A DNA stretch of 64,000 bases, from positions 2,406,857 to 2,470,856 of the forward strand of contig NZ_CP126625.1 in NCBI RefSeq assembly GCF_030219325.1, read 5' to 3'. A program made the position numbers and the translations under genes. This document shows, piece after piece, positions 1 to 64,000 of this stretch; positions within the stretch are counted from its first letter, which is position 1; every line of letters begins with the position of its first letter. The notes beneath the pieces are model-generated. The model was given only the letters and a program-made list of their open reading frames with translations. It did not search any database and had not been told where the DNA came from. This DNA is from Geothrix sp. (lineage in GTDB: Bacteria; Acidobacteriota; Holophagae; Holophagales; Holophagaceae).

Positions 1-3000
1 AGTGGCCCGGTGGGGTGGAGGGGGACTTCAGCACGCGGGGATTCTGCCCGACCGCTTCCGCGGCCGTGTAGCCCGTGACCTGCGTGAAGGTCGGGTTGAC
101 GTATTCGATGGTGCCCTTGGGATCGGTGATGACGATGGACAGGGGGCTCTGCTCCACCGCCACCGAGATCTTCTGAAGGGCCTGTTCGGCCAGCTTGCGC
201 TCGGTGATGTCCTGGATGACGCCCACCATGGCCACCGGCTGATCCTCCGCATCCCGGTGGATCTCCCCCCGCCCATGCACCCACCGGCGCTGGCCGTCCG
301 AGGCGCGAAGGATCGGGTAGTCGAGGTCGAAGGGTTCGTGGCGCTCGATGATCCCCGCGACGTAGGCCGCCATCTGGTCGCGGAAGTCCGGTGCCACGAC
401 GGCCACCCACCCCTCCAGCGTCCGCGGGTGGTCCGGCCCGACGCCGAAGAGCTGATCGAGGTACGGGCTGCCCGTCCAGTGGTCTTCACGGATGTACCAG
501 GTGTAGGTGCCGATGCCGCCCGCCTCCTGGGCCTCCTTCAGCTGCCGCTCGCTCTCCAGCAGCGCGATCTCCGCGCCGCGGCGCTGATCGTCCAGGGCCA
601 AGTGGTCCAGGGCGAAGGAGATGTCCATGGCCGCCTCCACCAGGAGGGCCTCCTCGGGGGCGCCGAAGAATCCCCTCTCCCGGGAATAGACCGCCAGCGC
701 CCCGATCACCAGGCCTTCCCGCCGGATCGGGAAGGCCGCCACGGCCTGGAACCCGGACTCCAGAGCGGCGGCCCGCCACGGCTCGGTGCCGGGGGTGCCC
801 ATGAAATCGTTCACCACGCAGGGACTGACCTCCCGGATGGCCCGGCCCACGGGGCCGGCGCCGTGCGCCGTGGGGCCGCTCTCGATCCGGATCCGGTCGA
901 GGTAGCCATGGGCGTCGCCGCAGGAGGCGACCACCTGGACCTGGCCCACCCGGTGGTCGTCCAGGCCGATCCAGGCCATGTCGAATTTCCCGAACTCGAC
1001 CATGACCTCGCAGATCTTGGCGAAGAGCGCCTCCCGGTCGGGCGACCACACGATGGCCTGGTTCACCTGGCTCAGCGCGGCATAGAGCTGGGTCATCCGC
1101 TGGATCTCGCGTTCGTTCTTCCGCCGCTCGCTGATGTCCCGGACGAAGCTCATGACCCGCGGCTGGCCATCGAGTTCCAGGGCCCGGGCGCTGACCTCCA
1201 CGGGGAAGGTGCTGCCGTCCCGGCGCTGGTGAAGGGTCTCGAACCGGACAGAGCCGGACTCCCGCAGTCGCTGGTAGCGCTCATGGCCTTCCGCGCGGGC
1301 CTCGGGCACCCGGAGATCGAGGATGTCCATCCCGATGAGCTCTGCGCGGGCATAGCCGTACTGGCCAAGGGCCTGTGCGTTGGCCTCGAGGATGCGGCCC
1401 TCAGCGTCCATCAGGAGGATGATGTCGCTGGCCTCCCGCATGAGCGTTTCATAGCGCCGGGTAAGATCCAGCTGGTTCCGGAGCATCTCCGCATCGCGGT
1501 GCCGCAGGACCACGCCCAGGCCCGCCCCGACGAGGAGCACGATTCCCATGAGGCCGAGGCCGCCCAGCCAGACCTTCTGCCGCAGAGGGCCATAGACCTC
1601 GGCGGCATCCACCTTGGTCACCATGTGCCAGGTCGTGCCCGGGATCCTGCGCAGCACGGACACCACCGGCACGCCCCGGTAGTCCGGGCCCTCCAGCAAT
1701 CCTTCGTAGCCCAGGACGGCCCGGGTGGCGGGGCCGTCGGGATTGGTCGTCAGGTCCTGGCGCAGCGTCATCGCGGTGTGGGCACGGTGGCGCAGGTCGT
1801 TGAGGAACAGGACCTGGTCCCCCTCCCGCCGCACCAGCAGCGTCTCGGCGCTGGGGCTGTCGGTGGGCCAGGACTCCACCAGGGGGTAGAGGTAGGTCCG
1901 GGGGTCCACCTGGAGCAGGAGCGCCCCTTGAGCCGGTCTCCCGGCCGTGGCCCGGACCGGAATCCAGAAACCCAGTTGGATGTCAGAGTGGCCCGGATGC
2001 TGGTGCAGGTCCGACATCGTCAGCCCAGGGGCCTGCAAGGCCGCCCGGAGCTCCGAGGGATCCTCGGCCGGCTCCCGGATCAGCTGGTCCGCGTAGGCAG
2101 CCAGGCGCGCCCGTCCCTGCGCATCGAAGAGGGCCACCTGACGGTAGCTGAAGGTCCGCTGGAGGGACGCCATCCAGCCATTCAGGTCCCGCTCGGGCAG
2201 AGCCGCGGGCGAGCCCGCCAGATACCGCTGCAGCTGGACCTGGATGAGCGCACTCTCGGCGATCACCTGGGAATCGCCCCGCCGCTCGACCACCCACTCT
2301 GTGATCTGCCTGGCCTTCAGGTCCGCGATGGTCGAGAGTTCCGCCTGGACCCGCATTCGCGTGGCGTGGATCTGCCGCCTCAAGAGCGCCGCGCCGCCAA
2401 CCAGGATCAGGCTCCCGAGGCCCAGGTAGATGGCCACCGTCCTCGGAGAGAAGCCGAGCCTCGACCGGTGGTGGTCCAGGCGAAAGGCGGCCAGGGGCCA
2501 GGTATCCCGACCGGCGGCCAGGAGCTGGGAGGCCCCCAGCAGCAGCGCGCACATGGCGGCCGGCAGGGACATGGGTATGTACCCCGTCCCGTAGAGCAGA
2601 GGGGCGCCCGAGACATAGGTGACCAGCACCACCAGGCCGATCAACAGGGGCACCAGGGCCAGAATGGCGGCCGCCTGCCGGGCCGCCCAGCCACCCTTGG
2701 ACGGCGCGCGCCTGGCGAGGAAGGAGGCGGCCGCGCCGAACAGGGTCAGATCCGTCAGCACAGAGGTCAGCTGGAGGTTCGGCCAGAGCCGGAGCAAGGA
2801 GGTTTCGAAGGGCAGCGTGCCGCCGGAAACGTGGCTGATGACGAAGGCCAGACCGGCCCCGCCGGCAAGGGCGGTGGCGGCGAGGCCGATCCTTCTGATC
2901 CCCAGGGCATCAGGCCGCCACTCCGCCCCCCAGAAGGCCGCCGCCAGGAGGAGCACCAGGCCGGCGCCCAGGGGCGACATCGGCACCAGGCCCGGCCCCA

Positions 3001-3142
3001 TGGCCGCGAGCAGAGGCGTGCGGAGACAGGTGCCCACCAGGGAGGTGATCGCCATCAGGGCCGCGCCCAGGGACAGAGCCATCCGCAGGCGCCGGGCGGC
3101 GTTTTTCGGGAGTGGATCTGGGGTCATAGCCGATGAGCTCAT
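1..3142 (-). CDS. Large membrane-bound multi-PAS/GAF sensor protein, 3' end outside window
   Basis: Open frame of 1047 codons that runs off the left edge, so the output domain is not visible. Residues about 20-215 form a cluster of hydrophobic segments. Residues about 255-480 look like an extracytoplasmic Cache-type sensor region, closed by a further membrane segment near 520. A PAS domain starts near residue 560, a GAF domain lies about 700-860, then a second PAS and the start of a third (the last visible residues are PAS-like). I chose the ATG at 3142 because an AAGG stands 8 bases upstream; an in-frame ATG at 3127 has no obvious ribosome site. A histidine kinase or GGDEF output is usual for this architecture but is not seen here. 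The gene is divergent from the chemotaxis operon, so it could share its control region. Confidence 0.85.
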   Translation of the reverse strand, partial: MSSSAMTPDPLPKNAARRLRMALSLGAALMAITSLVGTCLRTPLLAAMGPGLVPMSPLGAGLVLLLAAAFWGAEWRPDALGIRRIGLAATALAGGAGLAFVISHVSGGTLPFETSLLRLWPNLQLTSVLTDLTLFGAAASFLARRAPSKGGWAARQAAAILALVPLLIGLVVLVTYVSGAPLLYGTGYIPMSLPAAMCALLLGASQLLAAGRDTWPLAAFRLDHHRSRLGFSPRTVAIYLGLGSLILVGGAALLRRQIHATRMRVQAELSTIADLKARQITEWVVERRGDSQVIAESALIQVQLQRYLAGSPAALPERDLNGWMASLQRTFSYRQVALFDAQGRARLAAYADQLIREPAEDPSELRAALQAPGLTMSDLHQHPGHSDIQLGFWIPVRATAGRPAQGALLLQVDPRTYLYPLVESWPTDSPSAETLLVRREGDQVLFLNDLRHRAHTAMTLRQDLTTNPDGPATRAVLGYEGLLEGPDYRGVPVVSVLRRIPGTTWHMVTKVDAAEVYGPLRQKVWLGGLGLMGIVLLVGAGLGVVLRHRDAEMLRNQLDLTRRYETLMREASDIILLMDAEGRILEANAQALGQYGYARAELIGMDILDLRVPEARAEGHERYQRLRESGSVRFETLHQRRDGSTFPVEVSARALELDGQPRVMSFVRDISERRKNEREIQRMTQLYAALSQVNQAIVWSPDREALFAKICEVMVEFGKFDMAWIGLDDHRVGQVQVVASCGDAHGYLDRIRIESGPTAHGAGPVGRAIREVSPCVVNDFMGTPGTEPWRAAALESGFQAVAAFPIRREGLVIGALAVYSRERGFFGAPEEALLVEAAMDISFALDHLALDDQRRGAEIALLESERQLKEAQEAGGIGTYTWYIREDHWTGSPYLDQLFGVGPDHPRTLEGWVAVVAPDFRDQMAAYVAGIIERHEPFDLDYPILRASDGQRRWVHGRGEIHRDAEDQPVAMVGVIQDITERKLAEQALQKISVAVEQSPLSIVITDPKGTIEYVNPTFTQVTGYTAAEAVGQNPRVLKSPSTPPGH

Positions 3143-3481
3143 CAATAGAACCTTGTCCTCGGTTTCGGCCTGGATTTCTGGACATTGAATCTTGGGTGCC
3201 CGGGGTTTTTCCCAGACGCTCTTATCCATTTCAACCACTGATCGGAAATTCCCAAATGCAACCTGTGATGAACATCACATGCGGGTCGTCAATAACTCAG
3301 CCGCCCTCCCCGTCCACCGATGAAGCCCTATCCCGCATCCGACCGAGATGCCCTTGTTTGGCTTGATAGGAACAACAACATACAGGTAATTTCCCGATCT
3401 TGTTCCGACAGCCATCTGCCATTCGACCACTTTTCCTTCCACCCATTGCACCCATCCCACACCCCACACCAGGAGGTTTCC
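3143..3481. other. Intergenic control region between sensor gene and che operon
   Basis: This 339-base gap lies between divergent genes and is clearly less GC-rich than its surroundings. It contains the CRP-type palindrome at 3264-3279. A weak sigma70-like pair for the che operon is TTGATA at about 3372 with TAATTT 18 bases further on, and an AGGAGG immediately precedes the GTG of the MCP gene. I see no convincing coding frame in it. Confidence 0.6.
3264..3279. promoter_or_regulatory. CRP/FNR-family operator-like palindrome
   Basis: The bases read TGTGA, six spacer bases, TCACA, which is the exact half-site pair of the classical CRP consensus; the arms in fact match over six bases each side (TGTGAT/ATCACA). 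It lies 203 bases upstream of the MCP start and 122 bases upstream of the divergent sensor gene. Whether the host has a CRP-type DNA-binding protein cannot be told from this window; the only cyclic-nucleotide-binding protein here (38565-39059) lacks a helix-turn-helix. Confidence 0.6.
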
Positions 3482-5206
3482 GTGAGTTTCCTCGACAACA
3501 TCAAGATGGGCCCCAAGCTCATCGGCTCGTACTTGATCGTCGCCGCCATCGCCGCCATCGTCGGCACGATCGGCATCCAGAAGCTCCACACGATCGAAGT
3601 GGCCGACACCAACCTCTACGAGAAGATGACCGTGCCCCTCGGCGAGATGGGGGACATGATGCAGCTGTTCCAGCGGCAGCGGGTCAACCTTCGCGACGCC
3701 ATCATGACCGGCGATGTGGACCGGTTCGGCAAGCGGCTCAAGGAGATCGAGGTCGACCTCACGAAGACCGAGGAATCCTTCCAGAAGACCCTCCTCACCG
3801 ACAAGGGCAAGGAAGCCTACAAAGCCTACAAGGATGCGAACAACGCCTACGATGCGATTGCCGAGAAGGTCCTGGCCCTGGCGGCAGCCGGCAAGTCGAA
3901 GGAGGCGGAAGCCCTCATGCGCGGTGATGGCGCCGCAGGCCAGGCGAAAGTGAACGAAGCCCTCGATGTCCTGCAGAACATGAAGCTGAAGCTGGCCAAG
4001 GAATCCGCTGAATCAAACGCCGCGCTGGCCAGCGCCGCCACCACCATGATGCTGGTCATCATGGGCGTGGGCGTGGCCTTCGGCATCATCACCGGGATCG
4101 TCATGACCCGTGCCATCACCCGCCCACTGAACCGTTTCGGCGAGGTGCTGGAGGCGGTGGCCGGCGGTGACCTGAGCATCCACTCGGACATCCAGACCAA
4201 GGACGAGCTGGGCCAGATGAGCGAGATCCTCAACAGCACCATCGGCAACCTGCGCGAATCCATGCTGCAGGTGCAGGAGAGCGCCATGGCCATCTCCACG
4301 GCCTCGGGCGAGATCTCCATGGGCAACACGGACCTGAGCCGCCGCACGGAGGAACAGGCCGCCAGCCTGGAAGAGACCGCCAGCAGCATGGAGCAGATCA
4401 CCAGCAACGTGAACCAGACCGCCGACAACGCCAAGTCCGCCAACCACGAGTCCAGCAAGGCCCGTCAGGTGGCTCAGGATGGCGGCGCCGCCGTCACCCA
4501 GGTCATCGCCGCCATGGAGGCCATCAACCAGTCCTCCGCCAAGATCAACGAGATCATCGGCGTGGTGGACGAAATCGCCTTCCAGACCAACCTGCTGGCG
4601 TTGAACGCCGCTGTCGAGGCCGCCCGGGCCGGCGAGCAGGGCCGCGGGTTCGCCGTGGTCGCGGCCGAGGTGCGCAACCTGGCCAAGCGCAGCGCCGATG
4701 CTGCCAAGGAGATCAAGGGCCTCATCCGCGAGAGCGTGGCCAAGTCCGTGGACGGCAACAAGGTCGCCGCCCATGCGGGCGAGACCATCCAGGAAGTGGT
4801 GGCCAACGTGCAGCGCGTGACCTCGCTCGTCAGCGAGATCGCCAATGCCACCCAGGAGCAGAGCACGGGCCTGAACGAGATCAACAAGGCCGTGGTGCAG
4901 ATGGACGAGGTCACCCAGCAGAACGCGGCCCTGGTGGAGGAGTCCGCCGCCGCCGCCGAATCCCTGGACGCCCAGGCCCATGCGCTCACCGAGATCGTCG
5001 GCCGCTTCAGGACCGGCGTGGAAGTGCGGCGCACCGCGGCCGCGCCCAAGGCCCGCACCACGGTCACCGCGCACCCCGCCCCCAAGATGGCCAAGAACGG
5101 CCATGCGGCCCTCAAGCGCCCCTCTGCCCGCCAGGAGCTCGCCATCGCCAAACAGCCTGTCCCCACTCCCAAGAGCGACGATGACGGCAACTGGGAGGCC
5201 TTCTGA
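3482..5206 (+). CDS. Methyl-accepting chemotaxis protein with C-terminal NWEAF tether
   Basis: 574-residue class of transmembrane chemoreceptor. A first membrane helix lies at about residues 13-33, followed by a four-helix-bundle-type periplasmic region, a second membrane helix near 180-205, a HAMP segment and the conserved MCP signalling hairpin (tip region [19 protein letters not shown]). The last five residues are NWEAF, a close variant of the NWETF/NWESF peptide that tethers CheR and CheB in enteric receptors. Start is the GTG at 3482, preceded by AGGAGG at 5-base spacing; longer in-frame starts lack this and would add non-receptor sequence. First gene of the che operon; ligand unknown. 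It is likely to act with CheW, CheA, CheR, CheB and CheD encoded downstream. Confidence 0.93.
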
Positions 5207-5297
5207 GCCTGCCCCGGCAGGTACTCAGGCGCTGATTCCCTTCTTCCGAAACCATCTGTAGCCCGGTTGCAGCCACTGGACCGTTGCGGAGAACAAC

Positions 5298-5798
5298 ATG
5301 GCAAGCACTGAAGCCAGTTCCCAAGGTCTCCAGCAGGTGCTCTGCTTCGCCCTCGCCGGCGAGGCGTACGCCCTGCCCATCCTGAAGGTCCGGGAAATCC
5401 AGGCCCAGGCCACCATCACCCGGATCCCCAAGGCCCCGCCCTACATGCCCGGGGTGATCAACCTTCGGGGCGCCATCGTCCCCATCCTGGAGCTGCGGCA
5501 CCGGTTCTCCCTGGGGGATGCCCCGGAGGACACCCGGCCCGTCATCGTCATCGTGGAGGTCCAGGGGCGCACCCTGGGCATCCGCGTGGACTCGGTGTCC
5601 GACGTGCTGGATCTGGATCCCAATGCCATCCGGCCCGCGCCGGAGCTGGGCACCCAGAGCGCCCTGGGCCGCGAGTTCATCGCGGGCCTGGCCAGCCTGC
5701 CGGGAGCCACGGGCGCCGAATCCATGCTGATCCTCCTCGACCTGGACCGCCTGCTCTCCGATGGCGAGCTGATGGCCCTGGAAAGCGCCACGGTCTGA
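5298..5798 (+). CDS. cheW: Chemotaxis coupling protein CheW
   Basis: 166-residue protein covering a single CheW domain: it opens with the typical FALAGEAYALPILKVREI strand pair, then the GVINLRGAIVPILELR segment that is diagnostic of the family. The role is to bridge receptor tips and the CheA P5 domain in the signalling array at the membrane. The ATG at 5298 has a GGAG six bases upstream. It sits 91 bases after the MCP gene; a small GC hairpin (5208-5221) follows the MCP stop but has no T-run, so readthrough from the MCP promoter is expected. Confidence 0.93.
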   Translation: MASTEASSQGLQQVLCFALAGEAYALPILKVREIQAQATITRIPKAPPYMPGVINLRGAIVPILELRHRFSLGDAPEDTRPVIVIVEVQGRTLGIRVDSVSDVLDLDPNAIRPAPELGTQSALGREFIAGLASLPGATGAESMLILLDLDRLLSDGELMALESATV

Positions 5799-5802
5799 AG
5801 CC

Positions 5803-6105
5803 ATGGCACGGAAAGCGGCCCCTTCCAGCCCAAGGCTCTCCTTCGAGGGCGACCTGGACATCTTCAGCATCCATCAGCAGTGGGAGAAGGCCCTGCCCCT
5901 GCTCACCACCGGGAACGGCAGTGCGGAGGTGGATCTGTCCTCCGTCGGAGACCTGGACCTGTCCGGGCTCCAGCTGCTTGGCGCCATGGACCGGGATCTC
6001 CGGGCCAAGGGGCTCTCGTTTTCGGTGGTGGGCGCCAGGGAGGAGTGGCAGGCCCGCTTCGCCGCCCTGGGCATGGCCCACCTCTTCGACGGGGCCCATC
6101 CATGA
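5803..6105 (+). CDS. STAS-domain protein (anti-sigma factor antagonist-like)
   Basis: 100-residue single STAS domain. The pattern LSFEGDLDIFSI, then VDLSSVGDLDLSGLQLL, matches the family, and Ser54 in the DLSGLQ loop occupies the position that is phosphorylated in SpoIIAA/RsbV-type antagonists. It lies five bases after cheW and its stop overlaps the next start (ATGA), so it is co-translated within the chemotaxis operon. Its partner is not obvious: candidates are a stand-alone anti-sigma kinase elsewhere or the response regulator-HATPase protein at 40407-41318. STAS genes inside che operons occur in other bacteria with non-classical chemosensory systems, but their role is poorly settled. Confidence 0.85.
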   Translation: MARKAAPSSPRLSFEGDLDIFSIHQQWEKALPLLTTGNGSAEVDLSSVGDLDLSGLQLLGAMDRDLRAKGLSFSVVGAREEWQARFAALGMAHLFDGAHP

Positions 6106-7175
6106 GCCGGTGGTTCTCCGGGGACACCGCCGCAGGTCCCGCGCCCATCGAGGCGCCCGTGCTCCCGGCTGGGGACAATCGGCAGGCCCTGCTGCGTCTG
6201 GCCGCCTGTGAGGCCCGCATGCTGGAGGGCCAGGTAAACTTCCTGACGCCCGAGCTGCTCCAGGTGGACAGCCTGGTGCGGGAGGCCGCCGGCACCCTGG
6301 AAGACGCCCTGAAGACCCTCGACCGCAGCGTGCAGCACCAGCACCTGCTGGCGGGGGAGATCCAGGCGGCCATGCAGAGCACCCTGGAGGGTGATGCGGG
6401 CGGCGAGGCCGGCAGCAGCTTCGACGCCATGAGCGCCACCATCATGGGCACCCTCGATGGCTTCGTGAACCACATCACCGAGATTTCCGAGTCCACCGCC
6501 CAGCTCGCCGAGCAAGTCGACGACATCCGCGAGCGCTCCTTCCGCATGGAGTCGATGCTGGATGAGCTGGCGGAGATCGCCGGCCGCACCCACCTGCTCT
6601 CCCTGAACGCCAGCATCGAGGCCGCCCACGCCCGGCAGTTCGGGGCGGGTTTCGCCGTGGTGGCGGGCGAGGTCTCCAAGCTGGCCGACCGCAGCACCGC
6701 GTTGAGCAACACCATCCAGGAGCAGGTGCTCGGCACGCGGCAGGCCCTGGAGCGCACGGACGCCCACGTGAAGGCCATCGCCAGCCAGGACATGAACGTG
6801 GCCCTGGCCTCGCGTGGCGAATCCGAGGCCCTGGTCATGTCCCTCCGGACCTCCAACTGGGTCGTGAAGGACCTGGTCGCGCAGCTCGAGGAGAACGCCC
6901 GCAAAGTCACCGAGCAGGTGGGCCACGTGGTGCGCAGCCTCCAGTTCGAGGATCTGGTGCACCAGACCCTCATGGCCTGCCTCAAGGAGTTGGGGAACCT
7001 GCTGGAGCAGTCCCAGGCCTGGAAGGATCTCGAAGTCCGGCTGAAGGCCGGTGAACCGGAGGGCCCCGCCCTGGCGGCGCTGGAAGCCACCCTGGGCCAG
7101 ATCGAGGCGGCCCGCGTCCAATTCCGTGCGGTGAAGAGCGGTACGCTCGCCGCCGGCGAAGTCGACCTTTTCTGA
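6102..7175 (+). CDS. Soluble MCP-like signalling protein with CheZ-like DxxxQ motif
   Basis: 357 residues, no membrane helix or HAMP. Residues about 100-250 form the MCP signalling hairpin, with a divergent tip (THLLSLNASIEAAHA, FGAGFAVVAGEVSKLA). Towards the C-terminus the segment SLQFEDLVHQ places Asp284 and Gln288 four residues apart, the spacing of the catalytic Asp and Gln of CheZ (QDFQDLTGQ in the enteric enzyme). This raises the possibility of a receptor-like scaffold combined with CheY-P phosphatase activity; cheY is the next gene. The start ATG overlaps the STAS stop. No C-terminal CheR-binding pentapeptide is present (ends in VDLF). MCP-like identity is firm; the phosphatase idea is inference. 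Confidence 0.75.
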   Translation: MSRWFSGDTAAGPAPIEAPVLPAGDNRQALLRLAACEARMLEGQVNFLTPELLQVDSLVREAAGTLEDALKTLDRSVQHQHLLAGEIQAAMQSTLEGDAGGEAGSSFDAMSATIMGTLDGFVNHITEISESTAQLAEQVDDIRERSFRMESMLDELAEIAGRTHLLSLNASIEAAHARQFGAGFAVVAGEVSKLADRSTALSNTIQEQVLGTRQALERTDAHVKAIASQDMNVALASRGESEALVMSLRTSNWVVKDLVAQLEENARKVTEQVGHVVRSLQFEDLVHQTLMACLKELGNLLEQSQAWKDLEVRLKAGEPEGPALAALEATLGQIEAARVQFRAVKSGTLAAGEVDLF

Positions 7176-7189
7176 CCAGGAGCCGAACG

Positions 7190-7552
7190 ATGGGCCGTCT
7201 CATCCTCACCGTCGATGACTCGAGCACGATGCGCCAGATGATCACCTTCACGCTCAAGGGCGCGGGCTTCGACATCCTCGAGGCGGGCGACGGCGTGGAG
7301 GCGCTGGAGGTGGCCGCGGGGAAGAAGCTGGCCCTGATCGTCACCGACGTGAACATGCCCCGCATGGATGGCATCACGCTGGTGCAGCGCCTGCGCGCCC
7401 TGCCCGAGTTCAAGTTCACGCCGATCCTGGTCCTCACCACCGAATCCGACGCCTCCATGAAGATGAAGGGCAAGGAGGCCGGCGCCACGGGTTGGATCGT
7501 CAAGCCCTTCAGCCCGGAAAAGCTGCTGGACGTCGTGAACAAAGTCCTCTGA
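7190..7552 (+). CDS. cheY: Single-domain response regulator CheY
   Basis: 120-residue receiver domain with all catalytic positions: Asp9/Asp10 acidic pair, phospho-acceptor Asp53 (TDVNMPRMDG), Thr83 and Lys105 (VKPF). It has no output domain and would act as the diffusible phospho-signal of the pathway, most likely on the flagellar switch or a pilus motor. An AGGAG precedes the ATG by seven bases. It sits between the soluble MCP-like gene and cheA in the operon. Confidence 0.93.
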   Translation: MGRLILTVDDSSTMRQMITFTLKGAGFDILEAGDGVEALEVAAGKKLALIVTDVNMPRMDGITLVQRLRALPEFKFTPILVLTTESDASMKMKGKEAGATGWIVKPFSPEKLLDVVNKVL

Positions 7553-7560
7553 GGTTCCCC

Positions 7561-9657
7561 ATGTCCGATGCGATGGCCCAATTCCGAGATGCCTTTTTCG
7601 AAGAGGCCACCGAGCTGGCCGACGGCATGGAGGCCACCCTGCTCTCCATGGACCTGGCTGCGGTCGAGGTCGAGGACCTCCACACCCTGTTCCGGGCCGC
7701 CCACTCCATCAAGGGCAACGCGGCCACCTTCGGCTTCCCGGCGGTCGCCGCCTTCACCCACCAACTGGAGAGCACCCTCGAACCCGTCCGCCAGGGCACG
7801 CGGCCCATGACGCCCGACCTGCGGGAGCTGATGCTGCAGGGCGTGGACCTCATCCGCAGCCACCTGCACCACGCCCGCCGCGGGGAGCCGCTCCCCGCCA
7901 AGGAGCAGCAGTCGCAAGAGGCCCTCATGGCCAAGCTGCAGGAGGATGTCTCCACCGCCCCGCCGCCCGCCGCGGCGACGCAGGCCCCGGCCCGGACCGT
8001 GGCCATGAAGGGCGGCCGCGGCTTCTCCATCCGCTTCGAGGCGCCCACAGATTCCTTCCGCCGGGGCATCAACCTGGAGCGGCTCTTCCGCGACCTGGCC
8101 AAGCTAGGAACCCTGCAGATCTGGCCCGACCTGACGCGGATCCCCACGTTCGAGCAGATGGACCCCGAGGACTGCCACCTGGCCTGGGACATCCGGCTGG
8201 AGACCGCCCACCCGCAGATCGACGTGGACGACATCTTCGAGTTCGTGGCGGAAGGCGACAACCTCCGCATCCAGCCCCTGAGCCCGGAGGGGGCGGTGCC
8301 GTCCCTGGGCGAGATCCTCCAGACCGAAGCCGGGGTCAGCCCCGCCGACATCCGCGAGGCCCTGTCGCAGCAGAAGCGCCTGGGCGAGCTGCTGGTGGAC
8401 ATGGGCAAGGTCAAGCCCGAGGTGGTCACCAAGGCCCTCGACCAGCAGCAGAAGAAGCGCAACCAGGCCGAGGCTTCCACCGTCCGCGTGGCCACGGACA
8501 AGATCGACCGCCTGGTGAACCTGGTGGGCGAGCTGGTCATCACCCAGGCCATGCTGGCCCAGGCCTCCCAGCAGTCGAACACCATGCAGGGCGAGGAGCA
8601 GCTGAGCGCCGCCCTCATGCAGCTGGACCGCCAGACCCGCGAGCTGCAGGAGCGCGTCATGGGCATCCGCATGGTGCCCGTGGAGATGGTGTTCTCCCGC
8701 TTCCCGCGCATGGTCCACGAGCTGGGCAAGCAGCTGGGCAAGGACGTGGAGCTGGTCATGGAGGGCCAGGCCACGGAGCTGGACAAGACCTTCATCGAGA
8801 TGCTGGTGGATCCCCTCACGCACCTGGTGCGCAATGCCGTGGACCACGGCATGGAGGACAAGGAGGAGCGCCTCAAGACCGGCAAGCCCGCCATGGGCAC
8901 CATCGCCCTGAGGGCCTCCAGCCGGGGCGGCCACATCCACATCGAGGTGAAGGATGATGGCAAGGGCCTCAACCGGGATCGCATCCACCAGAAGGCCCTG
9001 GACCGCGGGCTGATCCAGCCGGGCCTCCGTCCCTCGGACGAGGAGTTGAACCTGCTCATCTTCGAGCCCGGCTTCTCCACCGTGGAGCAGGTCTCGGACC
9101 TGTCCGGCCGCGGCGTGGGCATGGACGTGGTGAAGCAGAACGTGCGGGCGCTGGGCGGCCGCATCGAGGTGGAGAGCCAGCCGGGCCGGGGCACCCTCAT
9201 CCGCCTGGTGCTGCCCCTCACCCTCGCCATCCTGGACGGCCTCACCGTCCGCGTGGCCGAGGAGACCTACGTGTTCCCGCTGGCCTCGGTGCTCGAGAGC
9301 TTCCAGACCCGGGGCACGGACGTGCAGACCGTGAAGGGCGACCGGGAGGTGATCAGCCTCCGGGGCGAGTTCATCCCGGTGGTGCGCCTGCAGCGCCTGC
9401 TGGCCGTGGGCTCGGGCCAGGACGCCTCGGACCGCACCCTCCTGGTGCTGGTGGAATCCGAGGGCCGCCGCGCGGCCATGGCCGTGGATGAGCTGCTGGG
9501 CCAGCAGCAGGTGGTCATCAAGAGCCTGGAGACCCACTACCGCCGCGTGGAGGGCATCTCGGGCGCCACCATCCTCGGGGACGGCCGCGTGGCCCTCATC
9601 CTCGACGTTCCCGGTCTCATGCGGCTGGAGGCTGGGGCCGCCGCGGTCGGAGCATGA
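7561..9657 (+). CDS. cheA: Chemotaxis histidine kinase CheA
   Basis: 698 residues in the canonical order: P1 Hpt domain with phospho-acceptor His48 (AAHSIKGNAATFG); a central region at about 155-255 that may serve as the CheY/CheB-binding P2 part; a further linker segment; P3 dimerisation beginning near 305 (VRVATDKIDRLVNLVGELV); the P4 ATPase with N box around Asn425 (HLVRNAVDHGME) and G boxes; and a CheW-like P5 domain at about 560-695. Start ATG 7561 follows GAGG and is only eight bases after cheY. Its stop overlaps the cheR start (ATGA). It autophosphorylates and donates phosphate to CheY and CheB. Confidence 0.95.
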   Translation: MSDAMAQFRDAFFEEATELADGMEATLLSMDLAAVEVEDLHTLFRAAHSIKGNAATFGFPAVAAFTHQLESTLEPVRQGTRPMTPDLRELMLQGVDLIRSHLHHARRGEPLPAKEQQSQEALMAKLQEDVSTAPPPAAATQAPARTVAMKGGRGFSIRFEAPTDSFRRGINLERLFRDLAKLGTLQIWPDLTRIPTFEQMDPEDCHLAWDIRLETAHPQIDVDDIFEFVAEGDNLRIQPLSPEGAVPSLGEILQTEAGVSPADIREALSQQKRLGELLVDMGKVKPEVVTKALDQQQKKRNQAEASTVRVATDKIDRLVNLVGELVITQAMLAQASQQSNTMQGEEQLSAALMQLDRQTRELQERVMGIRMVPVEMVFSRFPRMVHELGKQLGKDVELVMEGQATELDKTFIEMLVDPLTHLVRNAVDHGMEDKEERLKTGKPAMGTIALRASSRGGHIHIEVKDDGKGLNRDRIHQKALDRGLIQPGLRPSDEELNLLIFEPGFSTVEQVSDLSGRGVGMDVVKQNVRALGGRIEVESQPGRGTLIRLVLPLTLAILDGLTVRVAEETYVFPLASVLESFQTRGTDVQTVKGDREVISLRGEFIPVVRLQRLLAVGSGQDASDRTLLVLVESEGRRAAMAVDELLGQQQVVIKSLETHYRRVEGISGATILGDGRVALILDVPGLMRLEAGAAAVGA

Positions 9658-10517
9658 ACCGGTCCCGCGTTTCCGAGGTCGAGGCCCTGAGCCAGGGCCG
9701 GGAGCAGCTGTCCACCGCCACCTTCACCGCCCTGCGCGACCTGCTGCATGCCCACTCCGGCATCGCCCTGGCCGCGCACAAGCTCACCATGGTGCAGTCC
9801 CGCCTGGCCAAGCGCCTGCGGATCCTGGGCATCCAGACCTACGAGGAGTACCTGCAGCGGCTGGAGAATCCGGAGGCCCCGGAGTGGTCCGAGTTCATCA
9901 ACGCCCTCACCACCAACCTCACCAGCTTCTTCCGCGAAGGCCACCACTTCACCCGGCTGGTGCCGCTCATCCAGCCCTTCCACGCCGCCTCCCGCCGCAT
10001 CCGGATCTGGAGCGCCGGCTGCTCCACCGGGGAGGAGCCCTACACCCTGGCCATGACCCTGCTGCAGGGGTTCGGCTCCGCGGCCAACATCCAGATCCTG
10101 GCGACGGACCTGGACACGGCAGTGCTGGAGACCGCCGCCCACGGCGTCTATCCCATGGCCCGCATCGAAGGGGTGGACGACTCCTGGAAACGCCTGGCCT
10201 TCCTCAAGGGTTCCGGTGCGCAGGAGGGCCAGGTGCGGGTTCGGCCCGAGGTGCGGCAGCTGGTCACCTTCCGGCAGATGAACCTGCTGGAGGACCGCTG
10301 GTCCGTGCCCGAGGCGCCCTTCCAGGCCATCTTCTGCCGCAACGTCATGATCTATTTCGACAAGCCCACCCAGCGCAAGCTCCTGAAGCGCTACCACGAC
10401 CTGCTGGAACCCGACGGACTCCTCTTCGTGGGCCACTCAGAGGCGCTGCTGGATACCACCCTGGGCTTCCAGTCCCTGGGCCAGACCATCTACCGGCGCC
10501 GGGAGGTGGCGTCATGA
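9654..10517 (+). CDS. cheR: Chemotaxis protein methyltransferase CheR
   Basis: 287 residues. The all-helical N-terminal CheR domain (about 20-95) ends in NALTTNLTSFFRE, followed by the SAM-binding fold with the family motif IWSAGCSTGEEPYTLAM and the later FCRNVMIYF strand. It methylates glutamates of chemoreceptors; the C-terminal NWEAF peptide of the MCP at 3482-5206 is a plausible docking site for it. Both ends overlap neighbours by four bases (cheA upstream, cheD downstream), so translation is coupled. Confidence 0.95.
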   Translation: MNRSRVSEVEALSQGREQLSTATFTALRDLLHAHSGIALAAHKLTMVQSRLAKRLRILGIQTYEEYLQRLENPEAPEWSEFINALTTNLTSFFREGHHFTRLVPLIQPFHAASRRIRIWSAGCSTGEEPYTLAMTLLQGFGSAANIQILATDLDTAVLETAAHGVYPMARIEGVDDSWKRLAFLKGSGAQEGQVRVRPEVRQLVTFRQMNLLEDRWSVPEAPFQAIFCRNVMIYFDKPTQRKLLKRYHDLLEPDGLLFVGHSEALLDTTLGFQSLGQTIYRRREVAS

Positions 10518-11125
10518 GCCCGCCCGTCCCCCTGGTCCACGGCCGTGCCTCCAAGTACCTCGACCGCAACTTCAACCGCCAGGCCATGAAGATCCTGCCC
10601 GGCGAGTTCTACGCCACCGCCGAGGACGAGGTGATCGTCACCGTCCTGGGCAGCTGCGTGGCCGCCTGCATCATGGATCCCATCGCCATGGTGGGGGGCA
10701 TGAACCACTTCATGCTCCCGGTGAAGCAGGGGGACCGCGATCCGGACGTGTTCTTCGCGGCCCGCTACGGCGCGGCGGCCATGGAATACCTCATCAACAA
10801 CCTGCTGCACCTGGGGGCGCAGCGGGACCGCCTTGTGGCCAAGGCCTTCGGGGGCGGCAAGGTGATGCGGGGCATGTCCACGGACGTGGGCGGGCAGAAC
10901 GTCGACTTCGTGCGGGAGTTCCTGCGCAACGAGGACATCCCGCTCTGGAGCGAGGACATGGGCGGGCCCTTCCCCCGCAAGGTCTACTTCTTCCCCCACA
11001 CGGGCCAGGTGCTGGTCAAGCGCATGGAGACCACGCACAACGACACCGTGCTCAACCGCGAGCTCACCTACATCCAGGAAGTGGTCGGCCGGCCGATGAA
11101 TGGTGACGTGGAGCTGTTCACATGA
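10514..11125 (+). CDS. cheD: Chemoreceptor glutamine deamidase CheD
   Basis: 203 residues. The catalytic Cys48 lies in VTVLGSCVAACI and the partner His65 in GGMNHFMLP, with Thr43 in the usual place, matching the CheD Cys-His-Thr arrangement. The FGGGKVM segment further on is also typical. CheD deamidates receptor glutamines and in Bacillus and Thermotoga binds CheC; no cheC gene is present in this window. The ATG at 10514 overlaps the cheR stop, and its own stop overlaps the cheB start. Length is a little above the family average because of an N-terminal extension of about 25 residues. Confidence 0.92.
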   Translation: MSPPVPLVHGRASKYLDRNFNRQAMKILPGEFYATAEDEVIVTVLGSCVAACIMDPIAMVGGMNHFMLPVKQGDRDPDVFFAARYGAAAMEYLINNLLHLGAQRDRLVAKAFGGGKVMRGMSTDVGGQNVDFVREFLRNEDIPLWSEDMGGPFPRKVYFFPHTGQVLVKRMETTHNDTVLNRELTYIQEVVGRPMNGDVELFT

Positions 11126-12177
11126 ACATGGAGCGGAAGCGCCGCGTCCTGGTGGTGGATGACAGTGCCCTGGTCCGCCAGGTGCTGACCAACATCCTGT
11201 CCCGCCATCCCCTGCTGGAGGTGGTGGGCACCGCCAAGGACCCCTACGATGCCCGCGAGCGCATCAAGGAGCTGGATCCGGACGTGCTCACGCTGGACGT
11301 CGAGATGCCCCGCATGGACGGCCTCACCTTCCTGGGCAAGCTGATGAAGGCCCACCCCATGCCCGCGGTGATGCTGTCGAGCCTCACTGCCAAGGGCACC
11401 ACCACGGCCCTGGATGCCCTGGATCTGGGCGCCGTGGACGTGATCGGCAAGCCCACCATGGACCAGGCGGCGGGTCTGGAGCGGATGGGCCATGAGATCG
11501 CCCAGACCGTGTACGCCGCGTCCCTGGCGCGGGTGGGCGGCCCCCGGCCCCCGCTCCAGACCCCGCCCTCGCTGGCCGCCCTGGCCTCCCGCGCCAAGGC
11601 CGGCCGGGCCCTCATCGCCATCGGCTCGAGCACAGGCGGGACCGAGGCCCTGCGCCAGGTTTTCGAGTCGATCCCCGAGAACCTGCCGCCCATCGCCGTG
11701 GTCCAGCACATGCTGCCCGGGTTCACCGCCGCCTTTGCGGAGCGCCTCGACCGCAGCAGCCGGGCCCGGGTGAAGGTAGCCGAGGATGGCGAATCCCTGA
11801 AGGCCGGCACCGTCTACCTCGCGCCCAACGAGGCCCACCTCACCGTCGGCCGGCACAGCGTGGGTCTGGTGGCCATCCTCCAAGCCGGGGACCGCGTATC
11901 GCACCATCTCCCTTCGGTGGACGTGCTCTTCGACTCCGTGGCCGCGTCCTGCGGGGCCCATGCCATGGGTGTCATCCTCACGGGCATGGGCGATGACGGC
12001 GCCCGCGGCCTGCTGAAGATGCGCCAGAAGGGCGCCCGGACCCTCGGCCAGGACGAGGCCACCTGCGTCGTCTACGGCATGCCCCGCGCGGCCTTCATGC
12101 GCGGCGGCGTCGAGGAGCAGGCCCCCCTGGGCGCCATTGCGAAACACCTCGTCGCCTGGTGCGAACGCGACGCCTGA
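11122..12177 (+). CDS. cheB: Protein-glutamate methylesterase CheB
   Basis: 351 residues: N-terminal receiver domain with phospho-acceptor Asp59 (LDVEMPRMDG), linker, and C-terminal methylesterase domain with the catalytic triad Ser170 (IGSSTGGTEAL), His196 (VVQHMLPG) and Asp292 (GMGDDGARGL). It removes receptor methyl groups and, when phosphorylated by CheA, provides adaptation. It is the last che gene of the operon; the start overlaps cheD. The following kinase gene starts 33 bases later on the same strand, so cotranscription is possible. Confidence 0.95.
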   Translation: MNMERKRRVLVVDDSALVRQVLTNILSRHPLLEVVGTAKDPYDARERIKELDPDVLTLDVEMPRMDGLTFLGKLMKAHPMPAVMLSSLTAKGTTTALDALDLGAVDVIGKPTMDQAAGLERMGHEIAQTVYAASLARVGGPRPPLQTPPSLAALASRAKAGRALIAIGSSTGGTEALRQVFESIPENLPPIAVVQHMLPGFTAAFAERLDRSSRARVKVAEDGESLKAGTVYLAPNEAHLTVGRHSVGLVAILQAGDRVSHHLPSVDVLFDSVAASCGAHAMGVILTGMGDDGARGLLKMRQKGARTLGQDEATCVVYGMPRAAFMRGGVEEQAPLGAIAKHLVAWCERDA

Positions 12178-12210
12178 ACCCTGCCATTCCCCCACCTTCT
12201 CTTGGCTGAC

Positions 12211-14472
12211 ATGTCCCTCCGATCCCTCCTCCTCCCGGCAGTACCCGGCACCTTCAGGGCCTTCTTCGCCCTGTTCGGGGCCTGGTCCCTGGTGGTGCTC
12301 GCGGCGCTCGGAGCCGACATGTACTTCTCGATCCGCGAAGACCGGGTCATCGCCTACAACCGCGCCTCGGACAGCTACCGCAAGGACCTGGCCTACCGCC
12401 GCTGGGCGGCGGAACGGGGAGGCGTCTACGTCCCCAAGGACGCCAGGACGCCACCCAATCCCCACCTGGCCCACCTGCCCCACCGGGACGTCACCACCAC
12501 CGATGGCAAAGCCCTCACCCTGGTGAACCCCGCCTACATGACCAGGATGGTCCACGAGCTGGCCGAGCGGGACTACGGGCTCAAGGCGCACATCACCAGC
12601 CTGAATCCCATCCGGTCGGAGAACGCCCCGGACCCCTGGGAACGCAGGGCCCTGGAATCGTTCGAGCGGGGCGGCCGGGAACAATCCGAGGTCCTGCAGC
12701 AGGACGGCAAGCCCGTCCTGCGGTTCATGGGCGCCTTCCTGGTCGAGGAGAGCTGCCTCAAATGCCACGGGCAGCAGGGCTACAAGCCGGGCGAAGTCAG
12801 GGGCGGCATCAGCGTGACCGTGCCCGTGGGCTCGGGGGCGACCGTCTTCGGCCTGACCCACGAATCCATCTCGGTCCTGTCGGTCCTCGCCCTGTGGCTG
12901 ATGGGGGGGCTTGGCATCCTGGCCTGGGTGCGCCGGCTGGTGCATGCATCGCGGGACCAGCTGCGGATGATGAAGGAGATGGAGGACGGTTCCAATCGGT
13001 TCCACCAGCTCTTCCAGTCCTCCCCGGCCCCGATGATCATCCACCGGAACGGCCGCTTCACGGACGTGAACCTGGCGGCCGCGCGGCTGCTGGATGCGGA
13101 TGATCCATCCCAGCTCATCGGGCTGGAGATCCTGAGCTTCATCCATCCCCAGTACCGCTACCTCGTGAGCGAGCGCATCCACACCGTCGAGCAGAACGAG
13201 GAGACCGTCCCGGCGATCGAGGAGGTCTTCCTCACCTACCGGGGGCGCGAAGTCTGGGTGGAGGTCCAGACGGCCTACATCGACCTTCCCGGCGGACCCG
13301 CCATCCTCGTCTTCGCCCAGGACCTGAGCGAGCGCCGGCGCGCCGAAGAGGAGCGCCGGAAGATGGAGGCGGAGATCCAGCACGCGCAGAAGCTGGAGAG
13401 CCTCGGCAGCCTGGCCGGAGGCATCGCCCACGACATGAACAACGTGCTCGGGGCCATCCTCGGCATGGCGACCCTCCTCCAGCTGAAGCGCGAGGGGGAC
13501 GAGGCCCTGCTCAAGTCCCTGCGGACCATCGAGAACGCCGCCAGCCGCGGCCGCGACCTGGTGAAGGGCCTCACGGACTTCGCCCGCAAGGGCCTGCAGC
13601 AGGCCCAGCGGCTGGACCTCAACACCCTGCTCCGGGAGGAGCTGGATCTGCTCGTCCGCACCAGCCGCCAGCGGTTCACCTTCGAAGTGGAGCTGGACGA
13701 GACGCTGCCGCCGATCATGGGGGAGCGCAGCTCGCTGGGCAGCGCTTTCATGAACCTCGCGGTCAACGCCTTCGACTCCATGCCCAGGGGCGGCACCTTC
13801 CGGGTCAGGACCTTCCAGGAGGGCGACCAGGTCTGCCTGGAGGTGGCCGACACCGGCGAGGGCATTCCGGCGGACATCCTCTCCCGGGTCACGGACCCTT
13901 TCTTCACCACCAAGCCCCAGGGCCGGGGCACGGGCCTGGGCCTGGCCATGGTCTACGGCACGGTCAAGGCCCACGGGGGCTCGCTCGACATCCAGAGCGA
14001 GGTCGGCAAGGGGACGCGCATCCGCCTCCACCTGCCCGCCCTGGTCACGAGGACCCTCTCGGGCGAGCCCGAGGACCTGCCCGTGGCCCACCCGGATCAT
14101 CCCCTGCGGATCCTGCTGGTCGACGACGACGAGCTCATCCGGGACATCCTGCCCCCGATGCTTGAGCAGCTGGGGCACCGGGTCGAGACCACCTCATCCG
14201 GGCTGGAGGCCGTGCGCCGCCTGGGTGCAGGCCTGGAGGTGGACCTGGTGATCCTGGATCACAACATGCCGGGCATGACCGGGGCCGAGACCCTGCCGCG
14301 CATCTTCCAGCTGCGGCCCGCCGTCCGGGTGCTCATCGCCACGGGCTTCCTGGACACGGACCTCAAGATCCTGCTGGCCGACTTCCCCTCCGTCTCCACC
14401 CTGCAGAAACCCTTCTCCGTGGTCGAACTCCGCAAGATGCTGCAGGCCATTTCAGCCGAACTGGAACCCTAG
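12211..14472 (+). CDS. Hybrid histidine kinase with haem-type (CxxCH) sensor domain, PAS and receiver
   Basis: 753 residues. Membrane helix at about 17-37, an extracytoplasmic Tll0287/DUF3365-like region carrying one c-type haem motif Cys182-Leu-Lys-Cys-His186, a second membrane helix near 215-235, a PAS domain at about 260-380, HisKA with His407 (GGIAHDMNN), HATPase domain, and a C-terminal receiver with acceptor Asp683 (LDHNMPG). Family knowledge links such haem sensors to redox or small-gas sensing; this is inferred from the motif. The ATG at 12211 was chosen; a TTG nine bases upstream would also work and neither has a clear Shine-Dalgarno. It ends by overlapping the convergent MCE gene by four bases. 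Confidence 0.88.
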
Positions 14473-15434
14473 GGCTTCGGCGGAACCTGCTTCCCAGCCT
14501 CCACCTGCTTCTTCGCCTTCTCCCGTTCCGCGTCGCTGGGCGTGCCCCACACGACCCGGCTGGGCTTCTGCTTGAGGAGTTCCAGCAGCTCCTCGACGGA
14601 GGCCAGGGAGCGGCGCAGACTCCCCAGGCTCTGCTCCAGCTCCGGGTGGTTCTGGGCAGAAAAGCGGCTCATGAAGGCGTCGGCCTGCTTCAGGGTCGAG
14701 GCCAGGCTCACCAGGATCTGATCCAGCTCGGGCCCGCGCTTCTCCATCAGGCTGCGCACCGTGCTGAGGCTCTGGTCCAGGGCGGCCAGCGCCCTGTCCG
14801 CCTCGCCCATGCTGCGGTCCGCATGGCCCACCAGCCCCCGGCTCTCCTTCGCCAGGACCTGGAACTCCTTCAGCGTGCCATCCAGCGACACCAGCGCCTG
14901 GCGCACGGAGGGATGCTCCAGCACGTCGCCCAGGCCCTTGCGCTCGAGGCGCCCGCGCAGGTCGTCCACGCCCGCCTGCAGGCTGGCCATGAGGTGGTCC
15001 GTGCGCTCCAGCACGCCGGCGATGGACACGCCCGAGTCCCCGGGGATCTCGTCCCCCGCGACGAGCGGCACCACCCGCTCGGCCACCTCGGGCAGCCGCA
15101 GGTCCAGCATCACGCTGCCGACCCCCTTCGGCGCCAGGTTCGCCCGGGTCCCGCGCCACAGCTTGATGTCCTCGCGGACGGAGATGCGGGCCAGGAAGTG
15201 ATAGGACTTCCCTTCCAGCCGCATGTCCACGCGCTCCACTGAGCCGACCCGGAAGCCCTTCAGCTGCACGTCGGTGCCGGGCGCCAGACCTTCCATCTGC
15301 TCAAGCCGCACCACCAGCGGGTAGCTGCGCTCCGTGACCGCGCCCGCGTTCTTGTAGGCCACCAGCGCGAGGAACAGGGCCAGGGCCCCGAGGACGAGCA
15401 GCCCGAGACGGGCATCCTGCTTCTCGAAATTCAT
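14469..15434 (-). CDS. MCE/MlaD-family substrate-binding lipid transport protein
   Basis: 321 residues: one N-terminal membrane anchor (about 11-28), a single MCE domain at about 38-118 (VRLEQMEGLAPGTDVQLKG is the characteristic opening), and a long helical, coiled-coil-prone C-terminal half. MlaD-type proteins form hexameric rings on the periplasmic side of the inner membrane and carry phospholipids between membranes. It is the third gene of the operon (permease, ATPase, MCE); its ATG overlaps the ATPase stop by four bases. Its stop overlaps the stop of the convergent kinase. Confidence 0.9.
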   Translation of the reverse strand: MNFEKQDARLGLLVLGALALFLALVAYKNAGAVTERSYPLVVRLEQMEGLAPGTDVQLKGFRVGSVERVDMRLEGKSYHFLARISVREDIKLWRGTRANLAPKGVGSVMLDLRLPEVAERVVPLVAGDEIPGDSGVSIAGVLERTDHLMASLQAGVDDLRGRLERKGLGDVLEHPSVRQALVSLDGTLKEFQVLAKESRGLVGHADRSMGEADRALAALDQSLSTVRSLMEKRGPELDQILVSLASTLKQADAFMSRFSAQNHPELEQSLGSLRRSLASVEELLELLKQKPSRVVWGTPSDAEREKAKKQVEAGKQVPPKP

Positions 15435-16096
15435 GGGGACTCCACTGACACCGGCGCACGGTGAAGCTGGAGGCGCCCCGCCTCCAGGTAGGCAAAGGAA
15501 CCAGCCTCCTCCGCAGCGATCACCAGCGTGCAGACGCCGTCGGCGGCCCAGGTCCTGATCAGATCCTGGGCGATGCCCCGGTCCGTGGCATCCAGGCCCT
15601 CCAGCGGGTCATCCAGCAGGATCAGACCGGGATCCATGGCCAGCACCCGCGCGAGGTTGCCATGCCTGCGCGCGGAGGCGCTCACCGCATGGGGGCGGAG
15701 GTCCGCCACCGCGAGCAGGTCCAGGCGCTCGAGGGCGGCCTCGGTCCGCTGCCGGAGTTCCCCGGGCGGAATCCCCTCGAAGCGAAGCGGGAGGGCGACG
15801 TTCTCCCGCAGGGTGAGGTTCGACAGCAGCCCGCCCGACGCGAAGGCGAAGCCCAGCCGCACCTGTCCGATGAGGGACAGCACCCCATCTCCGGGCCAGA
15901 CCTGGCGGCCTCCCACCCGGACCAGGCCCCGGGCCGGGCGTTCGATCCCGGCGATCACCTTCAGGAGCCGGCTCTTCCCGGAGCCGCTGGGTCCCGTGAT
16001 CAGCTGGTTCCCGCCCCGCGGCACGGCGAGTTCGAGCGACTCCAGCAGCAGGCGGCCATCCAGGGCGTCCAGGGCGAGGTCGTGGAGCTCGATCAT
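15431..16096 (-). CDS. MlaF-like ABC ATPase with degenerate catalytic motifs
   Basis: 221 residues. Walker A is intact (GPSGSGKS, 35-42), but other motifs are not. The Q-loop glutamine is Ala86 (GFAFASG where MlaF has LFQSG), the LSGGQ-type signature reads VSASA at 138-142, the catalytic Glu after Walker B is Asp163 (LILLDDP), and no His is found at the H-loop (TLVIAAEE). Nucleotide binding seems possible while hydrolysis looks doubtful. Position between the MlaE-like permease and MCE protein shows it is the transporter's ATPase subunit by descent. Start chosen at ATG 16096; any upstream extension would run into the permease gene in another frame. Confidence 0.85.
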   Translation of the reverse strand: MIELHDLALDALDGRLLLESLELAVPRGGNQLITGPSGSGKSRLLKVIAGIERPARGLVRVGGRQVWPGDGVLSLIGQVRLGFAFASGGLLSNLTLRENVALPLRFEGIPPGELRQRTEAALERLDLLAVADLRPHAVSASARRHGNLARVLAMDPGLILLDDPLEGLDATDRGIAQDLIRTWAADGVCTLVIAAEEAGSFAYLEAGRLQLHRAPVSVESP

Positions 16097-16106
16097 CGCG
16101 GCCCCG

Positions 16107-16892
16107 TCAGAAGTAGAGGAGGGCGGCGATGAGGCCGTCCAGGGAGAACACGGCCACCAGCGCCGACACGACGGTCTTGGTGACGGCCTGGGGGATCTCG
16201 GTCTGGCTGCGGCGGATGCGCAATCCGAAGTGGCAGGCGTGGAAGGCGATGACCCCCGAGAAGAGCACCACCTTGAGCAGGGTGGCCGCGAAGTCGCGAT
16301 TGGACAGGGCCTGGCGCACCGAGTCCATGTAGAACCCGAAGGTGATGCCGTACTTGAGCTTCGCCACCAGGAAGCCGCCGCCCAGGGCCGCCGCGTCGAA
16401 GAACACCACCAGCGCGAACACCGAGACCAGCACACCCAGCCAGCGGGGCAGCAGCAGGTACTGGTAGGGGTTCACGCCGTGGGTGGCCAGCGCGTCCACC
16501 TCGCCGTTCAGCTGCATGGCGCCCAGCTCCGCGGAGATGGCCGTGGCACTGCGGCCGATGACCAGCACCGCCGTGAGCAGCGGGCCCAGTTCGCGCAGGA
16601 TGATCAGCACCATCAGGGCGCCGATGTAGTTCTCGGCGCCCAGGCCCGAGAGCTGGCTGAAGGCCTGGATCAGGGTCACCGCACCCAGCAGCAGGGCCGT
16701 GCCGCTCACCAGCCACAGCGCATCGAGCCCCGTGAAGCGGATCTGCAGTCGGGTCTGGCTGCCCACCACCGCCAGCTGGTCCAGGCGCAGCAGGAGGGCG
16801 CCCCGCAGCGTCCGCAGCACCAGGTGCGCCTGGTCGCCCAGGAACTCCAGGAAGCCGCGCACGGGCGCGCCAAGCCGCGCAAGGAAAGCCAT
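16107..16892 (-). CDS. MlaE-family ABC lipid transporter permease
   Basis: 261 residues with about five to six membrane segments and the conserved MlaE signature region ILRELGPLLTAVLVIGRS followed by ISAELGAM. It is the membrane channel subunit of a phospholipid transporter of the Mla/Tgd type. First gene of the three-gene operon, ten bases before the ATPase. The N-terminal 60 residues include the amphipathic interfacial helix usual for MlaE. Confidence 0.92.
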   Translation of the reverse strand: MAFLARLGAPVRGFLEFLGDQAHLVLRTLRGALLLRLDQLAVVGSQTRLQIRFTGLDALWLVSGTALLLGAVTLIQAFSQLSGLGAENYIGALMVLIILRELGPLLTAVLVIGRSATAISAELGAMQLNGEVDALATHGVNPYQYLLLPRWLGVLVSVFALVVFFDAAALGGGFLVAKLKYGITFGFYMDSVRQALSNRDFAATLLKVVLFSGVIAFHACHFGLRIRRSQTEIPQAVTKTVVSALVAVFSLDGLIAALLYF

Positions 16893-16934
16893 CTCTCACC
16901 CAAGGGATGGCCCAGGCTAGCAGGAATCGGCCAC

Positions 16935-17591
16935 TCAGGGATTCGGGACGAAGCCGTCCGCGTAGTCGATGACCGTCACCACGCGGTAGTCGCGGTGGGG
17001 CGCGCTGCCCGCCCCGGCCTGGTGCAGATCCGGGTTGAAGAGGTTGTGGCGGTGTCCCCGGCTGGGCACGCCGTCGTCCACCAGGAGCTGGATCACCACC
17101 TGCCGCGCCTCCGGCTCGCCGGTGCTGATGTTCTCCGCCACGAGGCCATGCCAGGTGCCGAGCCGGTTGAGCCGGTCGGAGAGCTTGGCGCCATCCGAGC
17201 CCACGTGTTCAAGGGCCCCACGGGGGCCCAGGTCCTGCGCGTGCCGCCGGGCGGCCAGGGCCAGCCCCTCGTTGAAGCGGAGCGGCCCCACCGGGCGGGC
17301 AGCCTCGAGGAAGGCGATGGCCTCATCCAGCGCCGCCACGCCCTCGTCCGTGCGCAGGGGCACCCGCCTTGGCCGGTGCCAGAGGTTTCCCTCGAAAGCA
17401 TCCCGCAGCTCCCGCAGGTATTTCGCATAGGCCTTCGGTCGGATGCGGGCGTCGCTCATCTCCTGGACCACCGCCCGCTCAAAGGCCGTGGCCTTCTCCG
17501 CGGGCACCTGGGCGCCAAGGCCGAGGCCGGACCCGGCCCACAGCAGGACCGGAAGGAGTGGGCGGATGAGACGGGCGACGGAGTTCCGCAT
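16935..17591 (-). CDS. Secreted CAP/SCP-domain protein
   Basis: 218 residues with a cleavable signal peptide (Arg-rich start, hydrophobic stretch, cut near LGLGAQ). The rest is a CAP (cysteine-rich secretory/antigen 5/PR-1) domain: LRFNEGLALAARRHAQDL, the HVG segment, the AENIS motif and GHRHNLFNP are the recognisable blocks. Bacterial CAP proteins are extracytoplasmic and mostly of unknown activity. I chose ATG 17591 so that the protein begins with the signal peptide; a longer in-frame start at 17654 would overlap the preceding permease gene. It lies between the ABC-2 operon and the mla operon on the same strand. Confidence 0.85.
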   Translation of the reverse strand: MRNSVARLIRPLLPVLLWAGSGLGLGAQVPAEKATAFERAVVQEMSDARIRPKAYAKYLRELRDAFEGNLWHRPRRVPLRTDEGVAALDEAIAFLEAARPVGPLRFNEGLALAARRHAQDLGPRGALEHVGSDGAKLSDRLNRLGTWHGLVAENISTGEPEARQVVIQLLVDDGVPSRGHRHNLFNPDLHQAGAGSAPHRDYRVVTVIDYADGFVPNP

Positions 17592-17613
17592 GAGGGCCTC
17601 GGGACAGACGACT

Positions 17614-18411
17614 CTAGCGGATCCTGGGCGATACGGTCCGGATCTTGGGGCCATCTTTGAGCACCCACGCCACCTGCGCCCAGCCGATCAGCAGGGCCAG
17701 CCCCAGGCTGGTGGCCAGCGTCACCGACACCCAGCGGTGGCCCCGCTGGAGGTCCGCCCTGCCCTCGGCCACCTGGAGGTAACCCGCCAGCGCGAGGCCC
17801 AGCGTCACCACCACCAGCAGCACCAGCCAGAGATGGAACATGGCTTCGAAGGCCCCGGCGGAGATCAGCCTCCGGCTCAGCAGCCGCACGCCCCAGGCGA
17901 AGCCGGACCAGGCGGCCAGATCCAGTGCCAGCCAGGAAGAACGGGACCGGACCTGGATGGACACGGCATGGAAGAACAGCAGCAGGACGATGCCCCCGGC
18001 CAGCCACAGGCCGATGATCCGGCTGACCTCCTTCAGAGGGAGCTGCCTCCAGATGCCGCCCAGCAGGATCGGCGGGAGGCAGAGCAGACCGGCGGACAAC
18101 ACGGCCATGCCGACCCCTGCCCCGACCTTGCCGGCGAAGATTTCGCCAGTCCGGAGCGGCTGGTTCAGCAGGAAGCCGAAGCGCCGCTCCTCCAGGTCGC
18201 GCCCCACCATCGTGGCGCCGAAGAGGGCGGCCACCACCCAGGCGAACAGCGTGCCCGTGCCGATGGCCATGAAGGTGGCCTTGTCGTGGAGGGAGCCCCC
18301 ATCAGGATCGAATCGGAGCCCGATGAGCTGGATGAAGCCCATGCCCAGGGCCAGCAGGAAGACGTTGCGGCGGCCGATCCATTCCCGGCGGAAGACAGCG
18401 AGGGTGGTCAT
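17614..18411 (-). CDS. ABC-2 type transporter permease
   Basis: 265 residues with about six hydrophobic helices. The N-terminal FRREWIGRRNVFLLALG and the later GRDLEERRFGFLLNQPLRTGEIFAGK block are typical of ABC-2 permeases that work with YtrB-like ATPases. The substrate is unknown. It overlaps the ATPase gene by four bases and is the third gene of the gntR-ATPase-permease operon. Confidence 0.87.
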   Translation of the reverse strand: MTTLAVFRREWIGRRNVFLLALGMGFIQLIGLRFDPDGGSLHDKATFMAIGTGTLFAWVVAALFGATMVGRDLEERRFGFLLNQPLRTGEIFAGKVGAGVGMAVLSAGLLCLPPILLGGIWRQLPLKEVSRIIGLWLAGGIVLLLFFHAVSIQVRSRSSWLALDLAAWSGFAWGVRLLSRRLISAGAFEAMFHLWLVLLVVVTLGLALAGYLQVAEGRADLQRGHRWVSVTLATSLGLALLIGWAQVAWVLKDGPKIRTVSPRIR

Positions 18412-19313
18412 GAGGCTACCTCCGATTCCGCGCCCACCAGGGCGACGAACAGCTCCTCCAGGGACAGGGCATGCACCTTCAGGTCCGGTCGGTCGCCGTC
18501 CAGCAACCGCGCGGGATCGCCCTGGGACAGCACTGCCTCGCCGCCGAGCCCGCCTTCGCGAATCCGCAGCGGGGCATAGGGCGCCAGCTCCTCGGGCCGC
18601 AGTGCCTGGAAGGGCGCCCAGCTCACCTTGCGGTGGCGGGCTTTGAGCTCCTCCAGGCTGCCATCCAGCAGGAGCCGTCCCTCATGGAGGATGCCCACCC
18701 GGTCGGCGATCCCCTCGATGCCCGCGAGATCGTGCGTGGTGATGAAGATGGTGGTACCCCGGTCCGCCAGCTCGCTCAGCAGCTCGTCGTAGACCTCGCG
18801 CCGGGCCACCGGATCCAGGCCCAGGGTCGGGTCATCCAGCACCAGCAGTTCGGGCCCGGGGCCCAGCGCCAGGGTCAGGGCGAGCTGCGCCTTCTGGCCC
18901 CGGGAGAGTTTCCCGAAGGGGACGTCGAGGGGCACGCGGAAGCGCTTCAGCCGGTCGTCCGCGGCGAGCGCATCCCACCCGGGATGGAGGTCCGCGCAGA
19001 ACCCGAGCAGCTGGCGCGGCGTCATGGCCGGCGGCGCGTCCGGCTCCTCGGCCACCACGCCCACCCGCTGCATGAGCTCCGTGCGGCGGGACCAGACGTC
19101 CTGACCGAGCAGCTCCACCCGGCCCGCGAGGGGCTTCTGGTGGCCCAGCAGGCACCGGACCAGGGAGGTCTTGCCGGAACCGTTGCGCCCGAGCAGGGCG
19201 TAGACCTGGCCGGGCGCAACCGTGAAGGAGGCCTCGTCCAGGGCCTGGATCCGGCCGTAGCGGACGCTGAGGTTCCGGCAGTCCACGGCGGGGGGTGCCT
19301 GGGTGATCGTCAT
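18408..19313 (-). CDS. ABC transporter ATPase (GntR-linked)
   Basis: 301 residues. Walker A GRNGSGKTS, signature KLSRGQKAQLALTLAL, Walker B LLVLDDPTLGLD and an H-loop His (FITTHD) are all recognisable; the residue after the Walker B Asp is Asp rather than Glu, as in several drug/antibiotic-efflux-type ATPases. A C-terminal extension of about 80 residues follows the nucleotide-binding domain. It would energise the permease at 17614-18411. Both gene junctions are four-base overlaps, so the operon is translationally coupled. Confidence 0.9.
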   Translation of the reverse strand: MTITQAPPAVDCRNLSVRYGRIQALDEASFTVAPGQVYALLGRNGSGKTSLVRCLLGHQKPLAGRVELLGQDVWSRRTELMQRVGVVAEEPDAPPAMTPRQLLGFCADLHPGWDALAADDRLKRFRVPLDVPFGKLSRGQKAQLALTLALGPGPELLVLDDPTLGLDPVARREVYDELLSELADRGTTIFITTHDLAGIEGIADRVGILHEGRLLLDGSLEELKARHRKVSWAPFQALRPEELAPYAPLRIREGGLGGEAVLSQGDPARLLDGDRPDLKVHALSLEELFVALVGAESEVAS

Positions 19314-19711
19314 GACTTGCCTCCCTTACGGGTGATGGATTTCCATGCTGCCGCCAGGAAGGTCGTCGCCTCGGGCAGGTCCGCCCCGGTGGTCAGGGCC
19401 GTGGCGGCGTAGCGGAGGGCGCCCTCGCGCAGCAGGGCCGCCCGTTCGCTGGCCCGGAAGGCCGGGGGCGAGTCCGCGACGTAGGTGCCGTCGCCCCGGC
19501 GAACGGCCAGCACGCCGGCTTCCACGAGGTGCTGGTAGGCCTTCACCACGGTGTTGGGGTTCACCCCCAGATCCCGGGCCAGGTCCCGGACCGAGGGCAT
19601 CAGCGCCCCGGCCGAGAGCCCCCCGGAGGCCGCCAGGCGGCGCACGCCCTCCTCGATCTGTCGCCAGAGGGGGGCCGCTTCGGCGGGGTCCACTTGAAGA
19701 AGGGTCTTCAT
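19310..19711 (-). CDS. GntR-family (YtrA subfamily) transcriptional regulator
   Basis: 133 residues: N-terminal winged helix with the GntR pattern PLWRQIEEGVRRLAASGGLSAG, the recognition-helix segment MPSVRDLARDLGVNPNTV, and a short YtrA-type C-terminal tail that lacks the large effector domain of other GntR proteins. Such regulators usually repress the ABC genes that follow them. A perfect 9-base dyad covering the predicted -10 lies just upstream (19733-19760), which fits autoregulation. Confidence 0.9.
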   Translation of the reverse strand: MKTLLQVDPAEAAPLWRQIEEGVRRLAASGGLSAGALMPSVRDLARDLGVNPNTVVKAYQHLVEAGVLAVRRGDGTYVADSPPAFRASERAALLREGALRYAATALTTGADLPEATTFLAAAWKSITRKGGKS

Positions 19712-19732
19712 CCCGTGCCTCCCGGGCGAGGG

Positions 19733-19781
19733 TTACTGTATCAGTGAACTAATACAGTAAAGCAGACAGACCTGCCGTCAA
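19733..19781 (-). promoter_or_regulatory. Promoter and GntR-type operator of the ABC operon
   Basis: An inverted repeat with arms TTACTGTAT (19733-19741) and ATACAGTAA (19752-19760) is separated by ten bases. On the minus strand a -35 TTGACG (19781-19776) stands 16 bases from a -10-like TACTGT that falls inside the dyad, so a bound repressor would block RNA polymerase. Position directly before the gntR gene supports autorepression. Confidence 0.7.
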
Positions 19782-19791
19782 GGGGTGGGCC

Positions 19792-19818
19792 AAAAAAAGA
19801 GGGCTCCGGAGAGCCCTC
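19792..19818 (-). terminator. Intrinsic terminator of cysK
   Basis: Read on the minus strand, an 8-base perfect stem (GAGGGCTC/GAGCCCTC) with a four-base loop is followed directly by seven Ts. It lies 28 bases after the cysK stop and before the gntR operon promoter, separating the two minus-strand units. Confidence 0.9.
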
Positions 19819-19845
19819 GGTTGACGCTGGTTCGATGGGATGGCT

Positions 19846-20811
19846 TCAGATGGCGGGCCCGTCGATCTCCGCGAAGAGGGGGTGCGTCAGGTAGCGCTCG
19901 CCGGTGTCGCAGAGCACGGCCACCACGGTCTTGCCCTCACCCAGCTCCTTGGCCACCTCCAGGGCCGCGAAGACGATGGCGCCGGTGCTGATGCCGGTGA
20001 GCAGGCCCTCCTCCCGGGCCAGGCGGCGGGCGATGGCGATGGCGTCGTCATAGCCCACGGGCCGGATGCGCTGGAAGGCCTCGCGGTTGAGGATGCTGGG
20101 CACGAAGTTGGGCCCGATGCCCTGGATCTTGTGGGGACCCGCCTGCCCCGTGCTCAGCAGCGGCGAGGTCTCGGGCTCCACGGCCACCACCAGGGTGCCG
20201 GGCTTCTCCTTGGCCAGCACCTCACCCACGCCGGTGACGGTGCCGCCGGTGCCCACGCCCGCCACGAAGGCGTCGAGCTCGGGCACCTGCTCCAGGATCT
20301 CCAGCGCCGTGGTGCGGCGGTGGACGGCGGGGTTGGCGGGATTGTCGAACTGGCGCACCAGGAAGTAGTTCGGATCGGCGTCTGCCAGCTCCTGGGCCTT
20401 GTCCACGGCCGCCTTCATGCCGCCGGAACCCGGCGTCAGCACCAGCGTCGCGCCGTAGGCCTTGAGCAGGGCACGGCGCTCCTGGGTCATGGTGTCGGGC
20501 ATCACCAGCGTGATCTTGTAGCCCTTGGCCGCCGCCACAAAGGCGAGGCCGATGCCCGTGTTACCGCTGGTGGCTTCGAGCAGGGTGCTGCCGGGCTTCA
20601 GGACGCCCCGCGCCTCCGCGTCCTGGATCATGCTCAGGGCGATGCGGTCCTTGACGCTGCCGCCGGGGTTGGCGCTTTCCAGCTTCACGTAGACCTTGGC
20701 GGAACCCGCCGGCACGATGCGGCTCAGGCGCACCACGGGGGTGTAGCCCACCAGGTCGTAGGCGTGTTCCACGCGGTTGGGCCGGGTGATGGGGGCGGTG
20801 GCCAGACTCAT
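19846..20811 (-). CDS. cysK: Cysteine synthase (O-acetylserine sulfhydrylase)
   Basis: 321 residues, PLP-dependent fold type II. The PLP lysine is Lys54 in NPGGSVKDR, the substrate loop TSGNTGIGLA follows, and the phosphate-binding GTGGTVTG is present. The length and the motif set match CysK rather than cystathionine beta-synthase, which carries CBS domains or an N-terminal haem part. The product is cysteine from O-acetylserine and sulfide. A strong promoter lies upstream and overlaps that of the divergent Rrf2 regulator, making control by that regulator likely. Confidence 0.93.
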   Translation of the reverse strand: MSLATAPITRPNRVEHAYDLVGYTPVVRLSRIVPAGSAKVYVKLESANPGGSVKDRIALSMIQDAEARGVLKPGSTLLEATSGNTGIGLAFVAAAKGYKITLVMPDTMTQERRALLKAYGATLVLTPGSGGMKAAVDKAQELADADPNYFLVRQFDNPANPAVHRRTTALEILEQVPELDAFVAGVGTGGTVTGVGEVLAKEKPGTLVVAVEPETSPLLSTGQAGPHKIQGIGPNFVPSILNREAFQRIRPVGYDDAIAIARRLAREEGLLTGISTGAIVFAALEVAKELGEGKTVVAVLCDTGERYLTHPLFAEIDGPAI

Positions 20812-20853
20812 GAATGCACCTCCTTCAGGGATCGGGCGCGGCCCGGAATCTGA

Positions 20854-20908
20854 AGTATGAAAAGGAATGAAAAATTGTCAAGTTTGTCAATTGTTTTGAT
20901 TATATACT
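20854..20908. promoter_or_regulatory. Overlapping divergent promoters of cysK and rrf2-type gene
   Basis: For cysK (minus strand): -35 TTGACA at 20881-20876, a 16-base spacer, and -10 CATACT at 20859-20854. On the plus strand two direct TTGTCAA repeats start at 20875 and 20884, and a TATACT at 20903-20908 can serve the regulator gene. The segment is strongly AT-rich against its surroundings. The direct repeats overlap the cysK -35 and are candidate Rrf2 contacts. Confidence 0.65.
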
Positions 20909-20937
20909 TGAGCTAGGATGGCATCGGAGGTTCGATC

Positions 20938-21366
20938 ATGAAAGGTTCTGCCAAGGGACGTTATGGATTGCAGCTCATGGTGGAGCTGGCGCTGCAGGCG
21001 GGGCGCGGCCCCATCCTGGTGGACGCCATCGCCGGCCGCCAGGGGCTCCCGCCCAAGTTCCTGCGCGTGTTGCTGGGCAGCCTCAAGACTGCCGGGCTGG
21101 TGAAGGTCCAGCGCGGCCCCAGCGGCGGCTGCGAGCTGGCCCGCCACCCCAGCCACATCAGTGCCCTGGAGGTGCTGGAAACCCTCGAGGGCCGCCTTGG
21201 CGGCCTCAGCCTCCCCCCCGACGCCACCCACGGCGCCCGCGCCGTGCGCGAGCTCTGGACCCGCAGCACCGAGGCCGCCCGGGCCGTCCTCAAAGCCACC
21301 ACCCTCGCCGACCTCGCCACCCGCCAGCAGGCCCTGGAGGTTGACAGCCACGGGTACTCGATCTAG
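20938..21366 (+). CDS. Rrf2-family transcriptional regulator (CymR-like)
   Basis: 142 residues. Winged-helix start KGRYGLQLMVELALQ, then GLPPKFLRVLLGSLKTAGLV and RGPSGGCELA, all typical Rrf2 blocks. Only one cysteine is present, so the three-Cys cluster site of IscR is absent; a CymR-type role sensing cysteine metabolism fits better, particularly with cysK divergent at 127 bases. A GGAGG stands seven bases before the ATG. What effector it senses is not visible. Confidence 0.88.
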   Translation: MKGSAKGRYGLQLMVELALQAGRGPILVDAIAGRQGLPPKFLRVLLGSLKTAGLVKVQRGPSGGCELARHPSHISALEVLETLEGRLGGLSLPPDATHGARAVRELWTRSTEAARAVLKATTLADLATRQQALEVDSHGYSI

Positions 21367-21394
21367 CGGGCAGCTGATTCGTCATCAGCGGGTG

Positions 21395-21790
21395 TCAGGG
21401 CTTGGCGGTCCCGTCCGGACAGAGCCAGGCCTTGGCCTCGGCCAGGGTCCGGAACACCCGGATCTCGATGCCCGAGTGGGAGGCGTGGCCCCGGTACATG
21501 TTCGACACCCCGTAGGTCAGATCCTCGGGCGCGGCGATCGCCGCGCGGGTCAGGTTCGTGCCTTTCAGCTTCAGGCTGTCCGTCGCGACGATGGCTTCAA
21601 GTTCACGGTTCGATACCTCCAGCCTGGTCACGCCCGTCAGATCCACCAGGCAATGGGTGATGCGCTCGGGGGTGGAGATGCCCTCCGGAAAGGCGGCGAT
21701 CACATCGAGGATCTCCTGGCCCGTGAGGACCCCCCGCCCGAGGCGGAGGAGGCCCGTTCCCTCATGGATCAGTTCGGTCAGGTAGGGCAT
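21395..21790 (-). CDS. Uncharacterised SpoIIAA/STAS-like protein
   Basis: 131 residues, soluble, alternating beta and alpha pattern resembling the SpoIIAA-like (STAS/SEC14-type) families: an N-terminal strand (LTELIHEGTGLLRLGRG), a central HCLVDLTGVTRLEVS strand-loop and a C-terminal helix. No catalytic residues are recognisable. The assignment rests on general fold pattern and is tentative. It is convergent with the rrf2-type gene and shares an AT-rich upstream region with a perfect GTAAAA/TTTTAC dyad. Confidence 0.55.
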   Translation of the reverse strand: MPYLTELIHEGTGLLRLGRGVLTGQEILDVIAAFPEGISTPERITHCLVDLTGVTRLEVSNRELEAIVATDSLKLKGTNLTRAAIAAPEDLTYGVSNMYRGHASHSGIEIRVFRTLAEAKAWLCPDGTAKP

Positions 21791-21946
21791 CGAGTGCTCA
21801 CTTGTAAAATTTTTACCAACTGGGATAGCAGTTCCAAGCTACCCCCCAGCCGCGCTCCCGCCAAAGAAAAATTCCATAAAAACGAACTCATTCCAACCAC
21901 CGCCCCCGGCTCCTTTGGCGGCTTCCTGCTCTCCGTGGAATCTGCG
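21791..21946. other. Spacer with two dyads
   Basis: A 13-base palindrome (GTAAAA, centre T, TTTTAC) at 21805-21817 lies 15 bases upstream of the 21790 start and may hold its promoter or operator. Further on, CCGCCAAAG (21858-21866) and CTTTGGCGG (21913-21921) form a 9-base inverted repeat after the stop of the C45-type gene; no clear T-run follows the stem, so a terminator is uncertain. Confidence 0.45.
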
Positions 21947-24900
21947 TCAGGGCTTGAACTCCTGACTCGCGTGCTCGGCCAGCGCGTGCCCCTTCAACTG
22001 CACGTCGCCGCCGCGGTAGAGGCCCCAGCCGGGGAGACCGCGGGGCCAAGCCTTGGTCATGGCCCACTGCTGGATGCGGCTGTTGGCCAGCACCACGACG
22101 AGGAAGCGCTTGGGGTTCCAGGGATTGGGGAAGGCGGCGATGAGGCTGTCATCGGGCCGGCCGTAGGTGCGCCCCTGCCACTTGAACCAGCCGGGACCCG
22201 CCTCGACGGGGAAGCGGCCTTCGGCCTGGAGCCGGGCGGCCACGCCGTTGTCGGCGGGGCCGCCGAAGAGGAGGAGGTCGCTGGCGGCCAGCTCCGCGTC
22301 GCTCACCTCGGCATCCGTCTGCACCGGCAGCAGCACCTCGGTGGTCAGTTCGGCCAGGGTGTCCCGGTACTGCAGGGCCAGGGTGCGCTGGGCCTCGACC
22401 TCGCGGGCGGTGCCATAGATCAGCCGCGTGGCGGTCCAGTCATCCAGCACGTTGCCGAGCACCCAGAAGTTCGCGCGGGCCACGGGGATGTCGTTGCCGG
22501 TGTTGAAGGTGACCCGAGTGGGCTGGGCCTCGCTGGGGAAGGTGAAGGTGCCGGTGGCGCCCGTCATCTGGATGCGCTCCAGGCGGGCGCCCTTGGCGGT
22601 CTCCAGGTTCACGGCGGCGACGAAGGGATAGGCGAAGCCGGTCTGGTCCACCGTGAGGGTCACCGCGTAGCCGGCCTCGGCCTTCTTCACGTCCACCTTC
22701 ATCCGGGGCGTGGGCAGGTCGGCGCGCTCCAGCCAGGGCTTCAGGATGGGCGCCACGTCGCGGCCCGCCCCTTCGGACAGGGCCTTGATGAGGTCCGCCG
22801 TGCGGGCGGGCTTCCCGTTGAAGCGCTCATGGACCGTGCGCATGGCCTTGGCGAAGGCCGCGTTGCCCAGGTGCAGGCGCAGCTGGTGCAGGGCGAAGAC
22901 GCCCCGGATGCGGGGGATCTGGTAGGCGCCGTAGCGGTCGTAGGCGGTGGCGGTGGCCAGGGGCGCCTGGGCGCCTTCCTTCGCATCCAGGTACAGGTAG
23001 CGAGTGTTCAGGTCCGCCAGGGTGGCGGCCTGGGCCTCGAAAGCCTTGGCGGGCGCGGCGGGCAGGCCCTTGAGCTGCTGCCAGTAGGCCGCGGAGGCGC
23101 TCACGAACCAGTTCTCCGCATCGGTGGCGGGCTTCACGGTGCCAGACCAGAGGCCCTTGGCCTCATAGCCATTCGCCTCCTTCATCCCGCTCACATCCGG
23201 CGAGGGCGCAGCCTTCGCCTGCTTTTCCTCTCTCCAGGCGGCCCTGGCAGCCTGGAGCTTCTCCGTCACCCAGATGGGGCTGAAGGTCGTGTACCCATGG
23301 GTCAGGTGGGGCGTGGCGCCCGGCAGGTCGGCGATGAAGCGGCCACCCACCAGCTTCTCGCGCAGGGTGGTCTTGCCCTGGTGGGCGATGAAGACCAGCT
23401 TCTCAGCCATCTCGGAGGTGGTGAGCTTGCCGTCGCAGGCGTGGGGGCGGTTGATGGGGCTGCTGGCCAGGATGCGGGTGGAAGCATCGATGTCGAAGCC
23501 GCCCTTACCGTAGGTGCGGAAGGCCTCCTGGAAGGCGATGTCCCGGTTCCAGGTGTTGAAGGCGAGATCGGCCGGGGCGTTCTCGGGGTTGGCGCCGTAC
23601 TCGCCGCGCACTTCGAGGTCCCGGTTGTTGTTGTTGGCCCAGATGAAGTCGCGGTGGTTGCCGGGCGTGTCCGCGGGCTTGCCCTTGGCGCCGGTGCGCC
23701 ACAGCTTCGTCTTCTCGGTGCCCAGCAGGAAGCAGGCCCCCTCGTCGGTCTTGGTGTCGGCCATGGTCCAGTCATTGGTGTAGAGGCCGTTGTTCTGCTT
23801 GAAGAGGATGGCCGCGGCCTCGTCGATGGTGGCGGCGTACTGGGCGGCCTTGCGGATGCGGTTGCTCTGGGGCGTGCCCTCGGGGTTGAAGGGCGTCTGC
23901 CCCACCGTGGTCTCGCCGATCACCAGGCCCGAGCCGTTGATGTACCAATCCGTGCCGCTGTGGATGCCGCCCGCGAAGGTCTGCATCACCACGCGGTGGC
24001 CCTTCTCCGGCACGATGTCCAGCATCACGCCCCACTCGGTGCCGGTGTAGCCGTTCCACATGAACAGCTGGGTGAAGATGAAGCGGCCGCTCTTGGTGGC
24101 GCCCTTCGTGGCCACGAAGGAGGAGCAGTGGTCGCCCTTGCCGGCCTTCTCCACCTCGTCGTCGCCGGTCATGAAGGTACGGCCGCTGAGCGGGTGCGCG
24201 GCATGGTTGAGGCCCTCCTGCAGCTGGCTCATGTCCACGGCGCTGTTCAGGGTGACGATGTCCAGCAGGTCCAGGTCCCGGCCCCGGAACTTGGCGCCGG
24301 CCTTCACCGCGCCATCGGCGATGCCCTTCATCTCCTCCAGGAACTCAACGTCGTACTTGCGGAAGAACAGGGCATCCGCCACCTGGCGCTGGTCGGCCCA
24401 GCCCCGCACGGGGTCGGCATTGTTCTTCAGCACGCCCAGCTTGGTGATGTAGCGCACGATCTCATCGGCCATGAGCTCGCCGTGCTGGCGCCCTCGGGCG
24501 TACGGCGCGCCTTCGATGTGCAGGAAGGTCCAGCCACCCATCTCGTAGCGGAAGCCCTTGCCCGCCCATCGCACGGTTTCCATGGGGATGAAGGCCGTGA
24601 CGTCTTCCACTTTCTCCAGCTTCACGGCGCTGAAGGTGGCGGCGCCCGTGGCCTTGCCGTTGCGGCCCAGGTGCAGCTGCGCGCGGTCCGTGGGGCTGGT
24701 GGCCAGGAACAGCAGCGAGACCTTGCGCTCCGAGGTGCCCGCGACGCTCTGCGAGGCGTTGGTGAAGGGGAAGCTCTCCATGGACAGGCAGGCGCCCAGG
24801 GCGGTGGGATAGCGGGCCAGAGGATCGGCCGTCACGCCTTCAGTGCGGATGGTGGCGCTCAGGCGGTAGAGCTCGCCCACCTTCAGGGTCACCGGACCCG

Positions 24901-25063
24901 AGGCCAGGGTGGCTTCCGTCCCCGCGGCGGTGGCCGCCAGGCGCAGGCCCGAGACGCTCGCAGCGGACCCCGGCTTCAGCGCCCAGCCCGACAGGGGAAG
25001 GTCGGCGGCCGTGGCCAGCATCGTCACAGCCATCAACAGCCCGGCGCGAAGCATTCGGATCAT
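21947..25063 (-). CDS. Secreted C45/phospholipase B-like hydrolase with M1-peptidase-like C-terminal region
   Basis: 1038 residues. A signal peptide (cut near ATAADL) is followed by a beta-rich segment to about 140. An Ntn-hydrolase domain of the C45/phospholipase B-like type then follows, with Cys313 in GDHCSSFVATKG as likely autoprocessed nucleophile, and downstream GNHRDFIWANNNN. Residues about 700-790 (VFALHQLRLHLGNAAFAKAM, then KPARTADLIKALSEGAGRD) strongly resemble the helical part of M1 aminopeptidases, but no HExxH metal site exists anywhere, so that part is non-catalytic. ATG 25063 was chosen for its GGAGG at five bases and the signal peptide. Substrate unknown. Monocistronic. Confidence 0.75.
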   Translation of the reverse strand: MIRMLRAGLLMAVTMLATAADLPLSGWALKPGSAASVSGLRLAATAAGTEATLASGPVTLKVGELYRLSATIRTEGVTADPLARYPTALGACLSMESFPFTNASQSVAGTSERKVSLLFLATSPTDRAQLHLGRNGKATGAATFSAVKLEKVEDVTAFIPMETVRWAGKGFRYEMGGWTFLHIEGAPYARGRQHGELMADEIVRYITKLGVLKNNADPVRGWADQRQVADALFFRKYDVEFLEEMKGIADGAVKAGAKFRGRDLDLLDIVTLNSAVDMSQLQEGLNHAAHPLSGRTFMTGDDEVEKAGKGDHCSSFVATKGATKSGRFIFTQLFMWNGYTGTEWGVMLDIVPEKGHRVVMQTFAGGIHSGTDWYINGSGLVIGETTVGQTPFNPEGTPQSNRIRKAAQYAATIDEAAAILFKQNNGLYTNDWTMADTKTDEGACFLLGTEKTKLWRTGAKGKPADTPGNHRDFIWANNNNRDLEVRGEYGANPENAPADLAFNTWNRDIAFQEAFRTYGKGGFDIDASTRILASSPINRPHACDGKLTTSEMAEKLVFIAHQGKTTLREKLVGGRFIADLPGATPHLTHGYTTFSPIWVTEKLQAARAAWREEKQAKAAPSPDVSGMKEANGYEAKGLWSGTVKPATDAENWFVSASAAYWQQLKGLPAAPAKAFEAQAATLADLNTRYLYLDAKEGAQAPLATATAYDRYGAYQIPRIRGVFALHQLRLHLGNAAFAKAMRTVHERFNGKPARTADLIKALSEGAGRDVAPILKPWLERADLPTPRMKVDVKKAEAGYAVTLTVDQTGFAYPFVAAVNLETAKGARLERIQMTGATGTFTFPSEAQPTRVTFNTGNDIPVARANFWVLGNVLDDWTATRLIYGTAREVEAQRTLALQYRDTLAELTTEVLLPVQTDAEVSDAELAASDLLLFGGPADNGVAARLQAEGRFPVEAGPGWFKWQGRTYGRPDDSLIAAFPNPWNPKRFLVVVLANSRIQQWAMTKAWPRGLPGWGLYRGGDVQLKGHALAEHASQEFKP

Positions 25064-25150
25064 GGGAGCCTCCACCCACCAGCATGCCAAACCTCACCCC
25101 AGATTGCCTCGCTTTTTGAGGCAATCCGGGGCACCAGCTACTCTGGAACC

Positions 25151-26044
25151 ATGACGCTGCGCAAATGGACCTTCACCGTGGACCCCGAGGACGCGGAGCT
25201 GCGCCTGGATCAGCTCATCGCCAAGCGCACGGAGCTGTCCCGGCGTTCGGCCCGGGAGGCCCTGAAGCTGGGCGGCGTGCAGGTGGATCGCAAGCGCGTG
25301 AAGGTGGCGGGCAAGGTGGTGAAACCCGGCATCGAGGTGCGGGTGGCCTTCGATCCCGACCTGCCGCCGGTGCCCACCACCCCCATCCCGGTGGTGTTCG
25401 AGGACGCCTGGATCATCGCCGTGGACAAGCCCGCGGGCCTCGCCACCCAGGGCACCTGGGCCACGGACCGCCACGACCTGCTGGCCCTGCTGAAGACCCA
25501 GCGCCCGGACCTGAGCCTGTTCCTCCACCACCGCCTGGACCAGGGCACCTCGGGTCTGCTGGTGCTGGGCAAGGATCCCAAGGCCAACAAGGGCCTGGCC
25601 GAGGCCTTCGCGGGCCGCGATCTGGAGAAGCTCTACCTGGCGCGCATCTCCGCGCCCCTGGAGGCCTGCACCGTGGACGCCCCCATCGGCCGCATCCGGG
25701 GCGCCGATCCCGGCCGCTTCGGCACCGCCAACCCCCAATCCGGCTCCGCCGGTGTCGATCTCATCGAGCCCCGCTCCGCCCGCACGGACTTCCGCCCCGC
25801 CACGGCGGAAGAAACCGCCGGCCTCGTGCCCGGCCACTGGATCGTGGCCCGCATCCACACGGGCCGCACCCATCAGATCCGCGTCCACCTCGTCCACCTG
25901 GGCCACGCCATCGTGGGCGACGCCCTCTATGGCGGCGCCGCCTCCGACCGCCTGTGGCTCCACGCCTGGCGGCTGGGGCTGAAGCATCCCGTCACCGGAG
26001 AAGACCTGCGGCTGGAGGCGCCGCCAGAGCGGTTCCGCGCATGA
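25151..26044 (+). CDS. RluA-family 23S rRNA/tRNA pseudouridine synthase
   Basis: 297 residues: N-terminal S4 RNA-binding domain (about 18-65) followed by the RluA catalytic domain with catalytic Asp130 in HHRLDQGTSGL, the AVDKPAGL strand before it, and the late RTHQIRVH and GDALYGG motifs. It converts uridine to pseudouridine in RNA; the exact site (RluC/D or other) cannot be fixed from sequence alone. Start ATG 25151 gives the normal family length. It overlaps the lipid kinase gene by four bases. Confidence 0.9.
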   Translation: MTLRKWTFTVDPEDAELRLDQLIAKRTELSRRSAREALKLGGVQVDRKRVKVAGKVVKPGIEVRVAFDPDLPPVPTTPIPVVFEDAWIIAVDKPAGLATQGTWATDRHDLLALLKTQRPDLSLFLHHRLDQGTSGLLVLGKDPKANKGLAEAFAGRDLEKLYLARISAPLEACTVDAPIGRIRGADPGRFGTANPQSGSAGVDLIEPRSARTDFRPATAEETAGLVPGHWIVARIHTGRTHQIRVHLVHLGHAIVGDALYGGAASDRLWLHAWRLGLKHPVTGEDLRLEAPPERFRA

Positions 26045-26988
26045 AGCTGCCGCTGCTCTTCAACCCGGCCTCCGGCACCTCCCCCAAGGACCCCGATGCC
26101 CTCCTGCGGCCGCTGCCCGCGGAGCTGCGGGACCGGGTGGAGCCCCTGCCCTTCGGTCCGCCCTGGGACTTCGGACCGCCCATCGACCAGGCCCAGCGCG
26201 CCGAGGGCCCCCTCTTCATCTGGGGCGGTGACGGCACGATCCACCATGCGGCGAAGGCCCTGATCCAGCGCGGCTGTCCCGTGCCCCTGGCCGCGATCCC
26301 CGGCGGCAGCGGCAACGGGCTGGTGCGCGGCCTGCGCACGCCGCTGGAACCCGCCGGGGCGCTGCGGCGCCTGCTGGAAGGCCGGGAGCTGCGCATGGAC
26401 CTGCCGCGACTGGATGGCGAGCCCTTCCTGAACCTCTGCGGTACCGGCTTCGAGGCCGCCGTGGCCCACCGCTTCGACGCGATGCCCGGCCGGGGCTTCG
26501 GCACCTATGCCCGGGCCTGCTGGCAGCTGTGGCGCAGCTGGCCTGAGACCCGCCTCGCTTGGGACGCCCAGGCCGAGCCCATGGCTGCGGACCATGGCCG
26601 GTTGGAGCGCATCCGGGCCGCCTTCCAGGGCCCCCAGCCCGACCTGCCGGAAACCGCCTGGAGCCTCTGCCTGGCCAATCTGCCCCAGTACGGCTCGGGG
26701 CTGTGGATCGCCCCGGGGGCCGATCCCACCGACGGGGCCCTGCAGTGGGCGACCCTGGCGCGTCCCTCCTGGTTCGACCTGCTGACCGAGGCCCACGTGC
26801 TGTTCCGGGAAGGCGGACGCACGGCGCTCCGCCACGAGGGGCGCTTCCGCAAGGCCACCATGCGCCTGGAGCGCCCCCTGCCCTGGCACCTGGATGGCGA
26901 GCCCGTGGCCGAGCGCGATCGCGCCGAGCTCACCGTCGAACCGCGGGCCTTCCGGATGCAGGTCTCGGAGGCATGTCCCTGGACCTAG
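26041..26988 (+). CDS. Diacylglycerol/sphingosine kinase-like lipid kinase
   Basis: 315 residues with the DAGK catalytic fold: NPASGTSP near the start, the nucleotide-binding WGGDGTIHHA (GGDGT at 62-66) and IPGGSGNGLVRGL, and the later FLNLCGTGFEAAVA motif of the YegS/DgkB superfamily. It probably phosphorylates a membrane lipid such as diacylglycerol. The ATG overlaps the stop of the pseudouridine synthase gene. A strong bidirectional terminator follows seven bases after its stop. Confidence 0.85.
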   Translation: MKLPLLFNPASGTSPKDPDALLRPLPAELRDRVEPLPFGPPWDFGPPIDQAQRAEGPLFIWGGDGTIHHAAKALIQRGCPVPLAAIPGGSGNGLVRGLRTPLEPAGALRRLLEGRELRMDLPRLDGEPFLNLCGTGFEAAVAHRFDAMPGRGFGTYARACWQLWRSWPETRLAWDAQAEPMAADHGRLERIRAAFQGPQPDLPETAWSLCLANLPQYGSGLWIAPGADPTDGALQWATLARPSWFDLLTEAHVLFREGGRTALRHEGRFRKATMRLERPLPWHLDGEPVAERDRAELTVEPRAFRMQVSEACPWT

Positions 26989-26994
26989 TGTCGG

Positions 26995-27038
26995 TCTTAC
27001 GCAAAACCGGCCCCATGCGGGGCCGGTTTTGCGTAAGA
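26995..27038. terminator. Bidirectional intrinsic terminator with 20-base perfect stem
   Basis: Perfect inverted repeat with arms 26995-27014 and 27019-27038 and the loop ATGC. The GC-rich inner stem (CCGGCCCC/GGGGCCGG) is flanked by AAAA on the left and TTTT on the right, so it can terminate from both sides. It lies between the convergent lipid kinase gene and the 27050 gene. Confidence 0.9.
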
Positions 27039-27049
27039 GACACAGATGC

Positions 27050-27889
27050 TCAATGCGGATACACGGCAGGCCCGGTCAGGCTGGGTCCCCGGAACTCGGC
27101 GCTGACGCTGGGGCTGGCGCCCCAGAGGCCGGCCACCATCTTCACCTGGCTGAGGTCGGTCTTGGCGGGATCCCAGTCCCGGCGGATCGCCAGGGTGTAG
27201 GGGTCCTTCGCATCGGACCACCAGGCGGGATCATCCACGATGACGTAGATGGCGGTGGCCTCATCCTTCGGATTCTTGTAGGTGACCATCACGGGCTGGT
27301 GGGCGATGGCCGCCTGCATCATCCCGGGCCCGGGGGTGCCCCACTTGTCCACGAGCATGAGGCGGAACCAGGCCGTCTTGGTGTGCTGGACCTCGACCTG
27401 GACGGTGCCGCCAGCGGGCACGGAGATGCCGTAGGCACGCCAGCCGGCCGGGGTCTGCACGTAGTCCGTGAGGAGGTCGACGCTGTCCCCGATGGGGCTC
27501 ACCGGGATGAACCCGCTCCTGGACAGCCACTGGATCTCGGCCATGAGGTCACGGCCGCGCCAGTAGTCCAGGGTCGGCATCGACGTGCAGCGGACCCAGG
27601 GGGGCGGCACGATGGTCCGGGTGCCCGGGTAGTAGCTGACCTTCACGCGGGTGCGGCCGGGATCCGTCGTCCGATGGATGATGCCGGGCTTGGGAAGCCT
27701 GGCATCGGGCTCCCGCGTCGTCTGGGGGGTGGGGGCGGGGAGGGTGGCGCTGTTGCCCTTGTCCCGGGGCGACTGGGGCTGGGGGCGTGGCACCTTGCCT
27801 TCCTGTGGCGAAGCGCCACAGAGGGTCGATGCCAGGGCGAGCCCGGCAACTGCGGTCATGAAACGGTGTTGCGGAAACCAGGTTCGCAT
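27050..27889 (-). CDS. Secreted protein of unknown function
   Basis: 279 residues with an N-terminal signal peptide (hydrophobic 11-25, ending STLCGAS; the Cys is not in a proper lipobox). A proline-rich linker (about 33-70) leads to a beta-rich domain with many aromatic residues (VSYYPGTRTIVPPPW, GWRAYGISVPAGGTVQVEV) that reminds of a pre-peptidase C-terminal or beta-sandwich fold. I recognise no family. The start has one of the best ribosome sites of the window (AAGGAGGTG, 27902-27894). Divergent from murC. Confidence 0.75.
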   Translation of the reverse strand: MRTWFPQHRFMTAVAGLALASTLCGASPQEGKVPRPQPQSPRDKGNSATLPAPTPQTTREPDARLPKPGIIHRTTDPGRTRVKVSYYPGTRTIVPPPWVRCTSMPTLDYWRGRDLMAEIQWLSRSGFIPVSPIGDSVDLLTDYVQTPAGWRAYGISVPAGGTVQVEVQHTKTAWFRLMLVDKWGTPGPGMMQAAIAHQPVMVTYKNPKDEATAIYVIVDDPAWWSDAKDPYTLAIRRDWDPAKTDLSQVKMVAGLWGASPSVSAEFRGPSLTGPAVYPH

Positions 27890-28001
27890 CGCACACCTCC
27901 TTGGATCGGAATGGAACTTCTATCATGCCAGACCCATGCCATCCGTCTCGCGCAGCCCGCCATGGCGGTATGCTGGCGCTTTCCAAGATGGGGGCTTCCA
28001 G

Positions 28002-29369
28002 GTGTTCGGCAAGATCCAGCACATCCATTTCGTGGGCATCGGCGGCATCGGGATGTCGGGCATCGCCGAGGTGCTCGCCAACCTGGGCTACCAGGTATCC
28101 GGCTCCGACCTCAAGGAGAGCGCCGCCACCCAGCGGCTGCGCAGCCTCGGCATCACGGTCCACCTGGGCCATGAGGGCCGCGCCATCGAGGGCGCGCAGG
28201 TGGTGGTGATCAGCTCCGCCGTGAAGGGTGACAACCCCGAGGTCGTGGCGGCCCATGCCGCCAAGGTCCCGGTGATCCCCCGGGGCGAGATGCTGGCCGA
28301 GCTCATGCGCATGAAATACGGCATCGCCGTCGCCGGCTCCCACGGCAAGACCACCACCACCAGCATGGTGGCCCAGGTGCTGAACCAGGGCGGCATCGAT
28401 CCCACCATCGTCATCGGCGGCAAGCTCGGCACCATCGGCAGCAACGCCAAGCTGGGCAAGGGCCCCTTCCTGGTGGCCGAGGCCGACGAGAGCGATGGCA
28501 GCTTCCTCATGCTGAATCCCACCCTGGCCGTCATCACCAACATCGACCGCGAGCACCTGGACCACTACAAGGACCTGGACGAGATCCAGGACGCCTTCGT
28601 GGCCTTCGCCAACAAGGTGCCCTTCTACGGTTCCGTCTTCCTCTGCCTCGACGATGCCAACGCCGCCGCGGTGCGGCCGCGCCTGAAACGCCGCGTCCGC
28701 ACCTACGGCACCCACCCGCAGGTGGACATCCGCGCCCGGGAGATCCGGCAGGACGGCTTCCGCACGCACTTCAAGGTGACGGCCCAGGGCGCGGACCTGG
28801 GCGCCTTCAGCCTCGGCGTCCCCGGGCACCACATGGTGCTGAACGCCCTGGCCGCCATCGGCATCGCCCTGGAGCTCGACGTGGAGCCCGACGTCATCCG
28901 GGCCAGCCTCTCCAGCTTCACGGGAGCGGACCGCCGCTTCCACCTGAAGGGCGAGCGGGGCGGCGTGCTGGTGGTGGACGACTACGGGCACCATCCCACG
29001 GAGATCGCGGCCACCCTGGCCGCGGCCCGGGCCGGCTTCCCCGACCGCCGCCTGGTGGCGGCCTTCCAGCCCCATCGCTACAGCCGCACCAGGGCCCTGC
29101 TGGACGAGTTCGGCACCGCCTTCTTCGAGGCGGACTGCGTTCTCGTCACCGACGTCTACCCCGCCGGGGAGCAACCCCTCCAGGGCGTGGATGGCGCCGC
29201 CGTGGTCGAGGCGCTGCGCTCCCACGGCCAGAAGGAGGTCCACCTGGTGGGCCGGGTGGAGGAGCTGCCGGAAGCCCTCAAGCGCCTCACCCGGAACGGG
29301 GATCTGGTGATCACCTTCGGCGCCGGTTCCATCACCAACGCCGGTCCTGCCTTCCTCGAGCTGGACTGA
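28002..29369 (+). CDS. murC: UDP-N-acetylmuramate--L-alanine ligase
   Basis: 455 residues. Starts with KIQHIHFVGIGGIGMSGIAE, the Rossmann-type UDP-binding segment of MurC, then the ATP loop AGSHGKTTTT (111-120), the EADESDGSF and NIDREHLDHY motifs, and DDYGHHPTEI in the C-terminal domain, which together distinguish MurC from MurD/E/F. It adds L-Ala to UDP-MurNAc in the cytoplasm for peptidoglycan synthesis. I chose the GTG at 28002 because it sets the family-typical N-terminus; upstream in-frame ATGs would add 20-plus unrelated residues. It stands outside any mur/fts cluster and is followed after two bases by an M14 peptidase gene. Confidence 0.93.
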   Translation: MFGKIQHIHFVGIGGIGMSGIAEVLANLGYQVSGSDLKESAATQRLRSLGITVHLGHEGRAIEGAQVVVISSAVKGDNPEVVAAHAAKVPVIPRGEMLAELMRMKYGIAVAGSHGKTTTTSMVAQVLNQGGIDPTIVIGGKLGTIGSNAKLGKGPFLVAEADESDGSFLMLNPTLAVITNIDREHLDHYKDLDEIQDAFVAFANKVPFYGSVFLCLDDANAAAVRPRLKRRVRTYGTHPQVDIRAREIRQDGFRTHFKVTAQGADLGAFSLGVPGHHMVLNALAAIGIALELDVEPDVIRASLSSFTGADRRFHLKGERGGVLVVDDYGHHPTEIAATLAAARAGFPDRRLVAAFQPHRYSRTRALLDEFGTAFFEADCVLVTDVYPAGEQPLQGVDGAAVVEALRSHGQKEVHLVGRVEELPEALKRLTRNGDLVITFGAGSITNAGPAFLELD

Positions 29370-29371
29370 AC

Positions 29372-32005
29372 ATGGGAGTCCCGATTCGCCTCGCCCCCGC
29401 CGCCCTGCTCTGCGCCTCCACCCTCGTCGCCGGCCTGCCCGCGGGCCTGCTGCCCCCCTCCGACCACCGGCCGGAGGTGCCCCAGCCCGAGCTGGGCCAG
29501 CGCTACACGAGCCACGAGGCCCTCCTCGCCTACGCGCGGGCGCTGGCCGCCGCCGCGCCGGATCGCCTGCGGCTGACGACCCTGGGCGTCACGGAGGAGG
29601 GCCGCGAGCAGCCCTTCCTCGTGATCACCTCGCCCGCGAACCTGAAGCGCCTCGAGGAATGGAAGGCGCTGAACGCCAGGCTCGCCGAGCCGAGGACCTG
29701 CTCCGAGGACGAGGCCCGGCGCATCGCCGAGACCAGCCCCGTGTTCGTGTGGCTGGGCTATTCCGTCCACGGCTCCGAGGTCTCCGGCTCCGAGGCCGCC
29801 CTGGCCGTGGCCTACCACTTCGCCGCGGCCCGCAGCCCCGAGGTGCTGAGGCAGCTGGACCGGGTGGTGATCCTCATGGATCTCACCCAGAACCCGGATG
29901 GCCGGGCCCGCCACCTCCAGGGCGTCGCCGAGGCCACCACCCCCTTCATCGCCAACGATCCGGCGGATGCCCAGAACACCTCCCGGTGGCCCGCCGGCCG
30001 ATTCAACCACCGGCTCTTCGACCTGAACCGCGACTGGGCCTGGCAGACCCAGGGCGAGACCCGCGCCAAGACCGCCGCCTTCCTGCAGTGGAACCCCCAG
30101 GTGGTGGCGGACTTCCACGAGATGCAGCCGGAAACGAGCTACTACTTCCCCCCCACCATGCAGCCCATCCACGAGGCCCTGCCCAAGGCCTTTTCGGGAC
30201 GGTGGCAGGCGGCCTTCGGCAAGGGCGTGGCCCAGGCCTTCGACGCCCGGGGCTGGGCCTATTTCAGCCGCGACGTGTTCGACCTCTTCTACCCGGGCTA
30301 CGGGGATTCCTGGCCCACCTTCCAGGGCGCCGTGGGCATGACCTTCGAAGTGGCCGGACAGGGCGGCGTGGCCTACCGGCGCCTGGACGGCGAGATCCTC
30401 ACCCTGGAGAGCCGGATCCGGCGCCACGCCGCGGCCAGCCTCGCCACCGTGGCCACCGCCGCCGCCGAGCGCCAGCCCCTCCTCCTGGATTTCCAGCGGG
30501 CCCGGCGCGAGCAGGTGGCCCTGGGCGACAGGGCCGGCGCCTTCCTCTTCGCCGAAGGGGACGATCCCGCCCGGGCCCGTCAGCTCGCCACGCTCCTGGA
30601 GCGGAACGGCATCGAGGTGCAGCGCACCACCGCCGAGCTGGCCACGTCCGGCCTCGAGCCCATCGGCCTGGCCCGGTCCGCCGGCCTGCCCGCGGGCAGC
30701 TACCTGGTGCCGCTGGATCAGCCCAAGGGCGCCCTGGCCCAGGCCCTGCTCGAAGGTGAGGCCCGCATGGGTCCCAAGCCCACCTACGACATCACCGCCT
30801 GGAGCCTGCCCATCGCCTTCCACGTGCCCGCCTGGCGCGCCAAGGCCCGGCCGAAGGTCGCCACGGCGATCCGCCCGGACGCCGCGCCGACCGCCCTTGC
30901 TGAGGCCGCCTGGGGCTACCTCCTGCCCGCCGGCCACGAAGGCGTGGAGCGCACCCTGGCGACGCTGCTGCTGGAGGGATTCAAGGCCACCGCCCTGGCG
31001 GAACCCGCCCAGTTCCAGGACCGCAAGCTCGACGCCGGCACCATCGTCCTGCGGAAGAGCGGGAATCCCCCCGGCCTGAAGGCCAGGCTCGAGGCCCTGG
31101 GCCAGCTCAACCGGCACCCCGTGCTCGCCACCGATACGGCCCAGATGACCTCGGGACCCGACCTCGGCTCGAATCGCGCCCTCATCCTGAAGGCCCCCCG
31201 GATCGCCGTACTCATGGACCGGCCCGCTGACGCCCCCGCCTTCGGCGCCCTGGCCCACACCCTGACCGAGGCGGGCCTGCCCTTCGTGCAGCTGCGGACG
31301 GATCGCCTGGGCTCCACGCCGCTGGCGCGCTTCACGCACCTCGTGCTGGTGGACGACAGCCAGGGGCACGACAGCGCCCAGGGCAGGGCCTGGCAGCAGG
31401 TCCTCGGCGAGGGCGGCGCAGCCAAGCTGAAGGCCTGGATCGCGGAGGGCGGCACCCTGCTGGCCTTCCAGGGCGGCGCCGCCTACGCCTCCCGGGCCGG
31501 CCTGACGCCCACGGGCTTCCACCTGCTGGCCAAGGCCGCGGAGGAGGCGCGGCTGAAGGAGAAGGATCCCAAGCGGGAGGCGCCGAAGGTCGATCCCGCC
31601 GAGCTAGTGCGCCCCTGGGACAAGCGGGAGGACCGCGCCCTGGAGGAGAGCATCCCCGGCACCTTCCTGAAGGTCCGGGTGGATGGCTCACATCCCCTGG
31701 CCTGGGGCCTGCACGCGGACCAGGGCGCAGCGGTGCTCGACACCAGCGATCCCATCCTCGAGCTGAGCGCGGGCGGGGAGAACCCCCTCCACTTCGCCAA
31801 GGAGGATCTGAAGGTCTCCGGCCTCCTGCCCAAGGCCATGGAGGCCAGGCTGCACCAGACCGCCTGGGCCATCCGCGAGCGGTCCGGCCTGGGCGCCGTG
31901 ATCCTGCTGGCGGGCGATCCGGTCTTCCGGGCCCAGACGCCGTTCACGCGGCGCCTCCTCTTCAACGCCATCTTCTTCGGCCCCTACCGCCCCGTCACGG
32001 AGTAG
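29372..32005 (+). CDS. Secreted M14-family zinc carboxypeptidase
   Basis: 877 residues. A signal peptide is followed by the M14 catalytic domain: zinc ligands His133 and Glu136 (SVHGSEVSG) and His249 (ADFHEM), the substrate-binding NPDGRAR and FDLNRDWAW segments, and the general-base region TFEVAGQGG near residue 326. After about residue 370 comes a 500-residue C-terminal part without clear domains, perhaps containing a glutamine amidotransferase-like fold. M14 enzymes remove C-terminal residues from peptides or from peptidoglycan stems. It starts two bases after murC, so the two are probably cotranscribed. Confidence 0.87.
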   Translation: MGVPIRLAPAALLCASTLVAGLPAGLLPPSDHRPEVPQPELGQRYTSHEALLAYARALAAAAPDRLRLTTLGVTEEGREQPFLVITSPANLKRLEEWKALNARLAEPRTCSEDEARRIAETSPVFVWLGYSVHGSEVSGSEAALAVAYHFAAARSPEVLRQLDRVVILMDLTQNPDGRARHLQGVAEATTPFIANDPADAQNTSRWPAGRFNHRLFDLNRDWAWQTQGETRAKTAAFLQWNPQVVADFHEMQPETSYYFPPTMQPIHEALPKAFSGRWQAAFGKGVAQAFDARGWAYFSRDVFDLFYPGYGDSWPTFQGAVGMTFEVAGQGGVAYRRLDGEILTLESRIRRHAAASLATVATAAAERQPLLLDFQRARREQVALGDRAGAFLFAEGDDPARARQLATLLERNGIEVQRTTAELATSGLEPIGLARSAGLPAGSYLVPLDQPKGALAQALLEGEARMGPKPTYDITAWSLPIAFHVPAWRAKARPKVATAIRPDAAPTALAEAAWGYLLPAGHEGVERTLATLLLEGFKATALAEPAQFQDRKLDAGTIVLRKSGNPPGLKARLEALGQLNRHPVLATDTAQMTSGPDLGSNRALILKAPRIAVLMDRPADAPAFGALAHTLTEAGLPFVQLRTDRLGSTPLARFTHLVLVDDSQGHDSAQGRAWQQVLGEGGAAKLKAWIAEGGTLLAFQGGAAYASRAGLTPTGFHLLAKAAEEARLKEKDPKREAPKVDPAELVRPWDKREDRALEESIPGTFLKVRVDGSHPLAWGLHADQGAAVLDTSDPILELSAGGENPLHFAKEDLKVSGLLPKAMEARLHQTAWAIRERSGLGAVILLAGDPVFRAQTPFTRRLLFNAIFFGPYRPVTE

Positions 32006-32012
32006 CCCGTCT

Positions 32013-32582
32013 ATGGGATTACGGTTCACCCTCGCCATCACCGGAGCCTCCGGCTCGGCCTTCGGCGTGGCCGTCCTCCGGCGGCTCTCTGCCAGCCCGG
32101 CGGTGGAACACGTGGCCCTGCTGCTCTCGCCCACGGGGAAGCGCTGCCTCTTTGATGAAGTGGGGTTGACGCCGAAGGACCTCGCAGCCCTGCCCAAGGT
32201 GGGCCTGCGCGATGAGCGCGACCTGGGCGCCGACATCTCGTCGGGCTCGTACCGCCACGATGGCATGGCCATCGTGCCCTGCAGCGCGGGGGCCATGGGC
32301 CGCATCGCCGCGGGCGTGAGCGAGTCCCTGGTGAGCCGCGCGGCGGACGTCTGCCTCAAGGAGCGCCGGCCCCTGGTGCTGTGTCTGCGGGAAACGCCGC
32401 TGAACCGCATCCACCTGGAGAACATGCTCCGCATCCACGACGCGGGCGGCGTCGTCATGCCGATCATGCCCGGCTTCTACAGCGGGCCGAAGTCCCTGGA
32501 GGACCTCTTCGACACCTTCGCGACCCGGGTGCTGGATCAGCTCGGGCTGTCCGAAGCGGATGCACGGCGATGGAAGGGTTGA
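32013..32582 (+). CDS. ubiX: UbiX-type flavin prenyltransferase
   Basis: 189 residues. Opens with LAITGASGSAFGVAVLR (flavin-binding loop) and has the SSGSYRHDGMAIVPCSAGAMGRIA and RETPLNRIHLENM segments of UbiX/Pad1. The enzyme makes prenylated FMN, the cofactor of UbiD-family decarboxylases; no ubiD gene is in this window. It follows the M14 gene by seven bases and overlaps the PfkB gene by 13. Confidence 0.92.
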   Translation: MGLRFTLAITGASGSAFGVAVLRRLSASPAVEHVALLLSPTGKRCLFDEVGLTPKDLAALPKVGLRDERDLGADISSGSYRHDGMAIVPCSAGAMGRIAAGVSESLVSRAADVCLKERRPLVLCLRETPLNRIHLENMLRIHDAGGVVMPIMPGFYSGPKSLEDLFDTFATRVLDQLGLSEADARRWKG

Positions 32583-33505
32583 GGCCGTCCCCTGAGGTGG
32601 TGGTCCTCGGCTGCGCCGGGGTCGACACGAACGTCTTCCTGCCGGGGCGGGAGGTGGACTGGAGCGTCGAGGCCAACTTCACGGAGAACCTCGACACGCC
32701 CGGCCAGGCGGGGGTCTACGCCAGCCGGGGCTACGCGGCCCTGGGGCGGCGCGTGGCCTTCATCGGCAACCTGGGCGAGGATGCCTGCGGCGCCATGGTG
32801 CGCGAGGCCTTCTCCCGCGATGGCGTCGATGTCCGCGGCATGTTCACGGATCCCGCCGGCACCGCCCGCAGCATCAACGTGATGTACCCGGACGGCCGCC
32901 GGAAGAACTTCTACGATGCCCGCGCGGCCTCGGGCCTCCGCCCGGATCCGGCGCGCTGCCGCGAGGTCATGGCCGGCGCCAGGCTGGTGCATTCCCACCT
33001 GGCAGACTGGGCCCGCCACCTCCTGCCCATGGCCAGGGAGCTGGGCCTGGTGGTCGCCTGCGACCTGCAGGACGTGGTGGATCCCGGCGATGCGTACAGG
33101 CAGGACTTCATCCGTGAATCCGACATCCTGTTCTTCTCGGCCGCCAACCACGCCGATCCCGCTCCGCTCATCCGGCGCTTCCTGCAGGACCGGCCCGAGC
33201 GCATCGTGGTCTCCGGCATGGGCGCCCAGGGCTGTGCCCTGGGCACCCGGAAGGGCATCCGGTTCTTCCCCCCCGAGCCCTCGGACCTGCCCCTGATCGA
33301 CACCAACGGCGCCGGCGATTCGCTGGCCGTGGGCTTCCTCACCAGCCACGTGCTGGAGGGCCGGCCCCTGGCGGAGTCCATCCGCCGCGGCCAGCTCGCC
33401 GCGCGGCACTGCTGCACGCTGCGGGGCACCTCGGAGGGCCTCATCCGCGCCCGGGCCCTGGACGCGCTCGCCCTGGCCTCTGCGCCGGCGCCAGAGCTGC
33501 GATAG
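32570..33505 (+). CDS. PfkB-family carbohydrate/nucleoside kinase
   Basis: 311 residues of the ribokinase fold. N-terminal VVVLGCAGVDTNVFLPG, the two-glycine AFIGNLGEDACG region and the C-terminal signature IDTNGAGDSLAVGF with catalytic Asp250 identify the family. Substrate (sugar, nucleoside or other) cannot be assigned. Start ATG 32570 lies inside the end of ubiX (13-base overlap), suggesting coupled translation; GTG alternatives downstream would cut the first strand. Confidence 0.87.
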   Translation: MEGLRPSPEVVVLGCAGVDTNVFLPGREVDWSVEANFTENLDTPGQAGVYASRGYAALGRRVAFIGNLGEDACGAMVREAFSRDGVDVRGMFTDPAGTARSINVMYPDGRRKNFYDARAASGLRPDPARCREVMAGARLVHSHLADWARHLLPMARELGLVVACDLQDVVDPGDAYRQDFIRESDILFFSAANHADPAPLIRRFLQDRPERIVVSGMGAQGCALGTRKGIRFFPPEPSDLPLIDTNGAGDSLAVGFLTSHVLEGRPLAESIRRGQLAARHCCTLRGTSEGLIRARALDALALASAPAPELR

Positions 33506-33514
33506 CCTGGAGCC

Positions 33515-34222
33515 ATGCGCGGTCGGGTGGTCCCCCAGTTCCTCGGTCTTCTGCTCCTGGCTTCGGGCCTGTCCGCCCAGGGGCCGCTGCCCCTGGAGGC
33601 CCTGGCCCCCCAGCACCGGGCCGCAGTGCAGGACATCCTCAGTCGCCTTGACTTCACGTTCCGGATCCGGACCCCGCCCCGGAAGGTGCGTCTGGCCACG
33701 GTGGAGAAGCTCTACGACCGGCCCCGGCTCTGCGCGGCCATGTGGCGCTACTGCCAGTTCGTGCCCACCTTCTACACCTTCGAGGTCCCCCCGGCCACCT
33801 TCACCGTCGACGACCTGCGGGGCCTGCACGGGACCATGACCCTCATCTACAAGCGGCCCGGCTATCGGATCTACATCGCTGACGGCCGGGTGGAGCGGGG
33901 GCGGATGGGCAATCCCATGGCGGTGGGCGCGAAGATGGTCACGGCCTACCGCTACCACGAGGGGCCCAACGGCCTGGAGGGCGAACTCCAGACCTGGACG
34001 GCCCTGGACAGCGCCCTGCTGGGTTTCCTGAGCCGCCCCTTCCGGAGCTACATCCAGAAGCGCCAGGAGGAGTTCATCGCCTACATCTTCTTCAACATCG
34101 CCCAGGGCAGCGAGTTCGCGGAGAGCCACCCCCAGGAGTTCTGGGAGCCGCTACAGCGCGAAAGCGATCCGGTCGCCCTGGCCGAATTCGAGGCCGCCTT
34201 CGGCCGGGGCCGGAAGCGCTGA
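33515..34222 (+). CDS. Secreted protein of unknown function
   Basis: 235 residues with a signal peptide (about 1-21, ending LSAQ). The rest is mixed alpha/beta: VRLATVEKLYDRPRLCAAMWRY, then a strand-rich middle (YTFEVPPATFTVDDL, GYRIYIADGRVERG) and a helical C-terminal third. I recognise no family or catalytic motif. It is the last gene of the murC-M14-ubiX-PfkB string, nine bases after the kinase, and converges on ftsX. Confidence 0.7.
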   Translation: MRGRVVPQFLGLLLLASGLSAQGPLPLEALAPQHRAAVQDILSRLDFTFRIRTPPRKVRLATVEKLYDRPRLCAAMWRYCQFVPTFYTFEVPPATFTVDDLRGLHGTMTLIYKRPGYRIYIADGRVERGRMGNPMAVGAKMVTAYRYHEGPNGLEGELQTWTALDSALLGFLSRPFRSYIQKRQEEFIAYIFFNIAQGSEFAESHPQEFWEPLQRESDPVALAEFEAAFGRGRKR

Positions 34223-34232
34223 AGAAGGCAGC

Positions 34233-35162
34233 CTAGCCGGCGCCCTCCATCAGCGCCTCTTCCTCGCGCTGGGCCTTGCGGGTGGCCCAGAAGGCCCAGA
34301 GGGCGCCCAGGGCTCCGGTGGCGGCCCCCACGAAGGCCAGCAGGAGCATGCTGCCCCAGGAGAAGAAGCCCAGGCGGGCCAGCTCCACCAGCAGGGGTGA
34401 CAGGCCGCCCACGCCCCGCGACAGCGGGAACCAGAGGCCGAAGAGCCCCAGCAGGGCCAGCAGGCTGCCCACCAGTCCCAGGAAGGCGCCCTCGAGAAGC
34501 AGCGGCGTGCGGATGAAGCTCTCCGAGGCGCCGACCAGACGCATGATCGAGATCTCCTCCTCCCGGGCGAGGATGCTCATGCGGATCACGTTGCCCGTGG
34601 CGAAGCCGGCGGCCAGCAGCAGCACGACGCCCAGGGTGGCCAGGGCGGAGCGCAGCATGCGGGCCATGCGCTGCAGGTTCTCCAGCCGCTCCTGGTCCAC
34701 GAGCACGTCCCCCACGCCCGGCATGCCCCGAAGGCTCTCGCCCACCTCCACCGCCCTGCCACCGGAGGCCAGATCCTGGCGCAGGGTCAGCTCCAGGCTC
34801 TCGGGCAGGGCGTCCTGGCCCGCGCTCTCCAGCAGCAGGCCCGCCTCACGGGTGGCGGAGAGGAAGCGCTTCCGGTTCTCCTCGGCGGACATGCGCCGGA
34901 CCTCCCGGAAGCGGGGATCCCGCTTCAGCCGGCCGGCGGTCTCGTCCAGGGACCGGCCCTCGGCGGCATACGCCACCACCTTGGCCATGCCTTCGAGGCG
35001 CCCCACGAAGCGGTCCAGGCTCTCCACCAGCAACAGGCCTCCCCCGGCCAGCAGCAGGCCCGAGGCCAGGGTCAGGACGGCCAGCACATACTGGCCGCGG
35101 TGGCGGAAGAGGTCGCGGAGGACGTCCTGGAGCAGCAGGCCCAGGAGGCGCAGTCCCGTCAC
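34233..35162 (-). CDS. ftsX: Cell-division permease-like protein FtsX
   Basis: 309 residues with the FtsX plan: one N-terminal membrane helix (about 22-44), a periplasmic domain to about 175, then three C-terminal helices with FtsX-domain sequence (REEEISIMRLVGASESFIRTP). With FtsE it forms an ABC-type complex that controls peptidoglycan hydrolases at the septum. No ftsE gene lies next to it, unlike the usual ftsE-ftsX order. The GTG start overlaps the stop of the lipoprotein gene (GTGA). Confidence 0.85.
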   Translation of the reverse strand: MTGLRLLGLLLQDVLRDLFRHRGQYVLAVLTLASGLLLAGGGLLLVESLDRFVGRLEGMAKVVAYAAEGRSLDETAGRLKRDPRFREVRRMSAEENRKRFLSATREAGLLLESAGQDALPESLELTLRQDLASGGRAVEVGESLRGMPGVGDVLVDQERLENLQRMARMLRSALATLGVVLLLAAGFATGNVIRMSILAREEEISIMRLVGASESFIRTPLLLEGAFLGLVGSLLALLGLFGLWFPLSRGVGGLSPLLVELARLGFFSWGSMLLLAFVGAATGALGALWAFWATRKAQREEEALMEGAG

Positions 35163-36241
35163 GAGGCGTTCCCGTCCACCGCCACGCCCTTGAACAGGGA
35201 GCTGGCGGGCGTGACCGTGATGGCCTTGGCGGCGGTGCCCCCGGTGGGTGATTTCCAGATGAAGATCGTGTCGTAGGCGGTGGTGCCGTTCCCCCGGAGG
35301 CCCACGAGCCAGTCCTTGGTGCCGGCGTGGGCGATGACCCGCAGATCGGCCTGGGCCGTGGCATCCCCGAGCGTGGAGGTGGGTGGCTGGTTGTAGGCCT
35401 GGCCGAAGAGGCCCGTGGCGAAGACCTGGATCGGGGCCGTGGAAGCCCCGGCGTCCGTGTTGTGGCGGGCCACGAAGAGCTTGCCGCTCGTGTCCAGGGC
35501 GAGGGAGCCGTACTTCCCGATGAGCGTGGAGCTGCCGATGAGGGTGTTGGCATCGGTGAAGGCCGAGGCGGTGCCCTTGCGGAGGCGGGGGCCCGAGTAG
35601 GTCACCACGGTGCCCACCGTGCTGCCGTCCAGCATGAAGCCATAGACCGATCCAGAGCCGGCGGCGACGCCGGTCCCGCCGCTGTCGCCGCTCATCTGCA
35701 GCGCCTGGAGGGTGACCGAGGCATCCTGCACCTGGCTGCTGGCATTGGCCACGACCCAGATCTGGGTGCCGCTGCCGCTGTTCTCGGTGATGTACAGGGT
35801 GTCGGTCGAAGGATCCAGGGCGGCCTGCCCGAAGGTGGATCCGGAGAGGCGGCCAGTGTTGGAGAGGCTGAAGGAGACCACCTCGAGGCTGTTCACCGTC
35901 CCGCTCTGGGAACGCATGTTGCTCACGCGCACGATGTTCCCGGAATCCGAGACGAGGTAGAGGTAGGCATGCGTGGCATCCAGGCAGAGGCCGCCCCAGG
36001 CGAGGCTGCTGATCTTGCTGCTGAACACCGAGGAGGTGATCTGCTTGCTGGGCGCCACAGACGTGGCGGTGCCGTCGTACACGGTACCCAGATCCGAGAA
36101 GACGAACACGGTCGAGGTGGCGCTGTCGTAGGCGTAGAGCGCGGCTCCGGTCGTGCCGCCGGTGGCGCCGTCCGGTTCTTTGCATCCAGTGGCGAGCAGC
36201 AGGACAGCGGCCGCGAGGCCAAGCAGGAAGCGCGAAGTCAT
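35159..36241 (-). CDS. Lipoprotein with beta-propeller-like repeats, unknown function
   Basis: 360 residues. The signal peptide ends in a lipobox, LLATGC, with Cys20 as lipidated residue. The mature part is rich in Ser, Thr and Gly and has repeated strand patterns (AALDPSTDTLYITEN, SLALDTSGKLFVARH) like a beta-propeller of the NHL or SMP-30 sort; no catalytic residues can be named. It is between the DUF4388 gene and ftsX in one minus-strand unit. Confidence 0.75.
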   Translation of the reverse strand: MTSRFLLGLAAAVLLLATGCKEPDGATGGTTGAALYAYDSATSTVFVFSDLGTVYDGTATSVAPSKQITSSVFSSKISSLAWGGLCLDATHAYLYLVSDSGNIVRVSNMRSQSGTVNSLEVVSFSLSNTGRLSGSTFGQAALDPSTDTLYITENSGSGTQIWVVANASSQVQDASVTLQALQMSGDSGGTGVAAGSGSVYGFMLDGSTVGTVVTYSGPRLRKGTASAFTDANTLIGSSTLIGKYGSLALDTSGKLFVARHNTDAGASTAPIQVFATGLFGQAYNQPPTSTLGDATAQADLRVIAHAGTKDWLVGLRGNGTTAYDTIFIWKSPTGGTAAKAITVTPASSLFKGVAVDGNAS

Positions 36242-36249
36242 CAGGAAGC

Positions 36250-37332
36250 CTATTTGGTTGAGAAGAGCGCCTTGAGGTGGGTGTTGAGGGTGCGGACCAT
36301 GTCGGCATCGCAGCCGGCATCCACCGCGCCGCGGCTGATGGCGAGCGCCAGGCCCTTCACGGCCTCGGGGCCATCGCCCGAGATGATCTGCTGGGTGGCC
36401 CTGGCCTGGAGGCGGTTGACCATCTCGTGCTGGCCCTCCGGGAGGACCATCTTCGCGGCCTGGGCGATGCGCTGGGTGAAGTTCATCAGCTTGACCATGC
36501 GCTGGGGATCATCCATGACCGGCGCGGGCTTAGGGGCCGCCACGGGGGGGACCACACCGGCCACGCCGCCACCCACGGTTTCCGGAAGGGGCTCGTCGCT
36601 TTCGGGGAAACCCTGCATCTGCGGAACGGGGGGAGGCGCCTGGAGGCGCACGATGGCAGTCTCGTCCTCGCGGGATTCCGGGCTGACCGGTCCCGAGGCC
36701 GGAGCGGTGCCCAGGAGGGTGGACACGGGTGTGAGCTCCCGCACGGGCTCGCTGACCGGGGCGTCCGCTTTGGGCGGTTTGCCGGACCGGAGCCCCTTCA
36801 TCACCACGTGCCCGGCCATCACCAGGCCGTAGAGGTCCTTCGCGACGGTGAGCACGGGCTTCTGCGTCAGCTCGGCCAGCTCGGACACGGTGTAGTAGCC
36901 GGTGGCCATGGCGAGGAGGCGCGCCTCCCGGGGGTTCACGTCATGGGGGGTCTCGCCGGGCAACAGGGTGGAGGCCGGATAGAGGTCCACCGAAGGCACC
37001 TTCTGGCTGATCACCCGCCACTCGTCCATCCGGCGGCCAAGCTCCATCAGGATGGAGGCATTGGGTTTGGTGATGGTGGCCGGGACATCGGGCACCACCT
37101 CCTCGAAGCGATAGGTGCCCTCGATCCAGAGCGCCACCTCCATGAGGGCCTCGAAGCCCTCACCGGCGTGGGTCACCGCATGGATGATCCGGCCATCCTT
37201 CAGGTAGATGCGGGCCTTGGAGGCCTCCTGCTGCACGTGGAAGCACCCGGACTTGCCCCCCTGGCTCACGAGTTGGATGATGTCGGGCAGCGGCGCCTCG
37301 CGCATGGAGCCTTGGATCACACCCTGTGACAT
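36250..37332 (-). CDS. DUF4388 (PATAN-like) domain protein
   Basis: 360 residues. Residues about 10-110 are a DUF4388 domain (PLPDIIQLVSQGGKSGC, then KARIYLKDGRIIHAVT and GTYRFEE), a module often found in gliding, chemosensory and two-component proteins of Myxococcota and Acidobacteriota. A helical DNA-binding-like or GspE-N-like section follows (TVSELAELTQKPVLTVAKDLYGLVMAGHV), then a Pro-rich linker and a helical C-terminus. Start ATG 37332 has GAGAGGA upstream. Likely first gene of the unit with the lipoprotein and ftsX. Confidence 0.8.
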   Translation of the reverse strand: MSQGVIQGSMREAPLPDIIQLVSQGGKSGCFHVQQEASKARIYLKDGRIIHAVTHAGEGFEALMEVALWIEGTYRFEEVVPDVPATITKPNASILMELGRRMDEWRVISQKVPSVDLYPASTLLPGETPHDVNPREARLLAMATGYYTVSELAELTQKPVLTVAKDLYGLVMAGHVVMKGLRSGKPPKADAPVSEPVRELTPVSTLLGTAPASGPVSPESREDETAIVRLQAPPPVPQMQGFPESDEPLPETVGGGVAGVVPPVAAPKPAPVMDDPQRMVKLMNFTQRIAQAAKMVLPEGQHEMVNRLQARATQQIISGDGPEAVKGLALAISRGAVDAGCDADMVRTLNTHLKALFSTK

Positions 37333-37425
37333 GGGCTGTTCCTCTCGTGAAGGTGAAGCGGATGCCCAACCATACCATAGGACTGCGCACATACCGCCGG
37401 GTGCGCCCTTCCCCCGGGAGGTCTC

Positions 37426-38568
37426 ATGAGCGATGCTGGGTGTCCTATGAGCGCCCGCCCCGACTCCCCCTTCGCCTCCATCGAGGAAGCCATCGAAGCC
37501 ATCCGCCAGGGCCGGATGGTCGTGGTGGTGGACGACGAGGACCGGGAGAACGAGGGCGACCTCACCCTGGCCGCCGAGCACGTGAGCCCCGAAGCCATCG
37601 CCTTCATGGCCACCCACGGCCGGGGCCTCATCTGCGCAGCCCTCGAGGGCCCGGTGCTGGACCGGCTGCAGATCCCCCTCATGGTCCGGGACAACACCAG
37701 CCCCTTCGAGACGGCCTTCTGCGTGTCCGTGGAGGCCCGGGAGGGCACCACCACCGGCATCAGCGCCCAGGACCGCTCCCGCACCATCCAGGCGCTCATC
37801 GCCCCGGATGCCAGGCCCCAGCACTTCGTGAAGCCGGGCCACGTCTTCCCCCTGCGGGCCCGCCCCGGCGGCGTGCTCACCCGCACGGGCCAGACCGAGG
37901 CCAGCGTGGACCTGGCCCGCCTGGCGGGCCTGCACCCCAGCGGCGTCATCTGCGAAATCATGAAGGACGACGGCACCATGGCCCGGGTGCCCGACCTGGT
38001 CCCCTTCTGCCGCCAGCACGGCCTGCTTCTCGTGACCGTGGCCGACCTGGTGGCCTACCGCCTGCGCCAGGAGCCCCTGGTGAAGCCCCTCGAGATCCGG
38101 ACCATGGCCAGCATGTGGGGCGAGCTCAAGGTCCACCGCTTCCAGAGCCTGCTGGACGGCGGCAGCCACCTGGCCTTCGTGCTGGGCGACCTTGCCGCCG
38201 GCGGGGAACCGCCCCTGGTGCGCGTCCACGTGGAGACCCTGCCGGACGACCTCCACGGCTTCGAATCGGGGCTCTTCCAGAAGGCCATGGGCGTCCTGGC
38301 CAAGGAGGGCCGGGGCGCGCTGGTCTACCTCCGCCGCCATGCCCACACCCCCGGCGTGGCCGACGAGGGCCCGGTCCAGCCGCAGGCCATGAGCGACCGC
38401 GATTTCGGCGTGGGCGCCCAGATCCTCAGGCAGCTCGGCATCGGGAAAATGCGCCTCCTCAGCCGCCATGAAACCAAGTACATTGGCCTTCGTGGCTTCG
38501 GCCTCGACCTCTGCGCCCACGTGCCCCTGGAGCCCACCGCGGCCCCCCTCTCCACGGATCAGCGTTGA
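37426..38568 (+). CDS. ribBA: RibBA-type protein: active-looking DHBP synthase, degenerate GTP cyclohydrolase II
   Basis: 380 residues. The N-terminal half is 3,4-dihydroxy-2-butanone-4-phosphate synthase, with acidic metal loop VDDEDRENEGDL and GHVFPLRARPGGVLTRTGQTEAS. The C-terminal half follows the RibA fold to the end (SDRDFGVGAQILRQLG, KMRLLSRHETKYIGLRGFG), but the zinc-binding Cys-x10-Cys-x-Cys is missing, so GTP cyclohydrolase activity is unlikely. It supplies a riboflavin precursor; a separate RibA is expected elsewhere. The ATG at 37426 has GGGAGG close by; ATG 37447 is an alternative. Its stop overlaps the TTG of the next gene. Confidence 0.87.
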   Translation: MSDAGCPMSARPDSPFASIEEAIEAIRQGRMVVVVDDEDRENEGDLTLAAEHVSPEAIAFMATHGRGLICAALEGPVLDRLQIPLMVRDNTSPFETAFCVSVEAREGTTTGISAQDRSRTIQALIAPDARPQHFVKPGHVFPLRARPGGVLTRTGQTEASVDLARLAGLHPSGVICEIMKDDGTMARVPDLVPFCRQHGLLLVTVADLVAYRLRQEPLVKPLEIRTMASMWGELKVHRFQSLLDGGSHLAFVLGDLAAGGEPPLVRVHVETLPDDLHGFESGLFQKAMGVLAKEGRGALVYLRRHAHTPGVADEGPVQPQAMSDRDFGVGAQILRQLGIGKMRLLSRHETKYIGLRGFGLDLCAHVPLEPTAAPLSTDQR

Positions 38569-39059
38569 TCGACGCCGCCTTCCTGACCCAGTCGCCCTTG
38601 TTCAGGAACCTGGACGAGGCCGAACGGGTGCAGATCCTCATCATCGGGCAGGTCCGTTCGGTGAAGGCTGGCGAGGTCCTCTTCCGGGAAGGGGATCCCG
38701 GCGATGGCCTCTATGTCGTCATGAAGGGGTCCGTCCGGATCTCCAAACAGGGCGCCACGGGCGAGGAGGCCCTGGCCGTGCTTGAACCCCCTGCCTTCTT
38801 CGGGGAGATGGCCCTCATCGATTCGGCCGCCCGCGCTGCGGACGCCATCGCCAACGAGGACTCGGACCTGTTCTTCATCCCCCTCCAGGAACTCCGGTCC
38901 GTGATCGACGCCTACCACAAGCTCGCCCTCAAGATCCTCTACGCCCTGTGCGAAGTCCTCGCCCAGCGCCTGCGGGAGACGAACGAGCGGTACATGAACA
39001 TCTTCACCATTGCCCAATGGGGGGGCGCCAATCCTGACGGCCCCCTGCCCATCCCCTGA
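38565..39059 (+). CDS. Cyclic nucleotide-binding protein without DNA-binding domain
   Basis: 164 residues covering one Crp/Fnr-type cyclic-nucleotide-binding domain: GEVLFREGDPGDGLYVVMKG and the phosphate-binding cassette FGEMALIDSAARAA with the expected Arg. The protein ends after the long helix that follows the domain; the roughly 70-residue helix-turn-helix of CRP is absent. A role as ligand-binding adaptor is therefore more likely than direct transcription control. Start is a TTG that overlaps the ribBA stop; no better start is near. Confidence 0.83.
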   Translation: MIDAAFLTQSPLFRNLDEAERVQILIIGQVRSVKAGEVLFREGDPGDGLYVVMKGSVRISKQGATGEEALAVLEPPAFFGEMALIDSAARAADAIANEDSDLFFIPLQELRSVIDAYHKLALKILYALCEVLAQRLRETNERYMNIFTIAQWGGANPDGPLPIP

Positions 39060-39082
39060 ACCTGAACTTGAAAGGAGTTCCC

Positions 39083-39403
39083 ATGTCCGATCTCGTGGCC
39101 CACATCACTGACGCCGAGTTCCCCCAGGCCGTCGCCCAGGGCGTCACCCTCGTGGATTTCTGGGCCCCCTGGTGCGGCCCCTGCAAGATGATCGCCCCCG
39201 TCCTCGACGAGCTGGCCGCCGAAATGACCGGCAAGGCCAAGTTCGTGAAGATGAACGTGGACGAGAACCCCCAGGTGGCCGGCCAGTTCGGCATCATGAG
39301 CATTCCCACGCTCATCGTCTTCAAGGACGGCAAGCCCGTGAACAAGCTCATCGGGGGCCAGCCCAAGCCGCAGCTGAAGGCCTTCGTGGAAGGCGCCTTC
39401 TAG
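39083..39403 (+). CDS. trxA: Thioredoxin
   Basis: 106 residues, full-length thioredoxin. The active site is WAPWCGPCK with Cys31 and Cys34, the cis-proline loop reads SIPTLI, and the C-terminal FKDGKPVNKLIGG strand is present. It reduces cytoplasmic disulfides. AAAGGAG precedes the ATG by five bases, which excludes the in-frame TTG 15 bases earlier. A bidirectional terminator follows. Confidence 0.95.
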   Translation: MSDLVAHITDAEFPQAVAQGVTLVDFWAPWCGPCKMIAPVLDELAAEMTGKAKFVKMNVDENPQVAGQFGIMSIPTLIVFKDGKPVNKLIGGQPKPQLKAFVEGAF

Positions 39404-39421
39404 TCCCACCACGCCGAAGAG

Positions 39422-39451
39422 AAAAGCGCCGGACCTGGTCCGGCGCTTTTT
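39422..39451. terminator. Bidirectional intrinsic terminator after thioredoxin gene
   Basis: Stem of 13 base pairs (39422-39434 with 39438-39450) around a CTG loop; GC-rich core GCGCCGGAC/GTCCGGCGC flanked by AAAA on the left and TTTTT on the right. Serves the convergent thioredoxin gene and the gene at 39452-40342. Confidence 0.92.
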
Positions 39452-40342
39452 CTATGCCTTCCGCTCCGACTTGAGAGGGATGCCCATGCGCCGGAAGTCG
39501 TCCGCGACATCCACCATGCATGAGGGACAGATGCTGTGGCTGAACTTGGCCCCGGACCGCTCGTGGACGTAGGCTTCCACCTGCTGCCAGAAGCCGGCGT
39601 CATCCCGCACCCGCTTGCAGTGGGCGCAGATGGGAATGAGGCCCCGGAGGGTGCGGATGTTCGCCAGGGAGTCGCGCAGTTCTCGCACGAGCCGGGTCCG
39701 CTGCCGCAGGATGACCCGGTCCTTCTCCCGCAGCTGGGACAGGGCGGCGATCAGGCGGTTGAGGTACCGCCAGATCAAGGTGCTGAGCAGGGTGGCGGAA
39801 AGAATGATGAAGCTATTACCCGTGAGGAGTCCGGGATCCACCCAGTGGGCCAGGGAGGCCAGGGCCAGGCCGACGCACAGGCACTGGGCGAGCACGAAGC
39901 GCCAGGTCGAACGGAGCGTCACCCCCGCCACCACCTGGACCAGGACGAAGTTGACCAGCTGCACTTCGCCCGGAAGCCAGGCCATGAGGAACACGTTGTT
40001 GCCGAGGGCGATGGCCAGGAGCAGGAGCCCGACGTTCTCGAGGCCGCCCATCCGGGGTACCAGGCGATGGATCAGGAGGCCCACGCCGTAGAACAGCACC
40101 AGGGCCACCAGCGATTCCAAGGCGAGGGCGCGCCGCAGGAAGTCGGGCCGCGAGTAGAACAGCCGGAAGAGCGTCAGCATGACGAAGTAGTGGCCCAGCC
40201 AGAGGCAGACGCTCCGATGCGCCCGGATGGACTGGGCCTCCACGGTCTCGGCGGTCCGGCCCGGCGACGCGGAGGCGTCCTCCCCGGCGTGCGTCCCCCA
40301 GGGGGAATCCAGTGAGTGCTCAGGTTCGGGTCGGAAATTCAC
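39452..40342 (-). CDS. Six-helix membrane protein with C-terminal four-cysteine motif
   Basis: 296 residues. About six membrane helices between residues 45 and 195, then a coiled-coil linker (LREKDRVILRQRTRLVREL) and a cytoplasmic tail with Cys239-Ala-His-Cys242 and Cys272-Pro-Ser-Cys275 in the pattern GLIPICAHCKRVRDD...FSHSICPSC. That tail is a recurring ending of PAS-domain and receiver-domain signalling proteins and looks like a zinc-ribbon-type unit. Here it is attached to a membrane domain rather than to a sensor domain. Start is GTG at 40342 with AAGGA eight bases before. Function unknown, probably signal transduction. Confidence 0.75.
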   Translation of the reverse strand: MNFRPEPEHSLDSPWGTHAGEDASASPGRTAETVEAQSIRAHRSVCLWLGHYFVMLTLFRLFYSRPDFLRRALALESLVALVLFYGVGLLIHRLVPRMGGLENVGLLLLAIALGNNVFLMAWLPGEVQLVNFVLVQVVAGVTLRSTWRFVLAQCLCVGLALASLAHWVDPGLLTGNSFIILSATLLSTLIWRYLNRLIAALSQLREKDRVILRQRTRLVRELRDSLANIRTLRGLIPICAHCKRVRDDAGFWQQVEAYVHERSGAKFSHSICPSCMVDVADDFRRMGIPLKSERKA

Positions 40343-40406
40343 AAGACCATCCTTGAAGCACCTATCGGAGGCGCCCCCGGGCTCCTTGAATCTGCTGATC
40401 GGGCGC

Positions 40407-41318
40407 CTACTTCCGCCGCAGCACCAGCCGGATCTGGTTGCCCTTCTCGTTGAAGTGCACCTCGTCCATCACCAGCAGGATGAGCGGGAGGCCGCGGCCG
40501 CAGTGGGGCACCATGTCGGAATCTCCGGTCATGGGCGAGATGCGGCTGGCGTCGAAGCCCTGGCCCTCGTCGCTGATCTCGAGCTCGAAGCGCTCGGTGT
40601 CCATGGCCAGCCTCACCTCGATGAGCCGCCCCGCGTATTCGGGATCCGCCATCCGCTTCTGGCGCAGCCTCACGTAGGGGTCCTCCTCCGCGAAGAGATC
40701 CCCCTTGAGGCTCGATTCCAGCTCGAGGTTGCCGTGCTCGAGCGAGTTCACCAGGGCCTCGTGGAAGGCCATGGCGATGACGTCCAGGTTGCTCAGGGAG
40801 GCGAAGCCCATGGGCACCAGGCGGTCCGTCAGGTGGCGCACGAGGGTGGGCACGTCGAGCTCGTCCGAGCGGAAGAGGAAGTGGCGCCGCTCGTTCACCA
40901 GGCCGCGCAGGCCGTCATCCGCCAGCCGGAAGTCCCGGTGCAGATCCACGAGGTGGAAGACGCTCTGGATCATTTCGCGAATGGCGATGGGCTTCATGAA
41001 GAGATTCGCCGCGCCCATGCGCATGGCCCGGATGGCGTAGTCCACCGAGGCCTGGCCGGTCATGAGCACCACGGGCAGGCGCGGCTGCATGGCCTTGACC
41101 TTGTGGATGACGTCGAAGCCGTCCAGCCCCTCCATGTTGATGTCGGTGATGACCAGGTCGAACTGGGGGGCCGAGGGATTCTGCATGAGATCCAGCGCCT
41201 CGGCGGCGTTCGGATAGGCATGCACCTCCATCCCGTAGTGGGCCAGGGCCGAGTGCACCATGTCCAGCACGGCCGGATCATCGTCGATCAGCAGGATGTG
41301 CGCGGCCCTTCGGTTCAT
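40407..41318 (-). CDS. Response regulator fused to RsbW-like HATPase domain
   Basis: 303 residues. Receiver domain with acidic pair at 12-14 and phospho-acceptor Asp59 (TDINMEGLDG). It is followed by a GHKL ATPase of the anti-sigma/serine kinase sort: FHEALVNSLEHGNLE as N box, then ISDEGQGFD and CGRGLPLILLVMDEV as G boxes. No HisKA is present. Such proteins are typical switch components that phosphorylate or bind STAS-domain antagonists. The ATG at 41318 has GGAG six bases before it, better than the in-frame start 30 bases upstream. Confidence 0.85.
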   Translation of the reverse strand: MNRRAAHILLIDDDPAVLDMVHSALAHYGMEVHAYPNAAEALDLMQNPSAPQFDLVITDINMEGLDGFDVIHKVKAMQPRLPVVLMTGQASVDYAIRAMRMGAANLFMKPIAIREMIQSVFHLVDLHRDFRLADDGLRGLVNERRHFLFRSDELDVPTLVRHLTDRLVPMGFASLSNLDVIAMAFHEALVNSLEHGNLELESSLKGDLFAEEDPYVRLRQKRMADPEYAGRLIEVRLAMDTERFELEISDEGQGFDASRISPMTGDSDMVPHCGRGLPLILLVMDEVHFNEKGNQIRLVLRRK

Positions 41319-41340
41319 GGCGGCTCCGTATGGGCAGATT

Positions 41341-42591
41341 CTATCCAACCGGCGGCAGATGGGGCGCGATCAAGGCCCAGGTCCGTTCGAGCGCCCCCGT
41401 GAGCGCCTCCGGAAGGGGCTTCGGGGCCAGGGGGCGGAGGGGGGAGTCCGCCAGCCGCGCCAGCACCTCGCGCTCGAGGTCCGCGGCCTCGACCACCTGG
41501 AGGCGGCCCGCCTCCCGCAGGGGCGGGACCAGGTCCGCGAAGTTGGCGAAGCCGGGGCCGACCAGGGTCGGAACACCCGCCTGCACCGGTTCGAGCGGAT
41601 TGTGTCCCCCGGGATGTCCCCAGCCCCCGGCCACCAGCGCGAGGGTGCCCTCCCCGTAGGCGGAGGCGAGGTCGCCCAGCGTATCGAGCAGAAGGATCCC
41701 GGTCCCGCGCCAGGCCCCTTCCCCGGGCCACGGATCGGAGGCGCGGCGGTGGGGAAGCCCCTGCGCCGACAGCTCCGCCGCCACGGCGTCGAAGCGCCGG
41801 GGCTGCCGGGGCGCCAGGATGAGGCGCAGGCCCGGCACCTGGGCCCGGACGGCCGTCCAAATGCCCAGCACCAGGTCCTCCTCCCCTTCCAGCGTGTTCC
41901 CCGCGACCAGGACCGGGTCGCCCGCCCAGGCCGAGCGCAGCGCCGCCCAGGTTTCCGGAAGGGGCCGGGGCGGCGGCAGGTCCGCCTTGAGGTTGCCCCC
42001 CAGCTCGACCCGGGGCGCGCCCAGGCGCCGGAAGGCCTCCGCGCTCTCCGGGTCCCGGGCAGCCACCAGCGTGAGCCGGCCCGCCGCCCTGCGCAGCCAG
42101 GGCCCGCCGCGCTGGAGGGACTTCTCCGTCAGGCGGCCGTTCACCACCAGCCGGGGAATGCTGCGGGATTCGAGGGCCTCGATCAGGCCGGGCCAGAGCT
42201 CGGTTTCCAGCGCGATGAAGGCGCCCGGGGATTGGCGAAGGAACGGCTCCAGACCCGCAGGATCGTCCAGGGGGAACGCGCCCCCGCTGATCCGCCCCGT
42301 GCCGGCATCCCAGGCGGGCAGCCGCCGGGCCAGCAGGTCGAGGCCGGCGGGTGTGCCGGTGCTCACGTGGACGCGCTGCCCCGCCGTACGGAGGCGGCCG
42401 ATCAGCCCATCCGCCAGCAGCAGCTCCCCCACGCTCACCGCGTGCAGCCAGACCCAACCCGGCGCGGACTGCTCCGGTGCCCCGGCCTCCAGCCGGACCC
42501 GCCAGCCTTCAGGCAGGCCCTTGGCGCAGGCCCGGGCGATGGCGCCGACCAGGGAAGCGGTCAGGCGGTAGCTGAGATCGAGGGTGTCCAC
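41341..42591 (-). CDS. waaA: 3-deoxy-D-manno-octulosonic acid (KDO) transferase
   Basis: 416 residues, GT-B fold with the GT30 family patterns: WLHAVSVGELLLA near residue 50, ALETELWPGLI, VVNGRLTEKS, and the late GGHNPLEPVQAGVPTLVGP. It attaches KDO to lipid A at the cytoplasmic face of the inner membrane, so the organism should make lipopolysaccharide. Start is the GTG at 42591. The next gene on the strand (response regulator-HATPase) begins 22 bases after its stop. Confidence 0.9.
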   Translation of the reverse strand: MDTLDLSYRLTASLVGAIARACAKGLPEGWRVRLEAGAPEQSAPGWVWLHAVSVGELLLADGLIGRLRTAGQRVHVSTGTPAGLDLLARRLPAWDAGTGRISGGAFPLDDPAGLEPFLRQSPGAFIALETELWPGLIEALESRSIPRLVVNGRLTEKSLQRGGPWLRRAAGRLTLVAARDPESAEAFRRLGAPRVELGGNLKADLPPPRPLPETWAALRSAWAGDPVLVAGNTLEGEEDLVLGIWTAVRAQVPGLRLILAPRQPRRFDAVAAELSAQGLPHRRASDPWPGEGAWRGTGILLLDTLGDLASAYGEGTLALVAGGWGHPGGHNPLEPVQAGVPTLVGPGFANFADLVPPLREAGRLQVVEAADLEREVLARLADSPLRPLAPKPLPEALTGALERTWALIAPHLPPVG

Positions 42592-42636
42592 GCTTCAACG
42601 CTCTCACATTTCCGCTGCGGGCGGCATCATGGATGG

Positions 42637-43653
42637 ATGGACGGACGCACGCCCCTGGACATCCTCATCGTCACCGGCCCCCTGGGCGCCGGGAAGACCA
42701 CGGTCGTGAACCGCCTGCTGAAGGCCGAGGTGGCCGCCGGGCGGAGGGTGGCCGTGCTCATCAACGAGTTCGGCGCCATCAGCGTGGATGGCACCCTCGT
42801 CGATGCGGAGCGGCCCGAGCTGGCGGGCGTGGAGAACCTGGTGAACGGCTGCGTCTGCTGCAGCCTCCGTGACGACGTCGTGGCGACGCTCCGGGCCTGG
42901 TGCGACCAGCCCGAAGGCCAGCGCCCCGAGCGCGTGGTGCTGGAGACCACGGGGCTGGCCGATCCCACGGACCTGCTGGACCTCGAGCACGAAGCGGCGC
43001 TGGAGGGGCGCCTGCGCCTGGCGGGTCTGCTCACGGTGATCTCCTGCCTGACCCCCGTCGATCACCTGAAGACGAAGCCCCTGCTCCACCGCCAGACGGC
43101 CCTGGCCAGCCTCGTCCACCTCAGCAAGGCGGACCTGGATCCCTCGGCGGCCGTGGCCTGGGAGGGAGAGGTGCGCAGCGCCTTCCGGCACATCCCGCTG
43201 GTCCTCACGCGGCACGGCATCGCCCCGGACGGCAGCCCGGATCCCTGGCTGGGTGACGTGCGCCCCCTGCCGGAGGGCTGGGCGGCCTCGAGCCCCACCA
43301 GCTTCTCGGAGGCCCGCGCCCTCAGCCTGGCCTGGGACCATCCCGTGGACCCCGCCGCCCTGGAGGCCCTGCTGTTGGCCCCGCCCGCCCAGGGCGAAGT
43401 GCTCCGGGCCAAGGGCGTGTGCGTGTTTGCAGGCTGGGCCCTGCGCAACGACGGCAGCGACCGCTGGGCCTTCCAGCTGGCGGACGGCCGCCTGGAGATC
43501 TCCCCCCTGCCCCTGCTCGGGGACGGGTCGGCCGCGGCCTGCGCGGCGGTGGTCATCGGCACTGGCCTCGATGCCCTGCACTGGAAGAAGGCCCTCCGGT
43601 CCCTGGAGCGGCCCGAGGCAGGCCAGCGCCGCAAGGTCATCCTGGATCGCTGA
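42637..43653 (+). CDS. CobW/COG0523-family GTPase (metallochaperone type)
   Basis: 338 residues. Walker A GPLGAGKTT (14-22), the metal-binding CxCC motif at Cys73-Val-Cys75-Cys76 (NGCVCCSLRDD), VLETTGLADP, and an SKAD-type base-specificity motif (LVHLSKADLD). A CobW C-terminal domain follows. COG0523 proteins insert or deliver metals such as Zn, Co or Fe; the target is unknown and no cobalamin genes are nearby. ATG 42637 is the in-frame member of three clustered ATGs. Confidence 0.87.
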   Translation: MDGRTPLDILIVTGPLGAGKTTVVNRLLKAEVAAGRRVAVLINEFGAISVDGTLVDAERPELAGVENLVNGCVCCSLRDDVVATLRAWCDQPEGQRPERVVLETTGLADPTDLLDLEHEAALEGRLRLAGLLTVISCLTPVDHLKTKPLLHRQTALASLVHLSKADLDPSAAVAWEGEVRSAFRHIPLVLTRHGIAPDGSPDPWLGDVRPLPEGWAASSPTSFSEARALSLAWDHPVDPAALEALLLAPPAQGEVLRAKGVCVFAGWALRNDGSDRWAFQLADGRLEISPLPLLGDGSAAACAAVVIGTGLDALHWKKALRSLERPEAGQRRKVILDR

Positions 43654-43665
43654 TTCCTTCCCGCC

Positions 43666-44154
43666 CTACTTCAGCTGGGCCGCCCCGGCCATGGCGCACT
43701 GGTTGTCGTTGGCGCTCGAGTCCCCCGACACTCCGATGGCGCCGATGATCTTGCCGTCGACGATGAGGGGGACGCCACCTTCCACGGGCATGGCCCCCTG
43801 GAGCGCGAGGATGCGCAGGCCCGCGCCGCCGGCGGCCACCGCGTCCTGCAGCGCCTTGGTGGGGCGCTTGTAGATCGCGGCCGAGCGCGCCTTGTCGATG
43901 GCGACATGGGCACTGGCGACCTGGGTGTGGTCCATCTTCTCGTAGTAGACGAGGTTTCCGCTGGTGTCGACGATGGCGACGGCCATGGTCCACTTGTTCC
44001 TGGCCGCCTCGGCAAGCGCGGCCGCTGCGGGCTTCTTCGCCTGCTCCAGGCTGATCGGCGCACCGTAGGCATTGGGCATCTGGGCGGCCAGACTGGCCCC
44101 GCCCAGCGCGAGCCCGGCGCAGAGCCATCCGCTGAACCTTGACCTCGAAGTCAT
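43666..44154 (-). CDS. Secreted GlcG/HbpS-family (DUF336) protein
   Basis: 162 residues. A signal peptide of about 25 residues (ending SLAAQ) precedes a single GlcG/HbpS/PduO-C-type domain: ALAEAARNKWTMAVAIVDTSGNLVYY, KARSAAIYKRPT, PVEGGVPLIVDGKIIGAIGVSG. Related proteins bind haem or cofactors; substrate unknown here. ATG 44154 has AAGGAG six bases upstream, which decides against an in-frame start 27 bases earlier. Divergent from tex. Confidence 0.85.
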   Translation of the reverse strand: MTSRSRFSGWLCAGLALGGASLAAQMPNAYGAPISLEQAKKPAAAALAEAARNKWTMAVAIVDTSGNLVYYEKMDHTQVASAHVAIDKARSAAIYKRPTKALQDAVAAGGAGLRILALQGAMPVEGGVPLIVDGKIIGAIGVSGDSSANDNQCAMAGAAQLK

Positions 44155-44330
44155 GGGGATCTCCTTTGGAAGCGGTAGCACACGGTGGTCCGCTGTCCCA
44201 GGGTTGTCAAGGGCGGGAGCACCCGGCGCGAATCCCCTTCCCGGCCGAAGCCCGGGTCCACGGGAAGCCAGAACCGCGCCGCCTTGGTATCATCGCCTTT
44301 TCCCTCCAACGGGGATGGCAAGGAGCAGGT

Positions 44331-46909
<2,579 letters not shown>

Positions 46910-46910
<1 letters not shown>

Positions 46911-47521
46911 TGCCCCGGCTGCTGCCCGGATTCGCACGCCTCGCCCCCGCCGCCCTGCTGCTGGGGCTGGCCTGCCAGCCTCCGGAGGCGCCCAAGGTCT
47001 ACTGCCCCTGGGAGGAGGGCCTCACCCTCGCCTTCGAGGATCCCTCGCAGCCCCAGCCCCAGCGCAGCGCCAACCGCCTGCAGGTGCGGGTGGCCAAGTC
47101 CGCCATCGCGCCCGGCCCCCCGGACCTTATCCAGGTGGATGTCGCCAGCACGCACGGGCAGATGCCGATGACCTTCCGCCAGAAGGATGGCGGCGTCTCC
47201 CTCGTGACCGACCAGGGCCAGGTGCTCTCCGTCTCCCTGCCGGCGGGCTTCCCCGCCACCACGGCCTGGACGGAGCGGGGCACGGCGTTCCAGGTCGTCG
47301 GCCGGGCCACCTGGGATGGCGCGGGCCTGCTGCCGGTCACGGCCGACCCGGTCGGCATCTGGGTGGAGTCCCGCCCGGCCCGGGGCCCCCGGCGCCGCAC
47401 GCTCTACCTGCCCAACCTGGGTGAGGTGGAGACCCGGGAGGAACGCGCTGGCGCCTGGGTCACCGTCAACCGGCTGGTGGCCTACGGCTTCACCACCCTT
47501 CCCGCCATCAAGCGTCCCTGA
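46910..47521 (+). CDS. Putative lipoprotein, unknown function
   Basis: 203 residues. Signal peptide with lipobox LGLAC (Cys about residue 22), then a beta-rich domain (LQVRVAKSAIAPG, LIQVDVASTHGQMPMTF, VLSVSLPAGFPA). No family recognised. It starts in the stop of tex (overlap of one base, TGATG) and ends 20 bases before lepB. Confidence 0.75.
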
Positions 47522-47541
47522 TCGCCAGCCCCGGAGCCGAC

Positions 47542-48414
47542 ATGGCCGAACCGACCACCGCCCCCGAAGACCTCGAGATCGCCCTGCCCCCGGGCGCCGA
47601 GAAGGGCATGGTGCGCGACAACCTCGAAGTGATCTGCTTCGCCATGGTGCTGATCCTGTTCTTCAAGACCTTCGTGGGCCAGCAGTTCAAGATCCCCTCG
47701 GCCTCCATGCGGAACACGCTGATGATCGGGGACCACCTCCTGGCCAACAAGTTCATCTTCGCCACCCCCCAGTGGGGCTGGGAGGAGTCGCTCTTTCCCA
47801 TGCGCGGCGTGAAGCGGGGCGACATCATCGTCTTCCGCTGGCCCCTCGACCGCGACCAGGACTACGTGAAGCGCTGCGTGGCCCTCGCTGGCGACACCGT
47901 CGAAATGCGCAACAAGCGGCTCTACGTGAACGGCAGACAGGTGACGGGTGCCTTCGAGCACATGTTCGGCCGCAGCCCGGAAGGCCCCACCCCCGGCCCC
48001 TGGCCACCCACCCGCGATGCCGGGGAGGTGGAGCGCCCCGTGGGCCTCTGGCGCCACGCCGACGCCGAGGTGCTGGCCCTCCATGACCGCAACCAGATGC
48101 AGTCCATGAACAGCCTCCGCCAGGACGGCTTCAAGGACAACCTGGGCCCCATCACCGTGCCGCCGGGCCACGTCTTCGCCATGGGCGACAACCGCGACAA
48201 CAGCGAGGACAGTCGCTACTGGGGCTTCCTGCCCGTGGATCACCTGCGCGGCCGCCCCTTCCTGGTCTGGTGGAGCTTCAAGGAAGGCGACACCGACAAC
48301 GACAACGGCCGCGTGCCCACCGGCCCCCAGGATGTCGCCGGCGACTTCATCGACACCGCCCGCCACTTCTTCACCCGCACCCGCTGGGAGCGGACCGGGA
48401 CCATCCCGGAATAG
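47542..48414 (+). CDS. lepB: Signal peptidase I
   Basis: 290 residues. One N-terminal membrane segment (about 27-45), then the catalytic Ser55 in PSASMRNTL and Lys110 in DYVKRCVAL, and the late GDNRDNSEDSRYWGF box of the S26 family. It cleaves signal peptides on the outer side of the inner membrane. An insert of about 50 residues between the catalytic Lys and the GDNRDNS box enlarges the beta domain, as in Gram-negative LepB. A 14-base hairpin follows the stop. Confidence 0.93.
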   Translation: MAEPTTAPEDLEIALPPGAEKGMVRDNLEVICFAMVLILFFKTFVGQQFKIPSASMRNTLMIGDHLLANKFIFATPQWGWEESLFPMRGVKRGDIIVFRWPLDRDQDYVKRCVALAGDTVEMRNKRLYVNGRQVTGAFEHMFGRSPEGPTPGPWPPTRDAGEVERPVGLWRHADAEVLALHDRNQMQSMNSLRQDGFKDNLGPITVPPGHVFAMGDNRDNSEDSRYWGFLPVDHLRGRPFLVWWSFKEGDTDNDNGRVPTGPQDVAGDFIDTARHFFTRTRWERTGTIPE

Positions 48415-48439
48415 GGGTGGCTGTTTCCCATCGGCACCC

Positions 48440-48470
48440 CTGCGCGAATCCGCATGGCGGATTCGCGCAG
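48440..48470. repeat. 14-base perfect hairpin after lepB
   Basis: Arms CTGCGCGAATCCGC (48440-48453) and its exact complement (48457-48470) around a three-base ATG loop. No T-run follows on either strand, so it is not a standard terminator; it might be a REP-like or mRNA-stabilising element between lepB and the nuclease gene. Confidence 0.8.
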
Positions 48471-48516
48471 TGAACCACCTTTCGTGGGGTTCCTCCCCAG
48501 GTCGAGGCAAGTCCCC

Positions 48517-49347
48517 ATGAGAATTCTGTCGCTGCTGATCCTGCTCGTCACCTCCCCCCTCTGGTCCTGGGGCGACAAGGGCCACCGGACCGTCTCGACC
48601 CTCGCCATCCGATCGCTGCCTGAGGGCCCCCGGGCCTGGTTCCAGGGACGCGAGGCGGAGGTCTGCGACCACGCCTCGGACCCCGACCACTGGCGGCAGG
48701 ATCGCAAGGAGGGGCCGCGCCACTTCATGGACCTGGAACCCTACGGCGGACCGGACCAGCTGCCCCGCACGCTGGAGGAGGCCCAGGCCAAGCTCGGCGG
48801 CGACTTCTACCGCCGCGGCGTGGTGCCCTGGATCATCCAGGACCGCTGGCGCGACCTGGTGGATGCCTTCCGGGCCGGTGATCCCGCCCGCGTCACCTTC
48901 GCCACCGCCATCCTCGGCCACTACATCGGCGACGCCCACGTGCCCCTGCACACCACCGACAACCACGACGGCCAGCTCAGCAACCAGCGGGGCGTCCACA
49001 GCCGCTGGGAGAGCGGCCTGGTGGAGCGGCACATCACGGCCGAGGACCTGGCGGTGCCACCCGCCCAGCCCGACAAGGCCTTCTTCGTCCGCCCCTGGGA
49101 CTGGCTCAGGGCCTCCCACGCGCTCATTCCGCAGCTGCTGGAGGACGACCGCGACGCCGACCGCACCACCCCCCTGAGCGGCCGCGGCAAGGCCCGCACC
49201 GCCGCCTACTGGATGATCTTCTGGTCCAAGCAGGGCCCCGTCGTGAAACAGCAGCTCCAGCTCGCCGGCCAGCACCTCGGCGACGCCATCCTCAACGCGT
49301 GGATCGCCGCGGGGAAGCCGGCTCCGCCAGCACCGTCGGGAAAGTGA
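48517..49347 (+). CDS. Secreted S1/P1-type nuclease
   Basis: 276 residues. Signal peptide ends at about SPLWS, so the mature protein begins with Trp-Gly-Asp-Lys-Gly-His; the N-terminal Trp and nearby His are part of the trinuclear zinc site in S1/P1 nucleases. Further ligands are seen in VCDHASDPDHWR and ILGHYIGDAHVPLH, and the GRGKARTAAYW region is also family-like. It degrades single-stranded nucleic acids outside the cytoplasm. ATG 48517 is chosen because it begins the signal peptide. Confidence 0.87.
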   Translation: MRILSLLILLVTSPLWSWGDKGHRTVSTLAIRSLPEGPRAWFQGREAEVCDHASDPDHWRQDRKEGPRHFMDLEPYGGPDQLPRTLEEAQAKLGGDFYRRGVVPWIIQDRWRDLVDAFRAGDPARVTFATAILGHYIGDAHVPLHTTDNHDGQLSNQRGVHSRWESGLVERHITAEDLAVPPAQPDKAFFVRPWDWLRASHALIPQLLEDDRDADRTTPLSGRGKARTAAYWMIFWSKQGPVVKQQLQLAGQHLGDAILNAWIAAGKPAPPAPSGK

Positions 49348-49722
49348 TCCGGCAACCAGAACCCGCAGTCACCGGGGCAGGATCCAGACGCCCTACCCGC
49401 ACTGCCTGACCCATGGGGTTTTGACCTTCGTGGCCGTCCTACCGGGGATGGATCACGAAGCGGGCCGCAGGCCTGGGCCAAAACCAACCCACTCCGGGAT
49501 AAGGTGCTCATTCCGCTGCGGCTTGAATGCGCCCCATCAAGTGGGCGAGTCAGCTGGTGGGTCCATGTCGACCCAGGCCCAAAGATGACCCTCGGCCTAA
49601 ATATATGAATAATATTTAGTTAACGAACAAACAAGCTGGCATGGCAGATGCTGATCAAAGGATCACGAAATTCATTATTTGCCGTTTTTTTCAATATCCA
49701 TCAACCACCACAGAGGGTGACC
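49348..49722. other. AT-rich leader region upstream of the phosphoesterase pair
   Basis: 375 bases without a credible gene. The first 240 bases have ordinary composition; about 49590-49710 are very AT-rich compared with the rest of the window. It contains an 8-base dyad CTAAATAT (49597-49604)/ATATTTAG (49612-49619) and a sigma54-like element at 49637-49652. GAGGGTGACC forms the ribosome site before ATG 49723. The composition step suggests a strong promoter zone or a junction of acquired DNA. Confidence 0.6.
49637..49652 (+). promoter_or_regulatory. Sigma54 (-24/-12) promoter-like element
   Basis: TGGCATG, four bases, ATGCT, against the consensus TGGCACG-N4-TTGCA. The invariant GG and GC are ten bases apart as required. 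It would give a transcript starting about 60 bases before ATG 49723. One mismatch in the -12 part keeps this a candidate only. Confidence 0.35.
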
Positions 49723-50163
49723 ATGGCGTGCACATCCCCGCGTGATCCTGCCCACGAGGTCGTCCGGGCTGAGCTTGAAGCCCATCTGCTCGCATCGCTT
49801 CGCTCCCGGGGAAGCTCAGATCTGGTGCCAGCCCACCTGGCCGCTCTCGACGATGCCGATCTGGCGACAACCTCGGCCCGCCTGGTCCGCCTGCGTCAGG
49901 CCTGTGGTTGCTCGGAGGGAGCGGCCTGCCTGCTCGCGGCGCTGCTCCTCGGATCCCTGCTCGCCGTCCGCCGTGGCGCCACGAGCCTTGGTGAAGGAAT
50001 CGCCTTGGGCGCGACGGTCCTGGGCTGGAGCCTCGTCGCGGCCGCCGTCGGCAAGGTGGCGGGCATCCTCGTGTCGAGAGTCCAGTGGCACCTCGAACGG
50101 GGCCGGTTGTTCCGCCGTCTCGCTGGCGCTCCAGAGGGAGGCGGACATGTCGTTCTGCGGTGA
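49723..50163 (+). CDS. Small membrane protein preceding phosphoesterase
   Basis: 146 residues. An N-terminal helical part (about 1-60, acidic and Leu-rich, with ArgLeuArg-type heptads) is followed by two hydrophobic segments at about 67-85 and 95-120 and a basic C-terminus. No family recognised. ATG 49723 has GAGGGTG upstream; a longer in-frame start at 49648 lacks a ribosome site. It overlaps the phosphoesterase gene by 17 bases, so the two are translated as a pair and may act together in the membrane. Confidence 0.65.
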   Translation: MACTSPRDPAHEVVRAELEAHLLASLRSRGSSDLVPAHLAALDDADLATTSARLVRLRQACGCSEGAACLLAALLLGSLLAVRRGATSLGEGIALGATVLGWSLVAAAVGKVAGILVSRVQWHLERGRLFRRLAGAPEGGGHVVLR

Positions 50164-52267
50164 GCTTCGCTACAGCATCATCCGCACCCGGGACGAGTGG
50201 CGCTCGTGGCTGGTCTCGAAGTGCACGACGTGGGCCGACGAGGGCTCGAAGAACTGCTCGGATTGGAGGGACGAGGGGTCGCGGAAATGCGCGCAGTGGG
50301 CCGATGAAGGCTCGAACCAGTGTTGCGACTGGGCTCCGTGCAGCTGGTTCTGTGACGCGTTCTACTGGCTGGCGAAGTGGGTGTGCATCGGCTTCTATTG
50401 GGTGGCGAACTGGGTCTGCCAGGCGTGGTACTGGTTGGCGAAGTGGGTGTGCCGGGCCTTCGCCTGGGTCGTCTACTGGGTCCTGACCATCGTGGCCTAC
50501 ATTGTGTGGGTCGTGCTGTGGATCCCGTGCCACGTGTTCGGCGGACCGCTCGGACCCGGCGGGCCGGTCAAGCACATCTTCGTCCTCGTCCTCGAGAACC
50601 GGTCCTTCGATCACATGCTGGGCATCTCGACCGCCCGCCCGGACGTCGAGGTCGGCTGGACCCTCGGAGTGGGCATCGACGCCGTCACGGGCCTGGTGAC
50701 GACGGTCAATGGACCGTCCTCGCTGGAAACCAACATCCACAATGGCCAGACCTTCTGGATCCAGGCCGGGGCGCCATTCTGGCTTCCGGTGGATCCCCCC
50801 CACGAATTCTGCGACGTCCAGCTCCAGCTGGCCTCCACGACCATCCAGGGCAAGCCGAACGACGACAAGTGCGACTACTCGGGGGTGTACCCGAGTCCGC
50901 TCACCCTGGCGGGGTTCGTGGACAACTACGCCAACCAGGCGAACGCCGAGACCGACACCACGTTGAAGGCCGCCGCGCTGGCGGATCTGGGCACGGTGAT
51001 GGCCTGCTTCACCGCCGACCAGGTGCCGGTCATCAGCACCCTGGCCCGCGACTTCGCCCTCTGCGATTCCTGGTTCTCCGCGCTCCCGGGGCCGACGTGG
51101 CCCAACCGGTTCTTCCTCCACGCCGCCACCTCCGGCGGGCTGGATCGAAGCCCCAGCACGGCGGAGATCGCCATCTCCCAGCTCGATGGCTACCAGTTCG
51201 AGAACGGCACCATCTACGATGCGCTCGACAGCAAGGAGTACGACTGGCGCGTCTACCACGGCGATGCCTTCCCGCAGGTTGCAGCCCTGGCCGGCATGGA
51301 TCTCGCGACCATGGCGACCAACTACCACGGCCTTGACGACCTCGCCGAGGATCTCCAGGACAGCGACTTCAGCGCCGCCTACGTGTTCATCGAGCCAGAC
51401 TACGGCCACGTGTTCACGCACCATGCCAACTTCCAGTGCGGCAACAGCCAGCACCCGCTCGACGATGTCACCCGCGGCGATGCCCTGATCAAGTACGTGT
51501 ACGAATCCATCCGCCGGTCCCCCCACTGGGCCTCAAGCCTGCTCGTCGTGACCTATGACGAACACGGTGGTTTCTATGACCATGTCCCACCACCGGCGGC
51601 CATCCCCCCGGGCGACATCATCGACCCCGACAACAACGGGCACGGCTTCCGTTTCGATCATCAAGGCGTCCGGGTGCCCACCCTCGTGGTCTCGCCCCTC
51701 ATCCCGTCCGTGCAGGCGAACGGCGTCGGCGACCAGAACTGCAACCTCATCGATCACACCCAGTACGATCACGGCTCCCTGCTGGCCACCATCGAACAGA
51801 TCTACGGGCTCTCACCGCTCACCCATCGCGACGCGACGGCCAGGGAGTTCTCCCACCTCCTGTCCCTCCCGGCACCCCGCTCAGATGCCCCCTGGACGCT
51901 GCCGGAAGCCGCGAAGTCGGGATTCAACTGTGCCGACGATGCCAGCAACCCGCCCAGCGGACCCACGGGGCCCCTGGCTGAGCCCGTCAATCCGGACGAG
52001 TCGCATCCCATCGGGCCGAGCCTGCGCGGCTTCGTCGAACTCGCGGGCATCATCGATGCGCGGCTCCATCCCACCGACAAGGCCCAGATCGCCCGCCGGG
52101 TCCAGGAGCTGACCACCCAGGCCGACGCCCACACCTATCTGACGCGGGTGCACACCCAGCTGCAGACCCACCACCAGAGAATCCGCGCCACTGGAATCTC
52201 CCCCAAGGCCACGAGAAGCCGCCGTCGGAATCGCCGCGACGCCGCCCTCAAGGCCAAGCGCGACTAG
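50147..52267 (+). CDS. Phospholipase C/acid phosphatase-type phosphoesterase with hendecad Trp/Cys repeat N-terminus
   Basis: 706 residues. Residues about 141-600 belong to the phosphoesterase family of bacterial phospholipase C and AcpA: VKHIFVLVLENRSFDHMLG with the nucleophile region, and TYDEHGGFYDHV, HTQYDHGSLL as metal-ligand blocks. The N-terminus is unusual: 11-residue repeats in which Cys recurs at 26, 37, 48, 59 and Trp at 29, 40, 51, 62 with DEGS between. A hydrophobic set follows, with Trp at 74, 85, 96, 107 and at 78, 89, 100, 111, and Cys at 80, 91, 102. A hydrophobic stretch to about 130 looks like a membrane anchor. There is no normal signal peptide. The C-terminus is basic. 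Confidence 0.85.
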   Translation: MSFCGELRYSIIRTRDEWRSWLVSKCTTWADEGSKNCSDWRDEGSRKCAQWADEGSNQCCDWAPCSWFCDAFYWLAKWVCIGFYWVANWVCQAWYWLAKWVCRAFAWVVYWVLTIVAYIVWVVLWIPCHVFGGPLGPGGPVKHIFVLVLENRSFDHMLGISTARPDVEVGWTLGVGIDAVTGLVTTVNGPSSLETNIHNGQTFWIQAGAPFWLPVDPPHEFCDVQLQLASTTIQGKPNDDKCDYSGVYPSPLTLAGFVDNYANQANAETDTTLKAAALADLGTVMACFTADQVPVISTLARDFALCDSWFSALPGPTWPNRFFLHAATSGGLDRSPSTAEIAISQLDGYQFENGTIYDALDSKEYDWRVYHGDAFPQVAALAGMDLATMATNYHGLDDLAEDLQDSDFSAAYVFIEPDYGHVFTHHANFQCGNSQHPLDDVTRGDALIKYVYESIRRSPHWASSLLVVTYDEHGGFYDHVPPPAAIPPGDIIDPDNNGHGFRFDHQGVRVPTLVVSPLIPSVQANGVGDQNCNLIDHTQYDHGSLLATIEQIYGLSPLTHRDATAREFSHLLSLPAPRSDAPWTLPEAAKSGFNCADDASNPPSGPTGPLAEPVNPDESHPIGPSLRGFVELAGIIDARLHPTDKAQIARRVQELTTQADAHTYLTRVHTQLQTHHQRIRATGISPKATRSRRRNRRDAALKAKRD
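50222..50479 (+). repeat. 33-base (11-codon) coding repeats, Trp/Cys-rich
   Basis: Codons 26-111 of the phosphoesterase gene. The first block has four Cys/Trp positions at 33-base spacing with DEGS in the first three units; the second block has about four units on the plan aromatic-x-Trp-x-x-x-Trp-Val-Cys. A one-residue phase shift separates the two blocks near residue 62-74. Confidence 0.85.
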
Positions 52268-52295
52268 CGGCCCCTTCGCCCGAGGCGGTGGGGAA

Positions 52296-52757
52296 CTACT
52301 TCCCCTCCCACCGCTTCCGATCCAGCCACACCTGCTGGTCCTTGCCACGGGCATCCTTGCCGCGCCAGTGGAGCTTGAGGGGGCCCTGGGCGTCCTTCTT
52401 CAGGATGGACACGCCGGTGCCTTCGCCGGTGCGCAGGAGGTGCAGCAGGCCCTCCACGCTGAGCACCTGGGGCAGGAAGGGCAGCGGCAGCTGGGACAGG
52501 TAGGTGGCGCGCTGGTCGAGCTTCTGGCGGGGCACCTGCAGGCGGTAACCCGAGGCGGCATCCCCCTCCAGCAGCAGCAGCCGCTCCCCGGGCGCGTGCA
52601 GCTCGAGGATGAGCTTGCCGCTGGCGGCTTCCATCAGCAGGCTGAGGGTGCCCACGCCCTCGCCATCGGCGCCCGCGTAGCCCCAGCCGTACTGGGCCCG
52701 CACGGGCGCCGCGGGCGCGGGGGCGACCACCGGCGGCGGGGCCTGGAGCGGCATCAC
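52296..52757 (-). CDS. Hypothetical protein
   Basis: 153 residues: a Pro/Ala-rich N-terminus followed by a compact beta-rich domain (GTLSLLMEAASGKLILELHAPGE, LLLLEGDAASGYRLQVPRQ) and a Lys-rich end. No family recognised. The ATG overlaps the stop of the TPR gene by four bases, so it is the last gene of that operon. Confidence 0.65.
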   Translation of the reverse strand: MMPLQAPPPVVAPAPAAPVRAQYGWGYAGADGEGVGTLSLLMEAASGKLILELHAPGERLLLLEGDAASGYRLQVPRQKLDQRATYLSQLPLPFLPQVLSVEGLLHLLRTGEGTGVSILKKDAQGPLKLHWRGKDARGKDQQVWLDRKRWEGK

Positions 52758-54616
52758 TGGTCGTCCTCGTCGTCATCGGGTTTCACGGCGGGGGTCGCTG
52801 GCGTGGCCGTGGGCGCTTCCAGCTTCGCGGCCTGCTCCTTGGCGATGCGGATGCGCAGGTCACCCAGGCGTTTCTCCAGGGCGGATCGATCCGGGAAGAC
52901 GAAGGCCAGGGCCCGGTCCCACTGCTCGGCGGCTTCCGCCAGCTTGCCCTGCTTCACCAGGACCTCGCCCAGGTGCTTGCGGACCTCGGGGCTGAAGGGG
53001 CTCAGCTCCGCGGCGCGGCGCAGCGTGGCCTCCGCCTCGGCGACGCGGCCCAGCTTGAACTGGGCCCAGCCCAGGCTGTCCACCACGTTGCCGTTGTCCG
53101 GCGTGGCTTTCGCGCTGGCCTCGATGAGGGCGGCGGCCTCCTCCAGGTCGCGGTCCTGCTCCAGCAGCAGGTAGCCGAGGTTGTTCTGCACCAGCGGGTT
53201 GGCCGGCTCCAGGGCCTGGGCCTCGCGCAGCACGGCCAGGGACTCCGCATGGCGATCGAGCTGGTCGTAGGCCTGGCTCTGCATGATCAGCATGTCCACG
53301 CGGCGCACCGGGGAGAGGGTGCGGGCCCGCTCCAGGGCCTCGAGGCACTTGTCCCAGCGCTGGAACTCCTGCCAGAGGGCGGCCATGCCCTCCAGGTGCA
53401 GCTGCTCCAGCGCGGCCCGCGTCTCCTTGCGGGAGAACACCGCGTACTCGAGGTACCTGGGCGGGAGCTTGGCGGCCTGCTGGAAGAAGGGCACCTTCGG
53501 GTAGCGGGCGATGCCCTCCTTGAGGGCGTCCAGCCCGCTCTTCCAGTCGTTGAGGCTGATGCAGGCCTGCGTCTTGAAGACCTGGGCCTCGCCGTCGGTG
53601 TGGGGGCGGGGGCGCCGGTCCTTCAGGAAGGCCAGCAGGGCCCTGCCCTTGCCCTGGAGCAGGAGGGATTCCGCGTACAGCATCGGCGCACCATCCCCGA
53701 TCCACTGGGGTTCGATCTCCTGGGACACGATGCCGCGGAGGCGCCGCTCGGCCTCTTCGAAGCGGCCCAGGTTCATGAGGGCCCGCGCCGTGTGGAAGGT
53801 GAGGGTGGGGCTGGGCTTCAGGGCCTCGGCCTTGGCCAGCGTCTCGAGGGCCTCGGTCCAGCGCGCGGTCTGGATGCGCACGAGGGACACGTTCTCCCAC
53901 AGTCCGGCTTCCTGGGGGACGTGGCTGGCCAGCAGGAGGAAGCTCTCCTCGGCATGGGCCAGGTAGCCGGCCTTGATCTGCTCCCGGGCCAGTTCCTCGA
54001 GCAAGCGGAGGTGCCGGTCCTCAGGGTGCCGGGCATTGAGGGCCAGCAGGGCCTCGCGCTTGCCTTCGTAGTTCTGGGTCGCGCGGGCGTGGATGAAGGC
54101 CCGCTCCCAGGCGGGTCCGAAGCTGGGGCGCATGCGGCCCAGGCGCAGCCAGGCCCGCAGGGCCCCCTCCCCGTCCTTGACCGTCTCGGAGGCCTCACCG
54201 AGGCGCGCCCAGAGCTCCGGATCCTGGGGCAGGCGGAGGGTGGCGGCCTTCAGCTCCCGGATGGCCTCCGGTGCCAGGGCGGCATCCTTCTGGGCCCGCT
54301 GGAACTGGAGCAGGGCCAAGTGGGCCTGGGCCTCGGCGTTCTGCGGGGCCAGCTCCACGGCCTTCCTCGCCGGGGCCACGGCGGCATCGGCATCCTGGGC
54401 CTCCTGGAGGGCCTCGGACAGCCGCAGGTTGGCCTCGGCGCTCTCGGGGACCTGCGCCAGCACGCGCCGGTAGAGGGCCGCCGCAGCCGTGGGATCGGCC
54501 CCACCGCCCCGCAGCTGGAGGGCACGGGCCTGGAGCATGAGGGCGCGGACATCCTCCGCGGAGGCGAGGGCCCCGGCGAGGAGCACCACGAGCAGTGAAG
54601 CGCGGAAATCAGACAC
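52754..54616 (-). CDS. Exported tetratricopeptide-repeat protein
   Basis: 620 residues. Signal peptide (about 1-20, LLVVLLAGALASAED), then TPR-type helical repeats through most of the length, clearest near the N-terminus (ANLRLSEALQEAQDADAAV) and C-terminus (NNLGYLLLEQDRDLEEA, SLGWAQFKLGRVAEAEATL, KHLGEVLVKQGKLAEAAEQW). The C-terminus is an acidic tail. TPR arrays mediate protein contacts; partner unknown. The GTG at 54616 was chosen since it begins the signal peptide and overlaps the aroB end by eight bases. Confidence 0.83.
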   Translation of the reverse strand: MSDFRASLLVVLLAGALASAEDVRALMLQARALQLRGGGADPTAAAALYRRVLAQVPESAEANLRLSEALQEAQDADAAVAPARKAVELAPQNAEAQAHLALLQFQRAQKDAALAPEAIRELKAATLRLPQDPELWARLGEASETVKDGEGALRAWLRLGRMRPSFGPAWERAFIHARATQNYEGKREALLALNARHPEDRHLRLLEELAREQIKAGYLAHAEESFLLLASHVPQEAGLWENVSLVRIQTARWTEALETLAKAEALKPSPTLTFHTARALMNLGRFEEAERRLRGIVSQEIEPQWIGDGAPMLYAESLLLQGKGRALLAFLKDRRPRPHTDGEAQVFKTQACISLNDWKSGLDALKEGIARYPKVPFFQQAAKLPPRYLEYAVFSRKETRAALEQLHLEGMAALWQEFQRWDKCLEALERARTLSPVRRVDMLIMQSQAYDQLDRHAESLAVLREAQALEPANPLVQNNLGYLLLEQDRDLEEAAALIEASAKATPDNGNVVDSLGWAQFKLGRVAEAEATLRRAAELSPFSPEVRKHLGEVLVKQGKLAEAAEQWDRALAFVFPDRSALEKRLGDLRIRIAKEQAAKLEAPTATPATPAVKPDDDEDDQ

Positions 54617-55673
54617 GGACGGACTCCTGGTGGAGCAGGGCGAGGAGCCTGGCATGGGGGGATTCCCAGGCCTCGGGGGGCAGCGCCCGCTGCACGGCGG
54701 GTTCGCCGGGCCGCGGAAGGATGCATTGGATCTCGGTGGCGGGGGCGTCCTGGGTGGAGCCGGAGGCGTGGACCGCCTTCTTGTCGCGGGCCAGGAGGGG
54801 CAGGCAGTCGGCCCAGGGCGCCACCAGGGGGGCCAGGGGTGCCAGGCGCCGCACCAGCGGTTCGAGCAGGCCCGGCGGGAAGGGCTTCAGGCCCTGCTCC
54901 TCCGCCAGGAGGCAGGAGCCCAGGAGGCCCAGGCCCACGGCCTCGCCGTGCAGCAGCCGGTAGCCGGAGGCCGCCTCCAGGGCATGCCCCAGGGTGTGGC
55001 CCAGGTTCAGCAGGCGGCGCTCCCCGGCTTCGCGGGGGTCGCGGTGCACCACACCGGCCTTGAAGGCCAGCGCGCGCTCCACCCAGGCGACCTTCAGCGT
55101 CTCCTCCTGCAGCATCTCCTGGGCCCAGGCCATCTCGCCCACGATCAGGGCCGTCTTCACCAGCTCCCAGAGGCCGTTCTGCAGGTGCCGCTCGGGCAGG
55201 CCGGTGAGCAGGTCCGTGCAGGCCACCAGGCGGCGCGGCGCATGGAAGGCCCCCACCAGGTTCTTGCCCGCCGAGAGATCCGCGGCGGTCTTTCCGCCCA
55301 GGGCGGCATCGGCCATGGCCAGCAGGGTGGTGGGCCACACCTGCCAGGCGATGCCGCGCAGGAAGAGCGCCGCCGCCAGACCGGTCAGGTCGGACAGCAC
55401 GCCGCCGCCCAGGGCCACTACGGTGGCATCCCGATGCAGCGGAATCCGGGCCCAGTGCTCCAGCCAGGGGATCACCGTGCGCAGCTTCTTCTCCTCCTCC
55501 GGCACCGACACCCACAGGGCGTGCTCCGGCTCGGGCATGCCCGCCCGGGCCCAGGCTTCGCGCAGCCGCAGGTCGCCCACCAGGGTCCACGCCCCTTCCG
55601 GGAGCAGCTCCCGGTCGGGGGCCTCCAGGAGGAAGACCTCCGTGGCGAACCCGGACGGCGTGGCCAGTCTCAT
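54609..55673 (-). CDS. aroB: 3-dehydroquinate synthase
   Basis: 354 residues. NAD-binding ALGGGVLSDLTGLAAALFLRG, the substrate and metal region PTTLLAMADAALGGKTA, and the LLNLGHTLGHALE zinc motif identify AroB. It converts DAHP to 3-dehydroquinate, second step of the shikimate pathway. ATG 55673 overlaps the stop of the M28 peptidase gene. A shikimate kinase domain, a later step of the same pathway, is encoded about 4 kb away in the ThiE fusion at 59563-60708. Confidence 0.93.
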   Translation of the reverse strand: MRLATPSGFATEVFLLEAPDRELLPEGAWTLVGDLRLREAWARAGMPEPEHALWVSVPEEEKKLRTVIPWLEHWARIPLHRDATVVALGGGVLSDLTGLAAALFLRGIAWQVWPTTLLAMADAALGGKTAADLSAGKNLVGAFHAPRRLVACTDLLTGLPERHLQNGLWELVKTALIVGEMAWAQEMLQEETLKVAWVERALAFKAGVVHRDPREAGERRLLNLGHTLGHALEAASGYRLLHGEAVGLGLLGSCLLAEEQGLKPFPPGLLEPLVRRLAPLAPLVAPWADCLPLLARDKKAVHASGSTQDAPATEIQCILPRPGEPAVQRALPPEAWESPHARLLALLHQESVRV

Positions 55674-57433
55674 TGCCGGCCCTTCAGCGTGGCCTCGGCC
55701 TGCATGGGCTGGTCGCCGCGCAGCCACTGGATCACGACCTTGTCGCCCGGCTTGAAGGCACCCAGCGCCCCCATGAAGTCATAGACGTTCTTCACGGGCT
55801 TGTCGCCGAACTGGATGAGGATGTCGCCGGTCTGCAGGCCGATGGTCTCGGCGGTGCCGCCCTTGGAGACGCCGTTGATGCGGAAGCCCTTCGGGTTGTC
55901 GGCGTAGTCGGGGATGGTGCCGAAGGCGATGCGCATGGGCCCGCCGTCGCCCCGGGAGGGCAGCTTGGCGGTCTCGGGATCGAAGGCGGGCAGCGTGTCC
56001 GCGTTGGCCAGATCCAGCGAGACGGCCTTGCCGAAGGCCACCAGCTTCACCATGCCGGGGAAGTTGATGAGGTTCGCCGTGTCGGTGGGCCGGTGGTACT
56101 CCCCGTGGATGCCGGTGAAGAAGAAGAAGGTGGGGATCTTGGCCTGGGAGAAGCTCATGTGGTCGGAGCCGCCCACGCTGGCGCCCACGTCCGCGCTGAC
56201 GGCGAAATCCTTCGGCACGAACTTCTGGGCCGCTTCGACCGCGGATTTCGGGGCCCCGAGCCCGCCCATCATCAGCTTGGGCGCCTTGAGGTCGAGGCGG
56301 CCCACCATGTCGAAGTTGAGCATGAACTTCACGGACTCGAGCGGGTGCGTCGGATGCTGCACCCAGTACTGGGAGCCCAGCAGGCCCTCCTCCTCGCCGC
56401 CGAAGTGGAGCAGCAGGATGGAGCGTTTGGGCCGGGCCTGCTTCAGCGCCCGGGCCAGCTCCACGACCATGGCCGTGCCGGAGGCATTGTCGTCGGCGCC
56501 GGGATGCACCTGGCCGCGGGCCTCGGCGCCGCCCATGCTGTGGCGCTCGCCCATGCCCAGGTGGTCCATGTGCGCGCCCAGGGCGATGAATTCCTTCCGG
56601 AGCTTGGGATCCCGGCCGGGGATCACGGCCACCACGTTGGGCACCTGGGCCTCTTCGCGGCGGAGCTTCAGCTCCAGACTCAGCGTGACGGAAGGGGCGG
56701 AGGCGAAATCCTGGCTGGCGGGCTTCCCCGTCTCCTTGATGCTCTTGAACCGGGCCGCCAGGTCGCCGCAGGCGCCGCCCAGGGCCTCGCTGGTCATGCC
56801 CAGCACCGGGACGTCCACCTTCACGGGACCCTCCTCGCGCTGCAGGGGCCGGAGTCCGTTCTCTTCGAGCACGATGACACCGGCCACCTTGGCGGTCTCC
56901 AGCTTCTTCAGGCGGGCCAGCAGGCTCCGCTCCCCGCGGGGCAGGTGGGCGAAGGCGTCGAGATCCGGCACGGAGCGGGCGATCACGACGACGCGGTCCT
57001 TCAGCTCGAGGCCGGCCAGGTCGTCATAGCCGCCGGGGATCTGCACGCCGTAGCCCAGGAAGGCCAGGGCCTTGCCGCGGAAGCTGGCATCCCCGCTCAG
57101 GCCCAGGGCCTCGAGGTCCTTGCCCCACACCAGGGACCGGGAGCGGTCGCCCTGGAGGAGCGCGGCCTCCTGGCGCTCGCGGACCACCTTGGCGATGAAG
57201 GGGAAGCGCTGGATCTGGGTCTTGAGGCCGAGGGCCCTGAGCTCGCCCTCGATGCGCCGGGCGGCCTGGTCGAGCTCGGGGTAGCCATTGCCGCGGCCCT
57301 TCAGCTCCGGCGAGGCCAGGAAGGTCACGTCCCGCCGTAGCCGCTTCTCCATGGCCGCGTCGGCCTTGGAGGCGGGGGCCTGGGCTTGGGCCACGAGGGT
57401 GGCGGCAACAAGAACGGGCATCCAGGCGTTCAT
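55670..57433 (-). CDS. Secreted M28-family metallopeptidase with PA and PDZ domains
   Basis: 587 residues. Signal peptide (to about AQAQ), a PA-domain insert (about 115-240), and the M28 catalytic core with zinc ligands in GAHMDHLG, PGADDNASG, GGEEEGLLGS, NFDMVG and GEYHRPTD. A PDZ domain closes the protein (GISKGG-type strand, GLQTGDILIQFGDKPV). It is probably an aminopeptidase acting in the periplasm or outside. First gene of the operon M28-aroB-TPR-hypothetical. Upstream, TAAACT at 57460-57455 may be its -10. Confidence 0.92.
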   Translation of the reverse strand: MNAWMPVLVAATLVAQAQAPASKADAAMEKRLRRDVTFLASPELKGRGNGYPELDQAARRIEGELRALGLKTQIQRFPFIAKVVRERQEAALLQGDRSRSLVWGKDLEALGLSGDASFRGKALAFLGYGVQIPGGYDDLAGLELKDRVVVIARSVPDLDAFAHLPRGERSLLARLKKLETAKVAGVIVLEENGLRPLQREEGPVKVDVPVLGMTSEALGGACGDLAARFKSIKETGKPASQDFASAPSVTLSLELKLRREEAQVPNVVAVIPGRDPKLRKEFIALGAHMDHLGMGERHSMGGAEARGQVHPGADDNASGTAMVVELARALKQARPKRSILLLHFGGEEEGLLGSQYWVQHPTHPLESVKFMLNFDMVGRLDLKAPKLMMGGLGAPKSAVEAAQKFVPKDFAVSADVGASVGGSDHMSFSQAKIPTFFFFTGIHGEYHRPTDTANLINFPGMVKLVAFGKAVSLDLANADTLPAFDPETAKLPSRGDGGPMRIAFGTIPDYADNPKGFRINGVSKGGTAETIGLQTGDILIQFGDKPVKNVYDFMGALGAFKPGDKVVIQWLRGDQPMQAEATLKGRQ

Positions 57434-57550
57434 CGAGGCTCCGGGCGAACTTCCAGTTTACATGAGCCCCGCGCCCGCTCCGCCGGGGCATCCCTGGTCC
57501 CGGAGCAGGGTCGGCGCGGGATTCTCCACGTCCTGTGGGAGAATGGGCCC

Positions 57551-59338
57551 ATGTCCGAACAGGGAGCCTTCTTCCAATCCGATCGCACCGATGATCGCCC
57601 CATGCGCCACGCCCTGCTCTGGCGCCTGGCCAGCTACCTGAAGCCCCAGTGGGCGGCGCTGCTCCTGCTGCTGGTCCTCATGGCCCTGGGCGCCTTCCTG
57701 GAGGTGCTGCCCTCGGAGCTGACGCTGCGCCTCATCAACCGGTTCATGGGCGAGGGCAGCCTCAAGGGCGGCGGCCCCATGGTGGCCGGGTTCTTCGGGG
57801 TGCTCATCGCCGGGTTCCTGGTGAGCTTCGCCCGCTACTTCATGCTGGCCAAGGTGGGCCAGAAGGCCATGCTCGAGCTCCGTGTCCAGCTCTTCGCGCA
57901 CCTCATGGGGCGCAGCACGGACTTCTTCCACCGCAACCCCGTGGGCAGGCTGATGACCCGGGTGACCAGCGACGTCCAGAACCTGAACGAGATGTTCGCG
58001 TCTGGCTTCGTGGCCATCGTGGGGGACGCGCTGTCCCTGCTGGCCATCGTGGCCTGGATGTTCTGGACCCACGCCGGCATGGCCCTGGTGGCCCTGGTGA
58101 TCCTGCCCTTCCTGCTGGTGGCCACGGAGTTCTTCCGCCGCCGCGCGGGCGAGGCCTTCCGCGAGACCCAGCGCCGCTACGCCGCCATCAACGCCTTCCT
58201 GCAGGAGCAGATCTCGGGCATGGGCCTGGTCCAGATCAATGCCCAGGAGTCGCGCAGCGACCAGCAGTTCAAGGTCCTCAACGAGGACTACTATCAGGCC
58301 TTCCTCCGCACGATCTTCGCCTACGCGGTGTTCTTCCCGGTGGTGGAGTTCATCACCTCGGGCACCCTGGCCGCGCTCATCTTCTATGCGGGCTTCAAGC
58401 TGAAGGCCGGGGCCATCACGTGGGGCCTGCTGCTGGCCTTCATCCAGCAGTCCAGCCGCTTCTTCCGGCCCATCCGCGAGCTGGCCGAGCGCTACAACGT
58501 GATGCAGACCGCCCTGGCCTCCAGCGAGCGCATCTTCCGCCTGCTGGACAACCGCGAGGAGATCCCCGAGATCCCCGGCGCCAAGGCCGCCAGCTTCGCC
58601 CGGGAGATCCGGCTCGAAGGCGTGACCTTCGCCTACGAGGAAGGCGGCCGGAAGGTCGTGCGGGAACTCAGCGGCGTCATCCCCAAGGGCCGGCGCATCG
58701 CCGTGGTGGGCCACACGGGGGCCGGCAAGAGCACCCTGATCAACCTGCTCATGCGCTTCTACGACGTCCGCGAGGGCCGCATCACCGTCGACGGGACGGA
58801 CACCCGCCACCTCACCCTGCGCAGCCTCCGCGACCTCTTCGGCCTGGTGCTCCAGGACGTCTTCGTCTTTTCCGGAACGCTGCGCGACAACATCGTGCTG
58901 GACCGTCCCCTGGACGAGACCCGCCTCGCCTCCGTGCTGGACCAGAGCCAGCTCAAGGACCTGGTGGGCCGCCTGCCCCAGGGCCTGGATACCCAGGTGG
59001 GCGAGCGGGGCCAGAAGCTCAGCGCCGGCGAGCGGCAGCTGCTGGCCTTCGCCCGCATGCTCTACCTCGAACCGGCCGTGCTGCTGCTGGACGAGGCCAC
59101 CGCCAACATCGACTCCGAGACCGAATCCAAGATCCAGACCGTCATCGAGCGCGTGAGCCACCGGCTTACCACCTTCACCATCGCCCACCGGCTCTCCACC
59201 ATCCGCGACGCCGACGAGATCTGGGTCATGGACCAGGGCGCCCTCGTCGAGCGCGGCACCCACGACGGCCTCATCGCCCAGGACGGCGTCTACGCCAAGC
59301 TCGTGCGGCTGCAGTTCGCGGATGGGGAAGCGGCGTAA
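57551..59338 (+). CDS. MsbA-like ABC exporter (fused membrane and ATPase domains)
   Basis: 595 residues. Six membrane helices in about residues 30-330, ABC exporter type 1 fold, then a nucleotide-binding domain with Walker A GHTGAGKST, Q-loop LVLQDVFVF, signature LSAGERQLLAFARML, Walker B VLLLDEATANID and H-loop TIAHRLST. All catalytic residues are present. Lipid A or multidrug export is the family function; waaA in the window is consistent with, but does not prove, an MsbA role. ATG 57551 gives the normal length; GGGAG lies nine bases before it. Confidence 0.88.
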   Translation: MSEQGAFFQSDRTDDRPMRHALLWRLASYLKPQWAALLLLLVLMALGAFLEVLPSELTLRLINRFMGEGSLKGGGPMVAGFFGVLIAGFLVSFARYFMLAKVGQKAMLELRVQLFAHLMGRSTDFFHRNPVGRLMTRVTSDVQNLNEMFASGFVAIVGDALSLLAIVAWMFWTHAGMALVALVILPFLLVATEFFRRRAGEAFRETQRRYAAINAFLQEQISGMGLVQINAQESRSDQQFKVLNEDYYQAFLRTIFAYAVFFPVVEFITSGTLAALIFYAGFKLKAGAITWGLLLAFIQQSSRFFRPIRELAERYNVMQTALASSERIFRLLDNREEIPEIPGAKAASFAREIRLEGVTFAYEEGGRKVVRELSGVIPKGRRIAVVGHTGAGKSTLINLLMRFYDVREGRITVDGTDTRHLTLRSLRDLFGLVLQDVFVFSGTLRDNIVLDRPLDETRLASVLDQSQLKDLVGRLPQGLDTQVGERGQKLSAGERQLLAFARMLYLEPAVLLLDEATANIDSETESKIQTVIERVSHRLTTFTIAHRLSTIRDADEIWVMDQGALVERGTHDGLIAQDGVYAKLVRLQFADGEAA

Positions 59339-59353
59339 TGAAGGCTGGGGTCC

Positions 59354-59499
59354 GGAGTCTGGAGGTACAGATTCCTGTGGCCGCCTTCGGCGGCGATGAT
59401 CATTTGAGATTGGGCGAGGCACACCGAATGGGTCGGCGCCAATCTGGATGATTGACGCGGCGCATGGCGCCGCACCAACAAGCAGTACCTCCAGACTCC
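59354..59499. repeat. Structured spacer bounded by 15-base inverted repeats
   Basis: Perfect 15-base inverted repeats (left GGAGTCTGGAGGTAC at 59354-59368, right its complement at 59485-59499) enclose 116 bases. Inside are further hairpins: GCCGCC-TTC-GGCGGC at 59380-59394, GCGGCGC-ATG-GCGCCGC at 59457-59473, and AGATTGG pairing with CCAATCT. No reading frame. Possible MITE-type element or structured RNA; no transposase or target duplication seen. Confidence 0.65.
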
Positions 59500-59507
59500 A
59501 GACTCCC

Positions 59508-59531
59508 TCGGGCAACGCATGCGTTGCCCGA
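59508..59531. repeat. 24-base perfect palindrome before thiE-aroK fusion gene
   Basis: Twelve-base arms TCGGGCAACGCA and its complement meet at a GCATGC centre. The stem can extend by GACT/AGTC pairs outside after a small bulge. A second dyad, TCAGTCT-GT-AGACTGA at 59541-59556, ends six bases before the ATG, where a ribosome site would lie. No T-run follows, and no TPP riboswitch core is recognisable. Confidence 0.75.
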
Positions 59532-59562
59532 AGTCTAAGGTCAGTCTGTAGACTGAGTTCCC

Positions 59563-60708
59563 ATGCTCCGCCTCCCGCCCCTCTACCCCATCACCGACGC
59601 CTCGCGCCCCGAATCCCTGTCCGCGCAGATCCGCCAGCTGGGCGAGGCGGGCTTTCCGCTGGTCCAGTTCCGGGGCAAGCCCCTGGACGCGCAGGCCCAG
59701 TGGACGGAGCTGCGCACGGCCCTGGCCGAGGCGGCTGCCAATGGGGGCTGGCCCATGATCTGCGTCAACGACCGCGCGGATCTGGCCATCCTCGCCGCCC
59801 GGGAGGACCTGACCCCCTGGGGCCTGCACCTGGGCCAGGAGGACCTGCCCGCCCGTGAAGCCCAGGCCCTGCCGGGGCTGGCGGGCCTCCACCTCGGCGC
59901 CTCCACCCACGAGGCCAGTGAGTGGGCGGCCGTGAACCGCGCTTGTGACCACGCCGGAGTTGGCCCCTTCCGGGGCACGCCTTCCAAAGCCGATCACGCC
60001 GAACCCATCGGCCTGGAAGGACTGCAAGCGGGCTGCGCAGCCCTCCGCGCCCAGGCCATCGCCCCCATCGCCATCGGCGGCCTGACCCTCGCGGATGCCG
60101 GCCCCTGCTTCGAGGCCGGCGCCGAGTCCCTGGCCATGGTGGGCGAGATCCACCGCGCCGCGGACCCGGCCGCCCTCGGCTGGGCGATCCAGCGGGAGCG
60201 CTGGCGGGTCCGCCCCCCCTTCCGTCCCGGCCAGGGCCTCGTGCTGCTGGGCGGCAGCGGCGGCGGGAAGACCTCCCTGGGCCGGCTGCTGGCCTTCCGG
60301 ATGGCCCTGCCCTTCCACGACCTGGACGCGGTCATCGAGGGCCACGCCGGCCGTGCGGTGGCGGAGCTCTTCGAAGCGCGCGGGGAGGCGGCCTTCCGGG
60401 CCCTGGAATCGGAGCTTCTCCCCGGGCTCCTGGCGGCGCCCGCGGTGGTGGCCCTGGGCGGGGGTGCCTGGGAGGCCGAGGCCAACCGCCTGGCCGTGGA
60501 CGCCAGCGGCTTCGCCGCGCTGTGGCTGGCGGAGACGCCCGCCCGGGCCTGGGAGCGGGCGGGGCGGGATCCCAAGCGCCCCCTGGCCCAGGACCCGGCC
60601 GTCTTCATGGCCCGCTGGCGCAGGCGGATGCCGGCCTGGGCGCAAGCGGACATGCTCCTCGCCTTTGGTCACAGTTCGCGGGACCTCGCGTCAGCCTTGC
60701 TAGACTGA
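59563..60708 (+). CDS. Fusion of ThiE (thiamine phosphate synthase) and shikimate kinase
   Basis: 381 residues in one uninterrupted frame. Residues 1-215 are ThiE-like: YPITDASRP, VQFRGKPLD, CVNDRADLAILA, WGLHLGQEDLP, GPFRGTPSKADHAEPIGLEGL, and PIAIGGLTLADAG. Residues 225-381 are shikimate kinase: P-loop GGSGGGKTS (230-238), FHDLDAVIEGHAG with Asp253 and Asp255, GEAAFRALESELL, ALGGGAW, and the lid RDPKRPLAQDP. The two functions belong to thiamine and aromatic amino-acid synthesis and are not normally joined. Each half keeps its catalytic motifs, so both may be active. No ribosome site is evident; a dyad occupies that position. Confidence 0.9.
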   Translation: MLRLPPLYPITDASRPESLSAQIRQLGEAGFPLVQFRGKPLDAQAQWTELRTALAEAAANGGWPMICVNDRADLAILAAREDLTPWGLHLGQEDLPAREAQALPGLAGLHLGASTHEASEWAAVNRACDHAGVGPFRGTPSKADHAEPIGLEGLQAGCAALRAQAIAPIAIGGLTLADAGPCFEAGAESLAMVGEIHRAADPAALGWAIQRERWRVRPPFRPGQGLVLLGGSGGGKTSLGRLLAFRMALPFHDLDAVIEGHAGRAVAELFEARGEAAFRALESELLPGLLAAPAVVALGGGAWEAEANRLAVDASGFAALWLAETPARAWERAGRDPKRPLAQDPAVFMARWRRRMPAWAQADMLLAFGHSSRDLASALLD

Positions 60709-60729
60709 GATGCCTCCCCTGGACATCCC

Positions 60730-61470
60730 TTGGACCTGATCCTCTCCGATCTGCACGCGAACCTGCACGCCCTCCGGGCCGTGCTGCGCTTCGCGCGGCG
60801 ACGGGCCATCCACCGCTTCGTGCTGCTGGGCGACCTGGTGGGCTACGGGGCCAACCCCAATCAGCTGCTGGACAAGGTGAAGGAATGGCGCCCGCGGTAC
60901 ATGGTGCGCGGCAACCACGACAAAGTCTGCGCGGGCCTGGAGCCGGACGGCTCCTTCAGCCTGCCCGCCAAGCAGGCGGCGGATTGGACCCGCGACCGCC
61001 TGCGGCAGGACAACTGGCGCTTCCTGGCGGACCTGCCCGTGGGCCCGCTCTGGGTGGGCGAGGACTACCAGATCTCGCATGGCTCCCCCATGGACGAGGA
61101 CGCCTACCTCCTCCACATGCGGGAGATCAGCCAGGCCTTCGACGCCTTCGAGGGCCAGCTCTGCTTCTTCGGCCACACCCACCTGCCCGGCTGCTTCGAG
61201 CTGGATGAGGCCCGGGGCCAGCTGAACTGGATCTGCCTCCAGCCCGGCGAGTGGTTCCAGCTGCAGCCGCACTGCCGGTACCTCGTGAATCCGGGCTCGG
61301 TGGGCCAGCCCCGCGACCGGGACCCCCGCGTCTCGTTCATGACCTACAACCCCAAGCGCCACTGCCTGAGGCTGCACCGCCTCGACTATGACGTGAAGGG
61401 CGCGGCCAAGGCCATCCTGGCCGCCGGGCTGCATCGCAACCTGGCAGAGCGGCTGGGTCAAGGCATTTGA
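60730..61470 (+). CDS. Calcineurin-like metallophosphoesterase
   Basis: 246 residues. The metal-binding series is complete: SDLHANLHAL, LLGDLVGYGANP, VRGNHDK, ISHGSP and FFGHTHLP. Similar to the YfcE/MJ0936-type phosphodiesterases. Substrate unknown. Start is TTG 60730, since no ATG or GTG is available in frame and the first beta strand begins at once. Twenty-one bases after the ThiE-kinase gene and 13 before the PilZ gene, so probably one transcript. Confidence 0.88.
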   Translation: MDLILSDLHANLHALRAVLRFARRRAIHRFVLLGDLVGYGANPNQLLDKVKEWRPRYMVRGNHDKVCAGLEPDGSFSLPAKQAADWTRDRLRQDNWRFLADLPVGPLWVGEDYQISHGSPMDEDAYLLHMREISQAFDAFEGQLCFFGHTHLPGCFELDEARGQLNWICLQPGEWFQLQPHCRYLVNPGSVGQPRDRDPRVSFMTYNPKRHCLRLHRLDYDVKGAAKAILAAGLHRNLAERLGQGI

Positions 61471-61483
61471 AAGGCAGGACCCC

Positions 61484-62182
61484 ATGGGCCACGCATCACA
61501 TCTGTCCGCACCTGTCCTGGAGCAGTTCCTCCACCAGGCCCGCCTGACCAGGGCCGTGGCGAGCCTCCGGCTCCAGGATGCCAACGCGCGGCTGCTTGGG
61601 GACCTGCGGATCCACGGCTTCCGCGCCGGCTCGACCCTGGAGCTGTCCGGCCTGCATGTCCGGGATTCGGTTCCCGCCGACGGCACGGCCGTGACCCTGA
61701 CCATCCTGCTGGGCGACGAAGTGCTCACCCTGGAATCGCTCCTCCTCTCCCCCGTCCACGATGGGCCCGGGGGCACCCTCCTGCGGCTGGACTGGCCGCA
61801 TGAATCGGCCCGCCTCCACCACCGTCGCGACGTCCGGGTGGCCGGGCCCGACCAGACGCCCCTCAAGGTCCGCGTCGGCCTGGGCGGACGGCAGCTGGAG
61901 GCCCTGCTGGTCAACCTCACGGAAACCGGCGTGGGGCTCGCCCTGAACGAGCCGCTGATGGTGGACCTGCACGCCCAGGTGGACATCGACGCCGAGCTGC
62001 CGGATGGCGCCGTCCTGCGCTGTCCGGGGGAGGTCCTGCACCTCACCTACCTCCAGGGCCAGGACTACCCGACGCGCCTGGGCGTGGTGCTGCACCCGCG
62101 CCCGGACACCGATCTCGAACCCATCCACCGGTTCATCCAGGCCCGGCGCACCGACCGCTCCCAGAGCTTCCGGCGCGGCTGA
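61484..62182 (+). CDS. PilZ-domain (c-di-GMP-binding) protein
   Basis: 232 residues. An N-terminal YcgR-N-like beta region (about 20-108) precedes a PilZ domain with the ligand motif HHRRDVRV (Arg114, Arg115, Arg118) and the second motif N-L-T-E-T-G-V-G at 144-151; Thr replaces the more common Ser. Such two-domain proteins link c-di-GMP to motility or polysaccharide export. Last gene of the plus-strand string; it converges on the transporter at a nine-base gap. Confidence 0.83.
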   Translation: MGHASHLSAPVLEQFLHQARLTRAVASLRLQDANARLLGDLRIHGFRAGSTLELSGLHVRDSVPADGTAVTLTILLGDEVLTLESLLLSPVHDGPGGTLLRLDWPHESARLHHRRDVRVAGPDQTPLKVRVGLGGRQLEALLVNLTETGVGLALNEPLMVDLHAQVDIDAELPDGAVLRCPGEVLHLTYLQGQDYPTRLGVVLHPRPDTDLEPIHRFIQARRTDRSQSFRRG

Positions 62183-62191
62183 GCTGGCGGT

Positions 62192-63667
62192 TCAGCGCCT
62201 CCGCAGGCTCACCGCGGCGCCGCCGGCACCGAGGAGCAGCATGATCACGGCCTGGACCATGGTCTTGTAGGAGATCTCCGCCCCGCCGAAGAGTGCCGAC
62301 CGGACGAAGAGCAGCCCCGCCACGAGCAGCAGTGCGTAGATGCCGAGCATGATCTTCCGGGCCTTCTCGTTGGTCGCTGGCGTGTCCTCCGCGAAGACCC
62401 GGTCGTAGAAGATGAGGCCGATGGCGGCCACCACGTTCAGGGCCACGAAGAGCAGCCAGAAGGTGCGGGCCGCCGCCGCCGCGCCGGGCTGGCCCACCAG
62501 GGGCTTCAGCATGGAGCCGTAGAGCATGCCACCCAGGCTCGAGCCGATGAGGCTGCCGATGACGCCGTAGAGGAAGGCGTAGCCCATGTAGACGGCCTTC
62601 TTGTCGGCCGGGGCCACCAGGCCCACGTAGCTGTAGTACTTCGGATGGGCGGTCATCTCGCCGATGGAGAAGACCGAGATGCCGAGGATGAAGATCCACA
62701 CGTTGGTGGAGGCGGCGAGGCAGAGGAAGCCGAGGGTGCCGATGACGATGCCCGAGACCATGGTGGGCAGGGGGCGGATGTTCCTGACGATGCGGCTGAC
62801 CAGGACCTGCAGCAGGATGATCGTCCCGCCGTTGACCACCGTGACGTGCTCCGCGTCGAACTTCAGCGGGATGCCGATGGAGGCGAAGAGCCGGTTCACC
62901 GGCGTGGCGTCCACGAAGTCCCGGAGGTACCAGAGCACGGAACCGAAGTTCTGGAAGTAGAGGATCCAGAAGCCGGAGTAGACCACGATCATCAGCATGA
63001 AGCGCGCATCGCCCAGCACCATGGCCGCGCCGTGGGCCACCTCGCGCAGGTTCTTGGTGTTCTCGGGCTTGGGCGGATCCTTGAACAGGAACACCGTCGG
63101 CACCAGCATGGCGGCGCAGTAGATGGCCGAGGCGATGAACACGTAGCGCCAGGAGAAGCCCTTCAGCACGCTCACCACGAGGGGCGCCAGGAAGGCCCCG
63201 ATGTTGATCATCCAGTAGTAGATGCCGAAGCCGAACCCCGAGTTCTCCTCGGTGGTGGTGCGGGCGAGGGTGCCCGAGATGATGGGCTTGAACAGGCCCG
63301 CGCCGGTCGCCATCAGCAGCAGCGCCGCGAACACCGCCCCGTACATCGTGACGTTGCCCGCGATGAAGTAGCCCGCCGACAGGATGGAGAAGGCGAACAG
63401 GAGCATGCGCCGGTAGCCGTAGCGGTCCGCCAGGGCGCCGCCCGCGATGGGGATGACGTAGGTGAAGGCGTAGATGAGGCTCTGCAGGAAGCCCACGGAC
63501 TGTTCCGTGAAACCCAGGCCCCCTTCGGAGATCTTGTTCGTGAGGTAGACCGCGAGCACCGAGTTGAGGCCGTAGTAGGCCGCCCGCTCGAAGAGCTCCA
63601 TGACGTTCGCCAGCCAGAAGACGGGCGGGAAGGAGCGAAGGATTCCGGCAGGGCGTGGCGTCGACAT
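62192..63667 (-). CDS. POT/PTR-type MFS peptide transporter
   Basis: 491 residues, about 12-14 membrane helices. The early ELFERAAYYG carries the ExxER(F)xYYG motif of proton-coupled oligopeptide transporters, and GGALADRYGYRRM is the MFS motif A. A di- or tripeptide:proton symporter is the best guess, which suits an organism with many secreted peptidases. The ATG at 63667 has no ribosome site; a perfect -10 hexamer ends seven bases upstream, so its mRNA may be leaderless. Confidence 0.82.
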   Translation of the reverse strand: MSTPRPAGILRSFPPVFWLANVMELFERAAYYGLNSVLAVYLTNKISEGGLGFTEQSVGFLQSLIYAFTYVIPIAGGALADRYGYRRMLLFAFSILSAGYFIAGNVTMYGAVFAALLLMATGAGLFKPIISGTLARTTTEENSGFGFGIYYWMINIGAFLAPLVVSVLKGFSWRYVFIASAIYCAAMLVPTVFLFKDPPKPENTKNLREVAHGAAMVLGDARFMLMIVVYSGFWILYFQNFGSVLWYLRDFVDATPVNRLFASIGIPLKFDAEHVTVVNGGTIILLQVLVSRIVRNIRPLPTMVSGIVIGTLGFLCLAASTNVWIFILGISVFSIGEMTAHPKYYSYVGLVAPADKKAVYMGYAFLYGVIGSLIGSSLGGMLYGSMLKPLVGQPGAAAAARTFWLLFVALNVVAAIGLIFYDRVFAEDTPATNEKARKIMLGIYALLLVAGLLFVRSALFGGAEISYKTMVQAVIMLLLGAGGAAVSLRRR

Positions 63668-63673
63668 CCGGCG

Positions 63674-63700
63674 ATTATACGGGACGACCGGGTCATCCAA
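63674..63700 (-). promoter_or_regulatory. Promoter of the POT transporter, leaderless arrangement
   Basis: On the minus strand, TATAAT occupies 63679-63674 with TTGGAT at 63700-63695 (15-base spacer; a 16-base reading with CTTGGA is also possible). Transcription would begin about seven bases after the -10, which is the A of the ATG at 63667. Confidence 0.6.
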
Positions 63701-63715
63701 GCAGGCGGGATGCGC

Positions 63716-63997
63716 CTAGCCGCCCCCCCGCTGGAAGCCCCGGTGGAACCGGGCCATGAACGCCTCGGCCTCGACCTCCGTATGGCCCTCCAGGCTGATC
63801 TCCACGGCCTGGCAGGGCAGCACCACGCTGCCCAGGCGGCGGTCCGGGAGCGGCCGCAGCCGGATCGTCCAGCGCAGGCCGCACTCGGCGCCCCTGAAGA
63901 CGCCATCCGCCTCGGCGACCTCGACCCCTCCCACGGCGCCGGGCAGAAGACGGAGGAAGTCCTCCCGGTTGAGGCTCATCTCCAGACTCACCTGCAC
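63716..63997 (-). CDS. Unidentified small protein, possibly continuing beyond the window
   Basis: 93 codons visible. Starts at GTG 63997 or ATG 63979 are possible, but the frame remains open to the window edge, so the true start may lie outside. The sequence alternates strands (VEVAEADGVFRGAEC, LRWTIRLRPLPDRRLGSVVLPCQAVEISLEGH) and ends in a Gly-rich tail. No family recognised. It lies 16 bases upstream of the predicted promoter of the POT transporter. Confidence 0.55.
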   Translation of the reverse strand: MQVSLEMSLNREDFLRLLPGAVGGVEVAEADGVFRGAECGLRWTIRLRPLPDRRLGSVVLPCQAVEISLEGHTEVEAEAFMARFHRGFQRGGG

Positions 63998-64000
63998 GGA

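What the first reader, a model, noticed from the sequence alone, without database searches (positions are those of the whole stretch)
50147..52267. Phosphoesterase with an 11-residue Trp/Cys repeat module at its N-terminus
Seen: Cys and Trp recur with exact 11-residue spacing over residues 26-111, first with acidic DEGS cores and then in a hydrophobic WxxxWVC form, followed by a membrane-like stretch and a standard phospholipase C/AcpA-type catalytic domain. Known: 11-residue (hendecad) periods occur in right-handed coiled coils. Inference: the module may oligomerise and embed or anchor the enzyme at a membrane, possibly with thiol chemistry, replacing a signal peptide. I know of no described function for such a module.
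Basis: partly seen in the sequence, partly recalled or inferred. Interest (0 to 1): 0.8.

Follow-up and report, generated by a model that had tools for sequence, protein, structure and literature searches.

The report
Mirror-armed cysteine-ladder hairpin with membrane partner
A rare bacterial protein module, found at the front of a lipid-cutting enzyme and on three other kinds of protein, appears to fold like a zip whose two arms always have the same number of cysteine 'teeth', and in every complete case but one it is encoded right beside a small membrane protein, which suggests an undescribed way of attaching or delivering enzymes at membranes.

Summary
ORF 50147-52267 starts with C/W repeats of exactly 11 residues (0 of 20,000 shuffles reach the score). 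It precedes an ordinary PF04185 phospholipase C-type domain.

The module is a mobile domain with no match in Pfam, NCBIfam, PHROGs or PDB sequences. It occurs in scattered Acidobacteriota, Pseudomonadota, Bacteroidota and Streptomyces, on four cargos: PF04185 phosphoesterase, kelch/GlxA-like protein, a large unknown protein and, C-terminally, a HExxH protein.

The main finding: the number of 11-residue Cys steps in the acidic arm equals the number in the Trp-rich hydrophobic arm (3:3, 4:4, 5:5, 6:6). Arms gain and lose whole 11-residue units in pairs. In the window protein both Cys of one rung are missing. AlphaFold gives two long antiparallel helices turning at the predicted centre. This is an intramolecular hairpin with facing Cys rungs, not simply an oligomerising coil.

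Every N-terminal copy lies just downstream of a small two-TM protein with invariant C-G-C and K. Three loci lie in Tc-toxin operons.

Best reading: a thiol-stapled membrane-docking hairpin with a dedicated membrane partner. The fold is well supported; disulfides, membrane docking and partner chemistry are inferred.

The parts
49723..50163 (+). Partner gene, 146 aa (in-frame ATG also at 49648): N-terminal helical part, C-G-C (residues 61-63, nt 49903-49911), two TM-like helices, Lys111; overlaps the module gene by 17 nt
   Evidence: Homologue directly upstream of every N-terminal module gene checked; invariant C61 G62 C63 K111 in 15 sequences; AF2 helices 63-84 and 89-133, pLDDT 82
50147..52267 (+). 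Module-phosphoesterase fusion, 706 aa
50150..50332 (+). Acidic arm, residues 2-62: units C-x-x-W-A-D-E-G-S-x-x; Cys 4, 26, 37, 48, 59
   Evidence: AF2 helix 2-62
50321..50353 (+). Hinge CCDWAPCSWFC, residues 59-69; innermost rung C59/C69 and loop pair C60/C65
   Evidence: Cys pattern 1-5-4 kept in the CCxWxPC class; AF2 turn at residues 63-66, predicted hairpin centre 64
50345..50539 (+). Hydrophobic Trp-rich arm, residues 67-131: units C-x-A-[WF]-Y-W-V-A-[KN]-W-V; Cys 69, 80, 91, 102, 128; most TM-like part about residues 103-128
   Evidence: AF2 helix 67-131
50567..51811 (+). Phosphoesterase (phospholipase C/acid phosphatase) domain, residues 141-555
   Evidence: PF04185 E 3.5e-62; non-specific PLC NPC4 chain 8hav E 4e-50; VIA Z 18.5 to 8hav
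51812..52264 (+). C-terminal helical extension of the phosphoesterase, residues 556-706
   Evidence: Shared with leaderless homologues to about residue 683; part of A4

Best explanation
Residues 1-131 form a mobile, cargo-independent antiparallel alpha-hairpin. Arm 1 is an acidic hendecad helix with core a/d/h = Cys/Trp/Gly. A Cys-Pro hinge follows. Arm 2 is a Trp-rich hydrophobic hendecad helix with core a/d/h = Cys/aromatic/Ala. Antiparallel pairing puts Cys opposite Cys (a-a') and Trp opposite Gly or Ala (d-h'), giving a ladder of up to seven Cys rungs. I propose that the rungs act as staples (disulfides in an oxidising compartment, reversible thiols otherwise) which hold the acidic helix over the hydrophobic one. 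The hairpin then docks leaderless enzymes at a membrane with help from the upstream two-TM CGC partner, which binds the hairpin and may form or exchange its rung bonds. SHOWN: the repeats, arm parity, paired indels, cargo swapping and partner synteny. MODEL-SUPPORTED: helices and hairpin. INFERRED: disulfides, membrane docking, partner contact and thiol exchange. My estimates: hairpin 0.85; functional Cys rungs (disulfide or metal) 0.65; membrane docking or delivery 0.55; partner contact 0.6; CGC thiol exchange 0.25.
For: Arm parity: 6:6 (L013, L014, L015, L018), 5:5 (L016/17, L019/21, L036), 4:4 (L020, L022), 3:3 (L037). Rung sums are constant, with offsets of 1 (L022), 3 (L036 end rung) and 4 (window end rung). 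Random re-pairing gives P = 8e-5, ignoring relatedness. Kelch proteins L015 and L002 differ by one exactly 11-residue indel in each arm. In the window type both Cys of rung 15/113 are absent. AF2 gives helix 2-62, turn 63-66, helix 67-131; model residues 1-132 superpose on paired long TM helices of ABC exporters, 114 aligned, 4.4 A. Core letters Cys/Trp/Gly versus Cys/aromatic/Ala over 101 units. Partner adjacent upstream in all 13 module genomes, absent from three module-less Geothrix searched. Four cargos. dN/dS about 0.06 for the module, window versus L012.
Against: AF2 confidence for the module is only moderate (pLDDT 58-71, 10-sequence alignment), no coordinates were available to measure Cys-Cys distances, and oligomers could not be predicted. 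With no signal peptide, it is unknown whether the Cys ever meet an oxidising compartment. Basic linkers after arm 2 in several PLC members could keep the enzyme cytoplasmic. The C-terminal copy (L036) has no adjacent partner. Arm parity counts related sequences, so the P value is only indicative. No experiment exists.
Confidence: 0.5

Rival explanations
1. Parallel hendecad coiled coil that oligomerises the enzyme and anchors it in the membrane.
For: 11-residue period and a/d/h core pattern as in hendecads (hendecad definition in PMC9858780).
Against: Does not predict equal arm lengths, paired 11-residue indels or paired Cys absence across the hinge. A conserved Pro/Cys hinge breaks the helix. 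Hairpins could still oligomerise secondarily.
Confidence: 0.12
2. Metal ladder: facing Cys pairs bind Cu(I) or similar ions, as in helical copper storage proteins, and the module is a metal sink or metal feeder.
For: Two facing thiols per rung on helices; one cargo is related to the copper enzyme GlxA (NCBIfam E 6.5e-7; PDB secreted-protein hits 5lqi/4unm).
Against: The other cargos are not copper enzymes; no Cys-x-x-x-Cys or His/Met pattern; no copper genes noticed nearby.
Confidence: 0.13
3. Release/export tag: the two-TM partner is a holin-like export factor, and the hairpin addresses leaderless toxins or enzymes for release, in some species together with Tc toxins.
For: Tc operon neighbours in L013, L016, L017; 3 of 15 partners match Phage_holin_3_6 weakly, best E 4e-4; non-specific endonuclease beside L037 and S1/P1 nuclease near the window gene; Tc toxins are released by lysis in Yersinia entomophaga (PMC10847048).
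Against: Most N-terminal module loci show no Tc genes in the flanks read; no endolysin or spanin seen; the holin match covers few members and is compositional in kind.
Confidence: 0.2
4. Ordinary low-constraint repeat expansion in a membrane anchor, with no special function.
For: 33-bp DNA tandem repeat in the window; repeat number varies.
Against: Strong purifying selection (dN/dS about 0.06); conservation across phyla and cargos; parity law; fixed partner synteny.
Confidence: 0.05

Closest known systems
CHCH / twin CX9C proteins (CHCHD4/MIA40 substrates; CX9C-CX10C members COA6, COX6B)
   Same: Helical fold with evenly spaced Cys in each arm forming structural disulfides (PMC7909247; the antiparallel arrangement from own knowledge); handled by a CPC-motif protein (PMC12114033), compare the partner's CGC
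   Different: Two rungs and short soluble helices in eukaryotic mitochondria, versus 4-7 repeated CX10C rungs, one Trp-rich hydrophobic arm, fusion to enzymes and a two-TM partner in bacteria; no sequence match; an analogy, not homology
Hendecad coiled coils (e.g. FilP/Scy)
   Same: 11-residue period, hydrophobic a/d/h core with a small residue at one core position (PMC9858780)
   Different: Cys at a in both arms, Trp/Gly against aromatic/Ala layers, antiparallel within one chain, hydrophobic outer face
PF04185 phosphoesterases: non-specific PLC NPC4, AcpA, leaderless rhizobial 'alkaline phosphatase family' proteins
   Same: Catalytic domain and motifs ENRSFDH, TWPNR, DEHGGFYDH
   Different: N-terminal hairpin module and partner gene
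Bacterial helical copper storage proteins (Csp)
   Same: Cys lining helix interfaces (own knowledge; review PMC7558416 found, not read)
   Different: One Cys per 11 residues per helix, Trp-rich outer face, enzyme fusion

Membership tests
PF04185 phosphoesterase (PLC/AcpA) | Pfam model above gathering score and catalytic motifs | tested here: met
   211 bits against cut-off 23; ENRSFDH, TWPNR, DEHGGFYDH motifs kept in 10 homologues; Z 18.5 to 8hav, 239 aligned, rmsd 4.0
Hendecad coiled coil | 11-residue period with apolar a, d, h | tested here: met
   0 of 20,000 shuffles; a = Cys 101/101 (Cys defines the register), d = Trp 41/51 and Trp/Phe/Tyr 46/50, h = Gly 36/51 and Ala 32/50
Hendecad coiled coil | Knobs-to-knobs packing in a structure | not testable with these tools
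   No coordinates and no multimer prediction
CHCH / twin CX9C | Sequence homology to a known CHCH profile | tested here: not met
   No Pfam match for the module; PDB profile search gave only one E 0.71 hit, a terpene synthase
CHCH / twin CX9C | Antiparallel helix pair with Cys facing Cys | tested here: inconclusive
   Parity and model agree; bonds not measured
Sec/Tat-exported PLC | N-terminal signal peptide | tested here: not met
   Residues 1-60 hydrophilic, hydrophobicity begins about residue 61; no dedicated signal-peptide predictor was available
Phage_holin_3_6 (partner) | Pfam model | tested here: inconclusive
   3 of 15 members match, best E 4e-4; the window partner has no match
Tc toxin component | TcA/TcB/SpvB domains in the module protein or beside it | tested here: not met
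   Module protein has none. Tc genes lie beside it only in L013, L016 and L017 (L017 by sequence likeness to L016), not seen in the window
Anti-phage defence proteins | PADLOC model | tested here: not met
   No hits

The most novel reading that the evidence does not exclude
A previously undescribed two-gene membrane system: a mirror-armed Cys-ladder hairpin that is zipped and unzipped by thiol chemistry through a CGC membrane partner, letting interchangeable leaderless enzymes (phospholipase, oxidase-like, protease-like) dock on or cross membranes. It would be a bacterial, many-rung counterpart in principle of the MIA40/CX9C pair.
Probability: 0.25. Interest if true: 0.92.

Novelty: categorically new. 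Interest (0 to 1): 0.78.

Why it matters
It is a protein module with an unusually explicit evolutionary rule: two arms that gain and lose 11-residue units together. That rule reads out a fold from sequence alone. It travels between phyla and between unrelated enzymes, almost always with the same small membrane protein. If the hairpin, thiol and partner model holds, it is a new way to bring signal-peptide-free enzymes, including Tc-toxin-linked ones, to membranes, and a natural adjustable-length disulfide zip for protein engineering.

Tried and rejected
Misplaced start: rejected. Known domain for residues 1-135: none in Pfam, NCBIfam or PHROGs, and only one chance-level hit (E 0.71) to PDB sequences by profile. 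Phage or plasmid carriage: no module in the phage or plasmid collections or viral contigs. Dense occurrence in a clade: surveys of Alphaproteobacteria, Streptomyces, Chitinophagaceae, Caulobacteraceae, Bacteroidota, Gammaproteobacteria and Actinomycetota found one new member besides the seeds; only 12-19 candidates per genome were scored, so some may be missed. Partner scan of viral contigs: alignment too divergent. Partner fold search: nothing below E 3. PDB 9qef_E 'co-purified transmembrane protein' matches the partner at E 0.22 but without the CGC region: not used. Weak module hits L005-L008 and L010 are chance. Literature: 'WADEGS' in no paper; no description of such a module found.

Full report
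WHAT WAS CHECKED. The ORF at 50147-52267 encodes 706 aa. Cys and Trp recur at lag 11: 16 C/W identities in residues 21-111, against a shuffle mean of 5.7 (maximum over lags 5-19) and 0 of 20,000 shuffles as high. Residues 141-555 are a PF04185 phosphoesterase (E 3.5e-62), closest in the PDB to non-specific phospholipase C NPC4 (8hav; VIA Z 18.5, 239 aligned, rmsd 4.0). Residues 1-135 match nothing in Pfam, NCBIfam or PHROGs; a PDB profile search gives only one E 0.71 hit.

THE MODULE IS A MOBILE DOMAIN. The window's own genome has a second copy (48% identity) at the N-terminus of an unrelated kelch protein with a weak GlxA-like match. A scan of about 85,000 species genomes with conserved peptides found 12 loci: Geothrix/Holophagaceae, several Pseudomonadota (including Acetobacteraceae, Caulobacter, Burkholderiaceae), Chitinophagaceae and Streptomyces hiroshimensis. 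Profile searches added a C-terminal copy on a HExxH protein with its own TM helix (L036) and an N-terminal copy on a large protein of unknown family (L037). Surveys of relatives show it is very sparse, a pattern that suggests horizontal transfer. Window and L012 (a Proteobacteria MAG) are 79% identical over the whole protein. Within the module dN is 0.087 and dS 1.40, so it is under strong purifying selection.

THE ARM-PARITY RULE. A conserved Pro/Cys hinge divides the module (two classes: CCxWxPCSWxC and CHWYxPWNC, the latter CHWYTFWNC in L020). Counting 11-residue Cys steps before and after it gives 6:6 for L013, L014, L015 and L018; 5:5 for L016/17, L019/21 and L036; 4:4 for L020 and L022; 3:3 for L037. 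For each protein the sum of the positions of facing Cys is constant, apart from offsets of 1 in L022 and of 3-4 in the outermost rung of L036 and the window. Under random re-pairing of arms the chance is 8e-5; this ignores relatedness and is only indicative. Direct evidence of paired change: between kelch proteins L015 and L002 the alignment has one 11-residue gap in each arm. In the window and L012, residues 15 and 113, a predicted rung, both lack Cys, while the next rung is kept as C4/C128. Aligned by Cys, the arms have core letters a/d/h = Cys/Trp/Gly and Cys/aromatic/Ala. In the antiparallel register set by the Cys, large Trp faces small Gly or Ala. This is what an intramolecular antiparallel hendecad hairpin predicts and what a parallel oligomer does not.

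STRUCTURE. AlphaFold2 on a 10-sequence alignment gives helix 2-62, turn 63-66 and helix 67-131. The predicted centre from the Cys sums is 64. Confidence over the module is moderate (pLDDT 58-71); the catalytic domain is poorly modelled because the alignment is shallow. Several VIA rows align model residues 1-132 with adjacent long TM helices of ABC exporters (for example 8t4h_B, 114 aligned, rmsd 4.4), which indicates that the model packs as an antiparallel pair. Such Z values are common for long helices, so no fold kinship is claimed.

THE PARTNER. In every N-terminal module locus examined, a small protein (about 80-170 aa) is encoded directly upstream, mostly within 40 nt or overlapping (17 nt in the window; 201 nt away in L017). 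The family is divergent (18-39% identity to the window copy) but has invariant C-G-C before TM helix 1 and Lys near the end of TM helix 2. The model has an N-terminal helical part and two long helices (mean pLDDT 82). Profile search finds it in all 13 module genomes and not in three module-less Geothrix genomes. It goes with the module whatever the cargo, so it probably serves the module rather than the enzyme. It has no clear known relative: weak holin-family matches in 3 of 15 members, and a weak PDB match outside the CGC region. The C-terminal copy L036 has no adjacent partner.

CARGO AND CONTEXT. The closest module-less catalytic homologues, on rhizobial and Paraburkholderia plasmids, start about four residues before the catalytic domain, so this phosphoesterase branch is leaderless even without the module. 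The module is therefore an addition and not a substitute for a lost signal peptide. In L013 and L016 the module gene sits with genes for Tc-toxin components (TcA TcB-binding domain, SpvB/TcdB); L017 has the same type of neighbour by sequence likeness. A non-specific endonuclease lies beside L037 and an S1/P1-type nuclease 0.4 kb upstream of the window pair. The window itself has no Tc genes in the flanks read.

MECHANISM. I commit to a thiol-stapled amphipathic hairpin: the acidic helix is held against the Trp-rich helix by Cys rungs, and the unit docks leaderless enzymes at a membrane with the two-TM partner. Hairpin and cargo-independence are well supported. Bond chemistry, membrane docking and partner contact are inferred. 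CHCH proteins work in a comparable way (paired CX9C helices with structural disulfides, PMC7909247; handled by the CPC motif of CHCHD4, PMC12114033), but there is no homology. The main rivals are a release tag linked to Tc or holin-like systems (0.2), a Cu(I) ladder (0.13) and a plain oligomerising coil (0.12).

VERDICT. The module with its partner matches no known family in the libraries searched; function is untested.

Noticed in passing
L013; L016/L062-L063; L017: Module-phosphoesterase genes lie in operons with Tc-toxin genes (TcA with TcB-binding domain, TcB with SpvB/TcdB regions; L017 by likeness to L016). They could be additional Tc-linked enzymes.
   Followed up: partly
L036 (G106:C50), L039 (19 kb around it): C-terminal version of the hairpin module (5:5) on a HExxH protein of no Pfam family, with its own TM helix before the module and a roughly 30-aa peptide containing CxxC encoded just downstream.
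   Followed up: partly
L059:5958-8222; L060:1653-5362: Chitinophagaceae genomes with the module also carry a partner-like two-TM protein without CGC near a conserved roughly 460-aa protein (PIPCCPTLIKDDHCDVF...) of no Pfam family; possibly a sister system.
   Followed up: partly
L012:5134-5514 and 5616-6017: Two divergent partner-type genes in tandem upstream of one module gene.
   Followed up: no
window 48454-49347: S1/P1 nuclease or zinc-dependent PLC-like gene (PF02265 E 6e-11) 0.4 kb upstream of the partner, same strand.
   Followed up: no
window 46532-46805: GC-rich tandem repeat, 24/48/96-bp periods (PRPEG-like coding repeat).
   Followed up: no
PLC members L013, L014, L016, L018, L020, L022: One extra Cys lies exactly 8 residues after the last rung Cys of the hydrophobic arm in all these proteins and has no rung partner; a candidate for bonding to the partner or the catalytic domain.
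   Followed up: no
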